Assembly: GCF_013266735.1 (NCBI RefSeq)
Contig: NZ_JABSNU010000001.1
Coordinates: 620,001 to 684,000, forward strand
DNA: 64,000 nucleotides
Direction: 5' to 3'
Source: Pedobacter foliorum
GTDB taxonomy: Bacteria; Bacteroidota; Bacteroidia; Sphingobacteriales; Sphingobacteriaceae
Shown in pieces: positions 1 to 64,000 of this stretch. The notes beneath the pieces are model-generated. The model had not been told where the DNA came from and did not search any database. It was given only the letters and a program-made list of their open reading frames with translations. The position numbers and the translations under genes are program-made. Every line of letters starts with the position of its first letter. The first letter of the stretch is position 1.

Positions 1-641
1 AGTAAGATGCCATACTTTAATCCGTATTTCACCCTAAGGTATCCCATACTCAAACCTCCAAAGATCTGCGAACCGATATAGAAAATAAATGACGGGTCAG
101 CTAAAGTTAATCCTTTGGCATTTGTGATGTGTATGTATCCAAATAAAATTGCCGTATAATAAAATAAGAACACATAATAGGTTCTGAAGACTTTCACTTT
201 TCTTAATCTATCCAGTTTATCTATGACCATAACCGCAACAAGACCAATCACCAATAAACCTAGGCCAATAAAAAATAATGCATAATCATTTTTGACAACA
301 GTCCATGCTGTAACTACAATAGAGATCAGGACAAATAAGATACTCCATTTAGGCTTACGTAGTTGCCATCTAAAAAGCACTTCTTCAGCAACTGGAGCAA
401 ATACAACTCCTAAGAACATAGCCAAACGAAATCCGTATTTAAAAATATCAACTTCTTCATACTTCCTAATCAATCTAAAATGTAATAGAGAATAGTAGAT
501 TACTCCGATGAGCGTTGCAAATGCGATATCTAAAACCAATAACCACAACAAATCCTTCCACAACATTTTCTTGTTCTTACTCAAAACAAGCAAACGCGGG
601 TATTTTAAATATTGCCAATAGGCAGAGAGCGATTCCAACAT
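1..641 (-). CDS. CPBP family intramembrane metalloprotease, C-terminus cut by window edge
   Basis: Integral membrane protease of the CPBP (CAAX protease and bacteriocin-processing) family; its substrate cannot be told from sequence. Reading from the ATG at 641, about 213 codons are visible and the frame stays open to base 1. The family's first motif is present as EEVLFR and the second as FGYIHI, with several hydrophobic membrane segments around them. The third conserved region (IGGLSMGYLRVKYGL-like) lies at the edge, so little more than the last helix is missing. It follows the OB-fold gene on the same strand after 27 bases and is probably co-transcribed. The family call is firm; the role is unknown. 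Confidence 0.85.
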   Translation of the reverse strand, partial: MLESLSAYWQYLKYPRLLVLSKNKKMLWKDLLWLLVLDIAFATLIGVIYYSLLHFRLIRKYEEVDIFKYGFRLAMFLGVVFAPVAEEVLFRWQLRKPKWSILFVLISIVVTAWTVVKNDYALFFIGLGLLVIGLVAVMVIDKLDRLRKVKVFRTYYVFLFYYTAILFGYIHITNAKGLTLADPSFIFYIGSQIFGGLSMGYLRVKYGLKYGIL

Positions 642-668
642 GTATCAGAAAAATAAAAAGACAAGAAA

Positions 669-1079
669 TTATAAGAACACATGGAGCACTTTCTGCTTCC
701 AGCTCAGGTGGTTGTTCAACTGCTTAGGATCAGTAACCACTACCTGAGGTTTCTCCTTATACAGGGATAGCTTACCCTGAACACTGATCTTTTTGTGCAG
801 GAATAATTTTAAGACATCACCACCAAATTTCTCATAGTCTTTTTTATCGATAAACACTGACATCAGCTGATTGGGATAATTTCCACCAATATTCAGTAAA
901 GTATGACTTTCAAAAGCCCGGCCGTCATAAACAGAGTCTACCAAAACAACCTCTTTTCCAGCAGCCTTAGGAATATCCGTTAATCTCCACTGGCCAACTA
1001 CATGTTCAACCAATACCTCCTGGGCTTTTAGCCCAAAGGAGCCAGACACCAATAAACAAATCAATAAAAGCGTTTTCAT
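669..1079 (-). CDS. Small secreted OB-fold-like protein
   Basis: 136 residues with a clear signal peptide (about residues 1-19, ending LKAQ). The C-terminal half, with ISVQGKLSLYKEKPQVVVTDPKQL, resembles the strand pattern of OB-fold proteins of the nucleic-acid-binding type found in exported Bacteroidetes proteins of unknown role. No catalytic residues are recognisable. It is the upstream partner of the CPBP protease gene. The gene is real by signal peptide and frame; the OB-fold call is an inference from pattern. Confidence 0.7.
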   Translation of the reverse strand: MKTLLLICLLVSGSFGLKAQEVLVEHVVGQWRLTDIPKAAGKEVVLVDSVYDGRAFESHTLLNIGGNYPNQLMSVFIDKKDYEKFGGDVLKLFLHKKISVQGKLSLYKEKPQVVVTDPKQLNNHLSWKQKVLHVFL

Positions 1080-1393
1080 GCAATAAAGATAATAGATTCT
1101 AAATGAATTTAAATGTCATACAAGAAAGAACATTCCTGTATCCAGCAAAGCAATTCTTTAATAAATTACCTCATCAATACGGAGATTCCGAGCGGTTGAC
1201 CCTAGCGCCCAATAGACACTTCTTATGTCTACCAGACCAATGTTTAAGATTGAACTTCCAATCGTCCAATTTGTTCGCTATTTTATTAACTTAAATTATG
1301 CTAATTTGAGCCGCTGTCATAATACCCACAAAATTCTTGTCCTAAGCCCAACGTATGTTAAGGTTGCGGTTTTTGCTATTAAAAAATGATCTA
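1080..1393. other. Gene-free stretch
   Basis: About 310 bases between two minus-strand genes. Short open frames exist on both strands but none shows a recognisable protein or a convincing start. It should contain the promoter of the OB-fold gene; no clear TAnnTTTG box was found. Confidence 0.5.
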
Positions 1394-1780
1394 TCAGTCT
1401 ATTATTAAGGTGTGCTTTAAAGTTTTTAGCAACTTAGTTAACCTATCATCACTTAAATGCTCCAGTCTATATTGTCTGTATATTTTCTCTCCATCACGAA
1501 ACGTGACTTCAAATTCATCATCATATGCTTCGATCACAATATATTTTTGATCAGGTCTTAATCCATGTTGAACCGATCGGGAAATCAATAGCAGGTGAAT
1601 GGATGTACCGAAACGGAAACAGCTATCTTCCCCCTTCTCCTTTAAATCTAAAATAAATTGTGAAATTGGTTTTAAACGTTCAAAGCCTGAGTAATTAGTG
1701 ATAAGGTCTTTAAAGTAACGTTCCGTTTCAGTCAATGACGCTGCAAATTGATTTAATATTACCTCGGTTCTAGTCTGCAT
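1394..1780 (-). CDS. Hypothetical protein, 128 residues
   Basis: A soluble protein with no signal peptide or membrane segment. The start was set at the second methionine (MQTRTEVIL) because the ten residues of the longer frame look like untranslated sequence. The charged C-terminus (YRQYRLEHLSDDRLTKLLKTLKHTLIID) suggests a helical end and the middle a small beta sheet. No known domain was recognised. It is a single gene. Confidence 0.6.
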   Translation of the reverse strand: MQTRTEVILNQFAASLTETERYFKDLITNYSGFERLKPISQFILDLKEKGEDSCFRFGTSIHLLLISRSVQHGLRPDQKYIVIEAYDDEFEVTFRDGEKIYRQYRLEHLSDDRLTKLLKTLKHTLIID

Positions 1781-1949
1781 AAAAAAATCATAAACTATAA
1801 AGTTACACATTAACTTGTATCGTGATAATTCACTATTTTATTTAATTTATATCTTCTCTTTCGATAGAAGGCCTTTCCTTAAAAGCAAAATTTCAGTATC
1901 AGATGATGGGATGCTTAATCCTATTTAATTAACTGATACCCACATTAAA

Positions 1950-1979
1950 CCTTCCCTGACAAGCAGGAAAGGCTTTTTT
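1950..1979. terminator. Stem-loop terminator, possibly bidirectional
   Basis: CCTT-C-CCTG, loop ACAAG, CAGG-A-AAGG, followed by a T run (1974-1979) on the plus side. It sits 15 bases past the stop of the minus-strand TlpA gene. On that strand the trailing run is only TTTAA, so termination there would be weaker. Confidence 0.5.
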
Positions 1980-1994
1980 AGGAAACTGGTTTTG

Positions 1995-3473
1995 CTATTT
2001 CAATAAGACCTCGAGCTGCTTTTGTAACTCCGGATTAGAAGGACGCTTTGCGTCATTGTCAATGACAATGCCATCAGGACCGATCAACAGGAATCTCGGA
2101 ATGGTATTTACCCCGAATTTCTTGACAAATTCTGACTTAAAATCATTGTCTGCAATGAGCTGGATCCCATGTAAATCGTTATCCTTTACATAGCTCAACC
2201 ATTTATTTTTCTCTGCCGGTGCATCCAGTGAAATGCTGACGAATTTAATATTCTTCTCCTTCAGCCTCAGTTCAAGTTTTTTAAGCGCTGGAATTTCCGC
2301 AATGCAGGGAGCACACCAGGTTGCCCAGAGGTCAATGTAAACAAAGCTGCCCCGCATACTTTTGAGGCTTACCAGCTGGTTATCAGGATTGCTATAACTG
2401 AAATCAGGAACAACTGCATTTTTTTCCGTTGCTTTTAAGTTTTTAAAAGCCTGTTCAATGTCCTGGAGACGAGTCGAAACTTTAGTGCTGCTGAGGTATT
2501 CCTTATAGAAGGATTCTACTTTTGTACTGCTCTTGGACATCCTGATTAGTGATAGGGTAGTGGTGTACAGAAAATGGTCCTTGATGTAATCGTTGTTGAT
2601 TTCTTTCCTGATGAAAATGAGTTTGGCCTGATCGGGGTTTTTCAAAGAATCACTCAGCTTCTGGTATCGGCCTGAACGTGTTTCGAAGTTAATCCGATTA
2701 TTGATTGCATAGCTATAAGAAGAAGAGTTTTTAAACAGCAACTCGTTGTTCATGTCCCACCCGGAATACAACAGCTCATCCACTTCTTTCTTTTGCTCCT
2801 CCGTCATTTTCTTGCTGAATTGATATAGGTAAGCATTTTGCAACTGCTGGTTATAGTCTTTTGCGCGTTTAGCCAAAGGGATGGAAAGCGTTTTCTTTAA
2901 CGAATCCATTCTGGTGCTGTCCAGTCCATAAAAGAGTTTCCAGTTATAGATTTTATTGAGGCGAATGTAATTGATCTCTTCATGCATCAATGTTTTAAAG
3001 AATTTATTGCTGGATTTGTCAATCGTTAGCAACGCCTGTTCTTTGTATTTGTCCATGATCGGGAAAAATTTTTCTGGCTCAGTGAGTAGCACTGAATATT
3101 TCACACCGTATCCACTATTGGAATTCATCTGGTTTAAGGGAGCCTGGATTTGTTGGATCAGGTTGTTTTCCAGACTTCCTTTCCCGCTAAATTCATATCC
3201 CTCATTGTTTTTTTTGATGATTAGGCTATAACTGGGTTCCAAATAGATGTCTCCAACCTCTCCCAGGCTGTACATCCCTTTTTTAAGTGTTTTGATATTG
3301 ACTTTGTAGTTCCCATTTTCATCAGCAATTACCGGTGTGCTCCAGCCATCGTTATTGCTCAGGGACCACTTTGACTTGTCCGTTGCCTGAATGACACCGG
3401 ACACCTGGGCATTTGTAGTTTTTGTGCTGCCTGCAATCAGGAAGACCAGCAGTAAATAGGTTGAGGTTTTCAT
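1995..3473 (-). CDS. TlpA-family thioredoxin-like protein with N-terminal extension
   Basis: 492 residues: signal peptide to about residue 22, a beta-rich N-terminal region of the DUF4369 kind, a long helical middle, and a C-terminal TlpA/AhpC-TSA thioredoxin fold from about residue 355. The active site WCAPC is at about residue 386, followed by the cis-Pro segment NTIPRFLLI. Such Bacteroidetes proteins act in the periplasm as disulfide reductases or isomerases; the partner is unknown. It stands alone, with a hairpin just past its stop. The family call is firm. Confidence 0.9.
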   Translation of the reverse strand: MKTSTYLLLVFLIAGSTKTTNAQVSGVIQATDKSKWSLSNNDGWSTPVIADENGNYKVNIKTLKKGMYSLGEVGDIYLEPSYSLIIKKNNEGYEFSGKGSLENNLIQQIQAPLNQMNSNSGYGVKYSVLLTEPEKFFPIMDKYKEQALLTIDKSSNKFFKTLMHEEINYIRLNKIYNWKLFYGLDSTRMDSLKKTLSIPLAKRAKDYNQQLQNAYLYQFSKKMTEEQKKEVDELLYSGWDMNNELLFKNSSSYSYAINNRINFETRSGRYQKLSDSLKNPDQAKLIFIRKEINNDYIKDHFLYTTTLSLIRMSKSSTKVESFYKEYLSSTKVSTRLQDIEQAFKNLKATEKNAVVPDFSYSNPDNQLVSLKSMRGSFVYIDLWATWCAPCIAEIPALKKLELRLKEKNIKFVSISLDAPAEKNKWLSYVKDNDLHGIQLIADNDFKSEFVKKFGVNTIPRFLLIGPDGIVIDNDAKRPSNPELQKQLEVLLK

Positions 3474-3691
3474 ATCTATAACTAATTAGCTAGTTAATTT
3501 ACTACTAAGTTTTTAGTTATACAAATCATATTTGTAATTTATTTATGCAATCTGTGTTTCAGGGCAGGAGCTGACCGCATTACCGGGCATGCTGCGATTT
3601 AGATTAAGATGAAACCTATCAAAAATATACTCCAGAGGCTATAAATGATCCTATAGAAGAATCGGTAATCGAATAGCAAAACGTACACTCC

Positions 3692-3780
3692 GATGATTTA
3701 GAATTATTTATCCTCTGGAGGGAAAAATAGCCATAGAACACCTATTTGACGAGCTTGACCCTAAATTCTATTCTTTTTGA
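3692..3780 (+). pseudogene. Stump of an ECF sigma factor N-terminus
   Basis: The plus strand reads DDLELFILWREK, then after a stop and frame change AIEHLFDELDPKFYSF and a stop. This resembles the region 2 start of Bacteroidetes ECF sigma factors, in which a short acidic segment with LW-RE is followed by AIE-LFDRY-PKLYSF. Only some 30 codons survive. The match is by memory of the family pattern, so confidence is modest. Confidence 0.35.
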
Positions 3781-3803
3781 AAGGATCTGATTAACTTACC
3801 AAT

Positions 3804-5324
3804 ATGAAAAAAGTATGCAGTACTGCGTTGTTGTTTAGCACTTTAATATTTGTTCATTTACAGGCCTATCCTCAAAACCTTAGTGTTCAGATGAAAAAGC
3901 TGTTTGATGGCTTCGAACAACAGCATACTTTAAATGGTAATGTCCTGGTTGCTGAAAAGGGAAAGATCCTTTACAGTAAGTCATTCGGTTTTGCCAACCT
4001 GAAGGATCAGAAAAAAAACACCGATGCCTCAGCATTTCAGATTGGCTCTGTTTCCAAAACCTTTACTGCCGTTGCCATCCTTCAATTAAAGGAAAAAGGT
4101 AAATTCAAACTCGAAGATCCTTTGGTAAAGTATTTCCCTGAATTTCCATATCGTGAAGTAACCATTCAACAATTACTGAGTCACACTTCCGGGATCCCAG
4201 ATAAAGAAGAATTGTTCCTCTCGGCAATAGAAAATGACCCCGATCGTCTATTTACCAATAAAGATGTCATCCCTGCGATGAAAGTTTCCGGCATTCCCCT
4301 GGCATTCAGTCCTGGTAGCAGCTGGCGGTATTGTAATATGGGATATGCGCTGTTGGCCATGTTGGTAGAAAAATCCAGTAAGCAAACTTTTAGCGATTAT
4401 TTGGATACCCATATTTTTAGACCCGCGAAGATGCATCATAGTTACCTGCTCAAACCAAAGCCAGGGCCAAATCAGGTTACAGGATACCTGATTCGTGCCC
4501 ACTACCTGGGAGATATGGAGTCCATTGACAGCAGCAGAAAGGTGAGGCCCTGGAGTTATAATATGCGGGGTTTTGAAGGACCGACAAATATCATCAGTAC
4601 TACCGCTGATTTGTTGAATTTTGATCAGGCGCTTCGAAGTACTAAATTGCTGAAGGCAGCTACGATAAATGAAATGCTAAGTCCTGCTTTGCTTACCAAT
4701 GGCAGGTCCACTTCCGCAGACGGAGAGTTTGGGAAGGCCAGTTATGGATTGGGATGGTTTTTGCAAAGTGATACCAGTGCAGGAAAGATCGTCATGCATA
4801 CTGGAAGAGAGCCAGGTTTCTTTAGCTTCTTCCTTCGGGACCTTAGCCATAACAGAACATTGATCCTGATTGACAATGCCGAGAGCAGTGCCTTTGGACT
4901 TGCCTGTAAAGAAAGCTTTAATTTGTTAAGCGGGCGTCAGTATTTTGCTGAAAATGCTAAGTCCAAACAGTCCCTTTTTCTTGCCTATGCGAAAGAACTT
5001 TTTCATAAAGGTGCTGATCAAGCCATCACGTTGTTCAATCAGTTGAAGACGGATACAGCCGCTTATTATGCGGCGGAACATGAACTCAATGATCTGGGGC
5101 TTGAGTTGCTGGATGATCACCACTACCAGCCTGCACTGGAAGCATTGAAACTCTGTACCATTCTTTATCCCGACAGTTGGAATACTTATGACAGTTATGC
5201 AAAAGCATTATTAGAAACAGGAAAAAAGGAGGCTGCCATACTGATGTATCAAAAGTCAGTGGAGATGAATCCGGGAAATGAACCGGCAAAAAAGATCCTT
5301 AGCGAAATCCAGTCTAAACCATAA
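3804..5324 (+). CDS. Serine hydrolase, beta-lactamase class C family, with C-terminal TPR region
   Basis: 506 residues with a signal peptide (about 1-24). The beta-lactamase/DD-peptidase fold is marked by S82-V-S-K85, Y176-C-N178 and H332-T-G334, the three active-site motifs of class C-like serine hydrolases. After about residue 390 comes a helical segment with TPR character (ALEALKLCTILYPDSWNTYDSYAKALLETGKKEAA). It is probably a periplasmic esterase or peptidase; true beta-lactam hydrolysis cannot be claimed from this. It is a single gene preceded by a degraded sigma factor stump. Confidence 0.9.
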   Translation: MKKVCSTALLFSTLIFVHLQAYPQNLSVQMKKLFDGFEQQHTLNGNVLVAEKGKILYSKSFGFANLKDQKKNTDASAFQIGSVSKTFTAVAILQLKEKGKFKLEDPLVKYFPEFPYREVTIQQLLSHTSGIPDKEELFLSAIENDPDRLFTNKDVIPAMKVSGIPLAFSPGSSWRYCNMGYALLAMLVEKSSKQTFSDYLDTHIFRPAKMHHSYLLKPKPGPNQVTGYLIRAHYLGDMESIDSSRKVRPWSYNMRGFEGPTNIISTTADLLNFDQALRSTKLLKAATINEMLSPALLTNGRSTSADGEFGKASYGLGWFLQSDTSAGKIVMHTGREPGFFSFFLRDLSHNRTLILIDNAESSAFGLACKESFNLLSGRQYFAENAKSKQSLFLAYAKELFHKGADQAITLFNQLKTDTAAYYAAEHELNDLGLELLDDHHYQPALEALKLCTILYPDSWNTYDSYAKALLETGKKEAAILMYQKSVEMNPGNEPAKKILSEIQSKP

Positions 5325-5425
5325 TTTCCAGCTAATTTTAAAGCAGTTTTGGAAAATAATCTCCAAACTATCGAATTCTTATTTTACATTGAAATATCAA
5401 TTCAAGCGTAATCCTGAGGTCTCCA

Positions 5426-5527
5426 GTGTATATTCCAATAAAAATGGTTCTTCCCAACTTTTGGTGGAAGATTTAGATGTTCTTATATTTACTGATTAGC
5501 GAATGCTTTTAGACTGCTATTCAAATG
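5426..5527 (-). repeat. Dispersed repeat copy D, possible insertion-sequence end
   Basis: GTGTATATTCC...GGTTCTTCCCAACTTTTGGTG followed by ATTTAGATG...CGAATGCTTTTAGACTG. The second half aligns over about 80 bases with 26827-26910. The first half is the reverse complement of the short repeats at 6228, 30547 and 44828. It lies between the serine hydrolase and a VOC gene in otherwise gene-free DNA. Confidence 0.55.
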
Positions 5528-5636
5528 TGTTTTTGAAAGCGCTTTTTTAAATCCAATTACTTACCGTTAAAAGCCTCTTTTGACGATTTGTAGTAAAATA
5601 CCTGTGTCATTATAGCGCGACCCTTAAAAAATAACT

Positions 5637-6062
5637 ATGGCTACATTAAACCCATACATTTACTTCAACGGAAATTGTGAAGAAGCCTTCAATTTTTATA
5701 AATCAGTGTTTGAAAAGGAGTTTACCTACCTTGGACGCTATAAAGATGTGCCACAAACAGACAGCGCAGTTTTCAGGGAAACAGACGAGAAAATTATGCA
5801 CGTTTCTTTACCAATTAGCGAGGAAACAGTACTAATGGGAGCTGACAACAAAGAAGCATATACGGAACTATTGACCTATAGCAACTTTTCACTAATTGTT
5901 CATGCTGACACAAAAGAAGAAGCAGACAGATTATTTAATGGACTTTCTGAAGGTGGACAAATAAAAATGCCAATGAATCTGACATTTTGGGGTTCTTATT
6001 ACGGTATTTGTATAGATAGATTTGGAATTATGTGGAAGGTAACAATCGAATCAGAAAAGTAA
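5637..6062 (+). CDS. VOC family protein, PhnB-like
   Basis: 141 residues matching the PhnB/glyoxalase-like vicinal-oxygen-chelate fold: it opens with NPYIYFNGNCEEAFNFYKSVF, the typical start of this subfamily, and ends with a FGIMWKV strand. Members are small cytoplasmic metal-fold proteins, many without an assigned reaction. There is no operon partner. The family is firm; the substrate is unknown. Confidence 0.85.
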   Translation: MATLNPYIYFNGNCEEAFNFYKSVFEKEFTYLGRYKDVPQTDSAVFRETDEKIMHVSLPISEETVLMGADNKEAYTELLTYSNFSLIVHADTKEEADRLFNGLSEGGQIKMPMNLTFWGSYYGICIDRFGIMWKVTIESEK

Positions 6063-6227
6063 ACCAATGTGTTTGTATACATAAATAGTAGGCAGGTGGA
6101 AAACCACCATCTGTTGACCCCGTTCCACCAATTTCAAAAGACACCAAAACAAACTGGTTATCAGCAAGTAATCAATAATTTATTTTTGGCGAAGAGGGAT
6201 CAATAGATTCTGGCTTTTCCAGTCCAG

Positions 6228-6264
6228 CACCAAATTGGGGAACAACCAATCTTCCGAAATACAC
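6228..6264 (+). repeat. Dispersed repeat copy A
   Basis: CACCAAATTGGGGAACAACC followed by AATCTTCCGAAATACAC. It is close to copies at 30547 and 44828 and, in reverse, at 5426. It lies in the gap between the VOC and GNAT genes. Confidence 0.45.
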
Positions 6265-6294
6265 CGTCCTGGTATAAATGGTATGCCTCTTAGA

Positions 6295-6840
6295 TTAGGT
6301 AGGGGCAGAAAGGATATAGGTCAACATTCCCGCAACATCCGCGTGTGTATGTTTATAGTGATCCGGTGCTTGTTTAAACCCTTTCTTTTCAAGTAATTTT
6401 ACAGAACCAGGATTCTCGCTCGAAGGAAACGCCATAATGGCTTTTGCACCCATGGTATCAAATCCATAGGCTACGACACAAGAAAGAACCTCTGCCATAA
6501 TGCCTTTATTCTGAAACTGCGGAAGCAGCTCATACCCAACCTCGACAGTTTCTTCCGGTAGGTCAAAATTCCAAAGGCAAATCGCACCAATCAATGCTTC
6601 GGTATCCTGGTAAGCTATCCCCCAAAATATGCATTCATTCGCATTGATGAGATTTTCTATCCTATTGATATAGGTGAAAGCTTCATCCAGACTCGTAAAC
6701 GGCTTTTTGCCAGTCAAACGGGCAACTTCAATATCAGACCGCAACTGGTAAATTACAGCTGCGTCGTCTAATGAAAGCTTTCTGAGTACGAATCTACTGG
6801 TCGTTAATGCTGGAAATACGGAAAAATCGGGTTGTCTCAT
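6295..6840 (-). CDS. GNAT family N-acetyltransferase, RimJ/RimL type
   Basis: 181 residues. It opens with LTTSRFVLRKLSLDDAAVIYQL, the usual start of the RimJ/RimL branch, and carries the acetyl-CoA region around VGYELLPQFQNKGIMAEVL, followed by NPGSVKLLEKKGFKQ. It likely acetylates an amine on a small molecule or a protein N-terminus; the substrate cannot be read from sequence. It is a single gene. Confidence 0.88.
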   Translation of the reverse strand: MRQPDFSVFPALTTSRFVLRKLSLDDAAVIYQLRSDIEVARLTGKKPFTSLDEAFTYINRIENLINANECIFWGIAYQDTEALIGAICLWNFDLPEETVEVGYELLPQFQNKGIMAEVLSCVVAYGFDTMGAKAIMAFPSSENPGSVKLLEKKGFKQAPDHYKHTHADVAGMLTYILSAPT

Positions 6841-7065
6841 GGTTGCTGATAAACGTATTAAGGTATCAGAATATTTTTAAATTCTGAACCGCTTAGTAAA
6901 CTAAAAGAGGTATAAGGCATTACTGTATGAAAACGAATCGTCTGGTTAAGAACCAGACTTTACAATTCAATTTCCAGATGAATACCATTTGTGGCATAAA
7001 ATCTAAGGCAAGAAGCTTTTCGCTTTATTTTTAAATTCATATCTTTATTTTCGCAGTTCATTTAG

Positions 7066-8235
7066 TTGTCAATTTTGAAAATTAACGAGCATCCGCAAAT
7101 CGAAAATCATGTAACTCAGCCATCTGATATTTTTCTTAGTGCCTTTAAGTATTCTGGAATAGGGATCGCACTGATCGGCTTGGACGGGAGTTGGATTGAT
7201 CTTAACAATACGGTTTGTCAAATTACAGGTTACACCAGGGCTGAGCTGTTAAAAATGACTTTTCAGGAAATAACATATCCTGATGATCTGCTCCAGGACC
7301 TCGATTATTTGCAGCAACTGCTGGCAGGGGAGATCGACACCTATACCATGGAAAAACGTTATGTCACAAAAGTACGTAGAGTGATATGGATAAGTCTTAC
7401 GGTTTCCCTGGTGAAAGAAAACAACAAACCCTCCTTTTTTATTTCTCAAATCATTGATGTTGACAACAAGAAGAAGCTCTCCCAAATGCTGGATGTTAAA
7501 GTCAGCGAGCTGGAACTGACCAAGCAGACACTGGATGGGAAGATCAGACAAATGGAGGAACTTAATTACACACTGACGCATAACCTCAGAGGGCCACTTA
7601 AGAATTTGCAGTTGATTGCTCATGCGCTTTTATCCAAAATCGACCCATCAGTTCCCCCCAATGAAATTGCTGATGTGATATCCGAACTGGAGGGACTGCA
7701 AATGCTTTCAAAAAGTTCTGCAAAGTTAGCCGATGACCTGGATCAACTGATGAAATTGACCAGTACCAAGCAAAACCCGACCTTAGATTTCAGGCAATGT
7801 GATATTGAACAAATGACAGGGGAGGTCCTTCAGCAATTGAGCGCAACGATCTATGAAAAACAGGCCGCACTTACGATGAGTTTTGATGTGCCATACCTAT
7901 CTGCCCCGCCCGTTTATCTCAAAAGTATCCTCTATAACCTGGTCAGCAACGCCCTGAAATATACCAGCACACTAACCTTACCAGAGATCAGCATCAGCAC
8001 CTTTGAAACAGGCACCTGCAAGACGCTGAGTATAAAAGACAATGGCATTGGTATCGATCTTAACCGTCATGGCAACCAGCTCTTTCAACTCAATCAAACC
8101 TTTCATACTGGCTATGACAGTACAGGGATCGGACTTTTCCTCACCAAAGCCCAGGTTGAAGCTATAGGCGGGCGACTTTGTGTGGAGAGTGAACCCGATA
8201 AAGGCAGTACATTTGCAATCTTATTTTCTGATTGA
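7066..8235 (+). CDS. PAS-domain sensor histidine kinase
   Basis: 389 residues with no membrane segment, so a cytoplasmic sensor. A PAS domain covers about residues 20-140 (GIALIGLDGSWIDLNNTVCQITGY). The phospho-acceptor box is YTLTHNLRGPLKN with H172. The ATPase domain shows N-box NLVSNALKYTS, DNGIGIDLN and STGIGLFLTKAQ. The start is a TTG at 7066; no in-frame ATG lies close upstream, so the exact start is uncertain. No response regulator is adjacent. Confidence 0.85.
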   Translation: MSILKINEHPQIENHVTQPSDIFLSAFKYSGIGIALIGLDGSWIDLNNTVCQITGYTRAELLKMTFQEITYPDDLLQDLDYLQQLLAGEIDTYTMEKRYVTKVRRVIWISLTVSLVKENNKPSFFISQIIDVDNKKKLSQMLDVKVSELELTKQTLDGKIRQMEELNYTLTHNLRGPLKNLQLIAHALLSKIDPSVPPNEIADVISELEGLQMLSKSSAKLADDLDQLMKLTSTKQNPTLDFRQCDIEQMTGEVLQQLSATIYEKQAALTMSFDVPYLSAPPVYLKSILYNLVSNALKYTSTLTLPEISISTFETGTCKTLSIKDNGIGIDLNRHGNQLFQLNQTFHTGYDSTGIGLFLTKAQVEAIGGRLCVESEPDKGSTFAILFSD

Positions 8236-8366
8236 GGTTGATTTCCGAATGGTCCTTTAATTGTACAGTGCCCTTACCAGCGGAGCAAGCAGCTATTTAA
8301 TGAAAGCGTAATCAAATGGAGGAAATCCAATCGGTAATTCTTACCAGACGAATTTCCCCTCCATGC

Positions 8367-8795
8367 TCAAGGTGTTGGAATCATTTCGACCAGGATTTGA
8401 TGGCCAGCGCGGTCGTAATACACACAGCTCATTTCTGTAAGGTCAACAATCCATTTCTCCACCCCGGTTTGTGCACAATGCCTGCAAAAAGTAAAATAAT
8501 CAGATCCTCCCTGCTGATGCTGAAGGAGGTAACTGGTAAACAAAGCTTTACTTGACTGCTCTGCGATCGTCAGCTCCTCATATTGAGGCCCGGATTGAGT
8601 CTGGTAGCCATCAACACCAAAATATAAAGTATGACTGTCAACGACATACGTTTCAAACTTTTTTACACCAAGTACAATGATGTCCTGAATGTATTGAGGG
8701 AAATCTGCACCGCTTTTTACCTGCTCATGTGCTGCCCTGATCTGAGCAAGTGTAAACTGAGGTTTAACATTAGGGTCTTGAAGAAAACTGAACAT
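8367..8795 (-). CDS. DUF1398 family protein
   Basis: 142 residues of the DUF1398 type: FTLAQIRAAHEQVKSGADFPQYIQDIIVLGVKKFETYVVDSHTLYFG is the characteristic N-terminal half and WIVDLTEMSCVYYD the typical end. It is a cytoplasmic protein of unknown function. It is co-oriented with the AraC regulator but separate from it. Confidence 0.8.
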   Translation of the reverse strand: MFSFLQDPNVKPQFTLAQIRAAHEQVKSGADFPQYIQDIIVLGVKKFETYVVDSHTLYFGVDGYQTQSGPQYEELTIAEQSSKALFTSYLLQHQQGGSDYFTFCRHCAQTGVEKWIVDLTEMSCVYYDRAGHQILVEMIPTP

Positions 8796-8861
8796 AATTT
8801 GTTTATTTATTTACACAAATATCCAAAACAGCAAAAAGCCAGGATTGTAAAAAATCGTTGA

Positions 8862-9629
8862 TTAACTATTCCCCTTAAAATAATCTTCCGGTGCAAGGCC
8901 AGTAAAGTTTTTAAACTCTTTAATGAAATGAGACTGGTCATAGAAACCCATCTCATGCCCCAATTCTGTCAGCGAACGTTTTGGGTCATAAACCTGTAAA
9001 GCATATTTCATGCGAACAATCGAAGCAAATTTTTTAGCAGAAGTACCTACAGCACTCCTGAACCGTTTCTCAAAAGGGCTCTGGCTAATAGGAACCTGCT
9101 GTAACAGTTCCTTAATCCTGATGTTACCGTGATGCCGGTGAATGACCGCGATGGCCTGCAAAACCATTGGGTCGGGTTCCCTGTTACGCATTCTAGAGAT
9201 CAGAAACCGCTCAACAATTGCAATCCTTTCCGTATCAGTTTTCGCCGAGCACAGCTGCTCCTCTAAAATCAACAGTTCAGAACGCAACATAAAATTATCC
9301 AGCGAAACACTTTCTCGGAAAAGCTCATGCAGCGGCTGCCTGAAAAACACAGTAGCACCAGCCGCTGCAAAGAATACCAACACCGTTCCAATATTCACTG
9401 AGTTCCTGAACAAACGAAAACTGTCATTTAAGCCCGTGATACCCGATGGTGCCAATTTATATTCTTTTCCCTGCAGCTCATAAGCCAACTGGCCATCATA
9501 CTGAAAACCAATCACTATACCTGTACCAGGCAATACCTTATAAACGCTTTCCTCGGTTGTTTCTGAAATAACAAGTGACCTAACATAAGGTCGTAGCGGT
9601 TCACAAGGCAGGTAGGTGTCGAATTTCAT
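8862..9629 (-). CDS. AraC family transcriptional regulator
   Basis: 255 residues. An N-terminal sensing domain of the DUF6597 kind (LPCEPLRPYVRSLVISE) is followed by a C-terminal AraC DNA-binding domain with two helix-turn-helix units. The second is SLTELGHEMGFYDQSHFIKEFKNFTGLAPEDYF. Its target is unknown; the DUF1398 gene lies just downstream on the same strand. Confidence 0.88.
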   Translation of the reverse strand: MKFDTYLPCEPLRPYVRSLVISETTEESVYKVLPGTGIVIGFQYDGQLAYELQGKEYKLAPSGITGLNDSFRLFRNSVNIGTVLVFFAAAGATVFFRQPLHELFRESVSLDNFMLRSELLILEEQLCSAKTDTERIAIVERFLISRMRNREPDPMVLQAIAVIHRHHGNIRIKELLQQVPISQSPFEKRFRSAVGTSAKKFASIVRMKYALQVYDPKRSLTELGHEMGFYDQSHFIKEFKNFTGLAPEDYFKGNS

Positions 9630-9947
9630 TCCATCGACAATTTACAAAAAAAATCATGCTGTTCAGATTTCTTATTTCCTTTATAAAACCGATCAATATA
9701 GCCATTAATCAATTGACGCAAAAGAGCAAGCAGTAGAAAATCAAAATTAATATCCTAAAATGGAGCGCTATGGAATGTTTTATGCTATCCCTAATCCGTA
9801 GCAAATTTTCGCTTTGATCGATTGGTCTTTTGCGGCATTTGTTTCCCCCAAAAACGGCCGGACTCAACGTTAAAATTTATTAGTTAGTGGCAGTACATAA
9901 CATCTGAGATTGATATCCCCAATTAATTAGTGTCCGTCAAAATAAAT
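9630..9947. other. Gene-free stretch
   Basis: About 320 AT-rich bases upstream of the AraC gene and downstream of a lipoprotein gene. No convincing frame, RNA or hairpin was seen. The segment TTAGTGTCCGTCAAAAT at about 9928 looks like sequence often left at insertion-sequence ends in Bacteroidetes, but nothing else supports an element. Confidence 0.4.
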
Positions 9948-10616
9948 TTACTTTCTTGCTTTCAGGGTAAGGATGTAGGTTTTCACTGCAAGGGTGTCAT
10001 GGGCGGCCAGCATCGACAGTGATGATTCGTTGAACTCATTGTTTACGATCCCATCATATCGGAATAAAGATCGTGGTGTGCCATCAAATGAGGAGGAAAT
10101 ACGGTAAGCAAAAAACGGAAGTTTCAGTTCCTGGTGATTGCCATAGGCGATCCTTACTTCTTTGGAGGTTTGCGCTCCTTGTGACTGTACTACATTCTCA
10201 TGTTTGAGCAGGTGATAACGAATGTTGTCGAACCCGGCAGCAGACTGGAGCAGGGTCAAGCTGAAAGTAAACAGAAACTGTTCACCTGATTGCCGTACTC
10301 CGAATTTGAAGTTGTTGTTTCCAAAAAATATGGAATCTTTGGATACGAAACTAAGGTATAGGTTACCTTTGCCTGTCTGATCATCTTCCGCATGAAAATA
10401 ACTCACATTCCCAGTGAGCTGCCGAATTTTTATCGGGTCCTTTATTTCCCCGCCTTTAGTGTATACGCGGGTGGCAGTTTCTACCTGGGCTGATTCTGAA
10501 TAGAAATCTATTGGGAACTGTGCTTTACCTGCGGAATCTTTTTTACAGGCGAACAGCAAGCTGAAGGCAAGAAATAATACAAGGGATGGACAAAAATACT
10601 GGATGCTTTTCATCAT
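9948..10616 (-). CDS. Hypothetical lipoprotein
   Basis: 222 residues with a lipoprotein signal peptide (hydrophobic core then LLFACKKD, the cysteine at about residue 24). The rest is beta-rich, soluble and of no recognised family. It is probably anchored in the envelope. It is a single gene with a T-rich upstream region. Confidence 0.7.
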   Translation of the reverse strand: MMKSIQYFCPSLVLFLAFSLLFACKKDSAGKAQFPIDFYSESAQVETATRVYTKGGEIKDPIKIRQLTGNVSYFHAEDDQTGKGNLYLSFVSKDSIFFGNNNFKFGVRQSGEQFLFTFSLTLLQSAAGFDNIRYHLLKHENVVQSQGAQTSKEVRIAYGNHQELKLPFFAYRISSSFDGTPRSLFRYDGIVNNEFNESSLSMLAAHDTLAVKTYILTLKARK

Positions 10617-10769
10617 GTTGAGCGGTATTTAGAATAGTCGAAAGTAATATTTTTTTTTAAAAAAAAACTATTCCAAGGACATGTCAGCTTGAGGATGCAA
10701 ACACAAAAAATATTGGTTTATTTGGATGCTTTTTTAAAGTAGCATTTCAGGTACTTTTAATAAAAAAAT

Positions 10770-11225
10770 ATGAAAAAAAATAAATTATTGCGAATGGACA
10801 ATATGGGGATCGTTGTAGAATCCCTTGATGATGCTATCTTTTTTTTCACCGAGATCGGCTTGAAGCTCGAGGGAAGAGCCTCGATCGAAGGAGAATGGGC
10901 CGGTCGCGTGACCGGGCTTGGTCCTCAGCACGTAGAGGTGGCGATGATGGTTACCCCCGATGGCCACAGCCGGCTTGAACTTTCACAATTTCTAGCTCCA
11001 CCAATTGTCTCAGATCATAGCCGAGCTCCTGTGAATGCACTCGGTTATCTGCGCGTGATGTTCACTGTTGAAGATATTGACGAATTGGTATCCAGACTCC
11101 TTAAGCATGGTGCTGAACTCGTTGGCGAAATGGTTCAGTACCAGGACTCTTATCGGCTCTGCTACATTCGGGAGAAACACGGACTGCTAATTGGTTTGGC
11201 CGAACAACTAGGTAACAAAGGATAG
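10770..11225 (+). CDS. VOC family protein
   Basis: 151 residues, glyoxalase/bleomycin-resistance/dioxygenase superfamily: LLRMDNMGIVVESLDDAIFFFTEIGLKLEGR at the start and YLRVMFTVEDIDELVSRLLKHGAELVGE as the second half-fold. The reaction is unknown. It is a plus-strand single gene facing the end of the carotenoid operon. Confidence 0.85.
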   Translation: MKKNKLLRMDNMGIVVESLDDAIFFFTEIGLKLEGRASIEGEWAGRVTGLGPQHVEVAMMVTPDGHSRLELSQFLAPPIVSDHSRAPVNALGYLRVMFTVEDIDELVSRLLKHGAELVGEMVQYQDSYRLCYIREKHGLLIGLAEQLGNKG

Positions 11226-11363
11226 GAGAAAGTCTGATACCGGTTTCGTTTTACCGTTTTTGGAGGGGTTAATCATTATGAAATTAATTCTCTTTCTTTA
11301 GTGCTGTTATACTTCTTTCGACAGTTTTCCATCGCTTGATCAAAGGTTAGAAAGCGCCATTAG

Positions 11364-12521
11364 TTAGTTGATTCCCATTAATTTAAAAGTACGCCTCAGG
11401 AAAGCAAGGGCGAATTCCTTCTTTTGTAATGTACTGAAGAGCTGCAGCTCTTCTAATATAGAAGTGTCATTATCAAGAAACTTCAATACTTGAACAGGGC
11501 TATTTTCTTCGAACATCTTAGAAAATATCTTTTCCCCGGAAAGACGGCCCCTGCTTAGTAGATGAAGGAGTATGCCATCGTAAGTGTTAAATCTCTGTGC
11601 TGTGACAGGTGGGATTCTTGGATCTCCCTGTCTAATTAATTTCTCGACAATTGCAGCCGTATGCCTCTGAATAAAGCTAAAGGTATAACCGGTCGATCCT
11701 TTAGTAAACCCTCCTGCGGTACCCAGATAAATAATACGACCCCGTTGTTTTCTGATAGGATGGTCAGACATTGGAATTACTCCATATTCCTGCGCTTTGA
11801 TGCTGTACTTTTTGCAATGCAGTTGTTCCGTAATGTATTGCTCTAGTGCTGCACTGTAGTATTCTGCTGGGAGTTCTTTTTCAGAAAAGACAGTATATTC
11901 AACTAAAGCCCGATTAGAACCCAGGGGTAGAACATAAACGAATGAAGTGCCCACCTGCTGGGGCGTGTTAAAGTCCATCAATGTTGCGCAATCCGGGTTG
12001 AACGTCTGCCCCTCTGTCTCTATCACCCAGCCCTGAAAATGTTGGAGGAGATATTGGTAACGGTCCGGTCTTTTTTTAAAGGCCTGTGGAATGCTGGAAA
12101 AAATATAATCTGCGGTATATAGCGCTCCATCTATCCTGACATGCGCCAGCTCTTTTTTAGTGTATAGCTCTTCTACATTTCCATTGATACACTGAATGTG
12201 ATCGTCCTTGTCCAATTGATCGTCAGTGTAGCAATAGAAGTCTTCCGAACGAATCATCTTATACTGGTAGGGCTGGATATCCAACTCCTGATCGATGAAG
12301 GAACTGGAGAAGGACAATCGGTCCCATTTCCTGTAGACAATAGGCTCAAATGTATCCGGATGCTTTTCCCAAAAGCACCATGTTTTATCATTTCCTTTTT
12401 TTAACTCCTTGTCTACGAGCAATGCTCTCTTATTGAAGGCCCTCAGGTAAGGCAACATGCGGACAGCCAGACTTCGTCCCGAACATCCTCCACCGGCTAT
12501 GATGTAATCAAAGTGTCCCAT
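11364..12521 (-). CDS. crtY: Lycopene beta-cyclase
   Basis: 385 residues from the ATG at 12521, chosen because FDYIIAGGGCSGRSLAVRML begins the FAD/NAD-binding fold directly after it. The enzyme closes both ends of lycopene to give beta-carotene, probably at the membrane. The segment YLGTAGGFTKGSTGYTF is typical of the CrtY/CrtL family. Only one base separates it from the crtZ stop, so it is translated as the last gene of the carotenoid operon. The neighbourhood makes the assignment firm. Confidence 0.93.
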   Translation of the reverse strand: MGHFDYIIAGGGCSGRSLAVRMLPYLRAFNKRALLVDKELKKGNDKTWCFWEKHPDTFEPIVYRKWDRLSFSSSFIDQELDIQPYQYKMIRSEDFYCYTDDQLDKDDHIQCINGNVEELYTKKELAHVRIDGALYTADYIFSSIPQAFKKRPDRYQYLLQHFQGWVIETEGQTFNPDCATLMDFNTPQQVGTSFVYVLPLGSNRALVEYTVFSEKELPAEYYSAALEQYITEQLHCKKYSIKAQEYGVIPMSDHPIRKQRGRIIYLGTAGGFTKGSTGYTFSFIQRHTAAIVEKLIRQGDPRIPPVTAQRFNTYDGILLHLLSRGRLSGEKIFSKMFEENSPVQVLKFLDNDTSILEELQLFSTLQKKEFALAFLRRTFKLMGIN

Positions 12522-12522
12522 C

Positions 12523-12984
12523 TTAATTTTTTTTAACCTGTTGCCAGTATTTCCGAGCAGCGAATAGCATACCAAAGGATTCCCCATCGTGTCTATCCAG
12601 ATGCTTATGGTGCATTTTATGTGCTCTTTTAATGGTGTTGATATACCTGTTGTTACTTCGTGAAAACCATTTGAAGCGTTGATGGATGATCACATCGTGG
12701 ACGATAAAATAGGCGATCCCATAAAGTAAAATGCCCAGTCCCATGTAAAACATCCAATTGAATCCTTCTTTCGCCCCAAAAAAGAACAGCAGAATACTAG
12801 GGGTGGCGAATATTAAAAAAAAAGCATCGTTTTTTTCAAAGAAATGCGGTTTTTTCTGATGATGGTCCTGGTGTAATGTCCATAGTAATCCATGCATCAC
12901 AAATTTGTGTGTAAACCACGCAACACCCTCCATAAAAATAAAGGTGCCTGTGGTAATGAGTACATAAATCATCCAGTTATCCAT
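12523..12984 (-). CDS. crtZ: Beta-carotene hydroxylase, sterol desaturase superfamily
   Basis: 153 residues with about four membrane segments and the di-iron histidine clusters of the fatty-acid hydroxylase superfamily: HKFVMH, HQDHH, HDVIIH and HKMHHKH. It hydroxylates the rings of beta-carotene at C3, giving beta-cryptoxanthin and zeaxanthin. It lies between an unknown operon gene and crtY. Confidence 0.93.
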   Translation of the reverse strand: MDNWMIYVLITTGTFIFMEGVAWFTHKFVMHGLLWTLHQDHHQKKPHFFEKNDAFFLIFATPSILLFFFGAKEGFNWMFYMGLGILLYGIAYFIVHDVIIHQRFKWFSRSNNRYINTIKRAHKMHHKHLDRHDGESFGMLFAARKYWQQVKKN

Positions 12985-13011
12985 TGGTTTGCTTGTTTTT
13001 GTAATGTCCTA

Positions 13012-13515
13012 TCACGTGCTTAGTCCTTTCTTTTCTGCTATGGAGCAATGTTTTGAAGTAGCTAAGTATTTCAATACTTTTTGCTTGAGCTCTTTATCCT
13101 TAGTTGCTTTCAAGTTAGCGATCAAATAGCGCTTATCCTGTTCTATATGGTCATTGTAATTGAGAAATCCCGGAAGGTTCGTTTGTATTAGAAACCTTAA
13201 AAACCTAATCTCCAGATTGTCCGGTTCTTTTGTAACTGCTGCTTCAATTAATCGCTTGCCTTTTTTAAAGCTCCTGAATTTGTTTAGCGGGTTAAATACA
13301 TATTTTGCCTGCATCATCTCAGCAGCACCTTTGTAGCAGATCAAAAGGGGCGAAGAAGATGATTCCACTGCAGACAATAGTCCTAAAAGCTGGTTTGCTG
13401 CATCTTTACTGTCTGCTGATGCTTCGAACAACATTTTTACTTTCTGAATTTCCGGTTCAGTACCGGAAGATGTCGTTACAAACAGGAATGTAATGAAAAA
13501 GACCGATAGCTTCAT
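13012..13515 (-). CDS. Unknown exported protein inside the carotenoid operon
   Basis: 167 residues with a signal peptide (about 1-18). The remainder is helical and TPR-like in feel (LLICYKGAAEMMQAKYVFNPLNKFRSFKKGKRLIEAAVTKEPDNLEIRFLRFL). Its start overlaps the crtB stop by four bases, so it is translationally coupled to crtB. No enzyme motif is visible. The export signal is odd for a pathway of membrane-cytoplasm enzymes; a role in pigment placement in the envelope is only a guess. Confidence 0.8.
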   Translation of the reverse strand: MKLSVFFITFLFVTTSSGTEPEIQKVKMLFEASADSKDAANQLLGLLSAVESSSSPLLICYKGAAEMMQAKYVFNPLNKFRSFKKGKRLIEAAVTKEPDNLEIRFLRFLIQTNLPGFLNYNDHIEQDKRYLIANLKATKDKELKQKVLKYLATSKHCSIAEKKGLST

Positions 13516-14348
13516 ATGGTGTTGGTTTTGTACCTGATGATCGAATCAAACATCAATCCGAATTTATGTACGTTGGAAATTCTGATTCTTTCGGTCATGA
13601 CTTTTTCTGCAGTACTGTTTTTGATTTTATTAAATAACTTTTGGTAATACACATAAGCGAGGTAAACACCATTTCTGGAGGAGGGAGGTAATTTTCGGAT
13701 TCCCGTAAGGGCGAGTTTAAACTCCGCTTCAATTTCCTCTTCTATTATCCTTTTTTCTACATTAGTGAATGCGGATAAGTTTACATTTGGGAAGTAAGTG
13801 CGGCTTAAGGTATAGTAATCGGCATTTACATCCCTTAGGAAATTTACTTTTTGAAATGCGGAACCTAACTTCATCGCCGAATGCTTTAATTCCTCGTATT
13901 GCTTTTTATCACCTGCTGTAAAAACCTGTAAACACATTAATCCTACCACCTGAGCGGATCCCAGGATGTATTGCGCATACTTTTCATGGGTATATAATTC
14001 TTGCTGCAGATCCATTTCCATGCTTTCAAGAAATAATTCTATCAGTTCTCTTTCTATGTGGTATTCATTTACAGCTTGCTGGAAGGAATTGAGAACCGGG
14101 TTAAGGCTGATCCCTTCTTCAATCGCCTCAAAGCAGTCTCTTCTAAATTTGGACAACAAAGTAGCTTTGTCATAGTCATGAAAGCTATCTACAATTTCAT
14201 CCGCCAACCTCACAAAACCATATATGGAATATATAGGTTGACGGAGTTTTTCGTTTAAAAAATAAATACCCAATGAAAAGCTGGTACTGTAACGTTTGGT
14301 GATCATTCTGCTGCATTCTGCCGATAACTTGTCAAAGATTTCTTTCAT
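13512..14348 (-). CDS. crtB: Phytoene synthase
   Basis: 278 residues of the squalene/phytoene synthase family. The first aspartate-rich motif is LADEIVDSFHDYD, the second NFLRDVNADYYTLSRTYFP. It joins two geranylgeranyl diphosphates head to head into phytoene. It starts three bases after the crtI stop and overlaps the next gene by four bases, so the operon is tightly packed. Confidence 0.94.
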   Translation of the reverse strand: MKEIFDKLSAECSRMITKRYSTSFSLGIYFLNEKLRQPIYSIYGFVRLADEIVDSFHDYDKATLLSKFRRDCFEAIEEGISLNPVLNSFQQAVNEYHIERELIELFLESMEMDLQQELYTHEKYAQYILGSAQVVGLMCLQVFTAGDKKQYEELKHSAMKLGSAFQKVNFLRDVNADYYTLSRTYFPNVNLSAFTNVEKRIIEEEIEAEFKLALTGIRKLPPSSRNGVYLAYVYYQKLFNKIKNSTAEKVMTERIRISNVHKFGLMFDSIIRYKTNTI

Positions 14349-14351
14349 AGG

Positions 14352-15839
14352 TTATTTGTTTAGGTATTTTATGAGTGCTTTAGCTGCCACATTTCCAGAG
14401 ATAATGGATGGAGGTACTCCTGGTCCGGGAACGGTAAGCTGCCCGGCATAAAACAGGTTGTCGATTTTTTTGTTCTTCAGGGAAGGCTTCAGATTTGCGG
14501 TCTGCATCAGGGTATTGGCCAGTCCGTACGCATTTCCCTTGTAAGCGTTGTAATCTGCAATAAAATCACTGACACAATAACTGCTCTTATAATCCAGATG
14601 CTGGCGGATAGCCGTTCCTGTATACGCTTCAAGCCGATCCATTATCAAGGTGAAATAGTGTTCCCTGATCTCTTCGGGGTCTTTTACGTCAGGGGCAAGC
14701 GGCATTAAAACAAACAGATTTTCATGGCCCTTTGGTGCCACATCAGGATCGGTGATACTCGGACAGCACACGTAGAATAATGGCTTTGATGGCCATTGCG
14801 TATCTTTATAGATCTCGTGTGCGTGTTGCTTCAAATCCTCATCAAAGAATAAGGTATGGTGATGCAAGCGGTTCACCTTGGTATCGACCCCTAAATAAAA
14901 TATCAGAGCGGAGGGAGCAAAGGTTCTTTTGTCCCAATATTTTTCTGAGTAATTTCTGTGTATATGGTTGAGTAGCTTTTCTTCTACATGATGATAATCA
15001 GCTGCTGCAATTACACCATCATAGTCTTTGCTTCCTGCGGTAGAAATTAGGGTGGTCACCTGTTTGCCATTCACTTTTAGCGCCGTTACAGCAGTATCGC
15101 CATGAAATTTTACCCCTTGTTTTTCTGCAACAGCTTTCATGGCGTGTATAACAGTTCCAAAACCACCCTTGGGGTACCAGGTGCCTAGCTTCAGACCGGC
15201 ATAGTTCATCAGGCTGTATAGTGCCGGGGTTTCTTCCGGCATCGCACCAAGAAAAAGAACCGGGAATTCCATTAAGGCAATGAGCCGGGGATCTTTGAAA
15301 TATTTTTTAACATGTGAGCTGAAAGAGGTAAATACCTGCAGTTTAAAAAGACCTTTGATGAGGTCCATATCTGCAAATTCCATTAGCGAAAGTCCTGGTT
15401 TATGAACCAGCTTACCCATACCTACTTTGTATTTATATTCCGCCTCGGTTAAAAAGTGTTTTAATTTTTCAGCACTTCCTTTTTCTATAGACTCGAACAA
15501 CTGGCATAATTCCTCAAAATCCGCGGGAATGTTCAATACATGATTCCAGCCGAAAACGATACTAAATCCAGGATCAAGTAGCTGCAGCTCATAAAAGTCC
15601 CTGGCTTGATAACCAAAATCATTAAAAAACTTTTCAAAAACTTCCGGCATCCAGTACCAGCTGGGGCCCATGTCAAATGTATAGCCATTATCGGTAACCA
15701 GTTGGCGGGCCCTTCCACCGATTTCTGCATTTTTTTCATAAACATCTACCTGATAACCTTGTTTTGCGAGGTAAGCAGCAGAACTGATTCCTGCGAATCC
15801 AGAACCGATAACGGCTATTTTTAGTCCTTCCTGTTTCAA
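14352..15839 (-). CDS. crtI: Phytoene desaturase
   Basis: 495 residues. The N-terminal dinucleotide fold is KIAVIGSGFAGISSAAYLAKQG with YEKNAEIGGRARQ, and the C-terminal CrtI signature is LFYAGQLTVPGPGVPPSIISG. The FAD enzyme desaturates phytoene to lycopene. It is the first enzyme gene of the operon, 77 bases after marR. Confidence 0.95.
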   Translation of the reverse strand: MKQEGLKIAVIGSGFAGISSAAYLAKQGYQVDVYEKNAEIGGRARQLVTDNGYTFDMGPSWYWMPEVFEKFFNDFGYQARDFYELQLLDPGFSIVFGWNHVLNIPADFEELCQLFESIEKGSAEKLKHFLTEAEYKYKVGMGKLVHKPGLSLMEFADMDLIKGLFKLQVFTSFSSHVKKYFKDPRLIALMEFPVLFLGAMPEETPALYSLMNYAGLKLGTWYPKGGFGTVIHAMKAVAEKQGVKFHGDTAVTALKVNGKQVTTLISTAGSKDYDGVIAAADYHHVEEKLLNHIHRNYSEKYWDKRTFAPSALIFYLGVDTKVNRLHHHTLFFDEDLKQHAHEIYKDTQWPSKPLFYVCCPSITDPDVAPKGHENLFVLMPLAPDVKDPEEIREHYFTLIMDRLEAYTGTAIRQHLDYKSSYCVSDFIADYNAYKGNAYGLANTLMQTANLKPSLKNKKIDNLFYAGQLTVPGPGVPPSIISGNVAAKALIKYLNK

Positions 15840-15916
15840 TTTAGTTGGCTTTGAAGTGTATATTTATGTGGCTGTTTTCAACAAGTAAAAACCGCGTTAC
15901 TGGCTTGGATAATTGC

Positions 15917-16531
15917 TTATAGTTTAGTAGCTGCTTTCAACTCATGAAAGGTCTCCAGCTTGGTCAGCAATCTGATCAGATCCATTTTTTCATCATTTGA
16001 AAGCGGTTCTGTTACATTCAAGGTTGCCTTTCTTATATTTTGCATGCTTTCATTTAAAATCTCAGTCCCTTTTGATGTAATTCGGATCATTCTGTTTCTT
16101 TTGTCGGTCCCCAATGCCTCCTGTTCCACGAGTCCGTTGTGAATCAACCTGTTCACGATCTGAATCCCGGGAGATTTTTCATGCACATTTAATTTTATGA
16201 GGGCTGTCTTGGTCATACTCCCAAAAGAGACCAGACTGATGAGGTAAATGAATTCATCTGGCGTTGAAAATTCTGTACCCACTATCGCTGCCTTTGCCTG
16301 TAGTTTTGCATACCTGTAAAGATGGACCAGTGAAGTATTGATGACGCTATCTGCAGAACGTCCTTTAGCTTTCCCTTCCCATTCCGGGTCTGCCGGGCTC
16401 GAATAACCGCTGGCCTGATCACGCTGGTTAAGCCACTTTAAAAATAAGTGAATGTCCTGGCTACCAGGATTGGCTTCCTCTTCATACACCTTAACTAAGG
16501 AAATCACTTCAGCGATTAAGTCGTAGTACAT
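15917..16531 (-). CDS. MarR family regulator of the carotenoid operon
   Basis: 204 residues; a winged helix in the C-terminal half (STPDEFIYLISLVSFGSMTKTALIKLNVHEKSPGIQIVNRLIHNGLVEQEALGTDKRNRMIRITSKG) with the usual MarR wing. It is longer at the N-terminus than a classic 140-residue MarR. It lies ahead of crtI on the same strand and is probably the operon's first gene, so autoregulation is likely. Confidence 0.85.
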   Translation of the reverse strand: MYYDLIAEVISLVKVYEEEANPGSQDIHLFLKWLNQRDQASGYSSPADPEWEGKAKGRSADSVINTSLVHLYRYAKLQAKAAIVGTEFSTPDEFIYLISLVSFGSMTKTALIKLNVHEKSPGIQIVNRLIHNGLVEQEALGTDKRNRMIRITSKGTEILNESMQNIRKATLNVTEPLSNDEKMDLIRLLTKLETFHELKAATKL

Positions 16532-16547
16532 AACTTTTTAATTTGAA

Positions 16548-16570
16548 CAAAAATAGTATAATTATATACT
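16548..16570 (-). promoter_or_regulatory. marR-crt promoter with overlapping palindrome
   Basis: On the minus strand a -7 box TATTTTTG (16555-16548) fits TAnnTTTG and places the transcript start about 10 bases before the marR ATG. Directly upstream, 16555-16570 reads AGTATAATTATATACT, a near-perfect palindrome overlapping the promoter. That position suits an operator for MarR autorepression. No clear -33 TTTG was found. Confidence 0.55.
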
Positions 16571-16607
16571 TATTTTGTCATTATTCCGTCATTGAATTAC
16601 TATGATT

Positions 16608-16634
16608 AAGTATAATTAGTATATAAATGTACTT
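16608..16634. promoter_or_regulatory. Second operator-like repeat upstream of marR
   Basis: Starts AAGTATAATTAGTATATA and ends ATGTACTT. It repeats the AGTATAATTA word of the promoter palindrome about 50 bases further upstream. Paired sites of this kind would allow cooperative binding; this is an inference. Confidence 0.4.
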
Positions 16635-17077
16635 TATTTTTTGGAATACTTAGCTGGGAGCGGTGTAATCCATTACTGTTTAAAGGGATAAATTAATTTG
16701 GGTATTGCCAAAAAAAGACCTGATAAGCAATGGCTTTTCAGCTGTCATTCGCCGCCTATAGGAGGGGCAGCTTTTAGCTTACTGCAGGAGCTGCAGCCTG
16801 GTACTTCGCTTTATTTCGAATAAAATATTAATTATTGAGGGCTGAATGATTAGCTTAAGGTAACCCGTCAGGAACTGCTAGCAGCGCCTGACGGATTGTG
16901 ATTTAATATGGATTTTCCCAATCTGTGAAAATCACCCTTGTAACCTAATCTAAAATCATGACGAGATCTGTTCCAGAACCCTTGCACAACAACCCTGTGC
17001 GTTTTTGAATCCGATCAATAGGGGATGAGGTTGGGAATGCATAATGGTCCTGCCACCTTTTTCCAGGTACATTTAGT
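16635..17077. other. Gene-free stretch with a long hairpin
   Basis: No gene was found. CCGTCAGG (16865-16872) pairs with CCTGACGG (16887-16894) around an inner CTGCTAGCAG palindrome. There is no T run, so it is a poor intrinsic terminator, but it lies past the end of the minus-strand PepSY gene and may still mark a transcript end. Confidence 0.45.
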
Positions 17078-18181
17078 TTAAACATGGTATTTTTTTACTT
17101 TTCGCCACCACAACAAAGCCCCTGTAATGGAAAGCAAGCCAGGCAATAATCCGATGATCACATATCCTATTTTGATGGGGACGCCACCAAAACTGCCGAC
17201 ATGAAGGGGGAAAAATGTAGCTTCTACCTTTTCCCAAATTCCTTTTTCAGCCAAGCGTTCAATAGCAGTCACTTTACCGGTGCCGGGATCAATGGAAATG
17301 GAATTCCCGTTATAGAAAAATGCAGATTGGTCCGGTAGGGTGCCACTTGCCTGGAAATTCTTTCCAGGCTGAGTTGGCAGATAGACTTTTTTCAGTATTA
17401 AATCAGGCATTTCTTTTCTGGCATGACCAAGCATCTGGTCTATGTTTTGGGAAGACAAGGTATTTATCGGAGCTGAAACAGTTTGCCGCTTCCAGTATGC
17501 ACGATCCAATGAGAATTTATTCATCCAGAAACCGGTAAAGAAAATGACCACATTAAAAACCAATGCCCAGACGCCCACAACCCTGTGGAGGCCTGAGGAC
17601 CTGGTCCTCCAGTTGTTCCATTTGATCTTCTCGCTAAAGGTCAGGACTTTCCATACATGTTTTCGGTAAATGACCAATCCTGTTATCGTAGATAAAAGCA
17701 TCGTGAGACCAAAGATTGTAGTCAACAACAACCCCGGTAGCCCAAGCTGAAAACTCCAATGAAACTGCAATATCCAATGCATGACGCTTGGATTCAGGTC
17801 TTTCAGATTTCCTTCACGCAGCGTCTTACCAGAGTAAGGATTGATGCTGATCATCCCCAAATCATAGGTACTGAGCTTTCCGTCATTCTGATACAGCCTG
17901 AATTCATAAGCTTCATCAGGAGTCCCTTCAGGATTTAACCAAACTATACCCGCTAAGTTCGGACGATCCGTACCGATTTTTCTGTAAAGCGCATCTAAAG
18001 ACAATACTTTACCTGTAGGTTTCACCTGAAGTAAGTCTGAATTGATCGCATGATCAATCTCCTTTAAAAACACCAGTGCCGAGCCACTTAACCCCAGCAA
18101 TAGCAGGAATACCCCAGTGACCAGGCCGAGCCAGCTGTGCAGGGAGAATGCCAGTTTAGTTATTGATTTTGACCTGTTCAT
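17078..18181 (-). CDS. PepSY-associated membrane protein, siderophore-linked
   Basis: 367 residues with four membrane helices typical of PepSY_TM proteins: LHSWLGLVTGVFLLLLGLSG at the start, then VMHWILQFHWSFQLG, WALVFNVVIFFTGFWMNKF and a final IKIGYVIIGLLPGLLSITGALLWW. Conserved membrane histidines suggest haem binding. Such proteins occur beside siderophore receptors and are thought to help reduce ferric siderophores in the periplasm. It overlaps the receptor stop by four bases, so the two are coupled. Confidence 0.88.
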   Translation of the reverse strand: MNRSKSITKLAFSLHSWLGLVTGVFLLLLGLSGSALVFLKEIDHAINSDLLQVKPTGKVLSLDALYRKIGTDRPNLAGIVWLNPEGTPDEAYEFRLYQNDGKLSTYDLGMISINPYSGKTLREGNLKDLNPSVMHWILQFHWSFQLGLPGLLLTTIFGLTMLLSTITGLVIYRKHVWKVLTFSEKIKWNNWRTRSSGLHRVVGVWALVFNVVIFFTGFWMNKFSLDRAYWKRQTVSAPINTLSSQNIDQMLGHARKEMPDLILKKVYLPTQPGKNFQASGTLPDQSAFFYNGNSISIDPGTGKVTAIERLAEKGIWEKVEATFFPLHVGSFGGVPIKIGYVIIGLLPGLLSITGALLWWRKVKKYHV

Positions 18182-20544
18182 CGGATCTGATAGCTTATTC
18201 CAACTCTATAATTAAAGGGATCACCTAAACCGCCAGAAACCGTACTTGATCTGCTACCGGTAAAATAGCGCTTATCTGTTAAGTTATACGCATTAAACTG
18301 AATGTGATAACGGCCCCTTTGGTAATTGATGGCTGCATCCAATACAGTATACTCCGGGAACACAAAGTTCTGGTTACTGATCAGGCCAACCTGATCGCTC
18401 ACATAGCGTACACCGCCAGCTATTCCCAGACCTTTTAGTGCAGTACCATAGAGGTTGTATTTTAACCAAAGGTTGGCCATGTGCTTTGGTGCATTTGCAA
18501 AACGATCGCCCTTTTTACCATAAGCACTTGTGCTTAGAATGAGGTGTTCGTTATAGGCATATCCCGCTATAACATTAAAATTTTGAACCGTGCCCGAGGC
18601 AGAGAATTCAATACCCCTGCTTCGGGTACCATCAATTGCGGCCTGACGGTGCGAGTTTTCTTCAGTAGGAGCGGCCGTGAGGATGTTTGCATATTTGATC
18701 TCGTATACGGACAATGTGGTTGACAATTGCTGATGAAAGAAATCAGCCTTAGAACCCAGTTCATATTGACTGGCCGTACGGGTAGGAAAGGGACCACCGG
18801 AAAGCACATTATTTGAAGTTTGAGGATTAAAAGACCTCAGGTAAGTACCATAAAAAGATATATTCTCTATAGGCAGGTAAACCAGTCCAACCCGTGGAAT
18901 CCATCCGGAGGCCTGCAGTTCATCACCTTGTTTATTATCTCTTGCTGATAGTGGGGTTTCCTTTCCATCATACTTATCGTGTCGTAAAGAAAGCAGCGCT
19001 TTAAGGTGTCTGCCAAAACTCACCTGATCCTGAACATAAAAGCCCGCTAAATTGGTAATCCGTTTGTTGTCGTCCGCTTCCTCAGCCGGAACATCAGCTC
19101 CCGGGATGTCATTGCTGTAATCAGGATTAAAAATTGAAATACGGGTAGACGTTTTAAACTGGTAGTCATTTTTAGTCCAACCAAAACGGTTGTAGTCCGC
19201 ACCAACTATGACCTGATGTTTAAAAGGCCCGGTCTTCGTAGCATAGCTTGCATAAGCCGTGGTTTGCAGACTAAAGCGATCGGTTTCCCAATCCTGGTAC
19301 CCTCTGCTGATGGAATCATTTTTGATCTTTCCTAAAGGGATATGATCGGTAAAGTCCAACACATTTCTTACTGCACGTTGCACCACTGTTAGTTTCAGTT
19401 TTTCGTTGAAGCTATGGTCTAAGGTCAGCGTAGCCGATGAATTATTGGTTTTTCCATAATCAGTAGGGCTTTGGATGGTCAGGTTATTGGGATAATAATT
19501 GAAATCGAAAGTGCCATCAGCCCTGGTTCGGATAAAAGTTCCATTATCATACTGCTGAACAGCTTTTTGATGCGCATAATTAATTTCCAGGTGAAGACTT
19601 GTTTTATCTGAAAACAAATAAGTCAATGATGGCGCCAGGAAAATATTTTCTTTATCCTGACCATTACGGAAACTTTCAGATCTGTCGTATCCTATGATGG
19701 CACGATACAATAGTCTTTTGTTTTTAGTCAATGGTCCTGTAAGGTCTGCGGATGCCCGACGGAATTTCCAGCTACCTAGTGACAAGTCTATGTTATAGCG
19801 GCTTTCGGTAAGCGGTTTCTTAGTTACAAAGTTGATTACACCACCAGGAGCCCCTTCACTAAACAAGGCTCCGGAGGGGCCACGAAGTAATTCAACAGCG
19901 GCTACGTTATACAATAGTGGCTGCTGACTCCATAGAAAGAGGTTACCTCTGATGCCATTGTAGAGCAGGAAACTGGCATCATTAGGAGAATAGGCAGTAA
20001 ACCCCCGCATATTGAATGAGCCATTTCCATTATTGGCTTTCATACCCGTGAAAGTACCCGAAAGTTCATTCAGTGTAAAAGCCTGTTTGTCCTGCATGAC
20101 CTCTGAGGATACCACTTGTACCGATTGCGGGGTTTCAAGTAACCGGAGGTCCATTCTGGTAGCGCTGCTGGATTGTTTTACCTGGTAGCGTTTCTTGTTG
20201 GTACTTATGGCCACCTCCTTCAATTCCTGCTTACTTTCTGAGAGCTGCAAATTGAGAAAGGTATTTTTTCCTGCGGTAATGATCAGGTTTTGTTTGAGGG
20301 CAGTGTAGCCTATATTTGAAACCACCAGTACATAGGTGCCCGGAGGAATAGCGTCAAGGCTAAAATTTCCATCAGAATCTGTCTGCGTTTTGATTGCTGT
20401 CTGCTGTAATTGAACGGTGGCGCCGCTAACAGCTTCCTCTTTAGTGGTGACGATACGGCCTTTTAAATTACCTGAGCTAAGTTGTGCGAAAGATGTACTA
20501 CTGATCAACAATAGTAATAATATGCTGAAAATATTGATTTTCAT
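18178..20544 (-). CDS. TonB-dependent siderophore receptor
   Basis: 788 residues from the ATG at 20544, chosen because a proper signal peptide (MKINIFSILLLLLISSTSFAQ) begins there; the longer frame adds 27 unlikely residues. A carboxypeptidase-like beta-sandwich (about 30-110) precedes the plug (SSSATRMDLRLLETPQSVQVVSSEVMQDK, typical of siderophore receptors) and a 22-strand barrel ending in FNYRVGISYQIR. It takes up a ferric siderophore; which one cannot be read. Confidence 0.92.
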   Translation of the reverse strand: MKINIFSILLLLLISSTSFAQLSSGNLKGRIVTTKEEAVSGATVQLQQTAIKTQTDSDGNFSLDAIPPGTYVLVVSNIGYTALKQNLIITAGKNTFLNLQLSESKQELKEVAISTNKKRYQVKQSSSATRMDLRLLETPQSVQVVSSEVMQDKQAFTLNELSGTFTGMKANNGNGSFNMRGFTAYSPNDASFLLYNGIRGNLFLWSQQPLLYNVAAVELLRGPSGALFSEGAPGGVINFVTKKPLTESRYNIDLSLGSWKFRRASADLTGPLTKNKRLLYRAIIGYDRSESFRNGQDKENIFLAPSLTYLFSDKTSLHLEINYAHQKAVQQYDNGTFIRTRADGTFDFNYYPNNLTIQSPTDYGKTNNSSATLTLDHSFNEKLKLTVVQRAVRNVLDFTDHIPLGKIKNDSISRGYQDWETDRFSLQTTAYASYATKTGPFKHQVIVGADYNRFGWTKNDYQFKTSTRISIFNPDYSNDIPGADVPAEEADDNKRITNLAGFYVQDQVSFGRHLKALLSLRHDKYDGKETPLSARDNKQGDELQASGWIPRVGLVYLPIENISFYGTYLRSFNPQTSNNVLSGGPFPTRTASQYELGSKADFFHQQLSTTLSVYEIKYANILTAAPTEENSHRQAAIDGTRSRGIEFSASGTVQNFNVIAGYAYNEHLILSTSAYGKKGDRFANAPKHMANLWLKYNLYGTALKGLGIAGGVRYVSDQVGLISNQNFVFPEYTVLDAAINYQRGRYHIQFNAYNLTDKRYFTGSRSSTVSGGLGDPFNYRVGISYQIR

Positions 20545-20752
20545 TTGAAAGTATAAAATAGGTTGATGAAGCAACCATCCGGTACGATTTTTCACATACG
20601 GTCGGTAGTGCTTCATTGTATTCAATTGATAATTTCTGCAAGCCCGGTCAGGTCAAATTAACCAGCCAGAGCTGCATCACGAATTCGGCCATAAAATGGC
20701 ACATGGGTAAATTGGTATACTCCCGAATTGTGATTAAATAAGATAAGAATGC

Positions 20753-21136
20753 TTAGGCAGTAGGGGCCTGAGGTGGTTTGAAGATGTCGTTGGTAAAAGA
20801 AGAGGGTTTAAACTTTAGGTAGAAAGGATTGAAAGCGTTAACTGTAGGCGCAAGCTGGGATTCATTCAACTCAAGCATGTTCAATTTGCAAAAAAACAGC
20901 ACATTCGCTTTTTCCAGATTCGCTGTTCTCTGTTTTTCTTCATTTTGCTCAGCCAGTTTCAGTTTTTTTGCCAGGACACACCGTCCGTTACAGTGCATTT
21001 CCGGTTTATCCTTATTTTCACAAAAGGCCATAGTAATGTAGTCCTGATTAATTTTAAAAGCAAGGATAATCCCGAGCTTATTAAAGGACTGCATACAGAT
21101 CATGAGTAGTAATAAAAGACAAACTAATCTTCTCAA
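20753..21136 (-). CDS. Small exported CNGRC-motif protein
   Basis: 127 residues: an N-terminal hydrophobic segment, then MHCNGRCVLAKKLKLAEQNEEKQR, and a tail rich in Phe and Pro. Proteins with a CNGxC segment near the N-terminus recur next to TonB receptors and PepSY genes in Bacteroidetes; the two cysteines could bind a metal. It lies about 210 bases upstream of the receptor on the same strand. The function is unknown. Confidence 0.7.
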   Translation of the reverse strand: MRRLVCLLLLLMICMQSFNKLGIILAFKINQDYITMAFCENKDKPEMHCNGRCVLAKKLKLAEQNEEKQRTANLEKANVLFFCKLNMLELNESQLAPTVNAFNPFYLKFKPSSFTNDIFKPPQAPTA

Positions 21137-21506
21137 TTATTGGGTTTTTATTGGGGCAAAGGTATTGTTTTTTGTGGTACCGGAAAAATCATTTCAGATT
21201 TAAGTAAGCTGAAATGATCTGGGTCATACGATTCAAAATGGGCGGAATCGAAATCTACAGAAATGACCTCGATAATGCAGGCCTCCAGGGCGCAAGCAGC
21301 ACTCTGACACGGCTTTCTGTTTGATTTATTCCCGAAAACCAAGTCCTGCAATCGCCTCCGCTTTCACTGATCATTTCTGGTTTATCCATAATGGCCTCAT
21401 CCGCCCATAGGTTGACACCTGGTCAGGTCTGCTTTTTTTTACAATTTGGAGGCTTAACTATTTGCTGAGTTGCGACCTGAGACGCTTGAAACAGGTTTAC
21501 AAGATA
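21137..21506. other. Stretch with a possible small frame
   Basis: A minus-strand frame at 21148-21351 reads 67 residues (SAACALEACIIEVISVDF, then DPDHFSLLKSEMIFPVPQ) but has only a TTG start, and a stop sits shortly upstream. It ends 11 bases before the CNGRC gene, as an operon member would. It may be a small unrecognised protein or a remnant. The rest shows nothing clear; CATAGGTTGACA at about 21407 recurs near 26923. Confidence 0.3.
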
Positions 21507-22814
21507 TCAGGTTACAGGTTCAAGTTCTGCGCGGACCGTGCTGCGTTTTGGCTCAGTCCTCCCTTCGCCACCTTTGTTATTGCTGTCGGTTCCTTTCTTT
21601 TTCTTTTTAAACTTACGGCCATACCAGATCAAAAAACCTGTAATTGGCAAACTTGCGCCGATCAGTGAAGCCAAAAATGCCAATACCTTTCCCGGAAAAC
21701 CCAGGATACTGCCCACATGGATATCGTAGTTCATTTTTCGCAGTTTCTGTCCAAAAGAAGCTTGTTCATAAGCTACCGAATAGGGATCACGTCGCTTCAG
21801 CTCTTTGAGCGTATGCTGGTCAAAGGTATAGCCTTTACTATTGTAAAACTGACCTGAACTTGGATAGACCGTGATGTCAATCGTTGCAGCGGCACGTTTA
21901 GGATCTGGAAAGGAGTAATAAAAGCCCGTAGACCTGGGGTTCTTAGCGATCACTTTTTCCCAGGCAGCATCCATCGCCTGTACAGGCGTGTATATTTTAC
22001 CTACCTGGAGGGAATCTGATTTCAAACGTCTGAATTCACCAAGCTGCTCACCGCCACTGGTTAGCCAGTACATACCTTCACTATACCATTGAATGCCGTA
22101 AACCATCCCGGTTAACGCTATTGCCGCTAAAAACAGCAGGGAATAAAACCCCAGTACATTGTGTAAATCCAGATTTACGCGCTTGAAAGAAGCTCCCCAT
22201 TTGATCTTGAAACTTTTATCGGTAGTGGATTTGTTCCATTTTTTTGGATACCACCATATCAGACCAGTGATCAGCAGGACCACAAATACCAATGTCCCAT
22301 AATTTACAATAGGTCTGCCAATTTCATAAGGAAGCCAAAGGAAGCGGTGCCCGTTCAATATAAAACGAAAGAAGTCAACCTCAGCAGGCTTGCGCACGGT
22401 ATTGCTGATCACTGCTCCAGTATAAGGATTGAGCTTCAGTTGCACGCCACCACCTCTTCGTCCAGCACCACCGCGGCCTCCCTTTTCCACACGATTTCTC
22501 AGGTTAAGGTTGATGACCTCTCCCTGATGGTAATTCGCATAAGCAGGGACTTTGTCGCGATAAAGTGAAGCTGCAATCTGAGTCAGCTGTGAAGGGGTAA
22601 GTACCGGCTTGTCTTGCCATTCTACCTTATTTTCCGGATGGATCAGGTTCTCAATTTCTTCATTGAAAACCCAGATACAACCAGTTACACAAACAATCAG
22701 AACAATGACCCCGGAAACCAGGCCCAACCATAAATGCAGCCATTTGTTAATCCTGTTAAAAAGAGAATCTTTGCGCTTCTTTTTCGGTGTTGAAGTTTTA
22801 TTTTCGATGATCAT
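21507..22814 (-). CDS. PepSY-associated membrane protein
   Basis: 435 residues with the PepSY_TM layout: INKWLHLWLGLVSGVIVLIVCVTGCIWVF, FRFILNGHRFLWLP, LDLHNVLGFYSLLFLAAIALTGMVYG and a last helix near VLAFLASLIGASLPITGFLIW. A periplasmic PepSY region lies between helices. The tail after the last helix is strongly basic. It is probably a membrane haem protein working with the DUF4374 lipoprotein and the receptor upstream to release iron from a siderophore. Confidence 0.88.
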   Translation of the reverse strand: MIIENKTSTPKKKRKDSLFNRINKWLHLWLGLVSGVIVLIVCVTGCIWVFNEEIENLIHPENKVEWQDKPVLTPSQLTQIAASLYRDKVPAYANYHQGEVINLNLRNRVEKGGRGGAGRRGGGVQLKLNPYTGAVISNTVRKPAEVDFFRFILNGHRFLWLPYEIGRPIVNYGTLVFVVLLITGLIWWYPKKWNKSTTDKSFKIKWGASFKRVNLDLHNVLGFYSLLFLAAIALTGMVYGIQWYSEGMYWLTSGGEQLGEFRRLKSDSLQVGKIYTPVQAMDAAWEKVIAKNPRSTGFYYSFPDPKRAAATIDITVYPSSGQFYNSKGYTFDQHTLKELKRRDPYSVAYEQASFGQKLRKMNYDIHVGSILGFPGKVLAFLASLIGASLPITGFLIWYGRKFKKKKKGTDSNNKGGEGRTEPKRSTVRAELEPVT

Positions 22815-22870
22815 TGTGCTAATTTGTTTGGTGTAAATATTTAAGGTGTGCTTTATTTGGGGATGGTTTA

Positions 22871-24100
22871 TTATTGCAGGTGTTGGATTGCAGTGATCAG
22901 ACCGCCCTCTACCTGAAGTCCTTTTGTCGCTTTATGATTGGAGGCATCAATCTTGTAAACCCAGGTCGTCCCATCTTTTAAGTTCACACCGACATAACCG
23001 GTTTTACCATCTTTGGGACTATAATTGTTGTCAGTTAGGTCTACAATGGCAGCAGGTTCAGGGAAGCCGGTTACAGCGGATACAGTCTTGTTGACTACAT
23101 CTACAATGGCCAAAGACTTACCAGTAACATATGCACCCTTAGTTGCCTTTGGTTCCATGTTCGCAATAAACTTGTTTTGTCCAATGTATAGCCAATTGGT
23201 GATCACATAACCATTAGATGCAGTTTCAAAATTCATCAGGTAGCTCTGGTCAAATTCTGTAGTACCAGCTTTGATGCGCGTAATTGAAGAAGGCTTAGTT
23301 GAAGTCAGTTTAGAGTCGTCAGTAGCTACTGATGATGAAAATGCATAAACGTCTCCATTTTCTACTAAACCAAGACCATCAGTGAAATACCTTCCAATGA
23401 AACTCGTTCTGGTATCCTTGATTGTCTTTTCATATTTCATTCCCGGGTAAGAATATACCGCGATACCAGCCTGATCCGGATATTTGGTAAAGAAGTTTCT
23501 CCCGGTAATAGAGAAAAATGGCGCAAACACTTTGTTTCCTACTTGCTTCAGCCAGCTGAAATGAGCAATTTCCCCGTTTCCGGCAGGCTGAAGCGCATCT
23601 ATAGTACCCTCTGCTGTCTGCACATTGGTTTTGGAATCCACTATATACCAGGTATGTAAAGTACTGGCGCCAGCAGCTGCAAAGGATCTGGCAACTTTTA
23701 CCATTAAAATATCATCATTAACCGGGGCAAATGCCTGGACCGTCGCCGCTACGAAGTCATTCAACTTATTTAATTTTCCAGCTTTAACATCGTAAACCGT
23801 AACGGCACCAGGACTTCCCTGACCGTAGAGCATACTGAAAAACTTATTACCAAGTGTTACATAATAACGGTAAGTACCATCCTGTTCCACGCCATTACCT
23901 ACAATAGAGACCTTACCTTCATCAAGACTGGAAGCAGTCAGCAAATAGTCGGCTACATTTTCAATCGCAGTCGGTGTAACCGCAAGTACATAATTTCCAG
24001 GATTTTCCGGGATCGCCTCTCTGTCTTTCTTTTTATCGCAAGAACTTAAAACTGCGGCAAATGCCAGGGCCAAAAGCGTTTTGGTCATTGTTGTTTTCAT
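22871..24100 (-). CDS. DUF4374 family lipoprotein
   Basis: 409 residues with a lipoprotein signal (LAFAAVLSSCDKKKD). The body is a predicted beta-propeller-like exported protein of the DUF4374 family, which recurs between TonB receptors and PepSY proteins in Bacteroidetes. It is likely a surface or periplasmic siderophore-handling partner of the receptor 23 bases upstream. The exact role is not established. Confidence 0.85.
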   Translation of the reverse strand: MKTTMTKTLLALAFAAVLSSCDKKKDREAIPENPGNYVLAVTPTAIENVADYLLTASSLDEGKVSIVGNGVEQDGTYRYYVTLGNKFFSMLYGQGSPGAVTVYDVKAGKLNKLNDFVAATVQAFAPVNDDILMVKVARSFAAAGASTLHTWYIVDSKTNVQTAEGTIDALQPAGNGEIAHFSWLKQVGNKVFAPFFSITGRNFFTKYPDQAGIAVYSYPGMKYEKTIKDTRTSFIGRYFTDGLGLVENGDVYAFSSSVATDDSKLTSTKPSSITRIKAGTTEFDQSYLMNFETASNGYVITNWLYIGQNKFIANMEPKATKGAYVTGKSLAIVDVVNKTVSAVTGFPEPAAIVDLTDNNYSPKDGKTGYVGVNLKDGTTWVYKIDASNHKATKGLQVEGGLITAIQHLQ

Positions 24101-24123
24101 ATTGATTTTTTTAAAAATTAGTA

Positions 24124-26511
24124 TTATTGTGATTTGTTGATGAAATACCTAAGGTTTAAATAGAAACCACGACCAGGCTTCTGCAAGCTAAAATTGTCGA
24201 ATACTGGTCTATCTGTAATGTTTTTTGCTTCAAGAGAAATGTTATAGCGACCGTTTTTGATGCTATACACAAAGTTCAGGTCATGGGCAAGCTGCGTAGG
24301 AATGCCATTTTTGTCTTCAGGTCCGGAACGGTTGCCCAGACTTGGCCAATACAGCCAAAAGGAATTTACGTACAATAGGTTATAGCCCAGGGTAAGATGG
24401 TTACCCTTTTTAAAAACATCCTTGAAAGAAGCTGATATATCTGCGTTGCCAAAAAAGTAGGGGATATTAGGCATCTGATCCAGATAGACGATGCTTTCGT
24501 TCTCGTAAAATCCACCACCCGGCTTTGGATCATATTTCTGAAGATTCTTTAACATCTGGTAGGTAACGGTAGCACCTACACTCAGCCAATTTTTATAAGA
24601 ATACCTGATTTCTCCATCAATTCCGGTAGTACGCACACCCTGGCGGTTATCCGCAATTAACAAATTCTGGGACCCACTTGTGCCACCGACAAATTTGTTG
24701 TAAATAAAGTCACCTGAATACCTGTAAATAGCATTTGCAGTTATCGAAAGCCGATTGATCTCATTAAATTCAAACCCATACACAAGACCTAAATTGACAT
24801 TGTCACTTTTTTCCGGTTTTAAGTCCGGACTAGGAGCCTGATTTTCCAGATCACCAAATACTTCATTTGCTTCAGGCATTCGGTTGGTCAGCTCATAAGA
24901 AGTTCGGATTTGTAAGTTTGGACTCAGGTAATAGGCGAGGGCCATACCATAACCAAATTTATCCGTCGATTTATTGATGTTTCTGCTTCCGATTACATTG
25001 TTCAGATAGATGTATTTTCCGAAGAGACTAACGCTCCATTTATTGTCAAGGTCATATCCATAACCAAAACCAAAGACATTCTTATCCATTTTTTTTGCCG
25101 GATCCAATGCATTTTTCTCTGGGAACAGCAAATCATCCGTTTTTCGGTTGAAGGTTGAAAACACATTGTTTATGGCGACCGAATGATGATCAGTAATTTT
25201 ATAGCTCAACATCGTTGTGGCCAGACCATTGTAATTCCTGAATTTAGAGAGCATCCCGCCATCTGTCCGTTCACCTCTGGTTTTCTTCGGATCCCGGATA
25301 CCGTCCCAATCGTAATCTGCCATAGCGGTATCGATCGTTTTTTCATATCCAAGATTATAGTTGGCATTCACCGTCAGGTCCAGGCCCTTAATCAGGTTTG
25401 TCTTTTTGTATTTAAGCGTTGGCATAACAATCCTCCCGCGCCTGTGCAACTGGCCATAAACGCTTTCCGGTCTGGCTGCAGTCTGTATTTCTTTATAGTT
25501 CTGGCCTAATGTTATTCCAAACAAAAGGTTGTCCGCAAAGGACTTGTTGACCAAGCCGACGTTTGCGATCAAAGTTTCATTGTGATAAGTATCGTGAAAT
25601 CTGCGGACTGATGGCGCCCTTTTGTCTGACTCCATGCTATTCTGCAACAGCGTTCTTAAGTCTGTTTTGTAACTGTTATCCGAGTAATTCTGGAAGGCAC
25701 TGAGTTGTAGTGTCAATCCCGCTCTGGAAGTAACCGCTGCATTCACTACAGTCCGATGGGTATTGAATGAGCCGTAGGAATAAGAGGCATCCACATAATT
25801 CCGGTGCCTGTTCCCCGTTACGATATTAACAGCACCGCCCAGCGCGTCTGAGCCCAACCACATCGGTACCACGCCTTTGTAAACCTCTACACGTTCCGCG
25901 ACGTTGATCGGAATGTTGTTGATCTGAAATGACGACCCGAAATTGTCCATTGGGATACCGTCTATAAAGTAACGGATGTGGTTCCCCGAAAATCCATTCA
26001 ATGATAAATTGAAATTGGATCCCACACCACCTGATTCTCTTACCCTAACACCAGCGACACGATCCAGCGCTCCGGAGATATCCAATGTGGTGTTGTACAG
26101 TTTAGTCGCATCAATCGCTGTTACATTGAAAGCCTGTCGGTTTACCTCCTGGGCCTTTGTGCGCCCCAAGACAGTAACCGTTTCCATTTCTTTGGCATCC
26201 TCCTGAAAACTGAAATTCACTTTTGAATCGGTACCCGCCTCCAATTTTACGGTTCTCTTCTCCGGTTTAAACCCGATTGCGGTAATGTGCAGGAGGTAAG
26301 TTCCGGGCTTCAGGTTGCTGATCTTATAATATCCGTTTTGGTCAGATGCCGTCCCGTAGTTTGAGTTTTGAATTTTGACGGAAGCTGCTGACAATGGTTC
26401 TCCCGATGATGATTTTAATTGGCCGCTAATACTTGACAGCTGTGATTGGGCCTTGGAAAAAATAGCATACGCCATTAGTATGCTGAGTAGCATAATTTTT
26501 TTAACTTGCAT
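24124..26511 (-). CDS. TonB-dependent receptor, first gene of the iron operon
   Basis: 795 residues: signal peptide (to about 21), carboxypeptidase-like domain (LSSISGQLKSSSGEPLSAASVKIQ), plug (about 130-240, VYKGVVPMWLGSDALGGAVNIVT), then the barrel ending GRGFYLNLRYFINKS. It imports an iron chelate, judged from the DUF4374 and PepSY genes that follow and the Fur-like box in its promoter. A short hairpin-rich leader precedes the start. Confidence 0.92.
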   Translation of the reverse strand: MQVKKIMLLSILMAYAIFSKAQSQLSSISGQLKSSSGEPLSAASVKIQNSNYGTASDQNGYYKISNLKPGTYLLHITAIGFKPEKRTVKLEAGTDSKVNFSFQEDAKEMETVTVLGRTKAQEVNRQAFNVTAIDATKLYNTTLDISGALDRVAGVRVRESGGVGSNFNLSLNGFSGNHIRYFIDGIPMDNFGSSFQINNIPINVAERVEVYKGVVPMWLGSDALGGAVNIVTGNRHRNYVDASYSYGSFNTHRTVVNAAVTSRAGLTLQLSAFQNYSDNSYKTDLRTLLQNSMESDKRAPSVRRFHDTYHNETLIANVGLVNKSFADNLLFGITLGQNYKEIQTAARPESVYGQLHRRGRIVMPTLKYKKTNLIKGLDLTVNANYNLGYEKTIDTAMADYDWDGIRDPKKTRGERTDGGMLSKFRNYNGLATTMLSYKITDHHSVAINNVFSTFNRKTDDLLFPEKNALDPAKKMDKNVFGFGYGYDLDNKWSVSLFGKYIYLNNVIGSRNINKSTDKFGYGMALAYYLSPNLQIRTSYELTNRMPEANEVFGDLENQAPSPDLKPEKSDNVNLGLVYGFEFNEINRLSITANAIYRYSGDFIYNKFVGGTSGSQNLLIADNRQGVRTTGIDGEIRYSYKNWLSVGATVTYQMLKNLQKYDPKPGGGFYENESIVYLDQMPNIPYFFGNADISASFKDVFKKGNHLTLGYNLLYVNSFWLYWPSLGNRSGPEDKNGIPTQLAHDLNFVYSIKNGRYNISLEAKNITDRPVFDNFSLQKPGRGFYLNLRYFINKSQ

Positions 26512-26534
26512 TACTTTTAACTTCGATTAAAGGT

Positions 26535-26578
26535 GAGCCGGCTTGCCGGTTAGCCACACGGGTCCGAAACCGTGTGGC
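26535..26578 (-). ncRNA. Two-hairpin mRNA leader of the TonB receptor operon
   Basis: In the predicted leader of about 70 bases, GCCACACGG (26578-26570 on the minus strand) pairs perfectly with CCGTGTGGC (26561-26553) around an eight-base loop. CCGGC (26549-26545) pairs with GCCGG (26542-26538) around a very short loop. The first hairpin starts only a few bases after the predicted transcript start. It could stabilise the mRNA or act as a cis-regulatory RNA; no known riboswitch class was recognised. Confidence 0.5.
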
Positions 26579-26590
26579 ATTTTTATGTCG

Positions 26591-26622
26591 CAAATATATA
26601 CTTATTTAGATTAAGTCCAAAT
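26591..26622 (-). promoter_or_regulatory. Consensus promoter overlaid by a Fur-like box
   Basis: Minus strand: -33 TTTG (26621-26618), 19 bases, then -7 TATATTTG (26598-26591), an exact fit to the Bacteroidetes promoter TTTG-N19-TAnnTTTG. The spacer and -33 carry ATTTAGATTAAGTCCAAAT (26604-26622), an imperfect 19-base palindrome like iron-regulator boxes of the ATTTAGA-N5-TCTAAAT type. Binding there would block the promoter when iron is plentiful. Confidence 0.65.
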
Positions 26623-27142
26623 TATAATAAGGATCAATTCATGATTTTTATATCAATTTAAAGTACCTCATGAAATTTTCGGATTAAATTCTACTTATTG
26701 ACATTACAGCCAACAAAAACAACCTTAGGACCATCAGTTGACAGACATACATTTTTGGATGTAGCGTATTTGAATGATAAGGACAGTTCCTAAGCCCATT
26801 TATTTTCGAAACCAGCTGATCATTTTGGGATTCTTCTCAACTTTTACTGGCAAATTTAGATGCGCTTATGTGTGCTCCCCAACGAATGCTTTTAGACTGT
26901 TATTCCAATGGGGCTCAATCGGCCATAGGTTGACAATTTATCTTTTGCTTGCTATTGAATCCATTTGAGGGCAGGACAAAATGTATATTTAAATTATCAA
27001 ATTCTATATTTTTCTTCTGGCTTTAACGATTAATTTTGTTACTTGACAATCACTATACTTTCGTTTCTGACCAAATTAAAACTTATCATTTGATACTGAC
27101 AACTCTTGAAAGAAGCAGCGCTCAAGAACTAATCGCAATCTT
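26623..27142. other. Gene-free stretch with repeat copy E
   Basis: No gene is supported. The stretch holds the dispersed repeat at 26827-26910 and, just after it, CGGCCATAGGTTGACA, partly shared with about 21403. A short plus frame at 26774-26968 is made of the repeat itself and is not a credible gene. Confidence 0.45.
26827..26910 (-). repeat. Dispersed repeat copy E
   Basis: GGATTCTTCTCAACTTTTAC, then AAATTTAGATGCGCTTATG, then CGAATGCTTTTAGACTG. It aligns with the second half of 5426-5527 with scattered mismatches over about 80 bases. It is probably part of a decayed mobile element. Confidence 0.55.
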
Positions 27143-27664
27143 ATGATGAAACAAACCATTTCTTGCGCTTCTTTGATAAAAAAAATAGGCATCACTTTAG
27201 TGTTTCTATTTAGGCTGAGCCCACTTTATGCGCAGTTAGTGGTAAGTGAGCTTAAATGTGAATATCGTCGGGACCCACTTGGCATTGAAATACAGCAACC
27301 CCGATTGGCATGGCAATTGAATTCAACGCGACAGCATGTAATGCAAACAGCTTATCGGATTCTGGTTGCGGACAATCTTCAGTCGCTCGATAAAAATATC
27401 GGTAATGTCTGGGACACTAGAAAAGTCAATTCGGATGCTTCAATCCAGATCAGATACAGCGGACTAAAACTCCTTCCAACTCAGGTTTATTACTGGAAGG
27501 TCATGGTCTGGGATAACCATAATCAAATGTCTTCATGGTCAGCAGGAGCGAAATGGCAGATGAGCCTATCGGGGAACTGGAAAGGAGCAAAGTGGATTGC
27601 CTATGACCGTCATAGCTATTGCTCAGGGCGGTTTTTTTATAACTCCCTAGCCTTGAAGCCGTAA
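27143..27664 (+). pseudogene. N-terminal stump of an alpha-L-rhamnosidase (GH78)
   Basis: 173 codons: signal peptide, then VSELKCEYRRDPLGIEIQQPRLAWQL and PTQVYYWKVMVWDNHNQMSSWSAGAKWQMSLSGNWKGAKWIAYD, the N-terminal beta-sandwich of Bacteroidetes GH78 enzymes. Full proteins are near 900-1100 residues; the (alpha/alpha)6 catalytic barrel is absent and the frame ends abruptly. It is a truncated gene, not a small protein family. Confidence 0.8.
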
Positions 27665-27862
27665 ATCATCTTCGTATAGATCGAATTTACCAATTCAGGT
27701 TTCCATCCCGCCTTTTTAAACATCTGGTAACATCTTTTCCCGATGAAAAAACAGTAAAATAAATGCTGCAATAGCAGGAGTAGAGCTAAATGAAGCTCGC
27801 GTCTTAAATTATTTCAGGTATTTCCCTAAAAAATAGCCAGTAAAAAATTATAGAGAATACTA

Positions 27863-28195
27863 TTGATGGTTGTTGGTACTATCAAAACACTTTCTATATT
27901 TGCAAAATCAATACAAGAACCAGCCTTAAACCAAACATCTTTTGAAACCGCATTGGCAACAGTAATTGCAAGCGTAAATGCCAGAGAGCGTTATTATCCT
28001 GAAACGATTACAGAGTCTTCACTTAAAGCCTTAACCTTAAATGATATCAAAGCATATTATGCCAGAAACATTATACCTTCAAATACATACCTAACCATTG
28101 CAGGTAACATTAGTGCTTCCGAAGCGAAAGCCCTTGCAAGGAAATCTTTTGGAGCATGGAACAACTCTACCTATGAACTACTGGCTACCAAATAG
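27863..28195 (+). pseudogene. Fragment of an M16 (insulinase-like) peptidase
   Basis: 110 codons matching an inner segment of M16 peptidases: ETITESSLKALTLNDIKAYYARNIIPSNTYLTIAGNISASEAKALARKSFGAW. The zinc motif HxxEH and the other repeats are absent and no proper start exists. A terminator-like hairpin lies 20 bases after the stop, probably the original gene's. Confidence 0.7.
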
Positions 28196-28214
28196 CTGAT
28201 TAGTGATTGATAAG

Positions 28215-28245
28215 CTGTCTGGAATTGTTCCGGGCAGTTTTTTTT
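28215..28245 (+). terminator. Intrinsic terminator after the M16 fragment
   Basis: CTGTCTGGAA, loop TTG, TTCCGGGCAG, then eight T (28238-28245). Ten pairs including G-T. It lies between convergent genes and could also serve the histidine kinase coming from the other side. Confidence 0.75.
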
Positions 28246-28262
28246 ATCATTATTTTGGGGGT

Positions 28263-30287
28263 TTATATTGGAAATTCGATGTAAAATGAAGTGCCGGTAT
28301 TTGGTTCACTTTCAAACCAGATCTTCCCATTGTGCGCTTCCACAATTTGACGCGAAATAGCCAACCCTAGCCCAAATGATTCTTCTCCGTCTGTTCCTGC
28401 TCTCTTGGCGTTTGTAAATAAATTAAATATGCCATCGTGCAGTTCTTCAGGTATTCCGATGCCCTGGTCTTTAATCCGAATCCGAGCAATATTTTCCATT
28501 TTAAAAACGTCGACATTAATTATTGATCCGGAAGGACTAAACTTTATTGCATTTCCTATTAAATTTCCGAACAGTCGCCAAAGTTTCTCACGGTTTGCAA
28601 TCAGAGATATTTCTACAGCATTCAAAATTATTTTCTGACCTTTTTCCTTTGCCTTAAGATTTAGGGTTTTTACACAATACTCTAATAAAGAGTGGATCCC
28701 AATCGAATCCTTTTCCAATCCTTCAAAAGAGCTATTCATACTTAACAGATTCCCTACCATATCCAATGATCGAAGATTTGTTTCTTTAATCAATTCTAAC
28801 ATTTCTTTGTTGTCCTCGCTAAGCTCATTGGTTTCCAAGACAAGATCCGCGAGACTAACCGTAGCGGCCATTGGACTTCTCAGGTCATGTACAACCATTC
28901 TCATCATACGGGTATTTTCATCCTGACTTTGTTGAAGTGCCTCCATGGCATGTTGTAGGACTTGATTTTGTGCCGTTATTTTTGCATTTAAACTTGCTAG
29001 CTTTTTTCTGTTTTTCAGTACTCCTACTAAAACAACCAATATGATCAATACAAATATGACGGTGATGATCAAATAGGTTTTTCTTAGTTTACTTTCCTTA
29101 TCTAGAACCAGGAGCTTAAAGGATCCATCCATATCAACTTGTCTAAGCTCTTTTTCAGCTTTTCTCATGGAGTCTACAAAAAGCGTAAACTTTTTATGAT
29201 ACGAGTAAGCAGAATCTATTTGATTTCTAGAATCAAAATATCGCCATTTGACAATATATAAGTTTAGCTGCAAATCGGTCTTGTCAACCTTTTTAATGAA
29301 TATCCTGTTCAGCTCTGCGTCTATTTGTTTTATATAATAAATGGCTTTGGAATAATTTCCAGAACGTGTATATAAATAAACAAGATCAATCTTTGAACTT
29401 TCAGCATCAAATCTGTTGTACCCAGACCTGTCGTTTATCTCAATACTTTTCATCAGATAATTGACAGCCTCTTTATCCTTAAATTGATACATGTAAGTGC
29501 CGCCTAAATCTCCATATATCTCCCCACGGGCCGCCATAAATACAGGCGTATGGTTTGGGTAAATCCGTTCGTTTTGATCGAGTACTTTTAAGGCTTCCTG
29601 AAAATAAAAAACCGAGCTGTCTTTACTCTGTTTTGTGCCCAGTTGTCCGTAGGTTAAGCCCAACATGTGTAGTATCTGCTGGTGGAGTATCACCTCTGCT
29701 ACTGGACTAGTTTTTGTTTCACTAGATTCCAGCTCGGCAATGGCCTGTTTGAAATACTGAATTGCTCCTGGAAACTGTAGCTGACTGTACCTTACCATTG
29801 CAAGCTGATTGGTAAATTTTGCCAGACTACTTTTCTTAAGTTTTTTTTTGGCGTAATCCCTTCCGGTATAGTAATTTCTAAAAGCTCCTACGTACTTCTT
29901 TTCAGCCAGAGCTAGATCTCCGAATGCAAAAAAAGTTAAAGCAAACCGTTCCTTTTGCATTTTCTTTAAATCCTTGGTGACCAATTGCATACTGTCTACG
30001 TATATCCTAGCGATAGTTGTATCAGATTCATAATCCAGATAAAACTTATACAGTAAATTATATTTCTTCCATAAATCGTCTGCACTTACATTCTTGAATG
30101 TTCGATATATAGAATCTATATAATGGGGTACCTTTTTTCCTATTCCTCTATTAACAAGATTATTCAACTCAATGTCAAAAGTATCTGTTGAAACGGATTT
30201 ATCATTGTTTTCAGAATTACCAGAAGAACAGGAAAAAATAAACCCGATCAGTGTAATAAACAGGGCCAAATATGCTTTTTTACTCAT
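28263..30287 (-). CDS. TPR-containing membrane sensor histidine kinase
   Basis: 674 residues from the ATG at 30287, chosen because a lipoprotein-like signal (MSKKAYLALFITLIGFIFSCSSG) begins there. TPR-like helices fill about residues 40-390, one membrane helix is TYLIITVIFVLIILVVLVGVL, then a coiled segment, the acceptor box MRMVVHDLRSPMAA (His about 467) and ATPase motifs NLIGNAIKFSP, DQGIGIPEEL and FGLGLAISRQI. This layout is common in Bacteroidetes. No response regulator is adjacent. Confidence 0.88.
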   Translation of the reverse strand: MSKKAYLALFITLIGFIFSCSSGNSENNDKSVSTDTFDIELNNLVNRGIGKKVPHYIDSIYRTFKNVSADDLWKKYNLLYKFYLDYESDTTIARIYVDSMQLVTKDLKKMQKERFALTFFAFGDLALAEKKYVGAFRNYYTGRDYAKKKLKKSSLAKFTNQLAMVRYSQLQFPGAIQYFKQAIAELESSETKTSPVAEVILHQQILHMLGLTYGQLGTKQSKDSSVFYFQEALKVLDQNERIYPNHTPVFMAARGEIYGDLGGTYMYQFKDKEAVNYLMKSIEINDRSGYNRFDAESSKIDLVYLYTRSGNYSKAIYYIKQIDAELNRIFIKKVDKTDLQLNLYIVKWRYFDSRNQIDSAYSYHKKFTLFVDSMRKAEKELRQVDMDGSFKLLVLDKESKLRKTYLIITVIFVLIILVVLVGVLKNRKKLASLNAKITAQNQVLQHAMEALQQSQDENTRMMRMVVHDLRSPMAATVSLADLVLETNELSEDNKEMLELIKETNLRSLDMVGNLLSMNSSFEGLEKDSIGIHSLLEYCVKTLNLKAKEKGQKIILNAVEISLIANREKLWRLFGNLIGNAIKFSPSGSIINVDVFKMENIARIRIKDQGIGIPEELHDGIFNLFTNAKRAGTDGEESFGLGLAISRQIVEAHNGKIWFESEPNTGTSFYIEFPI

Positions 30288-30435
30288 AGGGAACCTCAAG
30301 TTGAACGGTTGAACCAAAATATGCGGGAACTGCAAAATTAAATTTAATGAATATATAGCCTTAATCGCTATTCAGTTTATTCTTTAATAACCACACCCGG
30401 CAAATGGTTTGGCGGCCATTTTAGCCCGAGCCCGG

Positions 30436-30546
30436 AGCAATGGCCCGGGAGAAGGCGATGTAAATAAGCTAAAGACTATTAAACTGCAAATGTATGGCAT
30501 GGCTAGCTTCGAATTGCTGCGAAGATTAGTGCTCAAACCGACTTAA
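30436..30546 (+). pseudogene. C-terminal remnant of an ISL3 family transposase
   Basis: The plus strand reads SNGPGEGDVNKLKTIKLQMY followed by GMASFELLRRLVLKPT and a stop. This is the conserved C-terminal block of ISL3-type transposases, whose pattern is SNGxxEGxVNxLKxIKRQMYGRAxFxLLRxRVL. Everything upstream is lost. Repeat copy B follows at once, fitting the element's right end. Confidence 0.75.
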
Positions 30547-30584
30547 CCAAAAAAGCCGGGAAGAACCACTATCCCGAAATACAC
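30547..30584 (+). repeat. Dispersed repeat copy B, probable IS right end
   Basis: CCAAAAAAGCCGGGAAGAACC then ACTATCCCGAAATACAC. It follows the transposase remnant directly. Its core GGGAAGAACC is the reverse complement of GGTTCTTCCC in copy D, as inverted terminal repeats would be. Confidence 0.55.
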
Positions 30585-30943
30585 AATAACTACCTGACGA
30601 ATTTGTTCCTGATGACCACAACAGCACTGCGCAGATCGAAATTGAATTTATGAAAGAGCAAATTTCGGTCTTTATTGTCACAGGTTTTTCTCTGTGCGTG
30701 AACAGAAATTGACGAAATTAGTAATATTAGAAATATTAATTTTTTGAACAGGAACATTTTTTGTTGATTATCAGTGTTTTATTCGGGTTATTCTAATCTC
30801 GTTAATATTATTTATGGTTACTAATTGTAGGGATATTTATTTTAATCCAATCAAAAAGTCAAGCTGATAAATCTGTAGCACCACAAAAGAATATTCTTTT
30901 CTGTTCATTTTTATTTGATATTTCTTTAACAAATTCAAATGTA

Positions 30944-30951
30944 TATCTTTG
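30944..30951 (+). promoter_or_regulatory. -7 box of the short sigma factor gene
   Basis: TATCTTTG fits TAnnTTTG exactly. It excludes the ATG at 30939 as a start and points to the ATG at 30957, which would give an almost leaderless mRNA. A TTTG lies at 30914-30917, further away than usual. Confidence 0.4.
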
Positions 30952-30956
30952 AAATC

Positions 30957-31391
30957 ATGCATCCCTGCACTAGAAAAGAAGAAGACAAAATAGTGGAACT
31001 CATCCGACAAATGGAATTGTCAGGTATAACCTTGCTCTATGATACTTATGGAGCAGCAATTTATGGAATGATTTCGCGTCTGGTTGATTCTGAAATCATT
31101 GCCGAACAGATATTATCAGATACTTTGATTAGGGTCTGTAATCATATCATAGACTTCAGGCCTGAACATTCTACTTTCTTTACCTGGATCATGAACATTG
31201 TCAGATCTCTGGCAAAAGATCATATCTTTGCAACTATTAAAAATCTAGAAGATAAAGAAGATATAAGTGTTTTTGACCTGATGGTAAACAAAGGTTTTTC
31301 TATAGCGGTAGTCTCGGAATTACTTTCCATAGGCAAGTCAGCATGTGCGATGAAGTTAAGGGCTGAATTGATGACCATAAATATTAAGTGA
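30957..31391 (+). CDS. Short, degenerate ECF-type sigma factor
   Basis: 144 residues. Region 2 is recognisable: GITLLYDTYGAAIYGMISRLVDSEIIAEQILSDTLIRVCNHIIDFRPEHSTFFTWIMNIVRSLAKDH. The usual linker of about 50 residues is nearly absent, and a weak region 4 follows (VFDLMVNKGFSIAVVSELLSIGKSACAMKLRAELM), in which the invariant Gly-Thr-Val-Lys turn is replaced. It overlaps the anti-sigma gene by four bases (GTGA). It may be a true sigma with relaxed promoter choice or a modified regulator. Confidence 0.75.
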   Translation: MHPCTRKEEDKIVELIRQMELSGITLLYDTYGAAIYGMISRLVDSEIIAEQILSDTLIRVCNHIIDFRPEHSTFFTWIMNIVRSLAKDHIFATIKNLEDKEDISVFDLMVNKGFSIAVVSELLSIGKSACAMKLRAELMTINIK

Positions 31392-31990
31392 CCGTGAACC
31401 TGCAAACCTATATAGAAAGTGGTATTTTGGAACTTTACATTTTGAACTTACTTGATGAGTCCGAAAGATTAATGGTCCAATCGATGGTACTGAAGAATCC
31501 TCAATTGAAAATGGAAATTCAGGAAATTGAACGCGCTCTTGAAAATTATGCATTTGAGTATGCTGTTGAGCCTTCTGTAGGGTTAAAGGAGAAGATTGAA
31601 CAAAAGTTGGTGACTTTGGCGGCGGATAATGCTATCCAGGATAAGCTCATACTTATTGATGAATATTCAGATCTTCAGTCTTGGCTGGATTCTGTAACCC
31701 GTCGTTTCCCGGAAGCGTTACATGCAGAGAATTTTTGTGAATTGATTGGGCAAGAGAGCGGATTGAAACAGATGCTGGTGGTATCTACTTTTGACATTGA
31801 AGAAGAAAGCCACGAACAGGAATATGAAAGTTTTTTGATTTTGCGTGGGAAATGCAGATGTACTGTTGATGGAAATATTTTTTTTCTGGAAGCAGGCGGT
31901 TTCACGCAAATTCCATTGAAGGTAAATCATAAGGTAGAGGTTATAGATGGTCCGGTAATGGCTGTCGTTCAATACACGGCAGCAGTTTAA
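31388..31990 (+). CDS. Anti-sigma factor with C-terminal cupin domain, ChrR-like
   Basis: 200 residues with a GTG start inside the sigma gene's stop. The N-terminal 60 residues (YIESGILELYILNLLDESERLMVQSMVLKNPQLKMEIQEIERALE) match the zinc-free anti-sigma N-terminal helices. The C-terminus is a cupin (EQEYESFLILRGKCRCTVDGNIFFLEAGGFTQIPLKVNHKVEV). It has no membrane helix, so it is a cytoplasmic sensor. Few metal-ligand histidines remain in the cupin. The stop overlaps the stop of the convergent gene by four bases. Confidence 0.78.
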   Translation: MTVNLQTYIESGILELYILNLLDESERLMVQSMVLKNPQLKMEIQEIERALENYAFEYAVEPSVGLKEKIEQKLVTLAADNAIQDKLILIDEYSDLQSWLDSVTRRFPEALHAENFCELIGQESGLKQMLVVSTFDIEEESHEQEYESFLILRGKCRCTVDGNIFFLEAGGFTQIPLKVNHKVEVIDGPVMAVVQYTAAV

Positions 31991-32262
31991 TTCTGATTCA
32001 GTTGCTGGTCAATTTTCTCTTGTAAAGCGATTTTAAAATCTTCATCCAGTTCAGTCTGACTTTCTGTATCCAATTGTACTCTTTTTTTGATCATACCATT
32101 GATGAGTATACTTTGTCGCTGGAATATTTTGCAAATGCTGCATCCTGCAAGGTGAATTCTAAGTTCCATTTTTTCTTTTGTAGTCAGCTCAGTGAGTTGC
32201 TTCTTCTCGATAAGGAAAGTCGCTTGTCGGCAGTTGTATATGATTTTAATTAATCTGTTCAT
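31987..32262 (-). CDS. Small zinc-finger-type anti-sigma factor
   Basis: 91 residues without a membrane helix. The motif HLAGCSICKIFQRQS gives the His-x3-Cys-x2-Cys of the anti-sigma zinc-binding domain. It begins 10 bases after the sigma gene stop and is very likely its inhibitor. The short soluble form, with a thiol-metal site, would suit sensing of oxidants, consistent with the Msr operon next door. Confidence 0.82.
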   Translation of the reverse strand: MNRLIKIIYNCRQATFLIEKKQLTELTTKEKMELRIHLAGCSICKIFQRQSILINGMIKKRVQLDTESQTELDEDFKIALQEKIDQQLNQN

Positions 32263-32272
32263 GTCAAAAGGT

Positions 32273-32872
32273 TTAAATCCAATATTTCTGCAGACATGCT
32301 CTTAAACTGAGCTTCGCGCGGTGGATAATGACCCAGAAATTGGCTGGCGTTACTTTTAATGTGCTGCAGATGATCTCTGTACTTTCCTCATCTACATGCT
32401 TCATGGAGAATACGGCGTACCAAAGATTCGGTAGTTTATTCATACACCCCTGAAGTACGCGCTCAAATTCTTTGTGTTGTAAAGGGTTTTCAACAGCGGC
32501 TGCGAATTCCTGTGGTCGGTAGGCGTTATTCCAGTGACCGTCCTGCTCATCAAAAAAATCCTGTTGTTCGTGTTCCTCTTCTAAAATTTCGTTTTGGGAA
32601 TACAGACCAGATGATTTTTTTCGGTAAAGGTCTATGATCTTATTTCTTAGTATGGCTGTCAGCCAGGTTTTTTCAGTGCTCTTTCCTTCAAAATGAGACA
32701 AGCTTTCCAGTGCAGCCAGGAAGGTTTCCTGAACCAGGTCACGCGCCTGCTCCTGGTCATTGATTCTGATAATGGCGTAGCAATAGAGGTAATCTGCATA
32801 GTTACAGACCCACTGGCGCGGATTGGTCAGCTCTGGTAAATCGGGCATTTCTGCCTGCTTATTGTTTTGCAT
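32273..32872 (-). CDS. ECF sigma factor controlling the Msr operon
   Basis: 199 residues from the ATG at 32872. The longer frame reaching 32950 is excluded because its start would lie upstream of the promoter. Region 2 is YADYLYCYAIIRINDQEQARDLVQETFLAALESLSHFEGKSTEKTWLTAILRNKIIDLYRKKS, region 4 CMNKLPNLWYAVFSMKHVDEESTEIICSTLKVTPANFWVIIHRAKLSLRACLQ. It is divergent from the YHS-Msr genes, which carry the same promoter words. Confidence 0.9.
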   Translation of the reverse strand: MQNNKQAEMPDLPELTNPRQWVCNYADYLYCYAIIRINDQEQARDLVQETFLAALESLSHFEGKSTEKTWLTAILRNKIIDLYRKKSSGLYSQNEILEEEHEQQDFFDEQDGHWNNAYRPQEFAAAVENPLQHKEFERVLQGCMNKLPNLWYAVFSMKHVDEESTEIICSTLKVTPANFWVIIHRAKLSLRACLQKYWI

Positions 32873-32909
32873 ACATGCTTTAGCTTGCTTAAATATAGGA
32901 TTATATCTG

Positions 32910-32941
32910 CTTAGTCGCTTGCTTGTAGCAAACCTTACAAG
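32910..32941 (-). promoter_or_regulatory. ECF-type promoter of the sigma gene
   Basis: Minus strand: -35 CTTGTAAGGTTT (32941-32930), 11 bases, -10 GCGACTAAG (32918-32910). It matches the plus-strand promoter ahead of the YHS gene word for word apart from one base in the -10. It implies autoregulation. Confidence 0.75.
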
Positions 32942-33029
32942 AAATGTCAAAAATAAAACAACACCTCTATTTCCTTCTTAAATTGGTATTTGGGGTGAAA
33001 TGGAAAGGCTAGAAAATAATTGAAATTTC

Positions 33030-33060
33030 TTGTAAGGTTTAGGTTGTTGTTGCGACAAAG
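33030..33060 (+). promoter_or_regulatory. ECF-type promoter of the YHS-Msr operon
   Basis: -35 TTGTAAGGTTT (33030-33040), 11 bases, -10 GCGACAAAG (33052-33060), with the first ATG 20 bases further on. Together with the divergent promoter the flanks form a perfect 16-base inverted repeat (32930-32945 and 33025-33040). Confidence 0.78.
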
Positions 33061-33080
33061 GGAGAAAAGAACCTGAAATT

Positions 33081-33545
33081 ATGAAACGATTATTAGTTTA
33101 TTTAATGCTTTCCACATTGCTGATCAGCAATGGATTTACACAATCAACGCATTCAAAACAAAAAATTAACCTGGACAAATCTGGACTCGCTATTGAGGGC
33201 TACGATCCTGTAGCCTATTTCAGGTCAGGAAAGGCTATACCAGGGAAGAAGGAATTTGCTATCGCAGCTGATGGGGTTATGTATAGATTCAGCAATGCTG
33301 AGCATAGGGAACTCTTTAAAGCTGATCCTGGTAAATACCAACCGCAGTACGGTGGCTGGTGTGCTTACGCAATGGGTGCCAAAGGCGAGCTGGTGTCGGT
33401 TGATCCGGAAACATTCAAAGTGCTGAATGGAAAACTGTACTTGTTCTACAATAAGTTTTTTAACAACACGCTGAAAGAATGGAATAAAGCAGAGCAAAGT
33501 TTAAAAATGAAAGCTGACCAGAATTGGTCCAAATTCGACAATTAA
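33081..33545 (+). CDS. Exported YHS-domain protein 1
   Basis: 154 residues: signal peptide (about 1-20, ending FTQS) and a YHS domain (LDKSGLAIEGYDPVAYFRSGKAIPGKKEF ... YGGWCAYAMGAKGELVSVDPETFKVLNGKLYLFYN). Such domains may bind metals; the role in the periplasm is not settled. It is the first gene of the operon behind the ECF-type promoter and similar to the next gene. Confidence 0.88.
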   Translation: MKRLLVYLMLSTLLISNGFTQSTHSKQKINLDKSGLAIEGYDPVAYFRSGKAIPGKKEFAIAADGVMYRFSNAEHRELFKADPGKYQPQYGGWCAYAMGAKGELVSVDPETFKVLNGKLYLFYNKFFNNTLKEWNKAEQSLKMKADQNWSKFDN

Positions 33546-33551
33546 AAATAC

Positions 33552-34001
33552 ATGCATATGAAACTTTTATTCAGTGCCTTGATTTTGGTATGGTTTACCA
33601 CAGGCAGCGTTTACGCACAAAAATCAGAAATATTTGCACCAGCGGGGAAGGCCATTAAGGGCTATGATCCAGTGGCATTTTTTAAAATATCAAAGCCTGT
33701 AAAAGGAAATGACAGCCTTTCTTATACCTGGAAAGAAGCCAAATGGCTGTTTGCAAATAAAGAAAATAGGGAGGATTTTATGGCAGACCCTGAACGGTTT
33801 GCACCACAATATGGTGGCTATTGTGCCTATGGAACTGCGAAGGGACATAAGGCACCGACACAGGCGGAAACCTGGACAATTGTAGGGGACAAGCTTTACT
33901 TCAATTATAATAATAAGGTGAAGGGCTTGTGGGCTAAAGACCAGGAAGCCTTCATCAAAAAAGCCGATGAGAACTGGCCCGAAATTAAAGAAAAGCCTTA
34001 A
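33552..34001 (+). CDS. Exported YHS-domain protein 2
   Basis: 149 residues: signal peptide and a YHS domain (AGKAIKGYDPVAFFKISKPVKGNDSLSYTWKEAKWLFANKENREDFMADPERFAPQYGGYCAYGTAKGHK). It starts six bases after the first YHS gene and shares its plan, so a tandem duplication is likely. The closing WAKDQEAFIKKADENWPEIKE is a helix also seen in gene 1. Confidence 0.88.
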   Translation: MHMKLLFSALILVWFTTGSVYAQKSEIFAPAGKAIKGYDPVAFFKISKPVKGNDSLSYTWKEAKWLFANKENREDFMADPERFAPQYGGYCAYGTAKGHKAPTQAETWTIVGDKLYFNYNNKVKGLWAKDQEAFIKKADENWPEIKEKP

Positions 34002-34012
34002 TCCTTGAAATC

Positions 34013-34411
34013 ATGACTAGTCAACAAAAACATATCGGAGGTTGGATACTGCGTTTAATTGCGGCGGTGATCATGCTGCAAACTTTGTTTTTTAAGTTTA
34101 CAGGAGCACCGGAATCTATTTATATTTTTTCCCGTCTTGGCATGGAACCCTGGGGCAGAATCGGCACAGGTGTAATGGAATTCATCGCTTCCATATTGAT
34201 CTTGATACCAAGAACTAAGGGTCTTGGTGCATTACTTGGATTGGGGCTGATGAGCGGGGCATTGTTCTTTCACCTGACCAGTTTAGGAATTGTAGTTCAG
34301 AATGATCACGGGGTACTGTTTGGGATGGCCTTACTGGTGTTCGCCAGCTGTTTGATCCTGGTTGTTGCCAATCGTGTTCAACTCCGCTCTTTAATTAAAA
34401 ATAAATCCTAA
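34013..34411 (+). CDS. DoxX-like membrane protein
   Basis: 132 residues with four membrane helices (GGWILRLIAAVIMLQTLFFKFTGAPES, GTGVMEFIASILILIPR, LGALLGLGLMSGALFFHLTSLG, VLFGMALLVFASCLILVVAN). It resembles DoxX/DoxD-type proteins; the FKFTGAPES loop after helix 1 is typical of that group. It is probably an inner-membrane partner for quinone-linked or oxidant-defence chemistry, but the role is not established. Confidence 0.75.
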   Translation: MTSQQKHIGGWILRLIAAVIMLQTLFFKFTGAPESIYIFSRLGMEPWGRIGTGVMEFIASILILIPRTKGLGALLGLGLMSGALFFHLTSLGIVVQNDHGVLFGMALLVFASCLILVVANRVQLRSLIKNKS

Positions 34412-34415
34412 TGCC

Positions 34416-34916
34416 ATGTATTTAAAAGAACCCATAGCTGGCCTATTTATCCAAATGGAAAGTATGCTGGATTGCCTAAGTGATCAGCAGTATACCCAAA
34501 AGATTGGGATAATGTCTAATTCTTCGATAGGAGCTCATGTAAGGCATGTGATTGAGTTTTACCTGGAGCTGAACCAAGGGTATTCCAACGGAAATGTGAA
34601 CTATGACCTGCGCAAGAGAGATCATACCATTGAATCCAGCAGAGATTTTGCCTTGCTGAAGCTGGAGGAAACCCTAATGGCATTGGACAAGCCAGATCGG
34701 CAATTGCAGCTTTCCGGGAGTTATAGTTTAGCCGATGAGGCTGGATTTAGTGTCCCCAGCAGTTATTACAGAGAATTGATTTATAACCGGGAACATACAG
34801 TACATCATATGGCTTTAATGCGTATTGGGGTGGAGCGCGTGTCTTCTATCCAGCTACCTGCTCATTTTGGTTTGGCTGTTTCCACTTTAAAACATAAGCA
34901 ATCATGTGTACAGTAA
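34416..34916 (+). CDS. DinB-like four-helix protein
   Basis: 166 residues with the metal-binding histidine arrangement of the DinB/YfiT fold: IGAHVRHVIEFYLEL near residue 46 and NREHTVHHMALMRIG near residue 130. Many relatives are thiol-dependent transferases. The stop lies 13 bases inside the next gene, so the two are translationally coupled. Confidence 0.75.
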   Translation: MYLKEPIAGLFIQMESMLDCLSDQQYTQKIGIMSNSSIGAHVRHVIEFYLELNQGYSNGNVNYDLRKRDHTIESSRDFALLKLEETLMALDKPDRQLQLSGSYSLADEAGFSVPSSYYRELIYNREHTVHHMALMRIGVERVSSIQLPAHFGLAVSTLKHKQSCVQ

Positions 34917-36646
34917 CTTTTTTACCGGTTAAAAATGGAGTTTACCTGACCTCGAACAGGGATGAGCAGGTAACACGTGCCCAGGCATTGCCTCCGCAAT
35001 CTTATGTTGTAAATGGGCTTACGTTGACTTTTCCGAAAGACCCGGATAAAGGTGGGAGCTGGATGGCATTGAAAGGTGATGCTGATGTAGCGGTACTGCT
35101 CAATGGGGCATTTGTAAAGCACATCCCTAGATCTTCCTACAGGAAAAGTCGGGGGCTGATTCTGTTGGAGATATTCAGTCAGGAGTTTCCAGTGCTTTAT
35201 TTTGAAACCTATGATCTGCTGGAAGTTGAGCCTTTTACCTTGATCCTGTACCTGAAAGGTAAGCTTTATGAGTGCCGCTGGACCGGAGTGCAGAAATATC
35301 TGCAGGAATTGTCTACGTCAATTGCACACATCTGGTCTTCGGCAACCCTTTATGAGGAAGATATAGTCTTGCAGCGGGCAAGATGGTTTTCCGACTGGCA
35401 GGCACATCAACGGAGATTTGCTGTAAAAGACATTTTGGACTTTCATCGCTTTGGCGGAACCGGAAATCCGGAGCAGGACCTGGTGATAAACCGTCATGGT
35501 AAAATGATGACCAAAAGTATTACCAATATCGCCATAGTTAAGGGAAAAGGCAAAATGACTTACCTGGATTTGCAACAGTTAGGGAAACCAGCAGATGGTA
35601 AATTAATGTTATGGTTTCGCAAAGCTGCGATACGGACATTTAACTGGGAGTACTGGCCACTTCAATTGGTTTATGCTCCCGTGATGTGGTATTGGTTTTG
35701 GTTGAGTCTGAAAGCGCGTTCACTTTTTTTCTTTAGCGCAGCTAATCCCCTGATCCTTAATTCAGGCTTTGCAATGGGAAAAAAGAGCAGTATTTACGAG
35801 CTGATGCCAGGAAAATATTACCCAAAAACCTTGCTTTGCAGATCAGGCGAGAAAATAGAGGATGTAGAAAAAGATTTGGAATTAAAAGGGCTGAGATTCC
35901 CCCTAATGGCTAAGCCTGACATCGGGGAAAGAGGAGTAAAAGTGAAACTGCTACAATCTGAACCCGAACTCCGGAATTACCTCGAAGAGAATCAGGTGGA
36001 CTTTTTGCTTCAGGAGTATATAGATTATGAACTGGAGGTCGGTGTATTCTATTACCGCATCCCCGGGGAACGCAAAGGTCAGCTATCTGGTATTGTGGGA
36101 AAGGAATTTCTTAAAGTAAGGGGAGATGGCAACGCTACTATTGCTATGCTTTTAGGTAAAGAAGATCGTTCATTCTTACAACTGGATGCTTTAAATAAAT
36201 TGTATGGTAATGATTTGAACCGGGTATTGGCTGATGGAGTTTGTGAAGAATTGGTGCCTTATGGCAGTCACAACAGGGGGGCGAAATTTATTGATCTGAG
36301 CTTTCGGATCAATGAGGAGTTGAGCACTGTCATTGACCAGTTTTGTCAGAAAATCCCAGAGTTTTACTATGGAAGACTGGACATTAAGTTTAAAAGCTGG
36401 GAAGAACTTTATGCTGGCGAACATTTTGCGGTAATTGAAGTTAACGGGGCAGCCAGTGAACCTACACACATGTACGATCCGGTACATTCTGTTTTCTTTG
36501 CCTGGAAGGAGATCATTAGGCATTGGCAGTTGCTTTATCAGATCAGCCGATTAAATGCCAGAAGAAAGGGACTGATGCTAATGGGGAATGCCGAAGGCTT
36601 TCGCATGATTAAAGCGCATGTGGCCCACCTAAAAATGATGGCCTGA
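34904..36646 (+). CDS. NRDE domain fused to an ATP-grasp domain
   Basis: 580 residues in one frame. The N-terminal part (1 to about 235) is an NRDE/TANGO2-type domain: MCTVTFLPVKNGVYLTSNRDEQVTRA with the N-terminal Cys and Asn-Arg-Asp-Glu. A hydrophobic stretch (WEYWPLQLVYAPVMWYWFWLSLKARSLFF) follows. The C-terminal part (about 300-560) is ATP-grasp-like: LMAKPDIGERGVKVKLL, FLLQEYIDYELEVGVFYYR, GRLDIKF and AVIEVNGAASEP. It possibly ligates or transfers on an envelope substrate; substrate unknown. Confidence 0.82.
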   Translation: MCTVTFLPVKNGVYLTSNRDEQVTRAQALPPQSYVVNGLTLTFPKDPDKGGSWMALKGDADVAVLLNGAFVKHIPRSSYRKSRGLILLEIFSQEFPVLYFETYDLLEVEPFTLILYLKGKLYECRWTGVQKYLQELSTSIAHIWSSATLYEEDIVLQRARWFSDWQAHQRRFAVKDILDFHRFGGTGNPEQDLVINRHGKMMTKSITNIAIVKGKGKMTYLDLQQLGKPADGKLMLWFRKAAIRTFNWEYWPLQLVYAPVMWYWFWLSLKARSLFFFSAANPLILNSGFAMGKKSSIYELMPGKYYPKTLLCRSGEKIEDVEKDLELKGLRFPLMAKPDIGERGVKVKLLQSEPELRNYLEENQVDFLLQEYIDYELEVGVFYYRIPGERKGQLSGIVGKEFLKVRGDGNATIAMLLGKEDRSFLQLDALNKLYGNDLNRVLADGVCEELVPYGSHNRGAKFIDLSFRINEELSTVIDQFCQKIPEFYYGRLDIKFKSWEELYAGEHFAVIEVNGAASEPTHMYDPVHSVFFAWKEIIRHWQLLYQISRLNARRKGLMLMGNAEGFRMIKAHVAHLKMMA

Positions 36647-36728
36647 TGACCATCTTTAATTTGCAGGAATACGTAACTAAATGTGTATTGAAATTGTTTT
36701 AGAATTAGAGCTTATAAAAATTGAAATT

Positions 36729-37352
36729 ATGAAAACGAATCTGTTGAATTTGAAATACCTGTCCTTGTTGTCCTTTGCCCTATTATTTGGATCAAATGTT
36801 TCCGCACAGAAGAAACAAGCCGATACGGCTACTTTTGCCGCTGGCTGTTTCTGGTGTGTGGAGGCTCAACTTAAAGAGTTACAGGGGGTAATAAAAGTGG
36901 TTTCAGGCTATACTGGCGGAACGGTGGTACGACCAACTTATGAGCAGGTGAGTACCGGAACAACCGGACATGCTGAAGCGGTAAATGTTATTTATGATCC
37001 GTCCAAGATCAGTTATGATGAGCTTTTGGCTGCGTTCTTTACCGCACATGACCCAACCCAGCTGAACAGACAGGGGAATGATCATGGAACGCAATATCGC
37101 TCGGCTATTTTTTATCACAATGCCAACCAGCAAAAACTGGCTAGTTATTATATTGGAAGACTCAACCAGGAGAAGGCATATCCAGGTAAAGTGGTAACCA
37201 CAGTGAGTGCATACACCGTTTTTTATCCTGCAGAAGATTATCATCAGGACTTTTACAACCGGAACAAAGAGCAGCGTTATTGCCAGTATGTGATTGCACC
37301 GGAACTGGTAAATTTCAGAAAAGTATTTAAGAACAAATTGAAAAATCCTTAA
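36729..37352 (+). CDS. msrA: Exported peptide methionine sulfoxide reductase A
   Basis: 207 residues from the ATG at 36729, which begins a signal peptide (MKTNLLNLKYLSLLSFALLF). The catalytic motif is GCFWC, with nucleophile Cys40, followed by GYTGGTVVRPTYEQVSTGTTGHAE and the substrate-pocket region NDHGTQYRS. It reduces the S form of methionine sulfoxide in exported proteins. It is in the Msr operon behind the ECF promoter. Confidence 0.94.
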   Translation: MKTNLLNLKYLSLLSFALLFGSNVSAQKKQADTATFAAGCFWCVEAQLKELQGVIKVVSGYTGGTVVRPTYEQVSTGTTGHAEAVNVIYDPSKISYDELLAAFFTAHDPTQLNRQGNDHGTQYRSAIFYHNANQQKLASYYIGRLNQEKAYPGKVVTTVSAYTVFYPAEDYHQDFYNRNKEQRYCQYVIAPELVNFRKVFKNKLKNP

Positions 37353-37371
37353 TTGGTGTAATTTTATCACT

Positions 37372-38121
37372 ATGAAATTAAAGTTGTTTATATTCCTTGT
37401 TACAGGCTTGTTAATGGGAAGTGCAGTTTTAGCTGGCCGGTCAAACAGGACTGAGCCTGTATCTACAGGTTTTGCCGTTGTAGAGCTATTTACTTCACAG
37501 GGATGTTCCAGTTGTCCTGCGGCAGAGGAGGTGTTGTCCAGACTGGTGCTTTCTGGCCAGCCAAATGTGTATGCATTGGCATTTCATGTGGATTATTGGG
37601 ACAACTTAGGTTGGAAGGATCAGTTCAGTTCAGCACACTACACCGCAAGACAACACCTTTATGCAGCTGGCAAGGGTGCAGATGGGGTGTATACGCCGCA
37701 AGCTATTGTGAATGGCGAGGTTCATTTGATAGGATCAGAGGAACAAAAATTACAGAAGGTGATTGATCGTATGGAAAATAAAACAGCTGAAAACCAGATC
37801 GTTTTAAAAGCTGAGATCAATTCTAACCGTAGCGTTGAGTTACAATATGATGTTTCGGGTGAGACAAAGGATGTAGTACTTAATGTTGCACTTGTGCAGC
37901 GCCTGAGTAAGACGGCGGTAAAATCAGGGGAAAATGCCGGACGAAATCTTGGCAGCGTGAATGTAGTCCGTAGTTTCAAAACCATCCCGGCGGGTAAGGG
38001 AGCTGTTGAGCTTGCGTTACCTAAGGGCCTGGAGGCTAAAGATTGTGCAGTTATTTTATATACTCAAAATAAGCATTCCATGCACATTACCGGGGCAAGT
38101 GAATACAAGGTTAATCTATAA
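37372..38121 (+). CDS. Exported DUF1223 thioredoxin-fold protein
   Basis: 249 residues: signal peptide (to about 21), then FAVVELFTSQGCSSCPAAEEVLSRL with a CSSC thioredoxin-type motif, and the family's HVDYWDNLGWKDQFSS and YTPQAIVNG. A beta-rich C-terminus follows. Placed between msrA and msrB, it is a good candidate for passing electrons to the two reductases in the periplasm; that role is inferred from position and motif. Confidence 0.85.
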   Translation: MKLKLFIFLVTGLLMGSAVLAGRSNRTEPVSTGFAVVELFTSQGCSSCPAAEEVLSRLVLSGQPNVYALAFHVDYWDNLGWKDQFSSAHYTARQHLYAAGKGADGVYTPQAIVNGEVHLIGSEEQKLQKVIDRMENKTAENQIVLKAEINSNRSVELQYDVSGETKDVVLNVALVQRLSKTAVKSGENAGRNLGSVNVVRSFKTIPAGKGAVELALPKGLEAKDCAVILYTQNKHSMHITGASEYKVNL

Positions 38122-38132
38122 ATGAGCTATCG

Positions 38133-38639
38133 ATGAAAAATATTTTAAATGTGCTGATCCTGTTACTCGTGGTTTCAGGCAGCTATGGACAAAGTAAACC
38201 GGTCGTTAAAAACCCGTACTATTCCAGAACGGATACTAAAAAACTAAATGTGAGCAACGCAGAATGGAAAAAGATCTTATTTCCTGAACTGTATGCGGTT
38301 GCACGGGAAGGAGCTACCGAAAGGGCTTTCACAGGTAAGTACTGGGATGCTGAGGCTAAAGGAACCTATTATTGTAGGGTATGTGGAAATGCTTTGTTTA
38401 AATCGGACGCAAAGTTTGCCAGCACATGTGGCTGGCCTAGTTTTTTTGAACCAATTCGGAAGAATAGTACCGTTTATCGTGAAGACAATTCTGTCGGGAT
38501 GCAGCGAACCGAGGTGCTTTGTGGTCGCTGTGGGTCGCACCTGGGACATATTTTTGATGATGGCCCCGCGCCAACCCACAAACGTTATTGTATGAATTCC
38601 ATCTCGATGGATTTTGAACCGGATGCTTTAGGTAGGTAG
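38133..38639 (+). CDS. msrB: Exported peptide methionine sulfoxide reductase B
   Basis: 168 residues: signal peptide (about 1-19), zinc cysteines in CRVCGNALF and LCGRCGSHLGH, and the catalytic RYCMNSISMDF near the end. It reduces the R form of methionine sulfoxide, complementing MsrA. It is the last gene of the operon, with a hairpin directly after the stop. Confidence 0.94.
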   Translation: MKNILNVLILLLVVSGSYGQSKPVVKNPYYSRTDTKKLNVSNAEWKKILFPELYAVAREGATERAFTGKYWDAEAKGTYYCRVCGNALFKSDAKFASTCGWPSFFEPIRKNSTVYREDNSVGMQRTEVLCGRCGSHLGHIFDDGPAPTHKRYCMNSISMDFEPDALGR

Positions 38640-39167
38640 GAGAAGAGGGCTTCTCTCGTTTTTTGTTTTGACCAGCCCTGCAATATCCATTACCAATGAA
38701 GCCAGGTTTTCCAACACAGATTTATTCTTTTTGGAGAATTTTCTGGGTTTGAAATCTAGCAGACAAATGGTTCCGATTCTTAATCCTTCAGGAGTGCTTA
38801 AAGGTGCTCCGGCATAAAACTTGAGTCCGAATTCACCGGCTACCCATGGGTTGCTGAGTAGGCATGGGGATAGATTAGTATCTTCAAAAACCGTTACTTC
38901 GTGCTTTAAGATGGTCAACGAGCAAATGCTGGTCTTTCTCGGTTCTTCGGTTACCTTGCCTATACCTTTACCTGAGACCACATAGACTATATCTGTTTCT
39001 ACCAGCGTGATCATTGCAATGGGTACTTCAAACAGCTGAGCGCCGAATCTGATTAAAGTATCAAAGGCTGGTTCATGAGGGCCTTGTAGAATACCATAAG
39101 ATCGGAGTGCTGAAATCCGTTGTTTTTCATTTTTAGGAAGGGTATTGAATACAAAATGATTCTTCAT
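38628..39167 (-). CDS. GAF-domain protein
   Basis: 179 residues from the ATG at 39167 (MKNHFVFNTLPKNEKQRISALRSYGIL), a usual opening of short Bacteroidetes GAF proteins; a longer frame adds 13 residues. The GAF domain covers about 25-165: FDTLIRFGAQLFEVPIAMITLVE and APLSTPEGLRIGTICLLD. There is no output domain, so it is a stand-alone small-molecule or redox sensor. Its end overlaps msrB by 12 bases. Confidence 0.82.
   Translation of the reverse strand: MKNHFVFNTLPKNEKQRISALRSYGILQGPHEPAFDTLIRFGAQLFEVPIAMITLVETDIVYVVSGKGIGKVTEEPRKTSICSLTILKHEVTVFEDTNLSPCLLSNPWVAGEFGLKFYAGAPLSTPEGLRIGTICLLDFKPRKFSKKNKSVLENLASLVMDIAGLVKTKNERSPLLLPT
38640..38664 (+). terminator. Terminator of the Msr operon
   Basis: GAGAAG, loop AGGG, CTTCTC, then TCG and six T. 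It begins at the base after the msrB stop and lies inside the last codons of the convergent GAF gene. Confidence 0.6.
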
Positions 39168-39382
39168 GATTTGATGGAATGTATTTCGGTTATGCTTTTT
39201 TGCCAAAAATACTACTGAATGATAGTTTAAACAGGTACTTCCTTTATCTTTTTTAGTAAAAGATGGTTTTCGATAGCGATAATTGGACTTTGTAAGTTGA
39301 GTTTATATTTAGTTTTTATGGGTTACCTTTTGACCATTAGTGAATTAAAAGTTAAACAAAGCTTAACTCTAACAAAATTATT

Positions 39383-39577
39383 ATGAAAAATGCATTCAAA
39401 TTTGGCTTTTTAGCCTTGGCAATCTCTTTATCAGTTGCAGCCTGTACATCGGAGAAAAAAGGAGATGCTACGATGGCTGATTCATCGATGACTACTATGG
39501 ATACCATGATGAAGGACTCTTCAGCAATGGATACTATGGTAAAAGACACCATGATGAAAGATACGACCAAAAAGTAA
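39383..39577 (+). CDS. Small Met/Asp-rich lipoprotein
   Basis: 64 residues. A lipoprotein signal (LALAISLSVAACTSEKKGD) gives a mature part of about 40 residues made of DTMMKD/DTMVKD-like repeats with Ser and Thr. A terminator follows directly, supporting a real gene. The methionine density could bind copper or take up oxidant, which would fit the nearby Msr genes, but that is a guess. Confidence 0.75.
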   Translation: MKNAFKFGFLALAISLSVAACTSEKKGDATMADSSMTTMDTMMKDSSAMDTMVKDTMMKDTTKK

Positions 39578-39601
39578 TTTTAGTCTAACCAGCTAATGAA
39601 C

Positions 39602-39637
39602 GCGCCTGCCACTGATGTGAACAGGCGCTTTTTCTTT
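39602..39637 (+). terminator. Intrinsic terminator after the small lipoprotein gene
   Basis: GCGCCTG (39602-39608) and CAGGCGC (39622-39628) form the stem, followed by TTTTTCTTT. Confidence 0.85.
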
Positions 39638-40127
39638 AATTGACTCGGAAAGAATAAATCTTGATGTCCTTTTTAGTTTCTTACTGATGTGTCAACCTGT
39701 GAGCAAGTAGATTATTTGCAATGAAATGAGCAAGCATCCAGTGAGATTTAAATGTATTCTTGGAAAGGATCAGTCTTCTAATTGTGCATTTTTTTGTCCT
39801 TTTTTTAAACTACTGTCCTGCCTGCAAAACACAAATGTTGACCTGTAAATTATCAAATCTTCATTTTTAATTCTCCACCTCTGCTGGAAAAAGTTAAAAT
39901 GTCAAATTTTATAGTTTTCCTGTAGTCTACCAAGCGAATTCAGGAAAAATCAAGTGCAGGTGGGGTTTTTGTAAAAATCCGTCCTGAATCGCCCTTAATG
40001 CCTTAAAATCAATAAAAATATATATTCAAAATCACTATAAAATGACCAAACTTAGCATTTAATTTGATCTCGAAATCGCAGCGGATGAATGGTTTGTCCG
40101 CCGAAAAAAAGATAAAAATGTATAATT
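39638..40127. other. Gene-free stretch
   Basis: About 490 bases ahead of the SPFH gene. No frame of note, hairpin or repeat was recognised; it is AT-rich and probably holds the SPFH promoter. Confidence 0.45.
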
Positions 40128-42077
40128 ATGGAAGCGCTCATTTTTAATTACTGGTGGATTGTAGTGGCACTGTTGTGTGCAGTTTTAAATAAATATATTT
40201 TACGTTTCTTCTTCGGAATGGTCGTGGTACCTGAAGACAAAATCGGATTGGTTACCAAGAAATTTGTCCTGTATGGGGCAGACAAAGAATTGCCGGACGG
40301 GAGGATCATTGCCATTAAAGGTGAGGCTGGATTTCAGGGGAAAACGCTGGCTCCGGGACTGTATTTTGGGATGTGGTTTTGGCAGTATAGCGTAACTATG
40401 GAAGGATTTACGATAATTCCTGAAGGTCAGATCGGTTTGATTATGGCAAAGGATGGTGCTGAAATACCGACGGGAAATATCCTTGGACAAAAGGTAGACT
40501 GCGACAACTTCCAGGATGCAGTTAAGTTTCTGGAAAGTGGTGGCCAAAGGGGAAGGCAAACGTCCTACATTACTTCTGGTTCTTACAGGATCAACACGAT
40601 GTTGTTCCAGGTTTCTGTTACAGAAATGGTGAGGATTCAGGAAAGTATGGTTGGGATTGTAACCACCTTAGATGGTTTGCCTATTGAGCAGAACCAAATT
40701 GCAGGTAAACTGGTAGAAGGGCATAACAACTTCCAGGATTTTGACCAGTTTATAAATAAGGGAGGAAACCGCGGTTTACAGCCACAGGTGGTTCTGGCGG
40801 GCTCTTACAACCTTAATCCCTGGGCGATTCAGCTGGAGCAAATTCCTATGACCGAAATTGCAATTGGATATGTAGGTGTTGTGATTTCCTATGTTGGGAA
40901 TGATGGGAACGATCTGACAGGGGTTGACTTTAAACATGGCAACATTGTAGCTAAAGGGTCTAAAGGTGTTTGGCTGGAACCGCTTGGTCCGGGCAAATAT
41001 CCCATCAATAAGTACATCATGAAAGTGGAGCTCGTGCCAACCACTAACCTGGTATTGAACTGGGCATCTGCACGCAGCGAGGCCCACAATCTGGATAAGA
41101 ACCTATGTACAATTACTGTACGTTCTAAAGATGGTTTTCCATTCAATCTGGATGTGTCGCAAATTATTCATGTCCCTACTACTGAAGCTCCAAAGGTAAT
41201 CGCCCGTTTTGGTAACATGGTAAACCTGGTTTCTCAGGTATTGGAACCTACGATTGGCAATTATTTCCGCAACTCGGCTCAGGATAGTGATGTTATTGCT
41301 TTCCTCAGTACACGTAAGGAACGTCAGGAGTCGGCCAAAGAACATATTCGCCGGGTCCTTGATGAGTATAATGTGAATGCGGTAGATACACTGATCGGAG
41401 ACATTGTTCCGCCGGAATCATTGATGAAAACATTAACCGACCGTAAAATAGCCGAGGAGCAGAAGGTCACTTACAATACGCAAAAACAGGCACAGGAAAC
41501 TCGTCAGGGTATGGAGAAAGAAACTGCTATTGCCGATATGCAAAAGGACATTGTCAAAGCGCAGCAAAGTGTGGAGATCGCCGAACGTACAGCAAGCGCA
41601 ACGGTTAAAAAATCTGAAGGTGACGCTGCTGGTGTTAAACTGGCGGTCGGAGCAGAAGCCGAAGCGACCAAAATGAGGGCTCATGCTGAAGCTGAAGCAA
41701 CTAAAGCCAGGGCACAGGCCGATTCTGAAGCCATTAAGCTACGGGCATCGGCAGAAGCGGAAATGATTTCATTGACCGGTGACGCAGAAGCAGGCAAAAT
41801 TCTTGCAGTAGGTAAGTCAACTGCCGAGGCTTATGAGCTTGCAGTGAAGGCCTTGGGAGGAGAAAACTTTACCAGGTACAAAATTACTGAAGAGCTTTCA
41901 AAAGGTAACGTTAAGCTAATTCCAGATGTATTGATCGGAAGCAGTGGGCCTAATGGTGCTTCTGCAATGGACGGTTTATTGGGTATCAAACTCATGGAGT
42001 TAATGGATCCTGACAGACGCAGGGAACTTAGTCCTGTCACTGAAATTGTAGAGACTAAATCCGGCAATAAAATGTAA
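40128..42077 (+). CDS. SPFH/flotillin-like membrane protein
   Basis: 649 residues: one N-terminal membrane helix (YWWIVVALLCAVLNKYILRFFFG), then the SPFH domain (around LNLDV-like IIHVPTTEAPKVIARFGNMVNLVSQVLEPTIGNYFRNSAQ), and a long Ala/Glu coiled coil (about 440-580, with AEAEATKMRAHAEAEATKAR). A globular tail follows. It likely forms ring assemblies at membrane microdomains. No NfeD-type partner is adjacent. A terminator follows 40 bases later, so it is monocistronic. Confidence 0.88.
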   Translation: MEALIFNYWWIVVALLCAVLNKYILRFFFGMVVVPEDKIGLVTKKFVLYGADKELPDGRIIAIKGEAGFQGKTLAPGLYFGMWFWQYSVTMEGFTIIPEGQIGLIMAKDGAEIPTGNILGQKVDCDNFQDAVKFLESGGQRGRQTSYITSGSYRINTMLFQVSVTEMVRIQESMVGIVTTLDGLPIEQNQIAGKLVEGHNNFQDFDQFINKGGNRGLQPQVVLAGSYNLNPWAIQLEQIPMTEIAIGYVGVVISYVGNDGNDLTGVDFKHGNIVAKGSKGVWLEPLGPGKYPINKYIMKVELVPTTNLVLNWASARSEAHNLDKNLCTITVRSKDGFPFNLDVSQIIHVPTTEAPKVIARFGNMVNLVSQVLEPTIGNYFRNSAQDSDVIAFLSTRKERQESAKEHIRRVLDEYNVNAVDTLIGDIVPPESLMKTLTDRKIAEEQKVTYNTQKQAQETRQGMEKETAIADMQKDIVKAQQSVEIAERTASATVKKSEGDAAGVKLAVGAEAEATKMRAHAEAEATKARAQADSEAIKLRASAEAEMISLTGDAEAGKILAVGKSTAEAYELAVKALGGENFTRYKITEELSKGNVKLIPDVLIGSSGPNGASAMDGLLGIKLMELMDPDRRRELSPVTEIVETKSGNKM

Positions 42078-42119
42078 ATTTAAACTGGAATTATTAATGG
42101 GAATTCTTTTGTTAGATGC

Positions 42120-42160
42120 TGAGCCCACCTTAAAGTGTTTTGGGTGGGCTCAGTTTTGAT
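42120..42160 (+). terminator. Terminator after the SPFH gene
   Basis: TGAGCCCACC (42120-42129) pairs perfectly with GGTGGGCTCA (42143-42152), followed by GTTTTGAT. Confidence 0.85.
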
Positions 42161-42370
42161 TGGTTTTATGAACGCTCAATAGGTTGATTGCAAAGATGAA
42201 GACGCCAGTTTTTAAATGCCTTTTTTCTCCTGCTAGTTTAAACCCCCTTTTACTATATGTAAACAGGGGTATGAGCAGCCAGGAAAAAGCTGCAAAAAAA
42301 TGAGTTTGTTTTCGCTGCAACTTTTATCATAAATCTCTAGAATAATAGCTCTTTGGCTCCTGATGGTTAT

Positions 42371-42747
42371 TTACTTGACGACAATGTCATTGATATAGCC
42401 ATTTAAACTAATGTTTTTTTGCACCCCATTTTTCCATTGAAAAGCTGCAGTGGTATTGTTTCCTACTACGTACTCGCCATTGCCGCTTACTGATAAACCC
42501 GTCAGGAACAGATCATCGTTTGCATCAGACAAGCTTTGTAATGTGCCATTTTTTTATAGTTTCACTACTCCATTGTTACTTGAATTGTGTTCATGGAAAC
42601 CGGTAAAACATCGTTACCATTGACGACCATTTTTGCATTAGCTGTGGTTCTGGATCCGTCGGTAATGTTACTTTTTGCCCCATTTTTCCAATACACTACC
42701 CTCGGCGACTGATTTTCGGATCCCGGGGTCTCTCTTGGAATTGCCAT
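42371..42747 (-). pseudogene. Frameshifted WKNG-repeat exported protein remnant
   Basis: The minus strand reads VYWKNGAKSNITDGSRTTAN and NGNDV in one frame, then continues in another as GFHEHNSSNNGVVKL, an in-frame TAA where W is expected, then KNGTLQSLSDANDDLFLTGL, SVSGNGEYVVGNNTTAAFQW, KNG and NGYINDIVVK with a stop at 42371. The repeats resemble beta-propeller-like WKNG repeats of extracellular proteins. One frameshift, one stop and a missing signal peptide show decay. Confidence 0.7.
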
Positions 42748-43110
42748 GATGTGGATTACGTTGTCTTTTATAATTATTTTAAAAATCGAAGTAGTTACTC
42801 TCGGAAACCAATGTGGTTATTGCCGAATTTTTCCAGAGCTTTAGGTCATATAATGTAGTCAACAGACTTTTTTCGATAAAGGTAGAGACACTTCAGAATC
42901 AGATACTGCGAGAGACATTCCGTAAGCATCCAAGTTTGGATTAGACCTTGCGACAAGTAATTTCAGGACAACCAATTAAAATATTCCAAATTATTAAACG
43001 AACTCAGGTTTCTACACATTTATCAGATTATTTTATTTCCGTTAATAAAAGGAATATAATCGTGATGTAACTTCATTTCCTTTGTTAGTTTTGCATACCA
43101 AAACAAACAA
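42748..43110. other. Upstream region of the histidine kinase
   Basis: No gene. TAGTTTTG at 43086-43093 is an exact TAnnTTTG box 18 bases before the GTG start of the kinase, but no TTTG lies at the right distance further up. Confidence 0.5.
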
Positions 43111-44433
43111 GTGCTTCATTTATTCAGATACAGAATTCCGAGTAAGTACTCCGAACAGTTTCAGGAGGCTTATAGTTATATCAATGTAAGACAGGTAACC
43201 GTATTAAGTTCGGTATTAATAGCTATTGCCTTTGGCGTAAGGATGACATCCATCTTTTATGAGAAAGAATTGGTTGCTATGCCCAATCTGTTGCAATACA
43301 ACATTTTAAACTGGGTTCAGATTGTAGGCGCCTCATTTTTCGCCATCATTAGTACCTTCGCAACAAAATCTACACGCTGGACAACATTAAACAGAAATAT
43401 CCTTGTGGTTATATTTTGCATTTTTCTGCTAACAACCTCCTTTACGGTTAGCTTCCTGTTCTCCATGTTCAATCCAAAAAATACACTCACTATATTCCTC
43501 ACCGGAGTTGTCGCAATTAGTATTTTCTTTGCCCTTGAATTTAAACAGATTATCCTCATTTCCATTTATATCGTGGGCCTGTTTTTCGCTGCGATGATCA
43601 TTCCCGACATTAGCGATCAGCAAAAGGTGCTCAATGTAATTATGTCGGGCGTATTGGCCTTTTTTATGTTTGCCTGTTCCAGATACTGCTATTACTACAA
43701 ATCCGAGCAATTTGTTAAGGTGAAACAGCTGGAAGAGAAAAATATGGAAGTGCAAATCCTTATTCAGCAAAAAAGCGAGATTCTTGGTTTTGTGGCGCAT
43801 GACCTGAGAAACCCATTGAACAATATAGAGGCCTTAACAAAAATACTGTTAGATGAAGAGGAGCATAAAAACAGTGTAGACATGCAACTGATCCTTAGTT
43901 CTACACGCCAGGCAAAGCACATTATAGACGACCTGCTGGAAGTGGCTCACAACGATAAAAACCCTTTCCATTTGCAGAGTACCAATATCAATGACTTTAT
44001 GAATGGGATTTATGAGAACTGGCAAAAAAAACTGAACAAAGAAAGGCTTATTAATTTCAAACCTGCTGAGTCTGCTATTACTGCTGCCGTTAACCCATCA
44101 AAGCTAACGCGGGTAATTGACAACCTGGTAGGGAATAGCTTAAAATTCTCAGGTCCAGAAACGCCCATTGACATTGAAGTTTGCAAATCTGAAAATCAAT
44201 GCATCATCAGAATTTCTGATTTGGGGATTGGTATTCCTATCAATCTGCAAACCGTGCTTTTTGATCAGTTTTCTAAAGCAGGCAGACCTGGGCTTAGAGG
44301 CGAGAAATCGGTGGGATTAGGTTTACACATTTCTAAACAGATTATTGAGCAACATGGAGGTTCAATTGCCGTTTTCAGTAAGGAAAATGAAGGTACTACC
44401 TTCCAAATCGAGATTCCTTTAATAGCAGCTTAA
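43111..44433 (+). CDS. Membrane sensor histidine kinase
   Basis: 440 residues with a GTG start supported by the -7 box just upstream. About six hydrophobic segments fill residues 30-195, then a coiled link, the acceptor box EILGFVAHDLRNPLNNIEAL (H230) and ATPase motifs NLVGNSLKFSG, DLGIGIPINL and SVGLGLHISKQI. The membrane part is the likely sensor. No partner regulator is adjacent. Confidence 0.87.
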   Translation: MLHLFRYRIPSKYSEQFQEAYSYINVRQVTVLSSVLIAIAFGVRMTSIFYEKELVAMPNLLQYNILNWVQIVGASFFAIISTFATKSTRWTTLNRNILVVIFCIFLLTTSFTVSFLFSMFNPKNTLTIFLTGVVAISIFFALEFKQIILISIYIVGLFFAAMIIPDISDQQKVLNVIMSGVLAFFMFACSRYCYYYKSEQFVKVKQLEEKNMEVQILIQQKSEILGFVAHDLRNPLNNIEALTKILLDEEEHKNSVDMQLILSSTRQAKHIIDDLLEVAHNDKNPFHLQSTNINDFMNGIYENWQKKLNKERLINFKPAESAITAAVNPSKLTRVIDNLVGNSLKFSGPETPIDIEVCKSENQCIIRISDLGIGIPINLQTVLFDQFSKAGRPGLRGEKSVGLGLHISKQIIEQHGGSIAVFSKENEGTTFQIEIPLIAA

Positions 44434-44653
44434 GAATAAGCGTTGCTTAATATATAAAAAAGATTAATACCCTATTGTTCTAATGATATCTTGATGGAGA
44501 TTCCGGCGCTGCTAGCTCTTCCCCAATTTTGGTGGTAATATTGATTTTTCAACTATTCCGTTTAATGCAATAATAAATATCATCTTACTACATACACATT
44601 GTCATCACCAAATTCACGGGAGAGGTATGAATGATAAGCGCCAAATTGTTGAG

Positions 44654-44725
44654 GAACCGGATGCCATGAAAGTGGCACGTCCGGTTTTGAAGCCGAGTGC
44701 GGGGGGGATCCCCGTACTTAGGTCA
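44654..44725 (+). ncRNA. Group II intron domain V and VI remnant
   Basis: Domain V: GAACCGG (44654-44660) pairs with CCGGTTT (44681-44687); inside, GCCAT and GTGGC close a GAAA tetraloop, and an AC bulge lies on the 3' side, the hallmark shape of group II introns. Domain VI: AGTGCGGGG pairs with CCCCGTACT just after. No reverse transcriptase or 5' end is present nearby, so only the 3' end survives. Confidence 0.75.
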
Positions 44726-44827
44726 GCGGTAGTCTAAATGTTTTTCTGAATATAGCTAATAGGCGGGTTCATTGCGGTAGTTTATTAGGTTATTTTTTTA
44801 GTGCTTTAAGGTTTGAAGCGGATTCAC

Positions 44828-44864
44828 CACCAAAATAGTAGAAAAACCACTATCTCCGAAATAT
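44828..44864 (+). repeat. Dispersed repeat copy C
   Basis: CACCAAAATAGTAGAAAAACC then ACTATCTCCGAAATATAT. Similar to copies A and B. It abuts the truncated monooxygenase fragment, suggesting that an element end cut that gene. Confidence 0.5.
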
Positions 44865-44865
44865 A

Positions 44866-45057
44866 TTGCATGCTGTTTTTGAGAAAGAGCAACCCACGCA
44901 CCTGACCATTCTGGAAATTTATCCTACAGAAGAAGCCTACAAATCTCACGTTAAAACAGCCCATTTTCTCAAATATAAAGAAGGTACCCTGAGCATGGTA
45001 ATGGAGTTGGAATTAGTTGATACGGATCCTTTGATCCCCGAATTGAAGATAAAGTGA
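44866..45057 (+). pseudogene. C-terminal part of an antibiotic-biosynthesis-type monooxygenase
   Basis: Reads LHAVFEKEQPTHLTILEIYPTEEAYKSHVKTAHFLKYKEG, the second half of the ABM fold. Full proteins have about 100-130 residues with signal; here the first strand-helix is gone and repeat C sits at the break. The only start is a TTG. A truncated gene is the better reading. Confidence 0.65.
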
Positions 45058-45077
45058 TCCTAAGCCATGACTAGTAA

Positions 45078-46061
45078 TTATTTATTGTACTGCTCATCGG
45101 AGACAGGCCATCCGTTCTTCCAGGTGAGCACTTTGATGATCAATTTTGGCGATCCTTTGTCTTTGGCGTCGTAGCCATGATAGATCAGATAATCTTTTCC
45201 ATCCGAACTGCATACGGCATTGTGACCCACACCATACCAGTTTTCATTGCCGGCCTGTAAAACAGTGCCGCCACCTGTTCGCAGGTCAGCCCCAGTTTTG
45301 TCAAGATAGGGGCCTTTTAAATCCTTTGCTCTCCCGACTATGATTTTATAAGTGCTTTCGGGGCCTCTGCAGCAATAATCAATGGAAGCAAAAAGATAAA
45401 ACCACCTGCCTTTTTTAAATATAAAGGGTGCTTCTATCGGGTTCGGGTCGTTTGCATTCTTTTTCCTGCCGGCAATGGTTTCCATGCCAGGCGATTGGGA
45501 AGAGAGGTGTTTGCCGTCATCAGCTAGTGCTACCAGCTTTAACCCACCCCAAAAGGAGCCAAAAGCAATATAAGGCTTTCCTTTTTTATCGGTAATGAAA
45601 TTCGGATCTATCGCATTCCAGTTGTCCCGAACCGGCTCTGAGTGGATGATTTCACCGTGGTCAACCCATTTGTAGCCAGGATCTTCACTGTTAAGGGTTG
45701 TGTTGGTGGCAAGGCCTATCGCTGAAGTGTTTTTGCCAAATTGAGAAACTGAGTAATATAAATAGTACAAGCCCTTATAAAAACTGATGTCAGGTGCCCA
45801 GATATGTCCCTTGAAATCGGGAACCATGTTTACCGCCCATTTTGGTGGGGTATCAAAAACTGGTTTTTCTGCTTTCCAGTTCTTCAGATCTTTGGACGAC
45901 CATTTGCGAATTCCCATTCCGGTACAGAAAATATAGTATGTATCCCGTTGGCGGATCATTACTGGGTCATGAACGGAGATCGATCGGCTGGCTTGTCTGC
46001 CGTAGCTAAAGCCGGTTATACAAATGGTAAACAAAACGAAGACAAACAGGTTCCTGAACAT
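45078..46061 (-). CDS. GH43 family glycosidase, arabinanase-like
   Basis: 327 residues from the ATG at 46061, which opens a signal peptide (MFRNLFVFVLFTICITGFSYG). The five-blade propeller shows the catalytic residues: base Asp in SVHDPVMIRQRD, pKa-modulating Asp in WNAIDPNFI, acid Glu in PIEAPFIFKKG. SYWIWAPDIS-like HIWAPDISFYKGLYYLYYS is typical of arabinan endo-1,5-alpha-L-arabinosidases. It acts outside the inner membrane on plant arabinan. No SusC/SusD genes are next to it. Confidence 0.88.
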   Translation of the reverse strand: MFRNLFVFVLFTICITGFSYGRQASRSISVHDPVMIRQRDTYYIFCTGMGIRKWSSKDLKNWKAEKPVFDTPPKWAVNMVPDFKGHIWAPDISFYKGLYYLYYSVSQFGKNTSAIGLATNTTLNSEDPGYKWVDHGEIIHSEPVRDNWNAIDPNFITDKKGKPYIAFGSFWGGLKLVALADDGKHLSSQSPGMETIAGRKKNANDPNPIEAPFIFKKGRWFYLFASIDYCCRGPESTYKIIVGRAKDLKGPYLDKTGADLRTGGGTVLQAGNENWYGVGHNAVCSSDGKDYLIYHGYDAKDKGSPKLIIKVLTWKNGWPVSDEQYNK

Positions 46062-46199
46062 GTGGGTAAGGAAGGTATATTTCACGGGAAAATCAAATAT
46101 CATAACAAAAAATTGCGATTGAAGTTTATCTAACAATGAATTAAAAAATAGGTTGTTTCTGGCAGGCTTATTGCCATTTACTTATCCTATCCTGCCGAT

Positions 46200-47438
46200 A
46201 TGCGACCGAAAATTATAGTAAAATTGTGTCTGATCAATTTGTTGATCTGTTGCTGGGCTTCTTCCTTTGGTCAAAATGCTGGTGATGCAATCATCCAGAA
46301 CAAAAAGAGCTTAGATACCGCAAGACAAACAGACCTTATTGATATTGGCAAAGCGCTAATTCGCATCCGTTCCGGAAAGATCCGGGAAGAAAAAGACAAG
46401 AAGATTTATTTTTCCATTCTACCTATCGGGGGTACTGCACCCGGTGGAACCGGAAATGCACTGATAACCAGCACTTCGGCTGCGATGTACTTGGGGCCCA
46501 AAAAGACAACAAACCTATCGACGGCGACATTTACACCTTACTGGAATCTCGGCAGTCGTTTTGGACTGCCAATCAGGACTGGCATTTGGCTGCCGGATAA
46601 TACCTGGCTGATACAAGGAGATACCCGCTTTCTGGTCTATCCCCAATATACTTGGGGTCTTGGAACGTCAAAAAGGGAGCAGGAGCGGACTTTGCTCAGC
46701 TACAAATACATTAGGTTCTATCAGAACGCACTAAAAAGAATCAAGCCATATTTGTATGCTGGTCTTGGCTTTAACCTCGATTACCGCTTTAACATCAGTA
46801 CCGAGGACTCCTTTCCTGAGCTGGAACAGTATTCGGGATACCGCTATGGTACAGGTAAAAACTCCTTTTCATCGGGAGTCAGTTTAAACCTTGTCTATGA
46901 TACCCGAAGCAATTCCATCAATCCAATGCCAGGGATGTACGGAAATTTAGTTTACCGGGTAAATCCAACATTTTTGGGCAGTAACAACAACTGGAGCTCC
47001 ATTTACCTGGATCTAAGAAAATACATCCCAATGAATCCAGCAAAGCCCCACCAGCAGAATACCCTCGCCTTATGGTCTTATTTCTGGACGGTGTTGAATA
47101 ACAAAACTCCTTACCTCGATTTGCCCAGTACAGGATGGGATCCATACAACAGGTCAGCCAGGGGGATAGATCAGAACAGGTACCGCGGCAGGTCATTGTT
47201 TTATGCCGAGAGTGAATACCGTCGCGATATTACAGCGAATGGCTTACTGGGTTTTGTTGTTTTTGCGAATGTGAATACGGTCAGTGGATCAGGCTCATTA
47301 TTTACCTCCTGGAAACCGGCAGCAGGAACAGGTCTGCGCATCAAATTCAACAAGGCTTCCAATACCAATATCGGTATTGATTATGGCATGAGTAAAGGAT
47401 ACAGTGCAATACTGTTGAATCTTGGAGAAGCATTCTAA
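46200..47438 (+). CDS. BamA/TamA-like outer membrane barrel protein
   Basis: 412 residues: signal peptide (about 1-24, ending SFGQ), a short periplasmic link, and a barrel of about 16 strands of the bacterial surface antigen type (VSLNLVYDTRSNSINPMPGMYGNLVYR, GRSLFYAESEYRRDI, GTGLRIKFNKASNTNIGIDYGMSKG). There are no POTRA repeats, so it is a short member, probably not the essential BamA. Role unknown. Confidence 0.82.
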   Translation: MRPKIIVKLCLINLLICCWASSFGQNAGDAIIQNKKSLDTARQTDLIDIGKALIRIRSGKIREEKDKKIYFSILPIGGTAPGGTGNALITSTSAAMYLGPKKTTNLSTATFTPYWNLGSRFGLPIRTGIWLPDNTWLIQGDTRFLVYPQYTWGLGTSKREQERTLLSYKYIRFYQNALKRIKPYLYAGLGFNLDYRFNISTEDSFPELEQYSGYRYGTGKNSFSSGVSLNLVYDTRSNSINPMPGMYGNLVYRVNPTFLGSNNNWSSIYLDLRKYIPMNPAKPHQQNTLALWSYFWTVLNNKTPYLDLPSTGWDPYNRSARGIDQNRYRGRSLFYAESEYRRDITANGLLGFVVFANVNTVSGSGSLFTSWKPAAGTGLRIKFNKASNTNIGIDYGMSKGYSAILLNLGEAF

Positions 47439-48286
47439 ATTTTACACTTATCCACCGACAGGACACTCCCTGTATAAAAATGTTGGTATTTTTATTTGCA
47501 GACTTAGTATGTCCACTGGTTAACTTTTTGATCATTTTTAATAGGGAAACAAATATCATAACTTTGCTGATAATTGGGCTGAACCACTTACCACAACGTA
47601 CAGTTATTGAAATAAAAAACAATTATTACTAATTATAAACCATTTAATAGTAGGTATTTATGGGTAATGTGCATTCGGTTCTATCAATTTTTGATCATAT
47701 TCTTCCTATTGATCACACCGTTATCCAATAACCAAGTCAGACTATAATATTGAGTCCCATAACTTATATTTTTGTTCAACTGCCCAAAGGTCTAGAATTG
47801 CGGGCGGAGAACGAACTAATAGAATAACTTAATGATTTTCTGAAAAAAATAATTCTTTCTTTTTTTCTTGTAAACCTCTTTTATGACAGCTGAAATTACT
47901 TCTAAATGTTCTAGTGGACTCCCAGATACCCCAGCAGTTCATAGTCGAAGAAAAATATAACTATAATAGTATGATGACATTTCACTAAGATTCGTTTTGT
48001 ACTGTGATATTGTTATTTTAGTAGTAATTAATGAGCAGTTATTTTACATTTTTTGCGATTGAAAAATAGAAAACAAATGAGTGAAATGGGTTGATCCATT
48101 TTGATTTGAAGTAATACAGACCCAAATTTATAGCCTGATATTTAAGAATGGTTATGGTTGATAGTCGATAAGATATATTATGGGTTGAGTGTGCAATACT
48201 GCCACCCCGAATTGAGAGGGCAAAATGAATTTAATAAGTGTAAACATAGGTTGGCGAGGTCGGTTCAGTGATAATGTTTTTTTCTA
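47439..48286. other. Long gene-free stretch
   Basis: About 850 AT-rich bases. A short frame near 47782-47832 reads QLPKGLELRAENELIE but has no start or known family. No tRNA, hairpin terminator or direct repeat array was seen. It may be degraded accessory DNA. Confidence 0.45.
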
Positions 48287-48523
48287 TTATTTCTTTGGGT
48301 TTTCGATATACTCGCAAAGAACTGTCATTGTATGTTTTGAAAAATTAAATTTAACAGCAGCGAAACCAAAAACTCTTTTAAGTGTAGTTGTGCTAATTGG
48401 TTTATTCACTGCTTTACTAATCTCTATAGAAAGATACTGGCAATCTCCTGAAGTAATGTACTTGATGCCGGCTTTAGCACAAATTGATAGTCCAAGCTTG
48501 TTAATGTCAACCTCTTTATTCAT
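48287..48523 (-). CDS. Small putative helix-turn-helix protein
   Basis: 78 residues: EVDINKLGLSICAKAGIKYITSGDCQYLSIEISKAVNKPISTTTLKRVFGFAAVKFNFSKHTMTVLCEYIE. The pattern recurs at the N-terminus of unnamed Sphingobacteria proteins, usually with more residues after it. TTTLKRVFGF resembles a recognition helix. It may be a full small protein or a shortened one. Confidence 0.6.
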   Translation of the reverse strand: MNKEVDINKLGLSICAKAGIKYITSGDCQYLSIEISKAVNKPISTTTLKRVFGFAAVKFNFSKHTMTVLCEYIENPKK

Positions 48524-48593
48524 TTTAACTTAATCTAATTGTTTTGAATCGGTGTTTTAATTTAGAGAGAGACTAACTGCATATTCATCATTA

Positions 48594-51104
48594 TTAGGCA
48601 GACTTAGTCGGCTGAAGCCTCTTTTTCCATTTTACAAATTCATACCAGACTACAGATAAGAACCCGATGCTTATACTAAGGGACAATTGGACTAAACTCA
48701 GTGACTGAAATCCAAAGAAGGCGGTTAATGGTCTGATGTAGAGGACGGCAGCCGAAATAAGTATAGTGATCATAATTATGAGAAATACCAGGTTATTTTT
48801 ATACTTTATGGTGGTAAGCAGAGAATAATAGAAAGATCTGTTAACCAGAGTGAGTAATATATTTGCTGCGATTAAACAGGTAAATACCATGGATCTTGTG
48901 AGGTGTTCTCCATAACCATGTTGAACGGCATATTGATAGATAAATAGAGTTCCTGCGGTGATCGTTAATCCTTGCAGGATGCTTGTGATCAATTCTTTCC
49001 GGTTGAAAAATGTGGTAGAAAAAGGACGCGGTTTCTGAAGCATGGTGTTTTTTTCTATTGGTTCATTCTCATAAATGATGGAGCAGGTTGGGCCCATCAC
49101 CAGTTCCAGGAATATAATGTGAACGGGGGAGAAAATATTGGGATAAATCCAGCCTAGGGCTAGGGGAATAAATACGGTCAATATAATCGGGATATGAATA
49201 GAGATGATGTATTGAATTGCTTTCTTCAGGTTGGTGTATATTCTTCTGCCCATTGCTATTGCGTCTACCATTCGGGCTAGGTCATCGTCCAATAAAATCA
49301 ATGAAGCGGCCTGTTTGGCAATTTCTGTTCCCCTTTTTCCCATGGCGATACCAATATGTGCGGCTTTTAATGCCGGACCGTCATTCACTCCGTCACCGGT
49401 CATGGCCACAATTTCATTACTTGATTTTAAAGCATTGATGATTTTGAGCTTCGCATCCGGGAACATCCTGGAAAACACATTGGTTTCTAAAACAGTTTGC
49501 TGAAGTTCAGTAGCTGACATTTTCATAAGTTCATCACCACTGATACTTTTTTCGTATCCGCTGAAGCCAATATGTTTGGCAATAGCCATGGTCGTTGCTG
49601 CATTGTCACCTGTAACGATTTTAATGGCAATTCCAGCCTGGTAGAAATCCTTCAGTACTTTTTCAATATGTGGTTTCGGTGGATCATAAAAGCCCACCAT
49701 TCCTATAAATTTAAACTTAAATTTTTGCTGTTGGTTAGGGAAGTTGCTTCCTTCAAAATTCGATTGGCCCACAGCCAAAAGACGGTATCCCTGTGAGGCA
49801 AGTGTATTGACAGCTTCCAGAATCTTTTCTTTTTCAATATCTTCAAGAGCTGAGACTGCAATTAAGGCCTCTGGCGCTCCCTTTGCAGCAATGATGCGTA
49901 GTCCATTTTCATTCTCGAATAAGTGAGTCATCATGGGAGGTTTTCCTCCTAAAGGATATTCGTGAATCATTTTATACATTGAACGTTCGTCCAGTAAGGT
50001 TGTTGTAACATAAGCCTGATGTAAGGCAACTTCCATTGGATCGAATGGAATGGGTTCGCTGGCCCACATTCCCATTCGAATCAGTTCTTTTTCTATATTG
50101 TCAAGCTCCTGATAAGGGTCTACTATTTCATTGGAGGACAAGAGGTAAAGTTTGGCAAGACTCATCTTGTTTTCGGTGATGGTTCCAGTTTTGTCTGTAC
50201 AGATTACTGTTGCACTCCCCAGTGTCTCTACAGTTTTCATTTGTTTGACCACCACACCCATTTGCATCAGACGCCATGCACCCAGTGCCATAAAAGTGGC
50301 AAAGGCTACAGGAATTTCCTCAGGTAATATACTCATGGCAAGGGTAAGGGACTTTAAAAGACTATCCAGTATGTTGAAGGAATTGAAGTAATTAATGGCC
50401 CATACGATGCAAAAAATGACGGCGCCTGCTAGCACCATTTTTTTTATGAAATTGTTAATCTGAACTTCCAGCGGAGTTTTTTCTTCTTTTATGTTTTCCA
50501 GGCTTAAGCCGATTTTCCCTAACTTAGTGTCGTTGCCAATAGCTGTAACCATTGCTATGGCTAGTCCACTGGCTACGGTGGTACCCTGAAAAACCTGGTG
50601 ATCTTCACTGTTTTTATCTTTGTATACCGCAAAGGATTCTCCGGTAAGTATAGACTCGTCTACTGAAAAGTCATTGGAGTGAACAATGTTGCCATCAGCG
50701 GTGATAGAAGTGCCTTCTTCAATCATTAAATAATCACCAATCACGATTTCTTCGCTTTTAATCTCCGATAGATGACCATCCCTGATGACCTTACAATGTG
50801 GCTGACTGTAAGTTTTTAGTTTCTCCAAAGCATTTCTGCTTCTGGAGTCCTGGTAAAGAGAAATAGTAGCTACCAAAACAACAGCTGATGCCAAAAAAAT
50901 AGCATCTCCTGATTTACCGCTAATAAGATAAATCAGGGCAGCAGCCATTAGCAAAATGACCATAGGTTCTTTTGCCAGATTCTTAATGGCATCAAAAAGA
51001 CCATTTTCCTTTTTGTAGGTTAAACGGTTATCGCCATTTTTTGATCTTGACGCAATAACTTCTTGCTTCGATAATCCGGGAATATTAAAGTTATTTGCAG
51101 GCAT
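48594..51104 (-). CDS. P-type cation-transporting ATPase
   Basis: 836 residues with an N-terminal cation ATPase domain, actuator motif LTGES, membrane motif ILPEEIP in helix 4, phosphorylation site ICTDKTGTITENK, hinge TGDGVNDGPALKAAHIGIAMG and a C-terminal membrane block. It is nearest in plan to Ca2+/Mn2+-type (P2) pumps rather than heavy-metal pumps, as no CPC or metal-binding N-domain is present. It exports or takes up a divalent cation. An FNR-like palindrome lies 51 bases upstream. Confidence 0.9.
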   Translation of the reverse strand: MPANNFNIPGLSKQEVIASRSKNGDNRLTYKKENGLFDAIKNLAKEPMVILLMAAALIYLISGKSGDAIFLASAVVLVATISLYQDSRSRNALEKLKTYSQPHCKVIRDGHLSEIKSEEIVIGDYLMIEEGTSITADGNIVHSNDFSVDESILTGESFAVYKDKNSEDHQVFQGTTVASGLAIAMVTAIGNDTKLGKIGLSLENIKEEKTPLEVQINNFIKKMVLAGAVIFCIVWAINYFNSFNILDSLLKSLTLAMSILPEEIPVAFATFMALGAWRLMQMGVVVKQMKTVETLGSATVICTDKTGTITENKMSLAKLYLLSSNEIVDPYQELDNIEKELIRMGMWASEPIPFDPMEVALHQAYVTTTLLDERSMYKMIHEYPLGGKPPMMTHLFENENGLRIIAAKGAPEALIAVSALEDIEKEKILEAVNTLASQGYRLLAVGQSNFEGSNFPNQQQKFKFKFIGMVGFYDPPKPHIEKVLKDFYQAGIAIKIVTGDNAATTMAIAKHIGFSGYEKSISGDELMKMSATELQQTVLETNVFSRMFPDAKLKIINALKSSNEIVAMTGDGVNDGPALKAAHIGIAMGKRGTEIAKQAASLILLDDDLARMVDAIAMGRRIYTNLKKAIQYIISIHIPIILTVFIPLALGWIYPNIFSPVHIIFLELVMGPTCSIIYENEPIEKNTMLQKPRPFSTTFFNRKELITSILQGLTITAGTLFIYQYAVQHGYGEHLTRSMVFTCLIAANILLTLVNRSFYYSLLTTIKYKNNLVFLIIMITILISAAVLYIRPLTAFFGFQSLSLVQLSLSISIGFLSVVWYEFVKWKKRLQPTKSA

Positions 51105-51154
51105 CTGTTTAAGATTGATACTTTAAAAATCGGTTATATTCCTGAAGAAAAATG

Positions 51155-51166
51155 TGATTCAGATCA
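51155..51166. promoter_or_regulatory. FNR/Crp-like palindrome ahead of the ATPase gene
   Basis: TGAT-TCAG-ATCA, a perfect inverted repeat with the TGAT-N4-ATCA arms of FNR-type sites, between the VIT gene stop and the ATPase start. Confidence 0.45.
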
Positions 51167-51186
51167 TTCTTTCGCTTGATTCCTGC

Positions 51187-51876
51187 TTACGCAGTTTTTA
51201 CCCCAAAAACGTAACCAACTAAGGCGGTCATGAACATGGCTACAGTTCCCCAAAAGCAAATCCTCAGGACAGCTTTTCCTCGGTTTGAACCACCTGCTTT
51301 TGCGGCCACCAATGCAGATAGTGCTAAAAATAGAATGGAAAAGCCATACTGGTAAATAACCATTAATTTTATTGGCGCAAACATGGAAACCAATAATGGG
51401 AGGAGCCCTCCTATAGTGAAAGAAGCTGCTGAGGCTAAAGCAGCTTGCATGGGTTTTGCCTGAGTGATTTCATTGATGCCCAATTCATCCTTGGCGTGTG
51501 CGCCAAGGGCATCATGGGCAGTGAGTTGAATAGCAACCTGCATGGCCAAATTTTCATCAAGTCCTCTGTGTTGATAGATATTGGCCAGTTCCCGTAATTC
51601 CAGGTCAGGTGTGTTTTCCAATTCTGATTTTTCTCTGGTCAGATCAGCAACTTCAATATCCGATTGGGAACTTACCGAAACATATTCACCGGCAGCCATA
51701 GACAATGCACCGGCAACCAATCCCGCCAATGCGGCAAGTACGATTGGCTCACGTGTAGTGCTGGCTGCTGCAATTCCTATCGCTAGACTGGTGGTTGAAA
51801 GGATGCCGTCATTTGCGCCTAGAACTGCAGCCCTTAACCAACCGCTTCTATTGGTGTAATGTTCTTCAATTTCCAT
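51187..51876 (-). CDS. VIT1/CCC1 family metal transporter
   Basis: 229 residues: RAAVLGANDGILSTTSLAIGIAAA opens the family's first helix with its Asn-Asp, GALSMAAGEYVSVSSQSD is the second conserved helix, then a cytoplasmic helical region and three further helices. Members move iron or manganese. It starts two bases after the cytochrome b stop and is coupled to it. Confidence 0.9.
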   Translation of the reverse strand: MEIEEHYTNRSGWLRAAVLGANDGILSTTSLAIGIAAASTTREPIVLAALAGLVAGALSMAAGEYVSVSSQSDIEVADLTREKSELENTPDLELRELANIYQHRGLDENLAMQVAIQLTAHDALGAHAKDELGINEITQAKPMQAALASAASFTIGGLLPLLVSMFAPIKLMVIYQYGFSILFLALSALVAAKAGGSNRGKAVLRICFWGTVAMFMTALVGYVFGVKTA

Positions 51877-51877
51877 A

Positions 51878-52549
51878 CTATGCTTTACCTCCGTTGATCA
51901 TGTCCGAAACAATACCTTTGCTTTCTTTCCTTTCAGCCAGCAGCACACCAACAATATGCACGACGATAAAGGTTAGTATCAAATACATGCAAAAACCATG
52001 AAAGTCTTTGATAGAATGGCTTGTCGCTTTGCTGATACCTAATTCCTGGTCAAATGCAATGGAAAGCCCCGTTAGGGCCATAATGATGAGCAGTAGGTAG
52101 AAAATAAGGTATAATGCTTTAACTGTAAGGTCATGCAAGGCCAGGTTAGACTTTTTACTGTGCTTACGATAAGTTTGATAGGCATGCTTTAGCTTACAAA
52201 AAAAATGCTGCTGTCCAGGTTGAAAAGGTTCAGCCAGCAATCGAAACAGGAGTAAGGCCGCAAGTGCATAACCAAAATAGATATGGATGCCCCAAACTTT
52301 ATCTTCCAGGCCATGGGCCACACTTTTAGCTTGCAGCGCAGTTACCGATACACCAGATTCCTGCAATTGTTGCTGCACATAACTGGTATTGCCCTTTACA
52401 TCAAATAAGGTTGAGTTTAATAACACAGTTAATAGTGATCCGGTAATGATTAATAGGTTTAACCAATGCCATAGCCGAATAGGGGCACTATGTTTTTTAA
52501 CTTCGGTTGGGTGGTCAATGTCATTTCTTAGCGGTTCAATGATAGCCAT
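51878..52549 (-). CDS. Cytochrome b-type membrane protein
   Basis: 223 residues of the cytochrome b561/NiFe-hydrogenase b-subunit type with four membrane helices. Haem-ligand histidine candidates are in PIRLWHWLNLLI, WGIHIYFGYALAA and KDFHGFCMYLILTFIVVHIVGV. It would pass electrons between quinones and periplasmic partners. It stands in line with the Rieske protein and flavin transferase genes of the same run. Confidence 0.85.
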   Translation of the reverse strand: MAIIEPLRNDIDHPTEVKKHSAPIRLWHWLNLLIITGSLLTVLLNSTLFDVKGNTSYVQQQLQESGVSVTALQAKSVAHGLEDKVWGIHIYFGYALAALLLFRLLAEPFQPGQQHFFCKLKHAYQTYRKHSKKSNLALHDLTVKALYLIFYLLLIIMALTGLSIAFDQELGISKATSHSIKDFHGFCMYLILTFIVVHIVGVLLAERKESKGIVSDMINGGKA

Positions 52550-52601
52550 GTTGATTGCGTTAAAAGCATCTGGAAATTTGTTTTCCAGATGCCCTGGGTT
52601 G

Positions 52602-53822
52602 TTATTTTACTTTTAAATTTAAGGTAATAATGTTGGAAACCAAACCAGTAGACCTGCTGTAATGTCCGTATCTCAGTTCCAGCATATTGAGGTGCTGCCA
52701 GCCAAATACACCATGAGGAGGTGCCAGTCGTATACCTGCACCATAAAAGTCGCTGTTTAACGTCGACAGGTCATAGTCACTGGTAAAATATGCGGCTGAA
52801 GGATCATGCTGCCCATAAGGCGCAAAGTAACGTGTGCCGGTTTGTTTATTGTAACGATAAAATGGACTCAAAGAAATAAATGAAGTTAATTTTACCGGAA
52901 CTTCTATTTCTGCAGTATGTGCTTTGATGCCCCAGTTATCCATAAAGTATCGGTAATAAGTCCGGATGATGACCTGATCACTTGCAAAGTAATTTAACCT
53001 GGCTGCAATGGGTAATTTGTAACGCTGATCGGGTAAAGTTTCAGCTCTTAAAGAACCATCTGTAAAGTAATCACGCTGGTATTTGGTGGCTAGTAAACCT
53101 TTTTGGTAAGCCGGCTCAACTATGATCATCGCCTGTAGCTTTTGGTTGATAACCTGTGAAATTGAGAAAGAGGCACTGAATGAATTTCTTGGACTTGATC
53201 CCTCGCTTCTGGATTCTCTTCCGTTGCCAAGGCTCGCTGCAGCTCTCAGTTCAATGGGTAAAATGACTTTCCACGTATCTAAAAATGCCTGCAGTTTAAA
53301 ATCAAACTGTGTGTTTTTATCTTTCGACAAGCGGGTAAGATTAAATCCTGCACCTAAGGATTGGTAATCATACTCAGTTGAAAAAGATCCCGTAAAACCA
53401 ATAGCATTTCCGGTCTTTTCATTACTATGTGTCCAGTTTAAGGAAGGGTAGACCCGCGTATCAGCCATGGAAGCAGAAGAGATGGTACTTGGGTCTATTT
53501 TATCAGATGAAGCCGAAGTATAATGATCTACGCCCAGTTCAAACAGAAAGGTGTTTTTATTTCCGGCTTTGTTAAGTTTAGACAACTGCAAATCAAAAGT
53601 GTTGGCAAAATCAGTTAGTTTTTCAGTTCCAATACCGCCTGTAACGGCCGAATTATTGCCATTCTGATTGTAGTATGCTGATACCAGATTGATTTCATCA
53701 ATTTTAAGTTTTCTGCTTTGGTAATTGCTGGTATCTGAAGGAGTGGGTTTAATTTTAATTTGTCCATTGGCACCTAAAACGCCTAGGAATAGCATGAGTA
53801 CATGCAAATAGATTTTTCTCAT
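52602..53822 (-). CDS. DUF3570 outer membrane protein
   Basis: 406 residues: signal peptide (to about 20), then KIDEINLVSAYYNQNGNNSAVTGGIGTEKLTDFANTF, the characteristic DUF3570 opening, and amphipathic strands to the end with a last LNLKVK. It is probably a beta barrel. It follows DUF4266 by eight bases, a pairing seen repeatedly in Bacteroidetes and Proteobacteria. Function unknown. Confidence 0.88.
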   Translation of the reverse strand: MRKIYLHVLMLFLGVLGANGQIKIKPTPSDTSNYQSRKLKIDEINLVSAYYNQNGNNSAVTGGIGTEKLTDFANTFDLQLSKLNKAGNKNTFLFELGVDHYTSASSDKIDPSTISSASMADTRVYPSLNWTHSNEKTGNAIGFTGSFSTEYDYQSLGAGFNLTRLSKDKNTQFDFKLQAFLDTWKVILPIELRAAASLGNGRESRSEGSSPRNSFSASFSISQVINQKLQAMIIVEPAYQKGLLATKYQRDYFTDGSLRAETLPDQRYKLPIAARLNYFASDQVIIRTYYRYFMDNWGIKAHTAEIEVPVKLTSFISLSPFYRYNKQTGTRYFAPYGQHDPSAAYFTSDYDLSTLNSDFYGAGIRLAPPHGVFGWQHLNMLELRYGHYSRSTGLVSNIITLNLKVK

Positions 53823-53830
53823 GGCTTCAG

Positions 53831-54061
53831 TTAGTTACAGCCACAACCACCACCGCTTTTGCCACCATTGGCACCTGAACCACCTTCGCGGTATAACTGG
53901 AAGCTTTGCTCAAATTTCTGCGCCTTTCGTGAGGATAACGTCATTTCGGCATCATTGAGTTTGTTTTTTTGATAAGGTTTTACTGTTGCACATGCGCTTA
54001 ATAGGCTCAGCGCAAAAAAGCCAGTGCCTAGCAGTACTGATATTGGAATGGACGTTTTCAT
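53831..54061 (-). CDS. DUF4266 lipoprotein with C-terminal GGGCGCN
   Basis: 76 residues: lipoprotein signal (FALSLLSACATVKPYQKN), a helical middle (LNDAEMTLSSRKAQKFEQSFQLYREGGSG) and a glycine-rich tail ending KSGGGCGCN. The tail with two cysteines is the family hallmark and looks like a metal site or a modification site. It begins one base after the ApbE stop, so it is coupled to it. Its task is not known. Confidence 0.88.
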   Translation of the reverse strand: MKTSIPISVLLGTGFFALSLLSACATVKPYQKNKLNDAEMTLSSRKAQKFEQSFQLYREGGSGANGGKSGGGCGCN

Positions 54062-54062
54062 A

Positions 54063-54998
54063 TCATTGTTTTACATTAATATTTCTGGAGGTATACAAAC
54101 GGTCCTCATCATCTATAATGATGCAAGCCACATGTTGCAATTGGTTGATCAGGTCAAGGCCAACGTTAACGCCCATTACTACAACTGGTGTAGTCAGGGC
54201 ATCAGCTAATTCTGCGCTCGGACAAATGATGGTCACACTTTTGATTCCACTAACTGGAAGACCAGTCTTTGGATCGATCGTATGGGAGTATTTTCGGCCG
54301 TTAATGGTGGCAAATTTTTCGTAATTTCCAGATGTTGCAATGGCCATGTTACTAATGTTTAATGAAGAGAAGGGTAGTTCACTTTGGTTGGGATCAGCAA
54401 TACCAATGGTCCAGGGCCTGTCATCTGGCTGCATACCCCAGGTAGTCAGATCGCCAGCGGCGTTCACAATACCTGCTTTAATCCCCAGGTTTTGCAATAC
54501 TTGTTTTGCTCGGTCAGCTGCGTATCCTTTTCCTATACCCCCAAATCCAATGCGCATACCCTCGTGTTTTAGCATGACTGTTGAATTCACTTTATCTACC
54601 ATTACATTTTGGTAGTTGATCAGGCTTACCGATTGAAGTGCGGATTCAAAATCAGGAAGTGAGGTCATATTCACATCAAAATTCCATAAGCTTTTATCAA
54701 TAGAGCCATAAGTAATGTCAAAGGCTCCTTGAGTAATGTCGGATATTTTTACAGCGCGTTGGATCAGCCCGATCACTTCCTCGTCGACTTTAATAGGCTT
54801 TATGCCAGCATACTGATTGATTAGGCTAGTTTGGCTGGTATCTTTGAAAGTGCTGAACAATGCTTCAATCCTACTAACCTCTTCTATAGCTAAATCAATT
54901 GCCTTTTGGCCTGTAGTCTCCTTATCAGCTATTACGGTGAACTCAAAACGATTGCCCATCAGTTTTAAAACGCGGCGACAAGATTCCGGAGTCTTCAT
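54063..54998 (-). CDS. apbE: FAD:protein FMN transferase
   Basis: 311 residues of the ApbE/DUF2482-free core type: GFGGIGKGYAADRAKQVL, VNAAGDLTTWG, YSHTIDPKTGLPVSG and SAELADALTTPVVVMG carry the FAD- and metal-binding residues. The enzyme moves FMN from FAD onto a Thr or Ser of exported proteins. It has no obvious signal peptide (it starts MKTPESCRRVLKLMG), unusual since many relatives are exported lipoproteins. The acceptor protein in this locus is not obvious. Confidence 0.9.
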   Translation of the reverse strand: MKTPESCRRVLKLMGNRFEFTVIADKETTGQKAIDLAIEEVSRIEALFSTFKDTSQTSLINQYAGIKPIKVDEEVIGLIQRAVKISDITQGAFDITYGSIDKSLWNFDVNMTSLPDFESALQSVSLINYQNVMVDKVNSTVMLKHEGMRIGFGGIGKGYAADRAKQVLQNLGIKAGIVNAAGDLTTWGMQPDDRPWTIGIADPNQSELPFSSLNISNMAIATSGNYEKFATINGRKYSHTIDPKTGLPVSGIKSVTIICPSAELADALTTPVVVMGVNVGLDLINQLQHVACIIIDDEDRLYTSRNINVKQ

Positions 54999-55004
54999 TA
55001 TTAG

Positions 55005-55439
55005 TTAATTACCTGATTCCATGGTTTTGATCTCCTGAACAAATTTTTCAGGACTTTTATTTGGGTAGCCATCCCAGGATTTCAGTACTTTACCATTTTC
55101 ATCTACTAGTATTGTATATGGGAATTTACCATCAGGGTTGTATTTTTCTGCCAATTCCTCATTTTGTTTAACCTGTGCTGAGGACAACTGATTCTTCTTT
55201 TGGCGTGGAAAGTCAGCACGTACTAATACTAAATGTTCCTTAGCATAATTTTCAAAGGCTTCTGATTCCAGAATTTCTTTTCTTAATCGGATGCACGGAC
55301 CACACCAGTCTGATCCGGAGAAATTGATTAAGATTTGTTGGTGTGCAGTTTTAGCTTTTTGCTGTGCTTCATTGAAATTGCCATTCCAGATGATAGCAGC
55401 GGGAAATAATCCAAGTAAGGTGATCAATAATAGTTTCAT
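55005..55439 (-). CDS. Exported thioredoxin-like protein
   Basis: 144 residues: signal peptide (about 1-18), then INFSGSDWCGPCIRLRKEILES with the CGPC active site and the DsbDgamma/Thioredoxin_7 pattern, and FPYTILVDENGKVLKSWDGY. It could reduce or oxidise the cysteines of DUF4266 or the Rieske protein in the same run; this is inferred from gene order. It lies six bases ahead of apbE. Confidence 0.88.
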   Translation of the reverse strand: MKLLLITLLGLFPAAIIWNGNFNEAQQKAKTAHQQILINFSGSDWCGPCIRLRKEILESEAFENYAKEHLVLVRADFPRQKKNQLSSAQVKQNEELAEKYNPDGKFPYTILVDENGKVLKSWDGYPNKSPEKFVQEIKTMESGN

Positions 55440-55443
55440 AATG

Positions 55444-55869
55444 TTAACTGTAGATTCTTAATGAAGTGCCTGTTAGTTGTGTATGGTAAGTGGTTAGCGA
55501 TCTTGAAGCCGGGCCGTTTGTGACGCTTCCATTTTCTGAAAATCTAGCGCCATGGTTGGCACAATAAAATCTGTTGGCGCTTCCCTGGTAAATTAGTCCG
55601 TAACTTTCATGTGTACAAGATCTTTGAACTGCAACAAATGCTCCAGAGTTGTTGCGGGCAACAAGGACTCCATTGGAAACCAGGTATCCTCCATTGGAGG
55701 TTAGTGCCGAATTAACTGATGAAGTAAGGTCTAATGTAAAGTTAATGCCTGTTGGCCCCGAAGTATCAGCAGAGGGGGAGTTGGAGCTTTTGGAACAACC
55801 TGCACAATTGATTAAAGCGAAGGTCGCTGCTGATAATCCGATACTGGCTAAAAAATCTTTTCTGTCCAT
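55444..55869 (-). CDS. Rieske 2Fe-2S protein
   Basis: 141 residues. The exported N-terminus (DFLASIGLSAATFALINCAGCSKSS) has lipobox-like cysteines. The Rieske cluster motifs are CTHESYG and CANHGARFSENG, giving the Cys-x-His and Cys-x2-His ligand pairs. It is a periplasmic one-electron carrier. It stands first in the structural gene run after the two-component system. Confidence 0.9.
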   Translation of the reverse strand: MDRKDFLASIGLSAATFALINCAGCSKSSNSPSADTSGPTGINFTLDLTSSVNSALTSNGGYLVSNGVLVARNNSGAFVAVQRSCTHESYGLIYQGSANRFYCANHGARFSENGSVTNGPASRSLTTYHTQLTGTSLRIYS

Positions 55870-55972
55870 GACCTTAATTCATTAAATATGAATCTAATAT
55901 CCATGGGAATTCTGAAGACATTGTGAAGTTACTTGTTAAAATATGTTAACGTATTGTCATCTAAATTGTATT

Positions 55973-57235
55973 TTACCTGCTATTAAAGATGATTCTAAAT
56001 TGGTGTTGTCTTTGTTCATAATGATAACTCAGTTGGTAATGCTGTCTTAGGCATACTTGTTTCAAAATTGCCAGTCCCAGGCCTGTTCCATCTGAGGTGT
56101 TGTCTTTGTAAAACCTTTCAAAAATTTTTAAAGGATCAAGTCTGGTCTGCGTACCAGTATTTGAAAATATAAGGCTATCCTCAGTTAAAGTAATCTGTAT
56201 GGAACCTCCATCGTAATTGTGTCTTATGGCATTACTGAATAGGTTATTCACTAATATCTCTATAAGAGAACGGTTCGCGTAAAGAGTAAATGCGGCGGTC
56301 TCTGTCTTTACCTTCAGGTTTCTTTTTTGAATCAATTCCTGGAAGTAGCCCAGCTTCTCCTCCAATAAGGTCTTCAGGTCGATCTCTTCTCTGGCCTGGA
56401 GTTGGTTGTTGTCAATCTTAACCAGCAGTAGGAGGGACTGATTTAGCTTAGTCAGTTTGGAGGTAGCTTTATATAGATCTGCCAGAATTTCACTTTCTTC
56501 TTTGCCCAGGCTATTAAACTGCAGCATGGTGTCTAATTTTGAATTGATCACTGCAAGGGGCGTCATCATTTCATGTGATGCATTTTCAGTAAACAGCTTA
56601 ATCTCCCTGTAATCCGACTTCACCTTTAAGGAGACCTCAAGAACTGCTTTGTTCAATTCTTTAAATTCCTCTATATTGGTCCGTATGGGTTCAAAAACCT
56701 TCTCCTTGTTAATGTTAAATGCTTTAATGTTGGTTAGCAATTGCCGGAATGGCAACCACATTCTTCTGATTAGGATTCTGTTGACCAGCCAGAGTACGAA
56801 TAACAAGACCACAAGGGGTAATAGAATGATCAGGATGATGCTTTTGATTTGTTCCTGTCGCTCAAATTTCGATGCCGTGATGATGACCTCGTAACGCTGA
56901 CCTTTTATCAATAATTGTGTTTTCAGGTATCTTGCGGATTCTTCGTGTTTTTTCTTGGGGTTATAGAAAACCGTATCGGCAAATAATTTGCTGCTATGAC
57001 TAGGCCTGCTTATTTTTCTATACTCCACAATGACATCATCGAAGCCATCTGGTGATGGCAGAATGTTTTTAACATGCGCAAAGTCCTTTACTTCAAGAAG
57101 TTCTTCGTATAGATGATCTTCGATCTGCTTGTTGATGTATTGACCCAGCGTTTGATAAAATAGAAATCCTATGGCCAGTAGACCTGTGAGTGTAATGACA
57201 GCTAAGATTCTGTTGTAACTGGTAAATAATTTCAT
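55973..57235 (-). CDS. Sensor histidine kinase of the redox/metal locus
   Basis: 420 residues: membrane helices at about 13-30 and 130-155 with a periplasmic loop between, acceptor box FTENASHEMMTPLAVINSKL (H221), ATPase motifs NNLFSNAIRHN and DGTGLGLAILKQV. It overlaps the regulator stop by four bases, so it is its partner. It is typical of OmpR-class kinases in Bacteroidetes. Confidence 0.9.
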   Translation of the reverse strand: MKLFTSYNRILAVITLTGLLAIGFLFYQTLGQYINKQIEDHLYEELLEVKDFAHVKNILPSPDGFDDVIVEYRKISRPSHSSKLFADTVFYNPKKKHEESARYLKTQLLIKGQRYEVIITASKFERQEQIKSIILIILLPLVVLLFVLWLVNRILIRRMWLPFRQLLTNIKAFNINKEKVFEPIRTNIEEFKELNKAVLEVSLKVKSDYREIKLFTENASHEMMTPLAVINSKLDTMLQFNSLGKEESEILADLYKATSKLTKLNQSLLLLVKIDNNQLQAREEIDLKTLLEEKLGYFQELIQKRNLKVKTETAAFTLYANRSLIEILVNNLFSNAIRHNYDGGSIQITLTEDSLIFSNTGTQTRLDPLKIFERFYKDNTSDGTGLGLAILKQVCLRQHYQLSYHYEQRQHQFRIIFNSR

Positions 57236-57909
57236 GTTTCACTGAATTTATAACCTACTCCGTAAACGGATTGAAAATAGTCTTTGCAGCCCGAATCTGT
57301 CAGTTTCTTTCTAACATTTTTAATGTGGGTATAAATAAAATCAAAACTATCGGCCATATCTGCATCATCTCCCCAGATGTGCACTACAGCTGCCGATTTG
57401 GAAATCACTTTGTTTTTGTTGGCCACAAAATACAACAGAAGGTCAAATTCTTTTCTGGTAAAGTATACGAGTTGACCATTTACTTTGGTCTCCTTTGAAA
57501 CCGTATCAATTTCTAGTTCATTGAAATGCAAAAGGCTATTCCCATTAAAATTACGACGTCTGACGATGGCCAGTAATCTGGCGTAAAGTTCGGATAAATG
57601 AAAGGGTTTTATTAGGTAATCGTCAGCCCCTATGCTTAATCCTTCAATTTTCTGATCTAAGGAATTGCGTGCAGATATGATCAGTACGCCATCTGCTTTA
57701 TTGATCTTTTTAAGGTGCTTTAATAACTGAAGTCCTTCTCCATCCGGTAGGGTTAAGTCTAATAAAACGCAATCATAATCGTAAATGGATAGTTTTTGAT
57801 AGCCTTGTTCATAGGTTGATGCCCAGTCACAAATGTTCCCTTCAGCTGTCAAATACTGATCAATACTTTTCCTCAGGCCTTCTTCGTCTTCAACGATTAG
57901 AAATTTCAT
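57232..57909 (-). CDS. OmpR-family response regulator
   Basis: 225 residues: receiver domain with acceptor Asp at about 51 (CVLLDLTLPDGEG) and DYLIKPFHLSEL, then a winged-helix DNA-binding domain (YFTRKEFDLLLYFVANKNKVISKSAAVVHIWGDDADMADSFDFIYTHIKNVRKKL). With the kinase it probably controls the Rieske-ApbE-VIT run directly downstream. Confidence 0.93.
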   Translation of the reverse strand: MKFLIVEDEEGLRKSIDQYLTAEGNICDWASTYEQGYQKLSIYDYDCVLLDLTLPDGEGLQLLKHLKKINKADGVLIISARNSLDQKIEGLSIGADDYLIKPFHLSELYARLLAIVRRRNFNGNSLLHFNELEIDTVSKETKVNGQLVYFTRKEFDLLLYFVANKNKVISKSAAVVHIWGDDADMADSFDFIYTHIKNVRKKLTDSGCKDYFQSVYGVGYKFSET

Positions 57910-58006
57910 ATGTAAATATGGTATTAAAATCTGAAGACTATTTGAAGTTTATGAAGGATAGTGAATCTTCTAAAAGACAATTGTTGGAGCACAGTATCTT
58001 ACAAGA

Positions 58007-58960
58007 CTACTTATCCCAATCATCAAGGGTTTTTATGGTTTCTAAAGCTATTTCTTCCAGCGCTTCGTTGGTTAGAAATGCCTGATGTGGGGTAACCAAG
58101 ACATTTGGCATTTTCATTAATTCTGAGAGTAATGGATCTGCTACCTGATCGGTTTCATGATCTTCAAAAAACAAGCCTTTCTCATTCTCATAAACATCAA
58201 TACCTAAATAGCCTATTTGACCATTTCTTAAAGCTTCTAATGCATCCGCGGTTTTGATGAGTCCTCCGCGCGCAGTATTGAGGAGCATTACGCCTCTTTT
58301 CATTTTTTCGATACTTGCTTGGGTAATAAGATATTTAGTTTGTTCTGTTAGCGGGATATGTAAAGAGATGATATCTGAAGCTTTGTATAAGGTGTTCAGA
58401 TCAACTTCATTTATGTCTTGGAGGTTTTGCTGAGGTATAATGTCATAGCCAAGAATTTTACATCCAAGGCCTTTGAAAATTGGAATTGCGGCCTTGCCAA
58501 CATGTCCCAGACCGATCAAACCAACTGTTTTTCCATAGAAGTTAAACCCAGTTAACTTGTTGAGGCTAAAGTTAAAATGTGAGCATTGCTGGCTTGCCTG
58601 CACCAAATGACGACTTAAAGCCAACGCAATCGCTACGGTATGTTCAGCAATTGCCTGTGGTGAATAGGCAGGGATGTTGGCGATTTTTATCCCGCATTTT
58701 TCTGCAGCAAGCCTATCGATATGGTCTATTCCAACAGATCTTGTAGCAATGTATTTTATCCCCAGGGCTGCCAGTTTATGAATCACTGGTGCGGTTACAT
58801 CGTCATTGGTGAATACCACAACGGCTTCGGTCTCTTTAGCGTAAGCGGTAGTTTCCGTATTTAAAGTGCGAGTGGTAAAAATAAGGTCATGCCTGTTTTG
58901 ATTTGCATGTAGCATCAGACCTTTCTCAATGGCTTTTGTACTATAAAAAATTGCTTTCAT
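58007..58960 (-). CDS. D-2-hydroxyacid dehydrogenase, D-lactate dehydrogenase-like
   Basis: 317 residues from the ATG at 58960 (MKAIFYSTKAIEKGLML), as the 43 extra residues of the longer frame do not fit the family. NAD fold GLIGLGHVGKAAIPIFKGLGCKILGYD; catalytic Arg region LLNTARGGLIKTADAL, Glu in DVYENEKGLFFEDHE and His in PHQAFLTNEALEEIA. It reduces pyruvate to D-lactate or a related acid, fitting low-oxygen growth. Confidence 0.87.
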   Translation of the reverse strand: MKAIFYSTKAIEKGLMLHANQNRHDLIFTTRTLNTETTAYAKETEAVVVFTNDDVTAPVIHKLAALGIKYIATRSVGIDHIDRLAAEKCGIKIANIPAYSPQAIAEHTVAIALALSRHLVQASQQCSHFNFSLNKLTGFNFYGKTVGLIGLGHVGKAAIPIFKGLGCKILGYDIIPQQNLQDINEVDLNTLYKASDIISLHIPLTEQTKYLITQASIEKMKRGVMLLNTARGGLIKTADALEALRNGQIGYLGIDVYENEKGLFFEDHETDQVADPLLSELMKMPNVLVTPHQAFLTNEALEEIALETIKTLDDWDK

Positions 58961-59074
58961 GATCAAAAGATGAAGTGAAATAAACTGAATTGATTCAGAT
59001 GCGTTAGTTATAGAAATCTTAATCAAACTTAAATTATTTTCTTCGATGAACAGGTGATTAGCATCAATCAATAG

Positions 59075-59090
59075 GATGACCTGTGTCATC
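59075..59090. promoter_or_regulatory. FNR/Crp-like palindrome between the dehydrogenase and HdeD genes
   Basis: GATGAC-CTGT-GTCATC, a perfect inverted repeat with TGAC-N4-GTCA arms, in the shared upstream region of the two divergent genes. A related half-match TGATTCAGATGC lies at 58991. Confidence 0.5.
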
Positions 59091-59184
59091 TATTTTTTTA
59101 TCGGTTTTATGAAACTTTGAATTGGAAATACATCCCAAGAGAACCGTCAATAAGCTCGATTATTTGTTTATTAATTCCAAAACC

Positions 59185-59742
59185 ATGAAAACAAAATACC
59201 TTAATCATGATGCTTCGCAGTACTGGTGGCTGATGTTTTATTCAGGAATATTATTTATAGCTTTGGGAATCTGGATGCTGGTAGCTCCTGTTTCCTCCTA
59301 TCTTTCTTTGAGCTTGCTGTTTGCTTTCGGGATGATTTTCGCCGGAATTTTTGAAACCACATTTGCCATCAGCAACCACAAGAGACTTCATGGCTGGGGC
59401 TGGAACTTAAGTGGTGGTCTGATCGATATTTTTTTAGGGAGTTATCTACTGAATCTCCCACTACTGACAATGGTGGTTATGCCAATAATAATTGGTTTAT
59501 GGATGCTTTTCAGAGGATTTATGGCCATAAGCAGCTCTATAGAACTGCGTGCATATGGCGTGTTGGATTGGGTTTGGCTTTTATTAACAGGGATACTGAT
59601 TGTTATCCTATCTGTATTGATCATTGGAGATCCTTTTTTTGGGGACATTAATATTGTTGTATGGACTGCCTTTGCATTCTTGGTGTCAGGAATATTCCGA
59701 ATACTATTGTCCTTGCAGCTTAAGGGGTTAGCAAGGGTTTAG
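59185..59742 (+). CDS. HdeD/DUF308 family membrane protein
   Basis: 185 residues from the ATG at 59185, chosen over a TTG 63 bases upstream. Six membrane helices in pairs (WWLMFYSGILFIALGIWMLVAP, LLFAFGMIFAGIFETTFAI, and so on) match HdeD-like proteins, linked in enterics to acid stress. The present role is unknown; it groups with stress genes. Confidence 0.85.
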   Translation: MKTKYLNHDASQYWWLMFYSGILFIALGIWMLVAPVSSYLSLSLLFAFGMIFAGIFETTFAISNHKRLHGWGWNLSGGLIDIFLGSYLLNLPLLTMVVMPIIIGLWMLFRGFMAISSSIELRAYGVLDWVWLLLTGILIVILSVLIIGDPFFGDINIVVWTAFAFLVSGIFRILLSLQLKGLARV

Positions 59743-59796
59743 CTAGGAGTTTTTAGTCGACTGTTTATTAGGTACAAAAAAAGTTAGAAAATTATC

Positions 59797-60516
59797 ATGA
59801 GTAAATCCGAGATTGTATTTCTTGATGGACCGCAATCCAGATGGAAAGAGTTTGTGTTCACCTTAAAGACCATGAGGGAGTTTATCCGTGGATTTAGGAA
59901 ACTTCATTTTCTGGGCCCTTGCATCACCATATTTGGATCCGCTCGTTTCAAAGAAGGACATCCTTATTATGAGCTGACAAGAAAAGTAGGAGCAGAATTT
60001 GCAAAACTAGGTTTTACGATATTGACCGGAGGTGGTCCGGGCCTGATGGAGGCAGCCAATAGGGGAGCCAAAGATGTTAATGGACGCTCTGTAGGATGTA
60101 ACATCGAACTGCCTTCTGAACAGAAACCCAATCCTTACCTGGATAAATGGGTAAGCATTAATCATTTTTTTATCAGAAAAGTGCTGTTGGTAAAGTATTC
60201 TTTTGCCTTTGTGGTGATGCCTGGTGGTTTTGGTACGATGGATGAATTCTTCGAGGCTTTAACGTTGATCCAAACCCATAAGATCAGTAATTTCCCAATA
60301 ATCATTTTTGGAAAAGAATTTCATCAGGAACTCATTGCACATATTGCCCATCTGCAAAAAGAGGGAACAGTTGCGGGCCAGGATACAAACCTTTTTCTGG
60401 TTACCGATAGTATTGAAGAAGCCATTGCTTTGATAAGGGAAAAAAGTATCAAACAGTATGGCCTGAAACCTGAGCAGAAACTGCGCCCTTTTCGCTGGCT
60501 TTTTGAGCGGAGCTAA
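59797..60516 (+). CDS. LOG family protein
   Basis: 239 residues with the family hallmarks GGGPGLMEAANRGA and MPGGFGTMDEFFEAL (PGGxGTxxE), preceded by ITIFGSARFKEGHPYYE. Members cleave nucleoside monophosphates to free base and ribose phosphate. Bacterial members often act on AMP or related nucleotides; cytokinin making need not be assumed. Confidence 0.88.
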   Translation: MSKSEIVFLDGPQSRWKEFVFTLKTMREFIRGFRKLHFLGPCITIFGSARFKEGHPYYELTRKVGAEFAKLGFTILTGGGPGLMEAANRGAKDVNGRSVGCNIELPSEQKPNPYLDKWVSINHFFIRKVLLVKYSFAFVVMPGGFGTMDEFFEALTLIQTHKISNFPIIIFGKEFHQELIAHIAHLQKEGTVAGQDTNLFLVTDSIEEAIALIREKSIKQYGLKPEQKLRPFRWLFERS

Positions 60517-60550
60517 TCAATTGTTTTGATGTGGACAATCATGATTAAAG

Positions 60551-60564
60551 ATGATGAGGGTCAT
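60551..60564. promoter_or_regulatory. FNR/Crp-like palindrome ahead of the stress-protein genes
   Basis: ATGAT-GAGG-GTCAT, one mismatch from a perfect inverted repeat, 68 bases upstream of the first universal stress protein ATG. Confidence 0.4.
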
Positions 60565-60632
60565 TATTTAAACGGCTGTTAGTTAGGATCTTTGAACTGT
60601 AGTTTGGCCATTAAACACAAAATAATAATCCC

Positions 60633-61517
60633 ATGAAAAAGATCTTAGTCCCTACTGATTTTTCTTCTTCAGCAAAAAATGCAGCAAATTATGCGATGCA
60701 TCTTGCCAAGCAAATCAAAGCTAATGTTAAACTGTGTAATGCCGTTATGGTTCCCCTGGATGTTCCATTGGCTGCACATGTTGCGGCGCCCATAGTATCG
60801 TTTGAAACCCTGGAATATGAAGTTGAACAGGAGCTAAAGCGTTGGGCTGGAAGGTTGAAGGAAAAGGATGAGCTTGAAACTGCTCCAGATACGTTTCATC
60901 CCTTGGTTGAACATGTTGTGGGCGTAGGCAGTGTACCGGATGTGATCACAAATGTTGCTGCTAATCGTGAGGTAAGTTTAACCGTTATGGGAATGTCCGG
61001 AGCCGGAGGCTTAAGTAAGTTTTTATTGGGCAGCAGCAGCAGAGGGATGGTGGAGGCTACCGAAACACCTCTTTTACTGGTTCCTGATGAAAGCAGGTTT
61101 ATGGGCTTACATAAGATTGCTTTCGCAACGGATCTGAGTAAAACAGATATTGCTATTGTTCATATTTTAGCAGGTTTTGCCCGGGTTTTTAATGCGGAGA
61201 TCTTAATTGTACACATCAGCGAAAAAGCACGGGACAATGAATACAACAATCAACATAAAATAGATGTCTTTCTAAATGAAGTAACCAATAAAGTAAATTA
61301 CCATAAGATCTACTACCAGCATGTGATGGATACTGCTGTGGGGGATGGGTTAGACTGGTTAGCTGAATATGGGCAAATCCAAATGCTGGCTATGGTTCAT
61401 CGGAAACACAATGTACTTCATAAATTGTTCAAGGGCAGCTATACACAAAAGCTCAAAAAACGAATCACAATTCCCTTATTGGTATTTCCTCCGGATTGTG
61501 GGAACAGAACATTGTAG
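60633..61517 (+). CDS. Tandem-domain universal stress protein 1
   Basis: 294 residues: two UspA-like domains. The first opens KKILVPTDFSSSAKNAANYAMHLAKQIKANV and closes with the ATP-type motif GMSGAGGLSKFLLGSSSRGMVEATETPLLLVP; the second (KIAFATDLSKTDIAIVHILAGFARVFNAEILIVHI) ends KLKKRITIPLLVFP and lacks the glycine motif. It is followed by a close relative after 24 bases. Confidence 0.9.
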   Translation: MKKILVPTDFSSSAKNAANYAMHLAKQIKANVKLCNAVMVPLDVPLAAHVAAPIVSFETLEYEVEQELKRWAGRLKEKDELETAPDTFHPLVEHVVGVGSVPDVITNVAANREVSLTVMGMSGAGGLSKFLLGSSSRGMVEATETPLLLVPDESRFMGLHKIAFATDLSKTDIAIVHILAGFARVFNAEILIVHISEKARDNEYNNQHKIDVFLNEVTNKVNYHKIYYQHVMDTAVGDGLDWLAEYGQIQMLAMVHRKHNVLHKLFKGSYTQKLKKRITIPLLVFPPDCGNRTL

Positions 61518-61541
61518 CCTAATCCAAATCCTAAACTTTGT

Positions 61542-62402
61542 ATGATGAAAAAGATTTTAATTCCAACAGATTTCTCGGTTCCGGCCGAAAATGCTGCGCG
61601 CTATGGCCTTGAGCTTGCAAAGGTTCTGAAGGCAGATGTACTACTTTGTAATGCAATTAAAGTACCTGCGCAGGCGCCCATGGCAGCCCAGGTCGCATGG
61701 CCTTTGATGGATTATGCAGATTTGAAAAAAGAAATTAGTGGTGATCTGGATGAGCTGGTTAAAACCCTGACTGGATCATGTTTTAGTGAAGAACAGTATT
61801 GTCCTACAGTAACTTACGAAACCAGTATAGGGGAGGTTTATGAGGTGGTTTCTACTCTGGTTAAAGAGAAGAAGATTGAAATGGTGGTGATGGGGATAGC
61901 TGGTGCAGGAGGATTAACTCAGTTTGTACTGGGAAGTAATAGCAAGGAAATGATTGAAAAGGCTGAGATTCCGCTATTACTAGTACCTTTTGAAGCGAAT
62001 TTTAAACAGATTCGGAAAATTGCTTTCGCTACAGATTTTGATGATCAGGATATTGCTTCCCTGCAATTTATCGCAAAATTTGCAGCGTCCTTTGATGCAA
62101 AAGTCATCATTGTTCACATTACCAATAAAGAAGTGGCTGCTGATGGTAAAATGCAGAGTAAAATCGATGCTTTTTTGAGTCGTGTAACGATGGATGTAAA
62201 TTATCCGCACATCAAGTTTGAATATGTTTGGAATATTGACATCGACAATGGACTGGAGTGGGTAGCAGAGCAAAAAGAATTGGATATGATTGCGATAGGT
62301 CACCGTCGTCATAATTTACTGGAAAGGCTTTTTAAAGGAAGCCATACACAGAAACTTTCCAGACATACTAAAATTCCGCTTCTGGTATTTTCACAGCAAT
62401 AA
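61542..62402 (+). CDS. Tandem-domain universal stress protein 2
   Basis: 286 residues with the same plan as the gene before: KKILIPTDFSVPAENAARYGLELAKVLKADV, GIAGAGGLTQFVLGSNSKEMIEKAEIPLLLVP, and a second domain ending KLSRHTKIPLLVFSQQ. A tandem duplication is plain from the shared ends. It is probably one transcript with gene 1 and the following ATP-grasp gene. Confidence 0.9.
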   Translation: MMKKILIPTDFSVPAENAARYGLELAKVLKADVLLCNAIKVPAQAPMAAQVAWPLMDYADLKKEISGDLDELVKTLTGSCFSEEQYCPTVTYETSIGEVYEVVSTLVKEKKIEMVVMGIAGAGGLTQFVLGSNSKEMIEKAEIPLLLVPFEANFKQIRKIAFATDFDDQDIASLQFIAKFAASFDAKVIIVHITNKEVAADGKMQSKIDAFLSRVTMDVNYPHIKFEYVWNIDIDNGLEWVAEQKELDMIAIGHRRHNLLERLFKGSHTQKLSRHTKIPLLVFSQQ

Positions 62403-62424
62403 TTATCATACAAAATCTTGCAAA

Positions 62425-63441
62425 ATGGACTACATAAAAAAGTTTAGCGAAATCGATAATAATGATCTTGCGGAGGTTGGAGAAAAGAACGCTACTCTTG
62501 GAGAGATGTTCAGTCATTTAACATCCGAGGGGGTGTTAATACCTAAGGGTTTTGCGGTTACGGCTGCAGCGTACGCCTATTTTGTGAGCTGCAATCATCT
62601 TGAAATTGCACTTTCTGAGCTAATGAAAAAGCTGGATAAGCGGAAATATGCAAATTTATCAGAAATTGGAAAGCAAGCCAGAAACTTGCTTATGGCTGGA
62701 AGAATGACCAATGATCTTGGAATGTCTATAATTGGAGCTTATGATGCGATGTTTGAAGACGGGATCCAGGAAGTGGCCGTACGGAGCAGTGCAACCTCAG
62801 CATATTTACCCGAAGCTAGTTTTGCCGGCCTTCATGAATCTTATCTAAATATTCGCGGAAGTTATGCACTGCTTTATGCTGTAAAGCAATGTTATGCCTC
62901 TTTATACACCGATAGAGCAATCAAATATCGGGCGGACAAAGGTATTGATCATAACAAAGTATCCATTTCTGTTGGTATACAAGAAATGATCCGTTCAGAT
63001 ATTGCTTGTTCCGGTATTGGTTTTACGCCGGGACCTGAATCTGCTTACCCTGATGTCCTGCATATATCTGGCATTTGGGGACTGGGAGTGGACACTGCTC
63101 AGGAAAAGTTGAGTCCCGATGAATTTTTAGTCTCCAAGTCAGCGCTTGAGCAAGGTTCTACAGCAATTCTTCAAAAGAATCTGGGTAATAAAGCGCAAAT
63201 GATGGTTTATGCAGATGAAGCAGATGAGGTTAATTCAACAGTGCGCATAATTACCCCTTTAAATCTTCAGAGCAAGTTTGTTCTTGAGTATTATGAGGTT
63301 GAAAAATTAGCTAAATGGGCCCTTATTATTGAAAAACATTATAAGAAGCCAATGAATTTTGAATGGGCAAAGGATGGAATCGGTCACCAGTTGTATATTA
63401 TTCAGGCTTTTGCACAAGAGTTTAGTTCTTCAACTTGGTGA
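62425..63441 (+). CDS. Stand-alone PEP-synthase-type ATP-grasp domain
   Basis: 338 residues matching the PEP/pyruvate-binding N-terminal domain of phosphoenolpyruvate synthase: NDLAEVGEKNATLGEMFSHL, VAVRSSATSAYLPEASFAGLHESYLNI and FEWAKDGIGHQLYIIQA. Full enzymes have about 800 residues; the phospho-histidine and catalytic barrel domains are missing, and the frame closes EFSSSTW. The stop lies 20 bases within the convergent Crp/Fnr gene. It is either a trimmed regulator-like protein or a 3'-truncated gene. Confidence 0.8.
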   Translation: MDYIKKFSEIDNNDLAEVGEKNATLGEMFSHLTSEGVLIPKGFAVTAAAYAYFVSCNHLEIALSELMKKLDKRKYANLSEIGKQARNLLMAGRMTNDLGMSIIGAYDAMFEDGIQEVAVRSSATSAYLPEASFAGLHESYLNIRGSYALLYAVKQCYASLYTDRAIKYRADKGIDHNKVSISVGIQEMIRSDIACSGIGFTPGPESAYPDVLHISGIWGLGVDTAQEKLSPDEFLVSKSALEQGSTAILQKNLGNKAQMMVYADEADEVNSTVRIITPLNLQSKFVLEYYEVEKLAKWALIIEKHYKKPMNFEWAKDGIGHQLYIIQAFAQEFSSSTW

Positions 63442-64000
63442 TGCGACCAATGTCAATCAATTCCATCTGATTGCCTTTTCTTTCGATTAAACCTTCTTCC
63501 TTAAAATCTGAAAGTGTTCTGCTCACTGTTTCCATAGCAACCCCAGCCAATTCAGCCAGCTCGTCTCTGGAGATATTCAGTAAGGTAGTTGATGGTGATT
63601 TACAACTTAACCGGATTAAGACCTGCGCAATTCGCTTGCGCACCGAAAGATAAGCAAGTTCCAGCAGTTGTTCTTCTTTCTGGTGGATGTCATTGGATAA
63701 TATTTTGATAAACTGTCGACTGACTTCAGGATATTTATTTAGCAGGTTTACAACGAGGTCCTTTGGCAATAAACATAAAGCAGCATCTTCAATAACTTCT
63801 GCAGTTTCCGTAAAAGGCTCTTCGAGCAGGAGCGAATCTAACCCAATATAGTCATCAGGTTTGTATAAACCGGTAATGAACTGTCTGCCATCCAATGCAC
63901 GTTTTATGGTTTTAATGCTCCCTTCTATCAGCAGGTATAGGCCCTGAGGGGTATCTCCTTCATAAAACAATACTTGTTTTTTTTTGATGCGCTTGATTTT
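63422..64000 (-). CDS. Crp/Fnr family regulator, N-terminus cut by window edge
   Basis: 192 codons are visible and the frame continues to base 64000 (KIKRIKKKQVLFYEGDTPQGLYLL), so the true start lies outside the window. The cyclic-nucleotide-type sensor beta roll is followed by a long helix and the HTH domain (ISRDELAELAGVAMETVSRTLSDFKEEGLIERKGNQMELID). No FNR cysteine cluster is visible in this part. It lies beside stress genes that carry FNR-like palindromes. Confidence 0.88.
   Translation of the reverse strand, partial: KIKRIKKKQVLFYEGDTPQGLYLLIEGSIKTIKRALDGRQFITGLYKPDDYIGLDSLLLEEPFTETAEVIEDAALCLLPKDLVVNLLNKYPEVSRQFIKILSNDIHQKEEQLLELAYLSVRKRIAQVLIRLSCKSPSTTLLNISRDELAELAGVAMETVSRTLSDFKEEGLIERKGNQMELIDIGRITKLKN

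Follow-up and report, generated by a model that had tools for sequence, protein, structure and literature searches.

Genes and paired sites at the locus

The window analysed here is the whole stretch of 64,000 nucleotides at positions 620,001-684,000 of contig NZ_JABSNU010000001.1 of Pedobacter foliorum (GCF_013266735.1). Two divergent operons are located in it. The operon on the minus strand encodes an ECF sigma factor of 199 amino acids (32273..32872; Sigma70_r2 E 9.6e-14, region 4 E 1.9e-4, the latter below cut-off) and a soluble zinc-site (ZAS) anti-sigma factor of 91 amino acids (31987..32262; zf-HC2 E 0.0019). The operon on the plus strand consists of eight genes with gaps under 35 bases. 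It begins with two YHS-domain proteins (33081..33545 and 33552..34001; NF041384, 135.6 and 153.8 bits, cut-off 70), followed by a DoxX-like membrane protein (34013..34411; PF13564, 27.7 bits, cut-off 26.3), a DinB-like protein recognised by eye, with no family match over cut-off (34416..34916), a TANGO2 domain fused to a RimK-like ATP-grasp domain (34904..36646; PF05742 and PF08443 over cut-off), MsrA (methionine-S-sulfoxide reductase, 36681..37352; PF01625 E 1.3e-63, TIGR00401), a DUF1223 protein (37372..38121; PF06764 E 2.8e-58) and MsrB (methionine-R-sulfoxide reductase, 38133..38639; SelR domain PF01641 E 5.3e-49). Apparent signal peptides are present in both YHS proteins, MsrA, the DUF1223 protein and MsrB, and the start of MsrA is probably the internal ATG at 36729. 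The operon ends in a terminator-like hairpin (38639..38656, plus strand), which is a consensus match only. The TANGO2/ATP-grasp fusion is a single frame of 580 amino acids; the two parts are separate genes in the related locus L063 (genome G013) and apparently in L122.

Between the operons the same words are found on both strands. The minus site (32940..32914) reads TTGTAAGGTTTGCTACAAGCAAGCGAC followed by TAAG in the window sequence, and the plus site (33030..33056) reads TTGTAAGGTTTAGGTTGTTGTTGCGAC followed by AAAG. Their layouts are TTGTAAGGTTT-GCTACAAGCAA-GCGAC and TTGTAAGGTTT-AGGTTGTTGTT-GCGAC, respectively, with TTGTAAGGTTT-N11-GCGAC(T/A)AAG common to both, which bears out an earlier note on this DNA that had described the same words exactly 11 bases apart on the two strands. 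By chance, 0.01 matches to the pattern are expected per window, and two matches occurred in 0 of 100 shuffles. The whole-genome search suggested in the same note was run as TTGTAAGG-N10-18-GCGAC, and the pair at the locus proved to be the only two matches in 6,078,697 bases, the reversed control giving 0. Looser searches of this genome with two mismatches yielded no more matches than the reversed control did (61 versus 81 and 44 versus 71); therefore, no additional regulon members are claimed.

The two sites are very probably outward-facing promoters. In the predicted promoter of the sigma/anti-sigma operon (32904..32940, minus strand), the -35 box TTGTAAGGTTT occupies 32940-32930, the -10 box CGACTAA occupies 32917-32911 and the predicted start is the A at 32904. 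In the promoter of the YHS...MsrB operon (33030..33066, plus strand), the corresponding elements are TTGTAAGGTTT at 33030-33040, CGACAAA at 33053-33059 and the A at 33066. The predicted leaders are 32 bases long on the minus strand, where the transcript would lead to the sigma start at 32872, and 15 bases long on the plus strand. It had been claimed that the motif fixes the sigma start at 32872. The motif does narrow the choice, since a TTG-started frame from 32950 would run through the promoter and is ruled out; the start at 32872 is plausible, but the motif does not decide between it and the in-frame ATG at 32848. Residues C143, C169 and C193 of the sigma factor are invariant in 16 aligned sigma proteins, and C143 and C193 are also retained in four proteobacterial relatives.

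The soluble His-Cys-Cys zinc site anticipated for the inhibitor is present in its full signature, with the ligands C11, H37, C41 and C44. These four residues are invariant across 42 aligned sequences, the spacing C-x25-H-x3-C-x2-C is found in 78 of the 79 inhibitors adjoining related sigma factors, and the protein has no evident membrane segment. It is the sole match in the genome to the antisigmaE family (NF052368), scoring 44.7 bits, which is under the curated cut-off of 50 and leaves it outside the family; the sigma factor likewise stays outside TIGR02943 (Sig70_famx1) with 152.6 bits against a curated cut-off of 162.2. The structure model of the anti-sigma factor is a four-helix domain (pLDDT 89). 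In fold searches the solved anti-sigma factors RsiW, MucA and RslA rank at the top but with modest scores (Foldseek E 0.5, Z 5.6-6.8) that are no proof by themselves, and a PDB sequence search with the anti-sigma profile found no relatives. A second sigma/anti-sigma-like pair (30939-31990, plus strand), comprising a 150-residue protein whose only sigma region is Sigma70 region 2 and a 200-residue cupin protein, is convergent with the zinc-site anti-sigma gene, and their 3' ends overlap by four bases (31987-31990).

Conservation of the promoter and variation of its targets

Conservation was followed in two collections. The first comprises 80 named loci from Pedobacter, Mucilaginibacter, Chitinophaga, Dyadobacter and others, with closely related strains included. 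In these loci the spacer between TGTAAGG and CGAC is exactly 15 bases in 185 of 186 instances, and sites lie ahead of the sigma gene in 66 loci, of a divergent gene in 52 and of a gene after the anti-sigma gene in 47. Absence of the motif from orthologous intergenic regions had been named in advance as the observation that would speak against the promoters; the motif is found in most of these regions, with the same spacing. A weight matrix built from the 185 sites, from which the window sites were excluded, gives these two sites scores of 49.5 and 37.3, and no other position in the window scores above 5.3. The logo of the relatives' sites consists of upstream A-tracts, TTGTAAGGWTT, about twelve free bases and CGACTAA, and an A is located ten bases after CGAC in 83% of sites. 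The third promoter copy, directly after the anti-sigma gene in 47 of the 80 relatives (e.g. L082:6851, L061:10290 and L065:8387), often precedes a gene for an AhpC/TSA redoxin, whose leader is then 300-400 bases long; the window is without this copy.

The second collection consists of 81 genomes of the family, in 17 of which the sigma protein was counted as present (E below 1e-30). The extended motif TTGTAAGG-N15-CGACHRA is present in 15 of these 17 genomes versus 2 of the 64 others (Fisher 2e-12, a value uncorrected for kinship). Altogether 34 of 36 motif sites fall in sigma-bearing genomes, the reversed control giving 6 matches over all 81, and many of the sites occur as back-to-back pairs in the interval that separates the sigma gene from a divergent gene. 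The two remaining sites, in G010 and G060, which have no close sigma, precede no recognised target and are probably due to chance. In the other two sigma-bearing genomes altered forms take the place of the strict pattern: G013 has the near variant CTGTAAGG, and the diverged relative G019 has the -10 box CGTCTAT, which occurs at three sites (L072:1596, 5513 and 9051) and suggests that sigma factor and promoter have changed together.

Beyond Sphingobacteriaceae and its neighbours, no strict motif was found upstream of most sigma homologues. A phylum-wide search with CGWCTAA was rejected as promoter evidence, because several matches fall within the 3' portion of sigma genes, where they encode the conserved C-K-E-L-x-I-T-x-S-N-Y-W. 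There the coding sequence of sigma region 4 mimics the motif, with TGTAAGG-N15-CGTCTAA encoding CKEL.IT.SNYW (L175:1665, L176:1621, L183:1633 and others).

The genes behind the promoter are more variable. Pedobacter sp. Hv1 has the same promoter and, apart from MsrA, the same operon, and elsewhere the promoter precedes DUF1223, with cytochrome b561 and an MsrP-like oxidoreductase encoded behind it. In other relatives it precedes AhpC/TSA redoxins, an RclC relative, MsrB, MsrB-MsrA or a spondin-domain protein (L071:6756, L090:10117, L099:7813, L111:4474 and L146:5703), the last sometimes divergent from a redoxin gene. Judged by the predicted products, this is a constant promoter with changing cargo and with one theme, envelope methionine and thiol oxidation, and the target set is fitting for a response to envelope oxidants.

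Relation to Neisseria sigma-E and other known systems

The closest comparison is provided by sigma-E of Neisseria (NMB2144; gonococcal Ecf) and its anti-sigma factor NMB2145. The sigma factors are homologous (33.7% identity over 96% of the length to a gonococcal record from a plasmid collection in tblastn, E 9e-20). The small soluble anti-sigma factor just downstream of the sigma gene, with its Cys-x25-His-x3-Cys-x2-Cys ligands, is matched at the locus at equal spacing. Neisseria sigma-E controls its own operon and msrAB (PMC2893595), and the predicted circuit in Pedobacter is alike in autoregulation, an msr target and a very small regulon; the Neisseria arrangement, in which the promoter stands before both the sigma operon and msr genes, recurs in the window and, with msr or MsrP-like genes, in relatives.

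The similarity extends to the promoter. Hopman and colleagues described the Neisseria sigma-E promoter as -35 GTMAGBWTT and -10 CGTCTAAH with a 12-13 base spacer and an upstream A/T-rich element, and the start of gonococcal msrAB was mapped to an A six bases after the -10 box (PMC2893595). The -35 box, the gap and the A six bases after the -10 box are matched at the locus; counted out, the conserved A ten bases after CGAC is at the same position as the mapped gonococcal start. The Neisseria consensus has only two matches in the gonococcal record, ahead of the DoxX...sigma/anti-sigma cluster and of msrAB, and the msrAB promoter reads GTAAGGTTT-N12-CGTCTAA with the A at the same place. The Neisseria promoter and the Pedobacter sites agree in the -35 box, the 12-base gap and the start A, whereas the -10 box is CGTC in Neisseria and mostly CGAC in the Pedobacter lineage: CGTCTAAH is unmatched at the locus (CGACTAAG and CGACAAAG), although CGTC occurs in some relatives. 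Gene order and content differ as well. Unlike in Neisseria, sigma operon and target are divergent neighbours in Pedobacter, DoxX is found in the target operon and not with the sigma operon, and the YHS, DinB-like, TANGO2/ATP-grasp and DUF1223 targets are absent from the Neisseria set.

The pair RpoE2/HrsE of Haemophilus influenzae shares an ECF sigma factor with a small soluble zinc-motif inhibitor and controls msrAB and a DoxX operon (PMC7907618), but it belongs to a different phylum and has different neighbouring genes. Considering that both Pedobacter proteins score slightly under the curated model cut-offs and that the -10 box differs by one base, the circuit is described as a homologous relative of this known kind (Neisseria sigma-E/NMB2145, Haemophilus RpoE2/HrsE), outside those model families, and this placement is well supported. 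No Bacteroidota study of such a system was found in the open-access literature.

More distant systems agree in single features. Sigma-R of Streptomyces has a different promoter and differs in its large thiol regulon. The zinc-site ligands of its inhibitor RsrA share the residue numbers C11, H37, C41 and C44 (RsrA numbering per PMC2893595). Brucella BcrS/AbcS (ECF16) is an ECF pair for an MsrPQ-type system, is induced by hypochlorite and has TGTAA in its -35 box, but its promoter is TGTAAC-N17-CGAA versus TGTAAGG-N15-CGAC of the Pedobacter type, and the ECF16 consensus (T/C)GTAAC-N17-CGAA is unmatched at the locus, which has GTAAGG and CGAC (PMC8315932). PSPTO_1043 of Pseudomonas syringae was rejected as a counterpart, having another promoter (TGATCC...CGTA) and a ChrR-type inhibitor.

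The proposed circuit and its meaning

We propose that the adjacent ECF sigma factor reads both mirror-image sites. Without stress it would be held by the co-encoded 91-residue zinc-site anti-sigma factor. Oxidation of the zinc-site cysteines, with hypochlorite or another thiol oxidant as the most likely agent, would free the sigma factor, which could then transcribe its own sigma/anti-sigma operon, a positive autoregulation with a built-in shut-off, together with the divergent eight-gene operon, many products of which look exported. MsrA and MsrB would repair oxidised methionine, and the YHS, DoxX and DUF1223 proteins probably handle redox damage in the envelope. On the sequence evidence the circuit as a whole is probable, and its first step, the reading of both promoters by the adjacent sigma factor, is very likely. 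We infer the binding of both sites from what is seen directly in the DNA, i.e. the sites, their rarity, their conservation and their co-occurrence with the sigma gene; the conserved spacing and the family-wide tracking of the sigma gene support the claim of the earlier note that one sigma factor reads both promoters. Inhibition and redox release are suggested by target functions and by homology: inhibition by NMB2145 requires its cysteines (PMC2893595), and HrsE abolishes RpoE2 activity (PMC7907618).

The weakest step is the redox trigger. Metals can act as signals for zinc-site inhibitors, and TANGO2 and YHS proteins have been linked to haem or metals; the same sigma factor could thus act on the same promoters after release by a metal (zinc, copper), by haem stress or by another cue instead of thiol oxidation. 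On the one hand, oxidants left sigma-E expression unaltered in meningococci (PMC2893595), which counts for such a cue and weakens the thiol-oxidation switch as previously proposed. On the other hand, the conserved zinc ligands and the target functions fit that switch, the targets in relatives serve methionine-sulfoxide repair or encode redoxins and an RclC relative, and Haemophilus RpoE2 does respond to hypochlorite (PMC7907618), making a signal other than thiol oxidation unlikely. It is very improbable that the sites are promoters for a different ECF sigma factor. The genome has many such factors (44 matches to an ECF sigma profile), and their promoters can overlap, but the motif is confined to this locus in the genome and follows this sigma factor across the family, and most sigma-lacking genomes hold many sigma candidates yet no motif. 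The perfect 16-base inverted repeat could also be read as the operator of a regulator binding a palindrome between the genes, which is most improbable and is rejected because paired copies are anywhere from 15 to 135 bases apart in relatives, where other genes are preceded by single, unpaired copies, and because two boxes, a fixed 15-base gap and a conserved start A are the layout of an ECF promoter.

The repeat itself (32930..33040) was correctly described as perfect, its 16-base arms (32930-32945 and 33025-33040) corresponding to the two -35 boxes with flanking A/T-rich bases, and a repeat search extends the arms to 21 bases at 95%. It does not, however, form a separate element, as the spacing of the pair is unconserved in relatives; it is two identical -35 boxes placed back to back, a by-product without independent meaning.

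For a soil-type bacterium of the Bacteroidota, the locus offers a sharply defined stress sigma regulon that lends itself to testing. Housekeeping promoters of Bacteroidota differ from those of other bacteria; this ECF promoter is nearly identical between Bacteroidota and Neisseria in both boxes, the spacing and the start base. A possible but still tentative generalisation is that in Bacteroidota the pair is a fixed oxidant sensor with a near-constant promoter, to which lineages attach alternative envelope methionine/thiol-repair kits (MsrAB, the MsrP-like system, redoxins, RclC and YHS-DoxX-TANGO2/ATP-grasp). If this is true, hypochlorite defence would include components not described before, namely the YHS pair and the TANGO2/ATP-grasp protein. 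The motif also serves as a handle for genome searches, making the YHS, DUF1223, spondin-domain and TANGO2/ATP-grasp genes behind it candidates for envelope oxidant defence.
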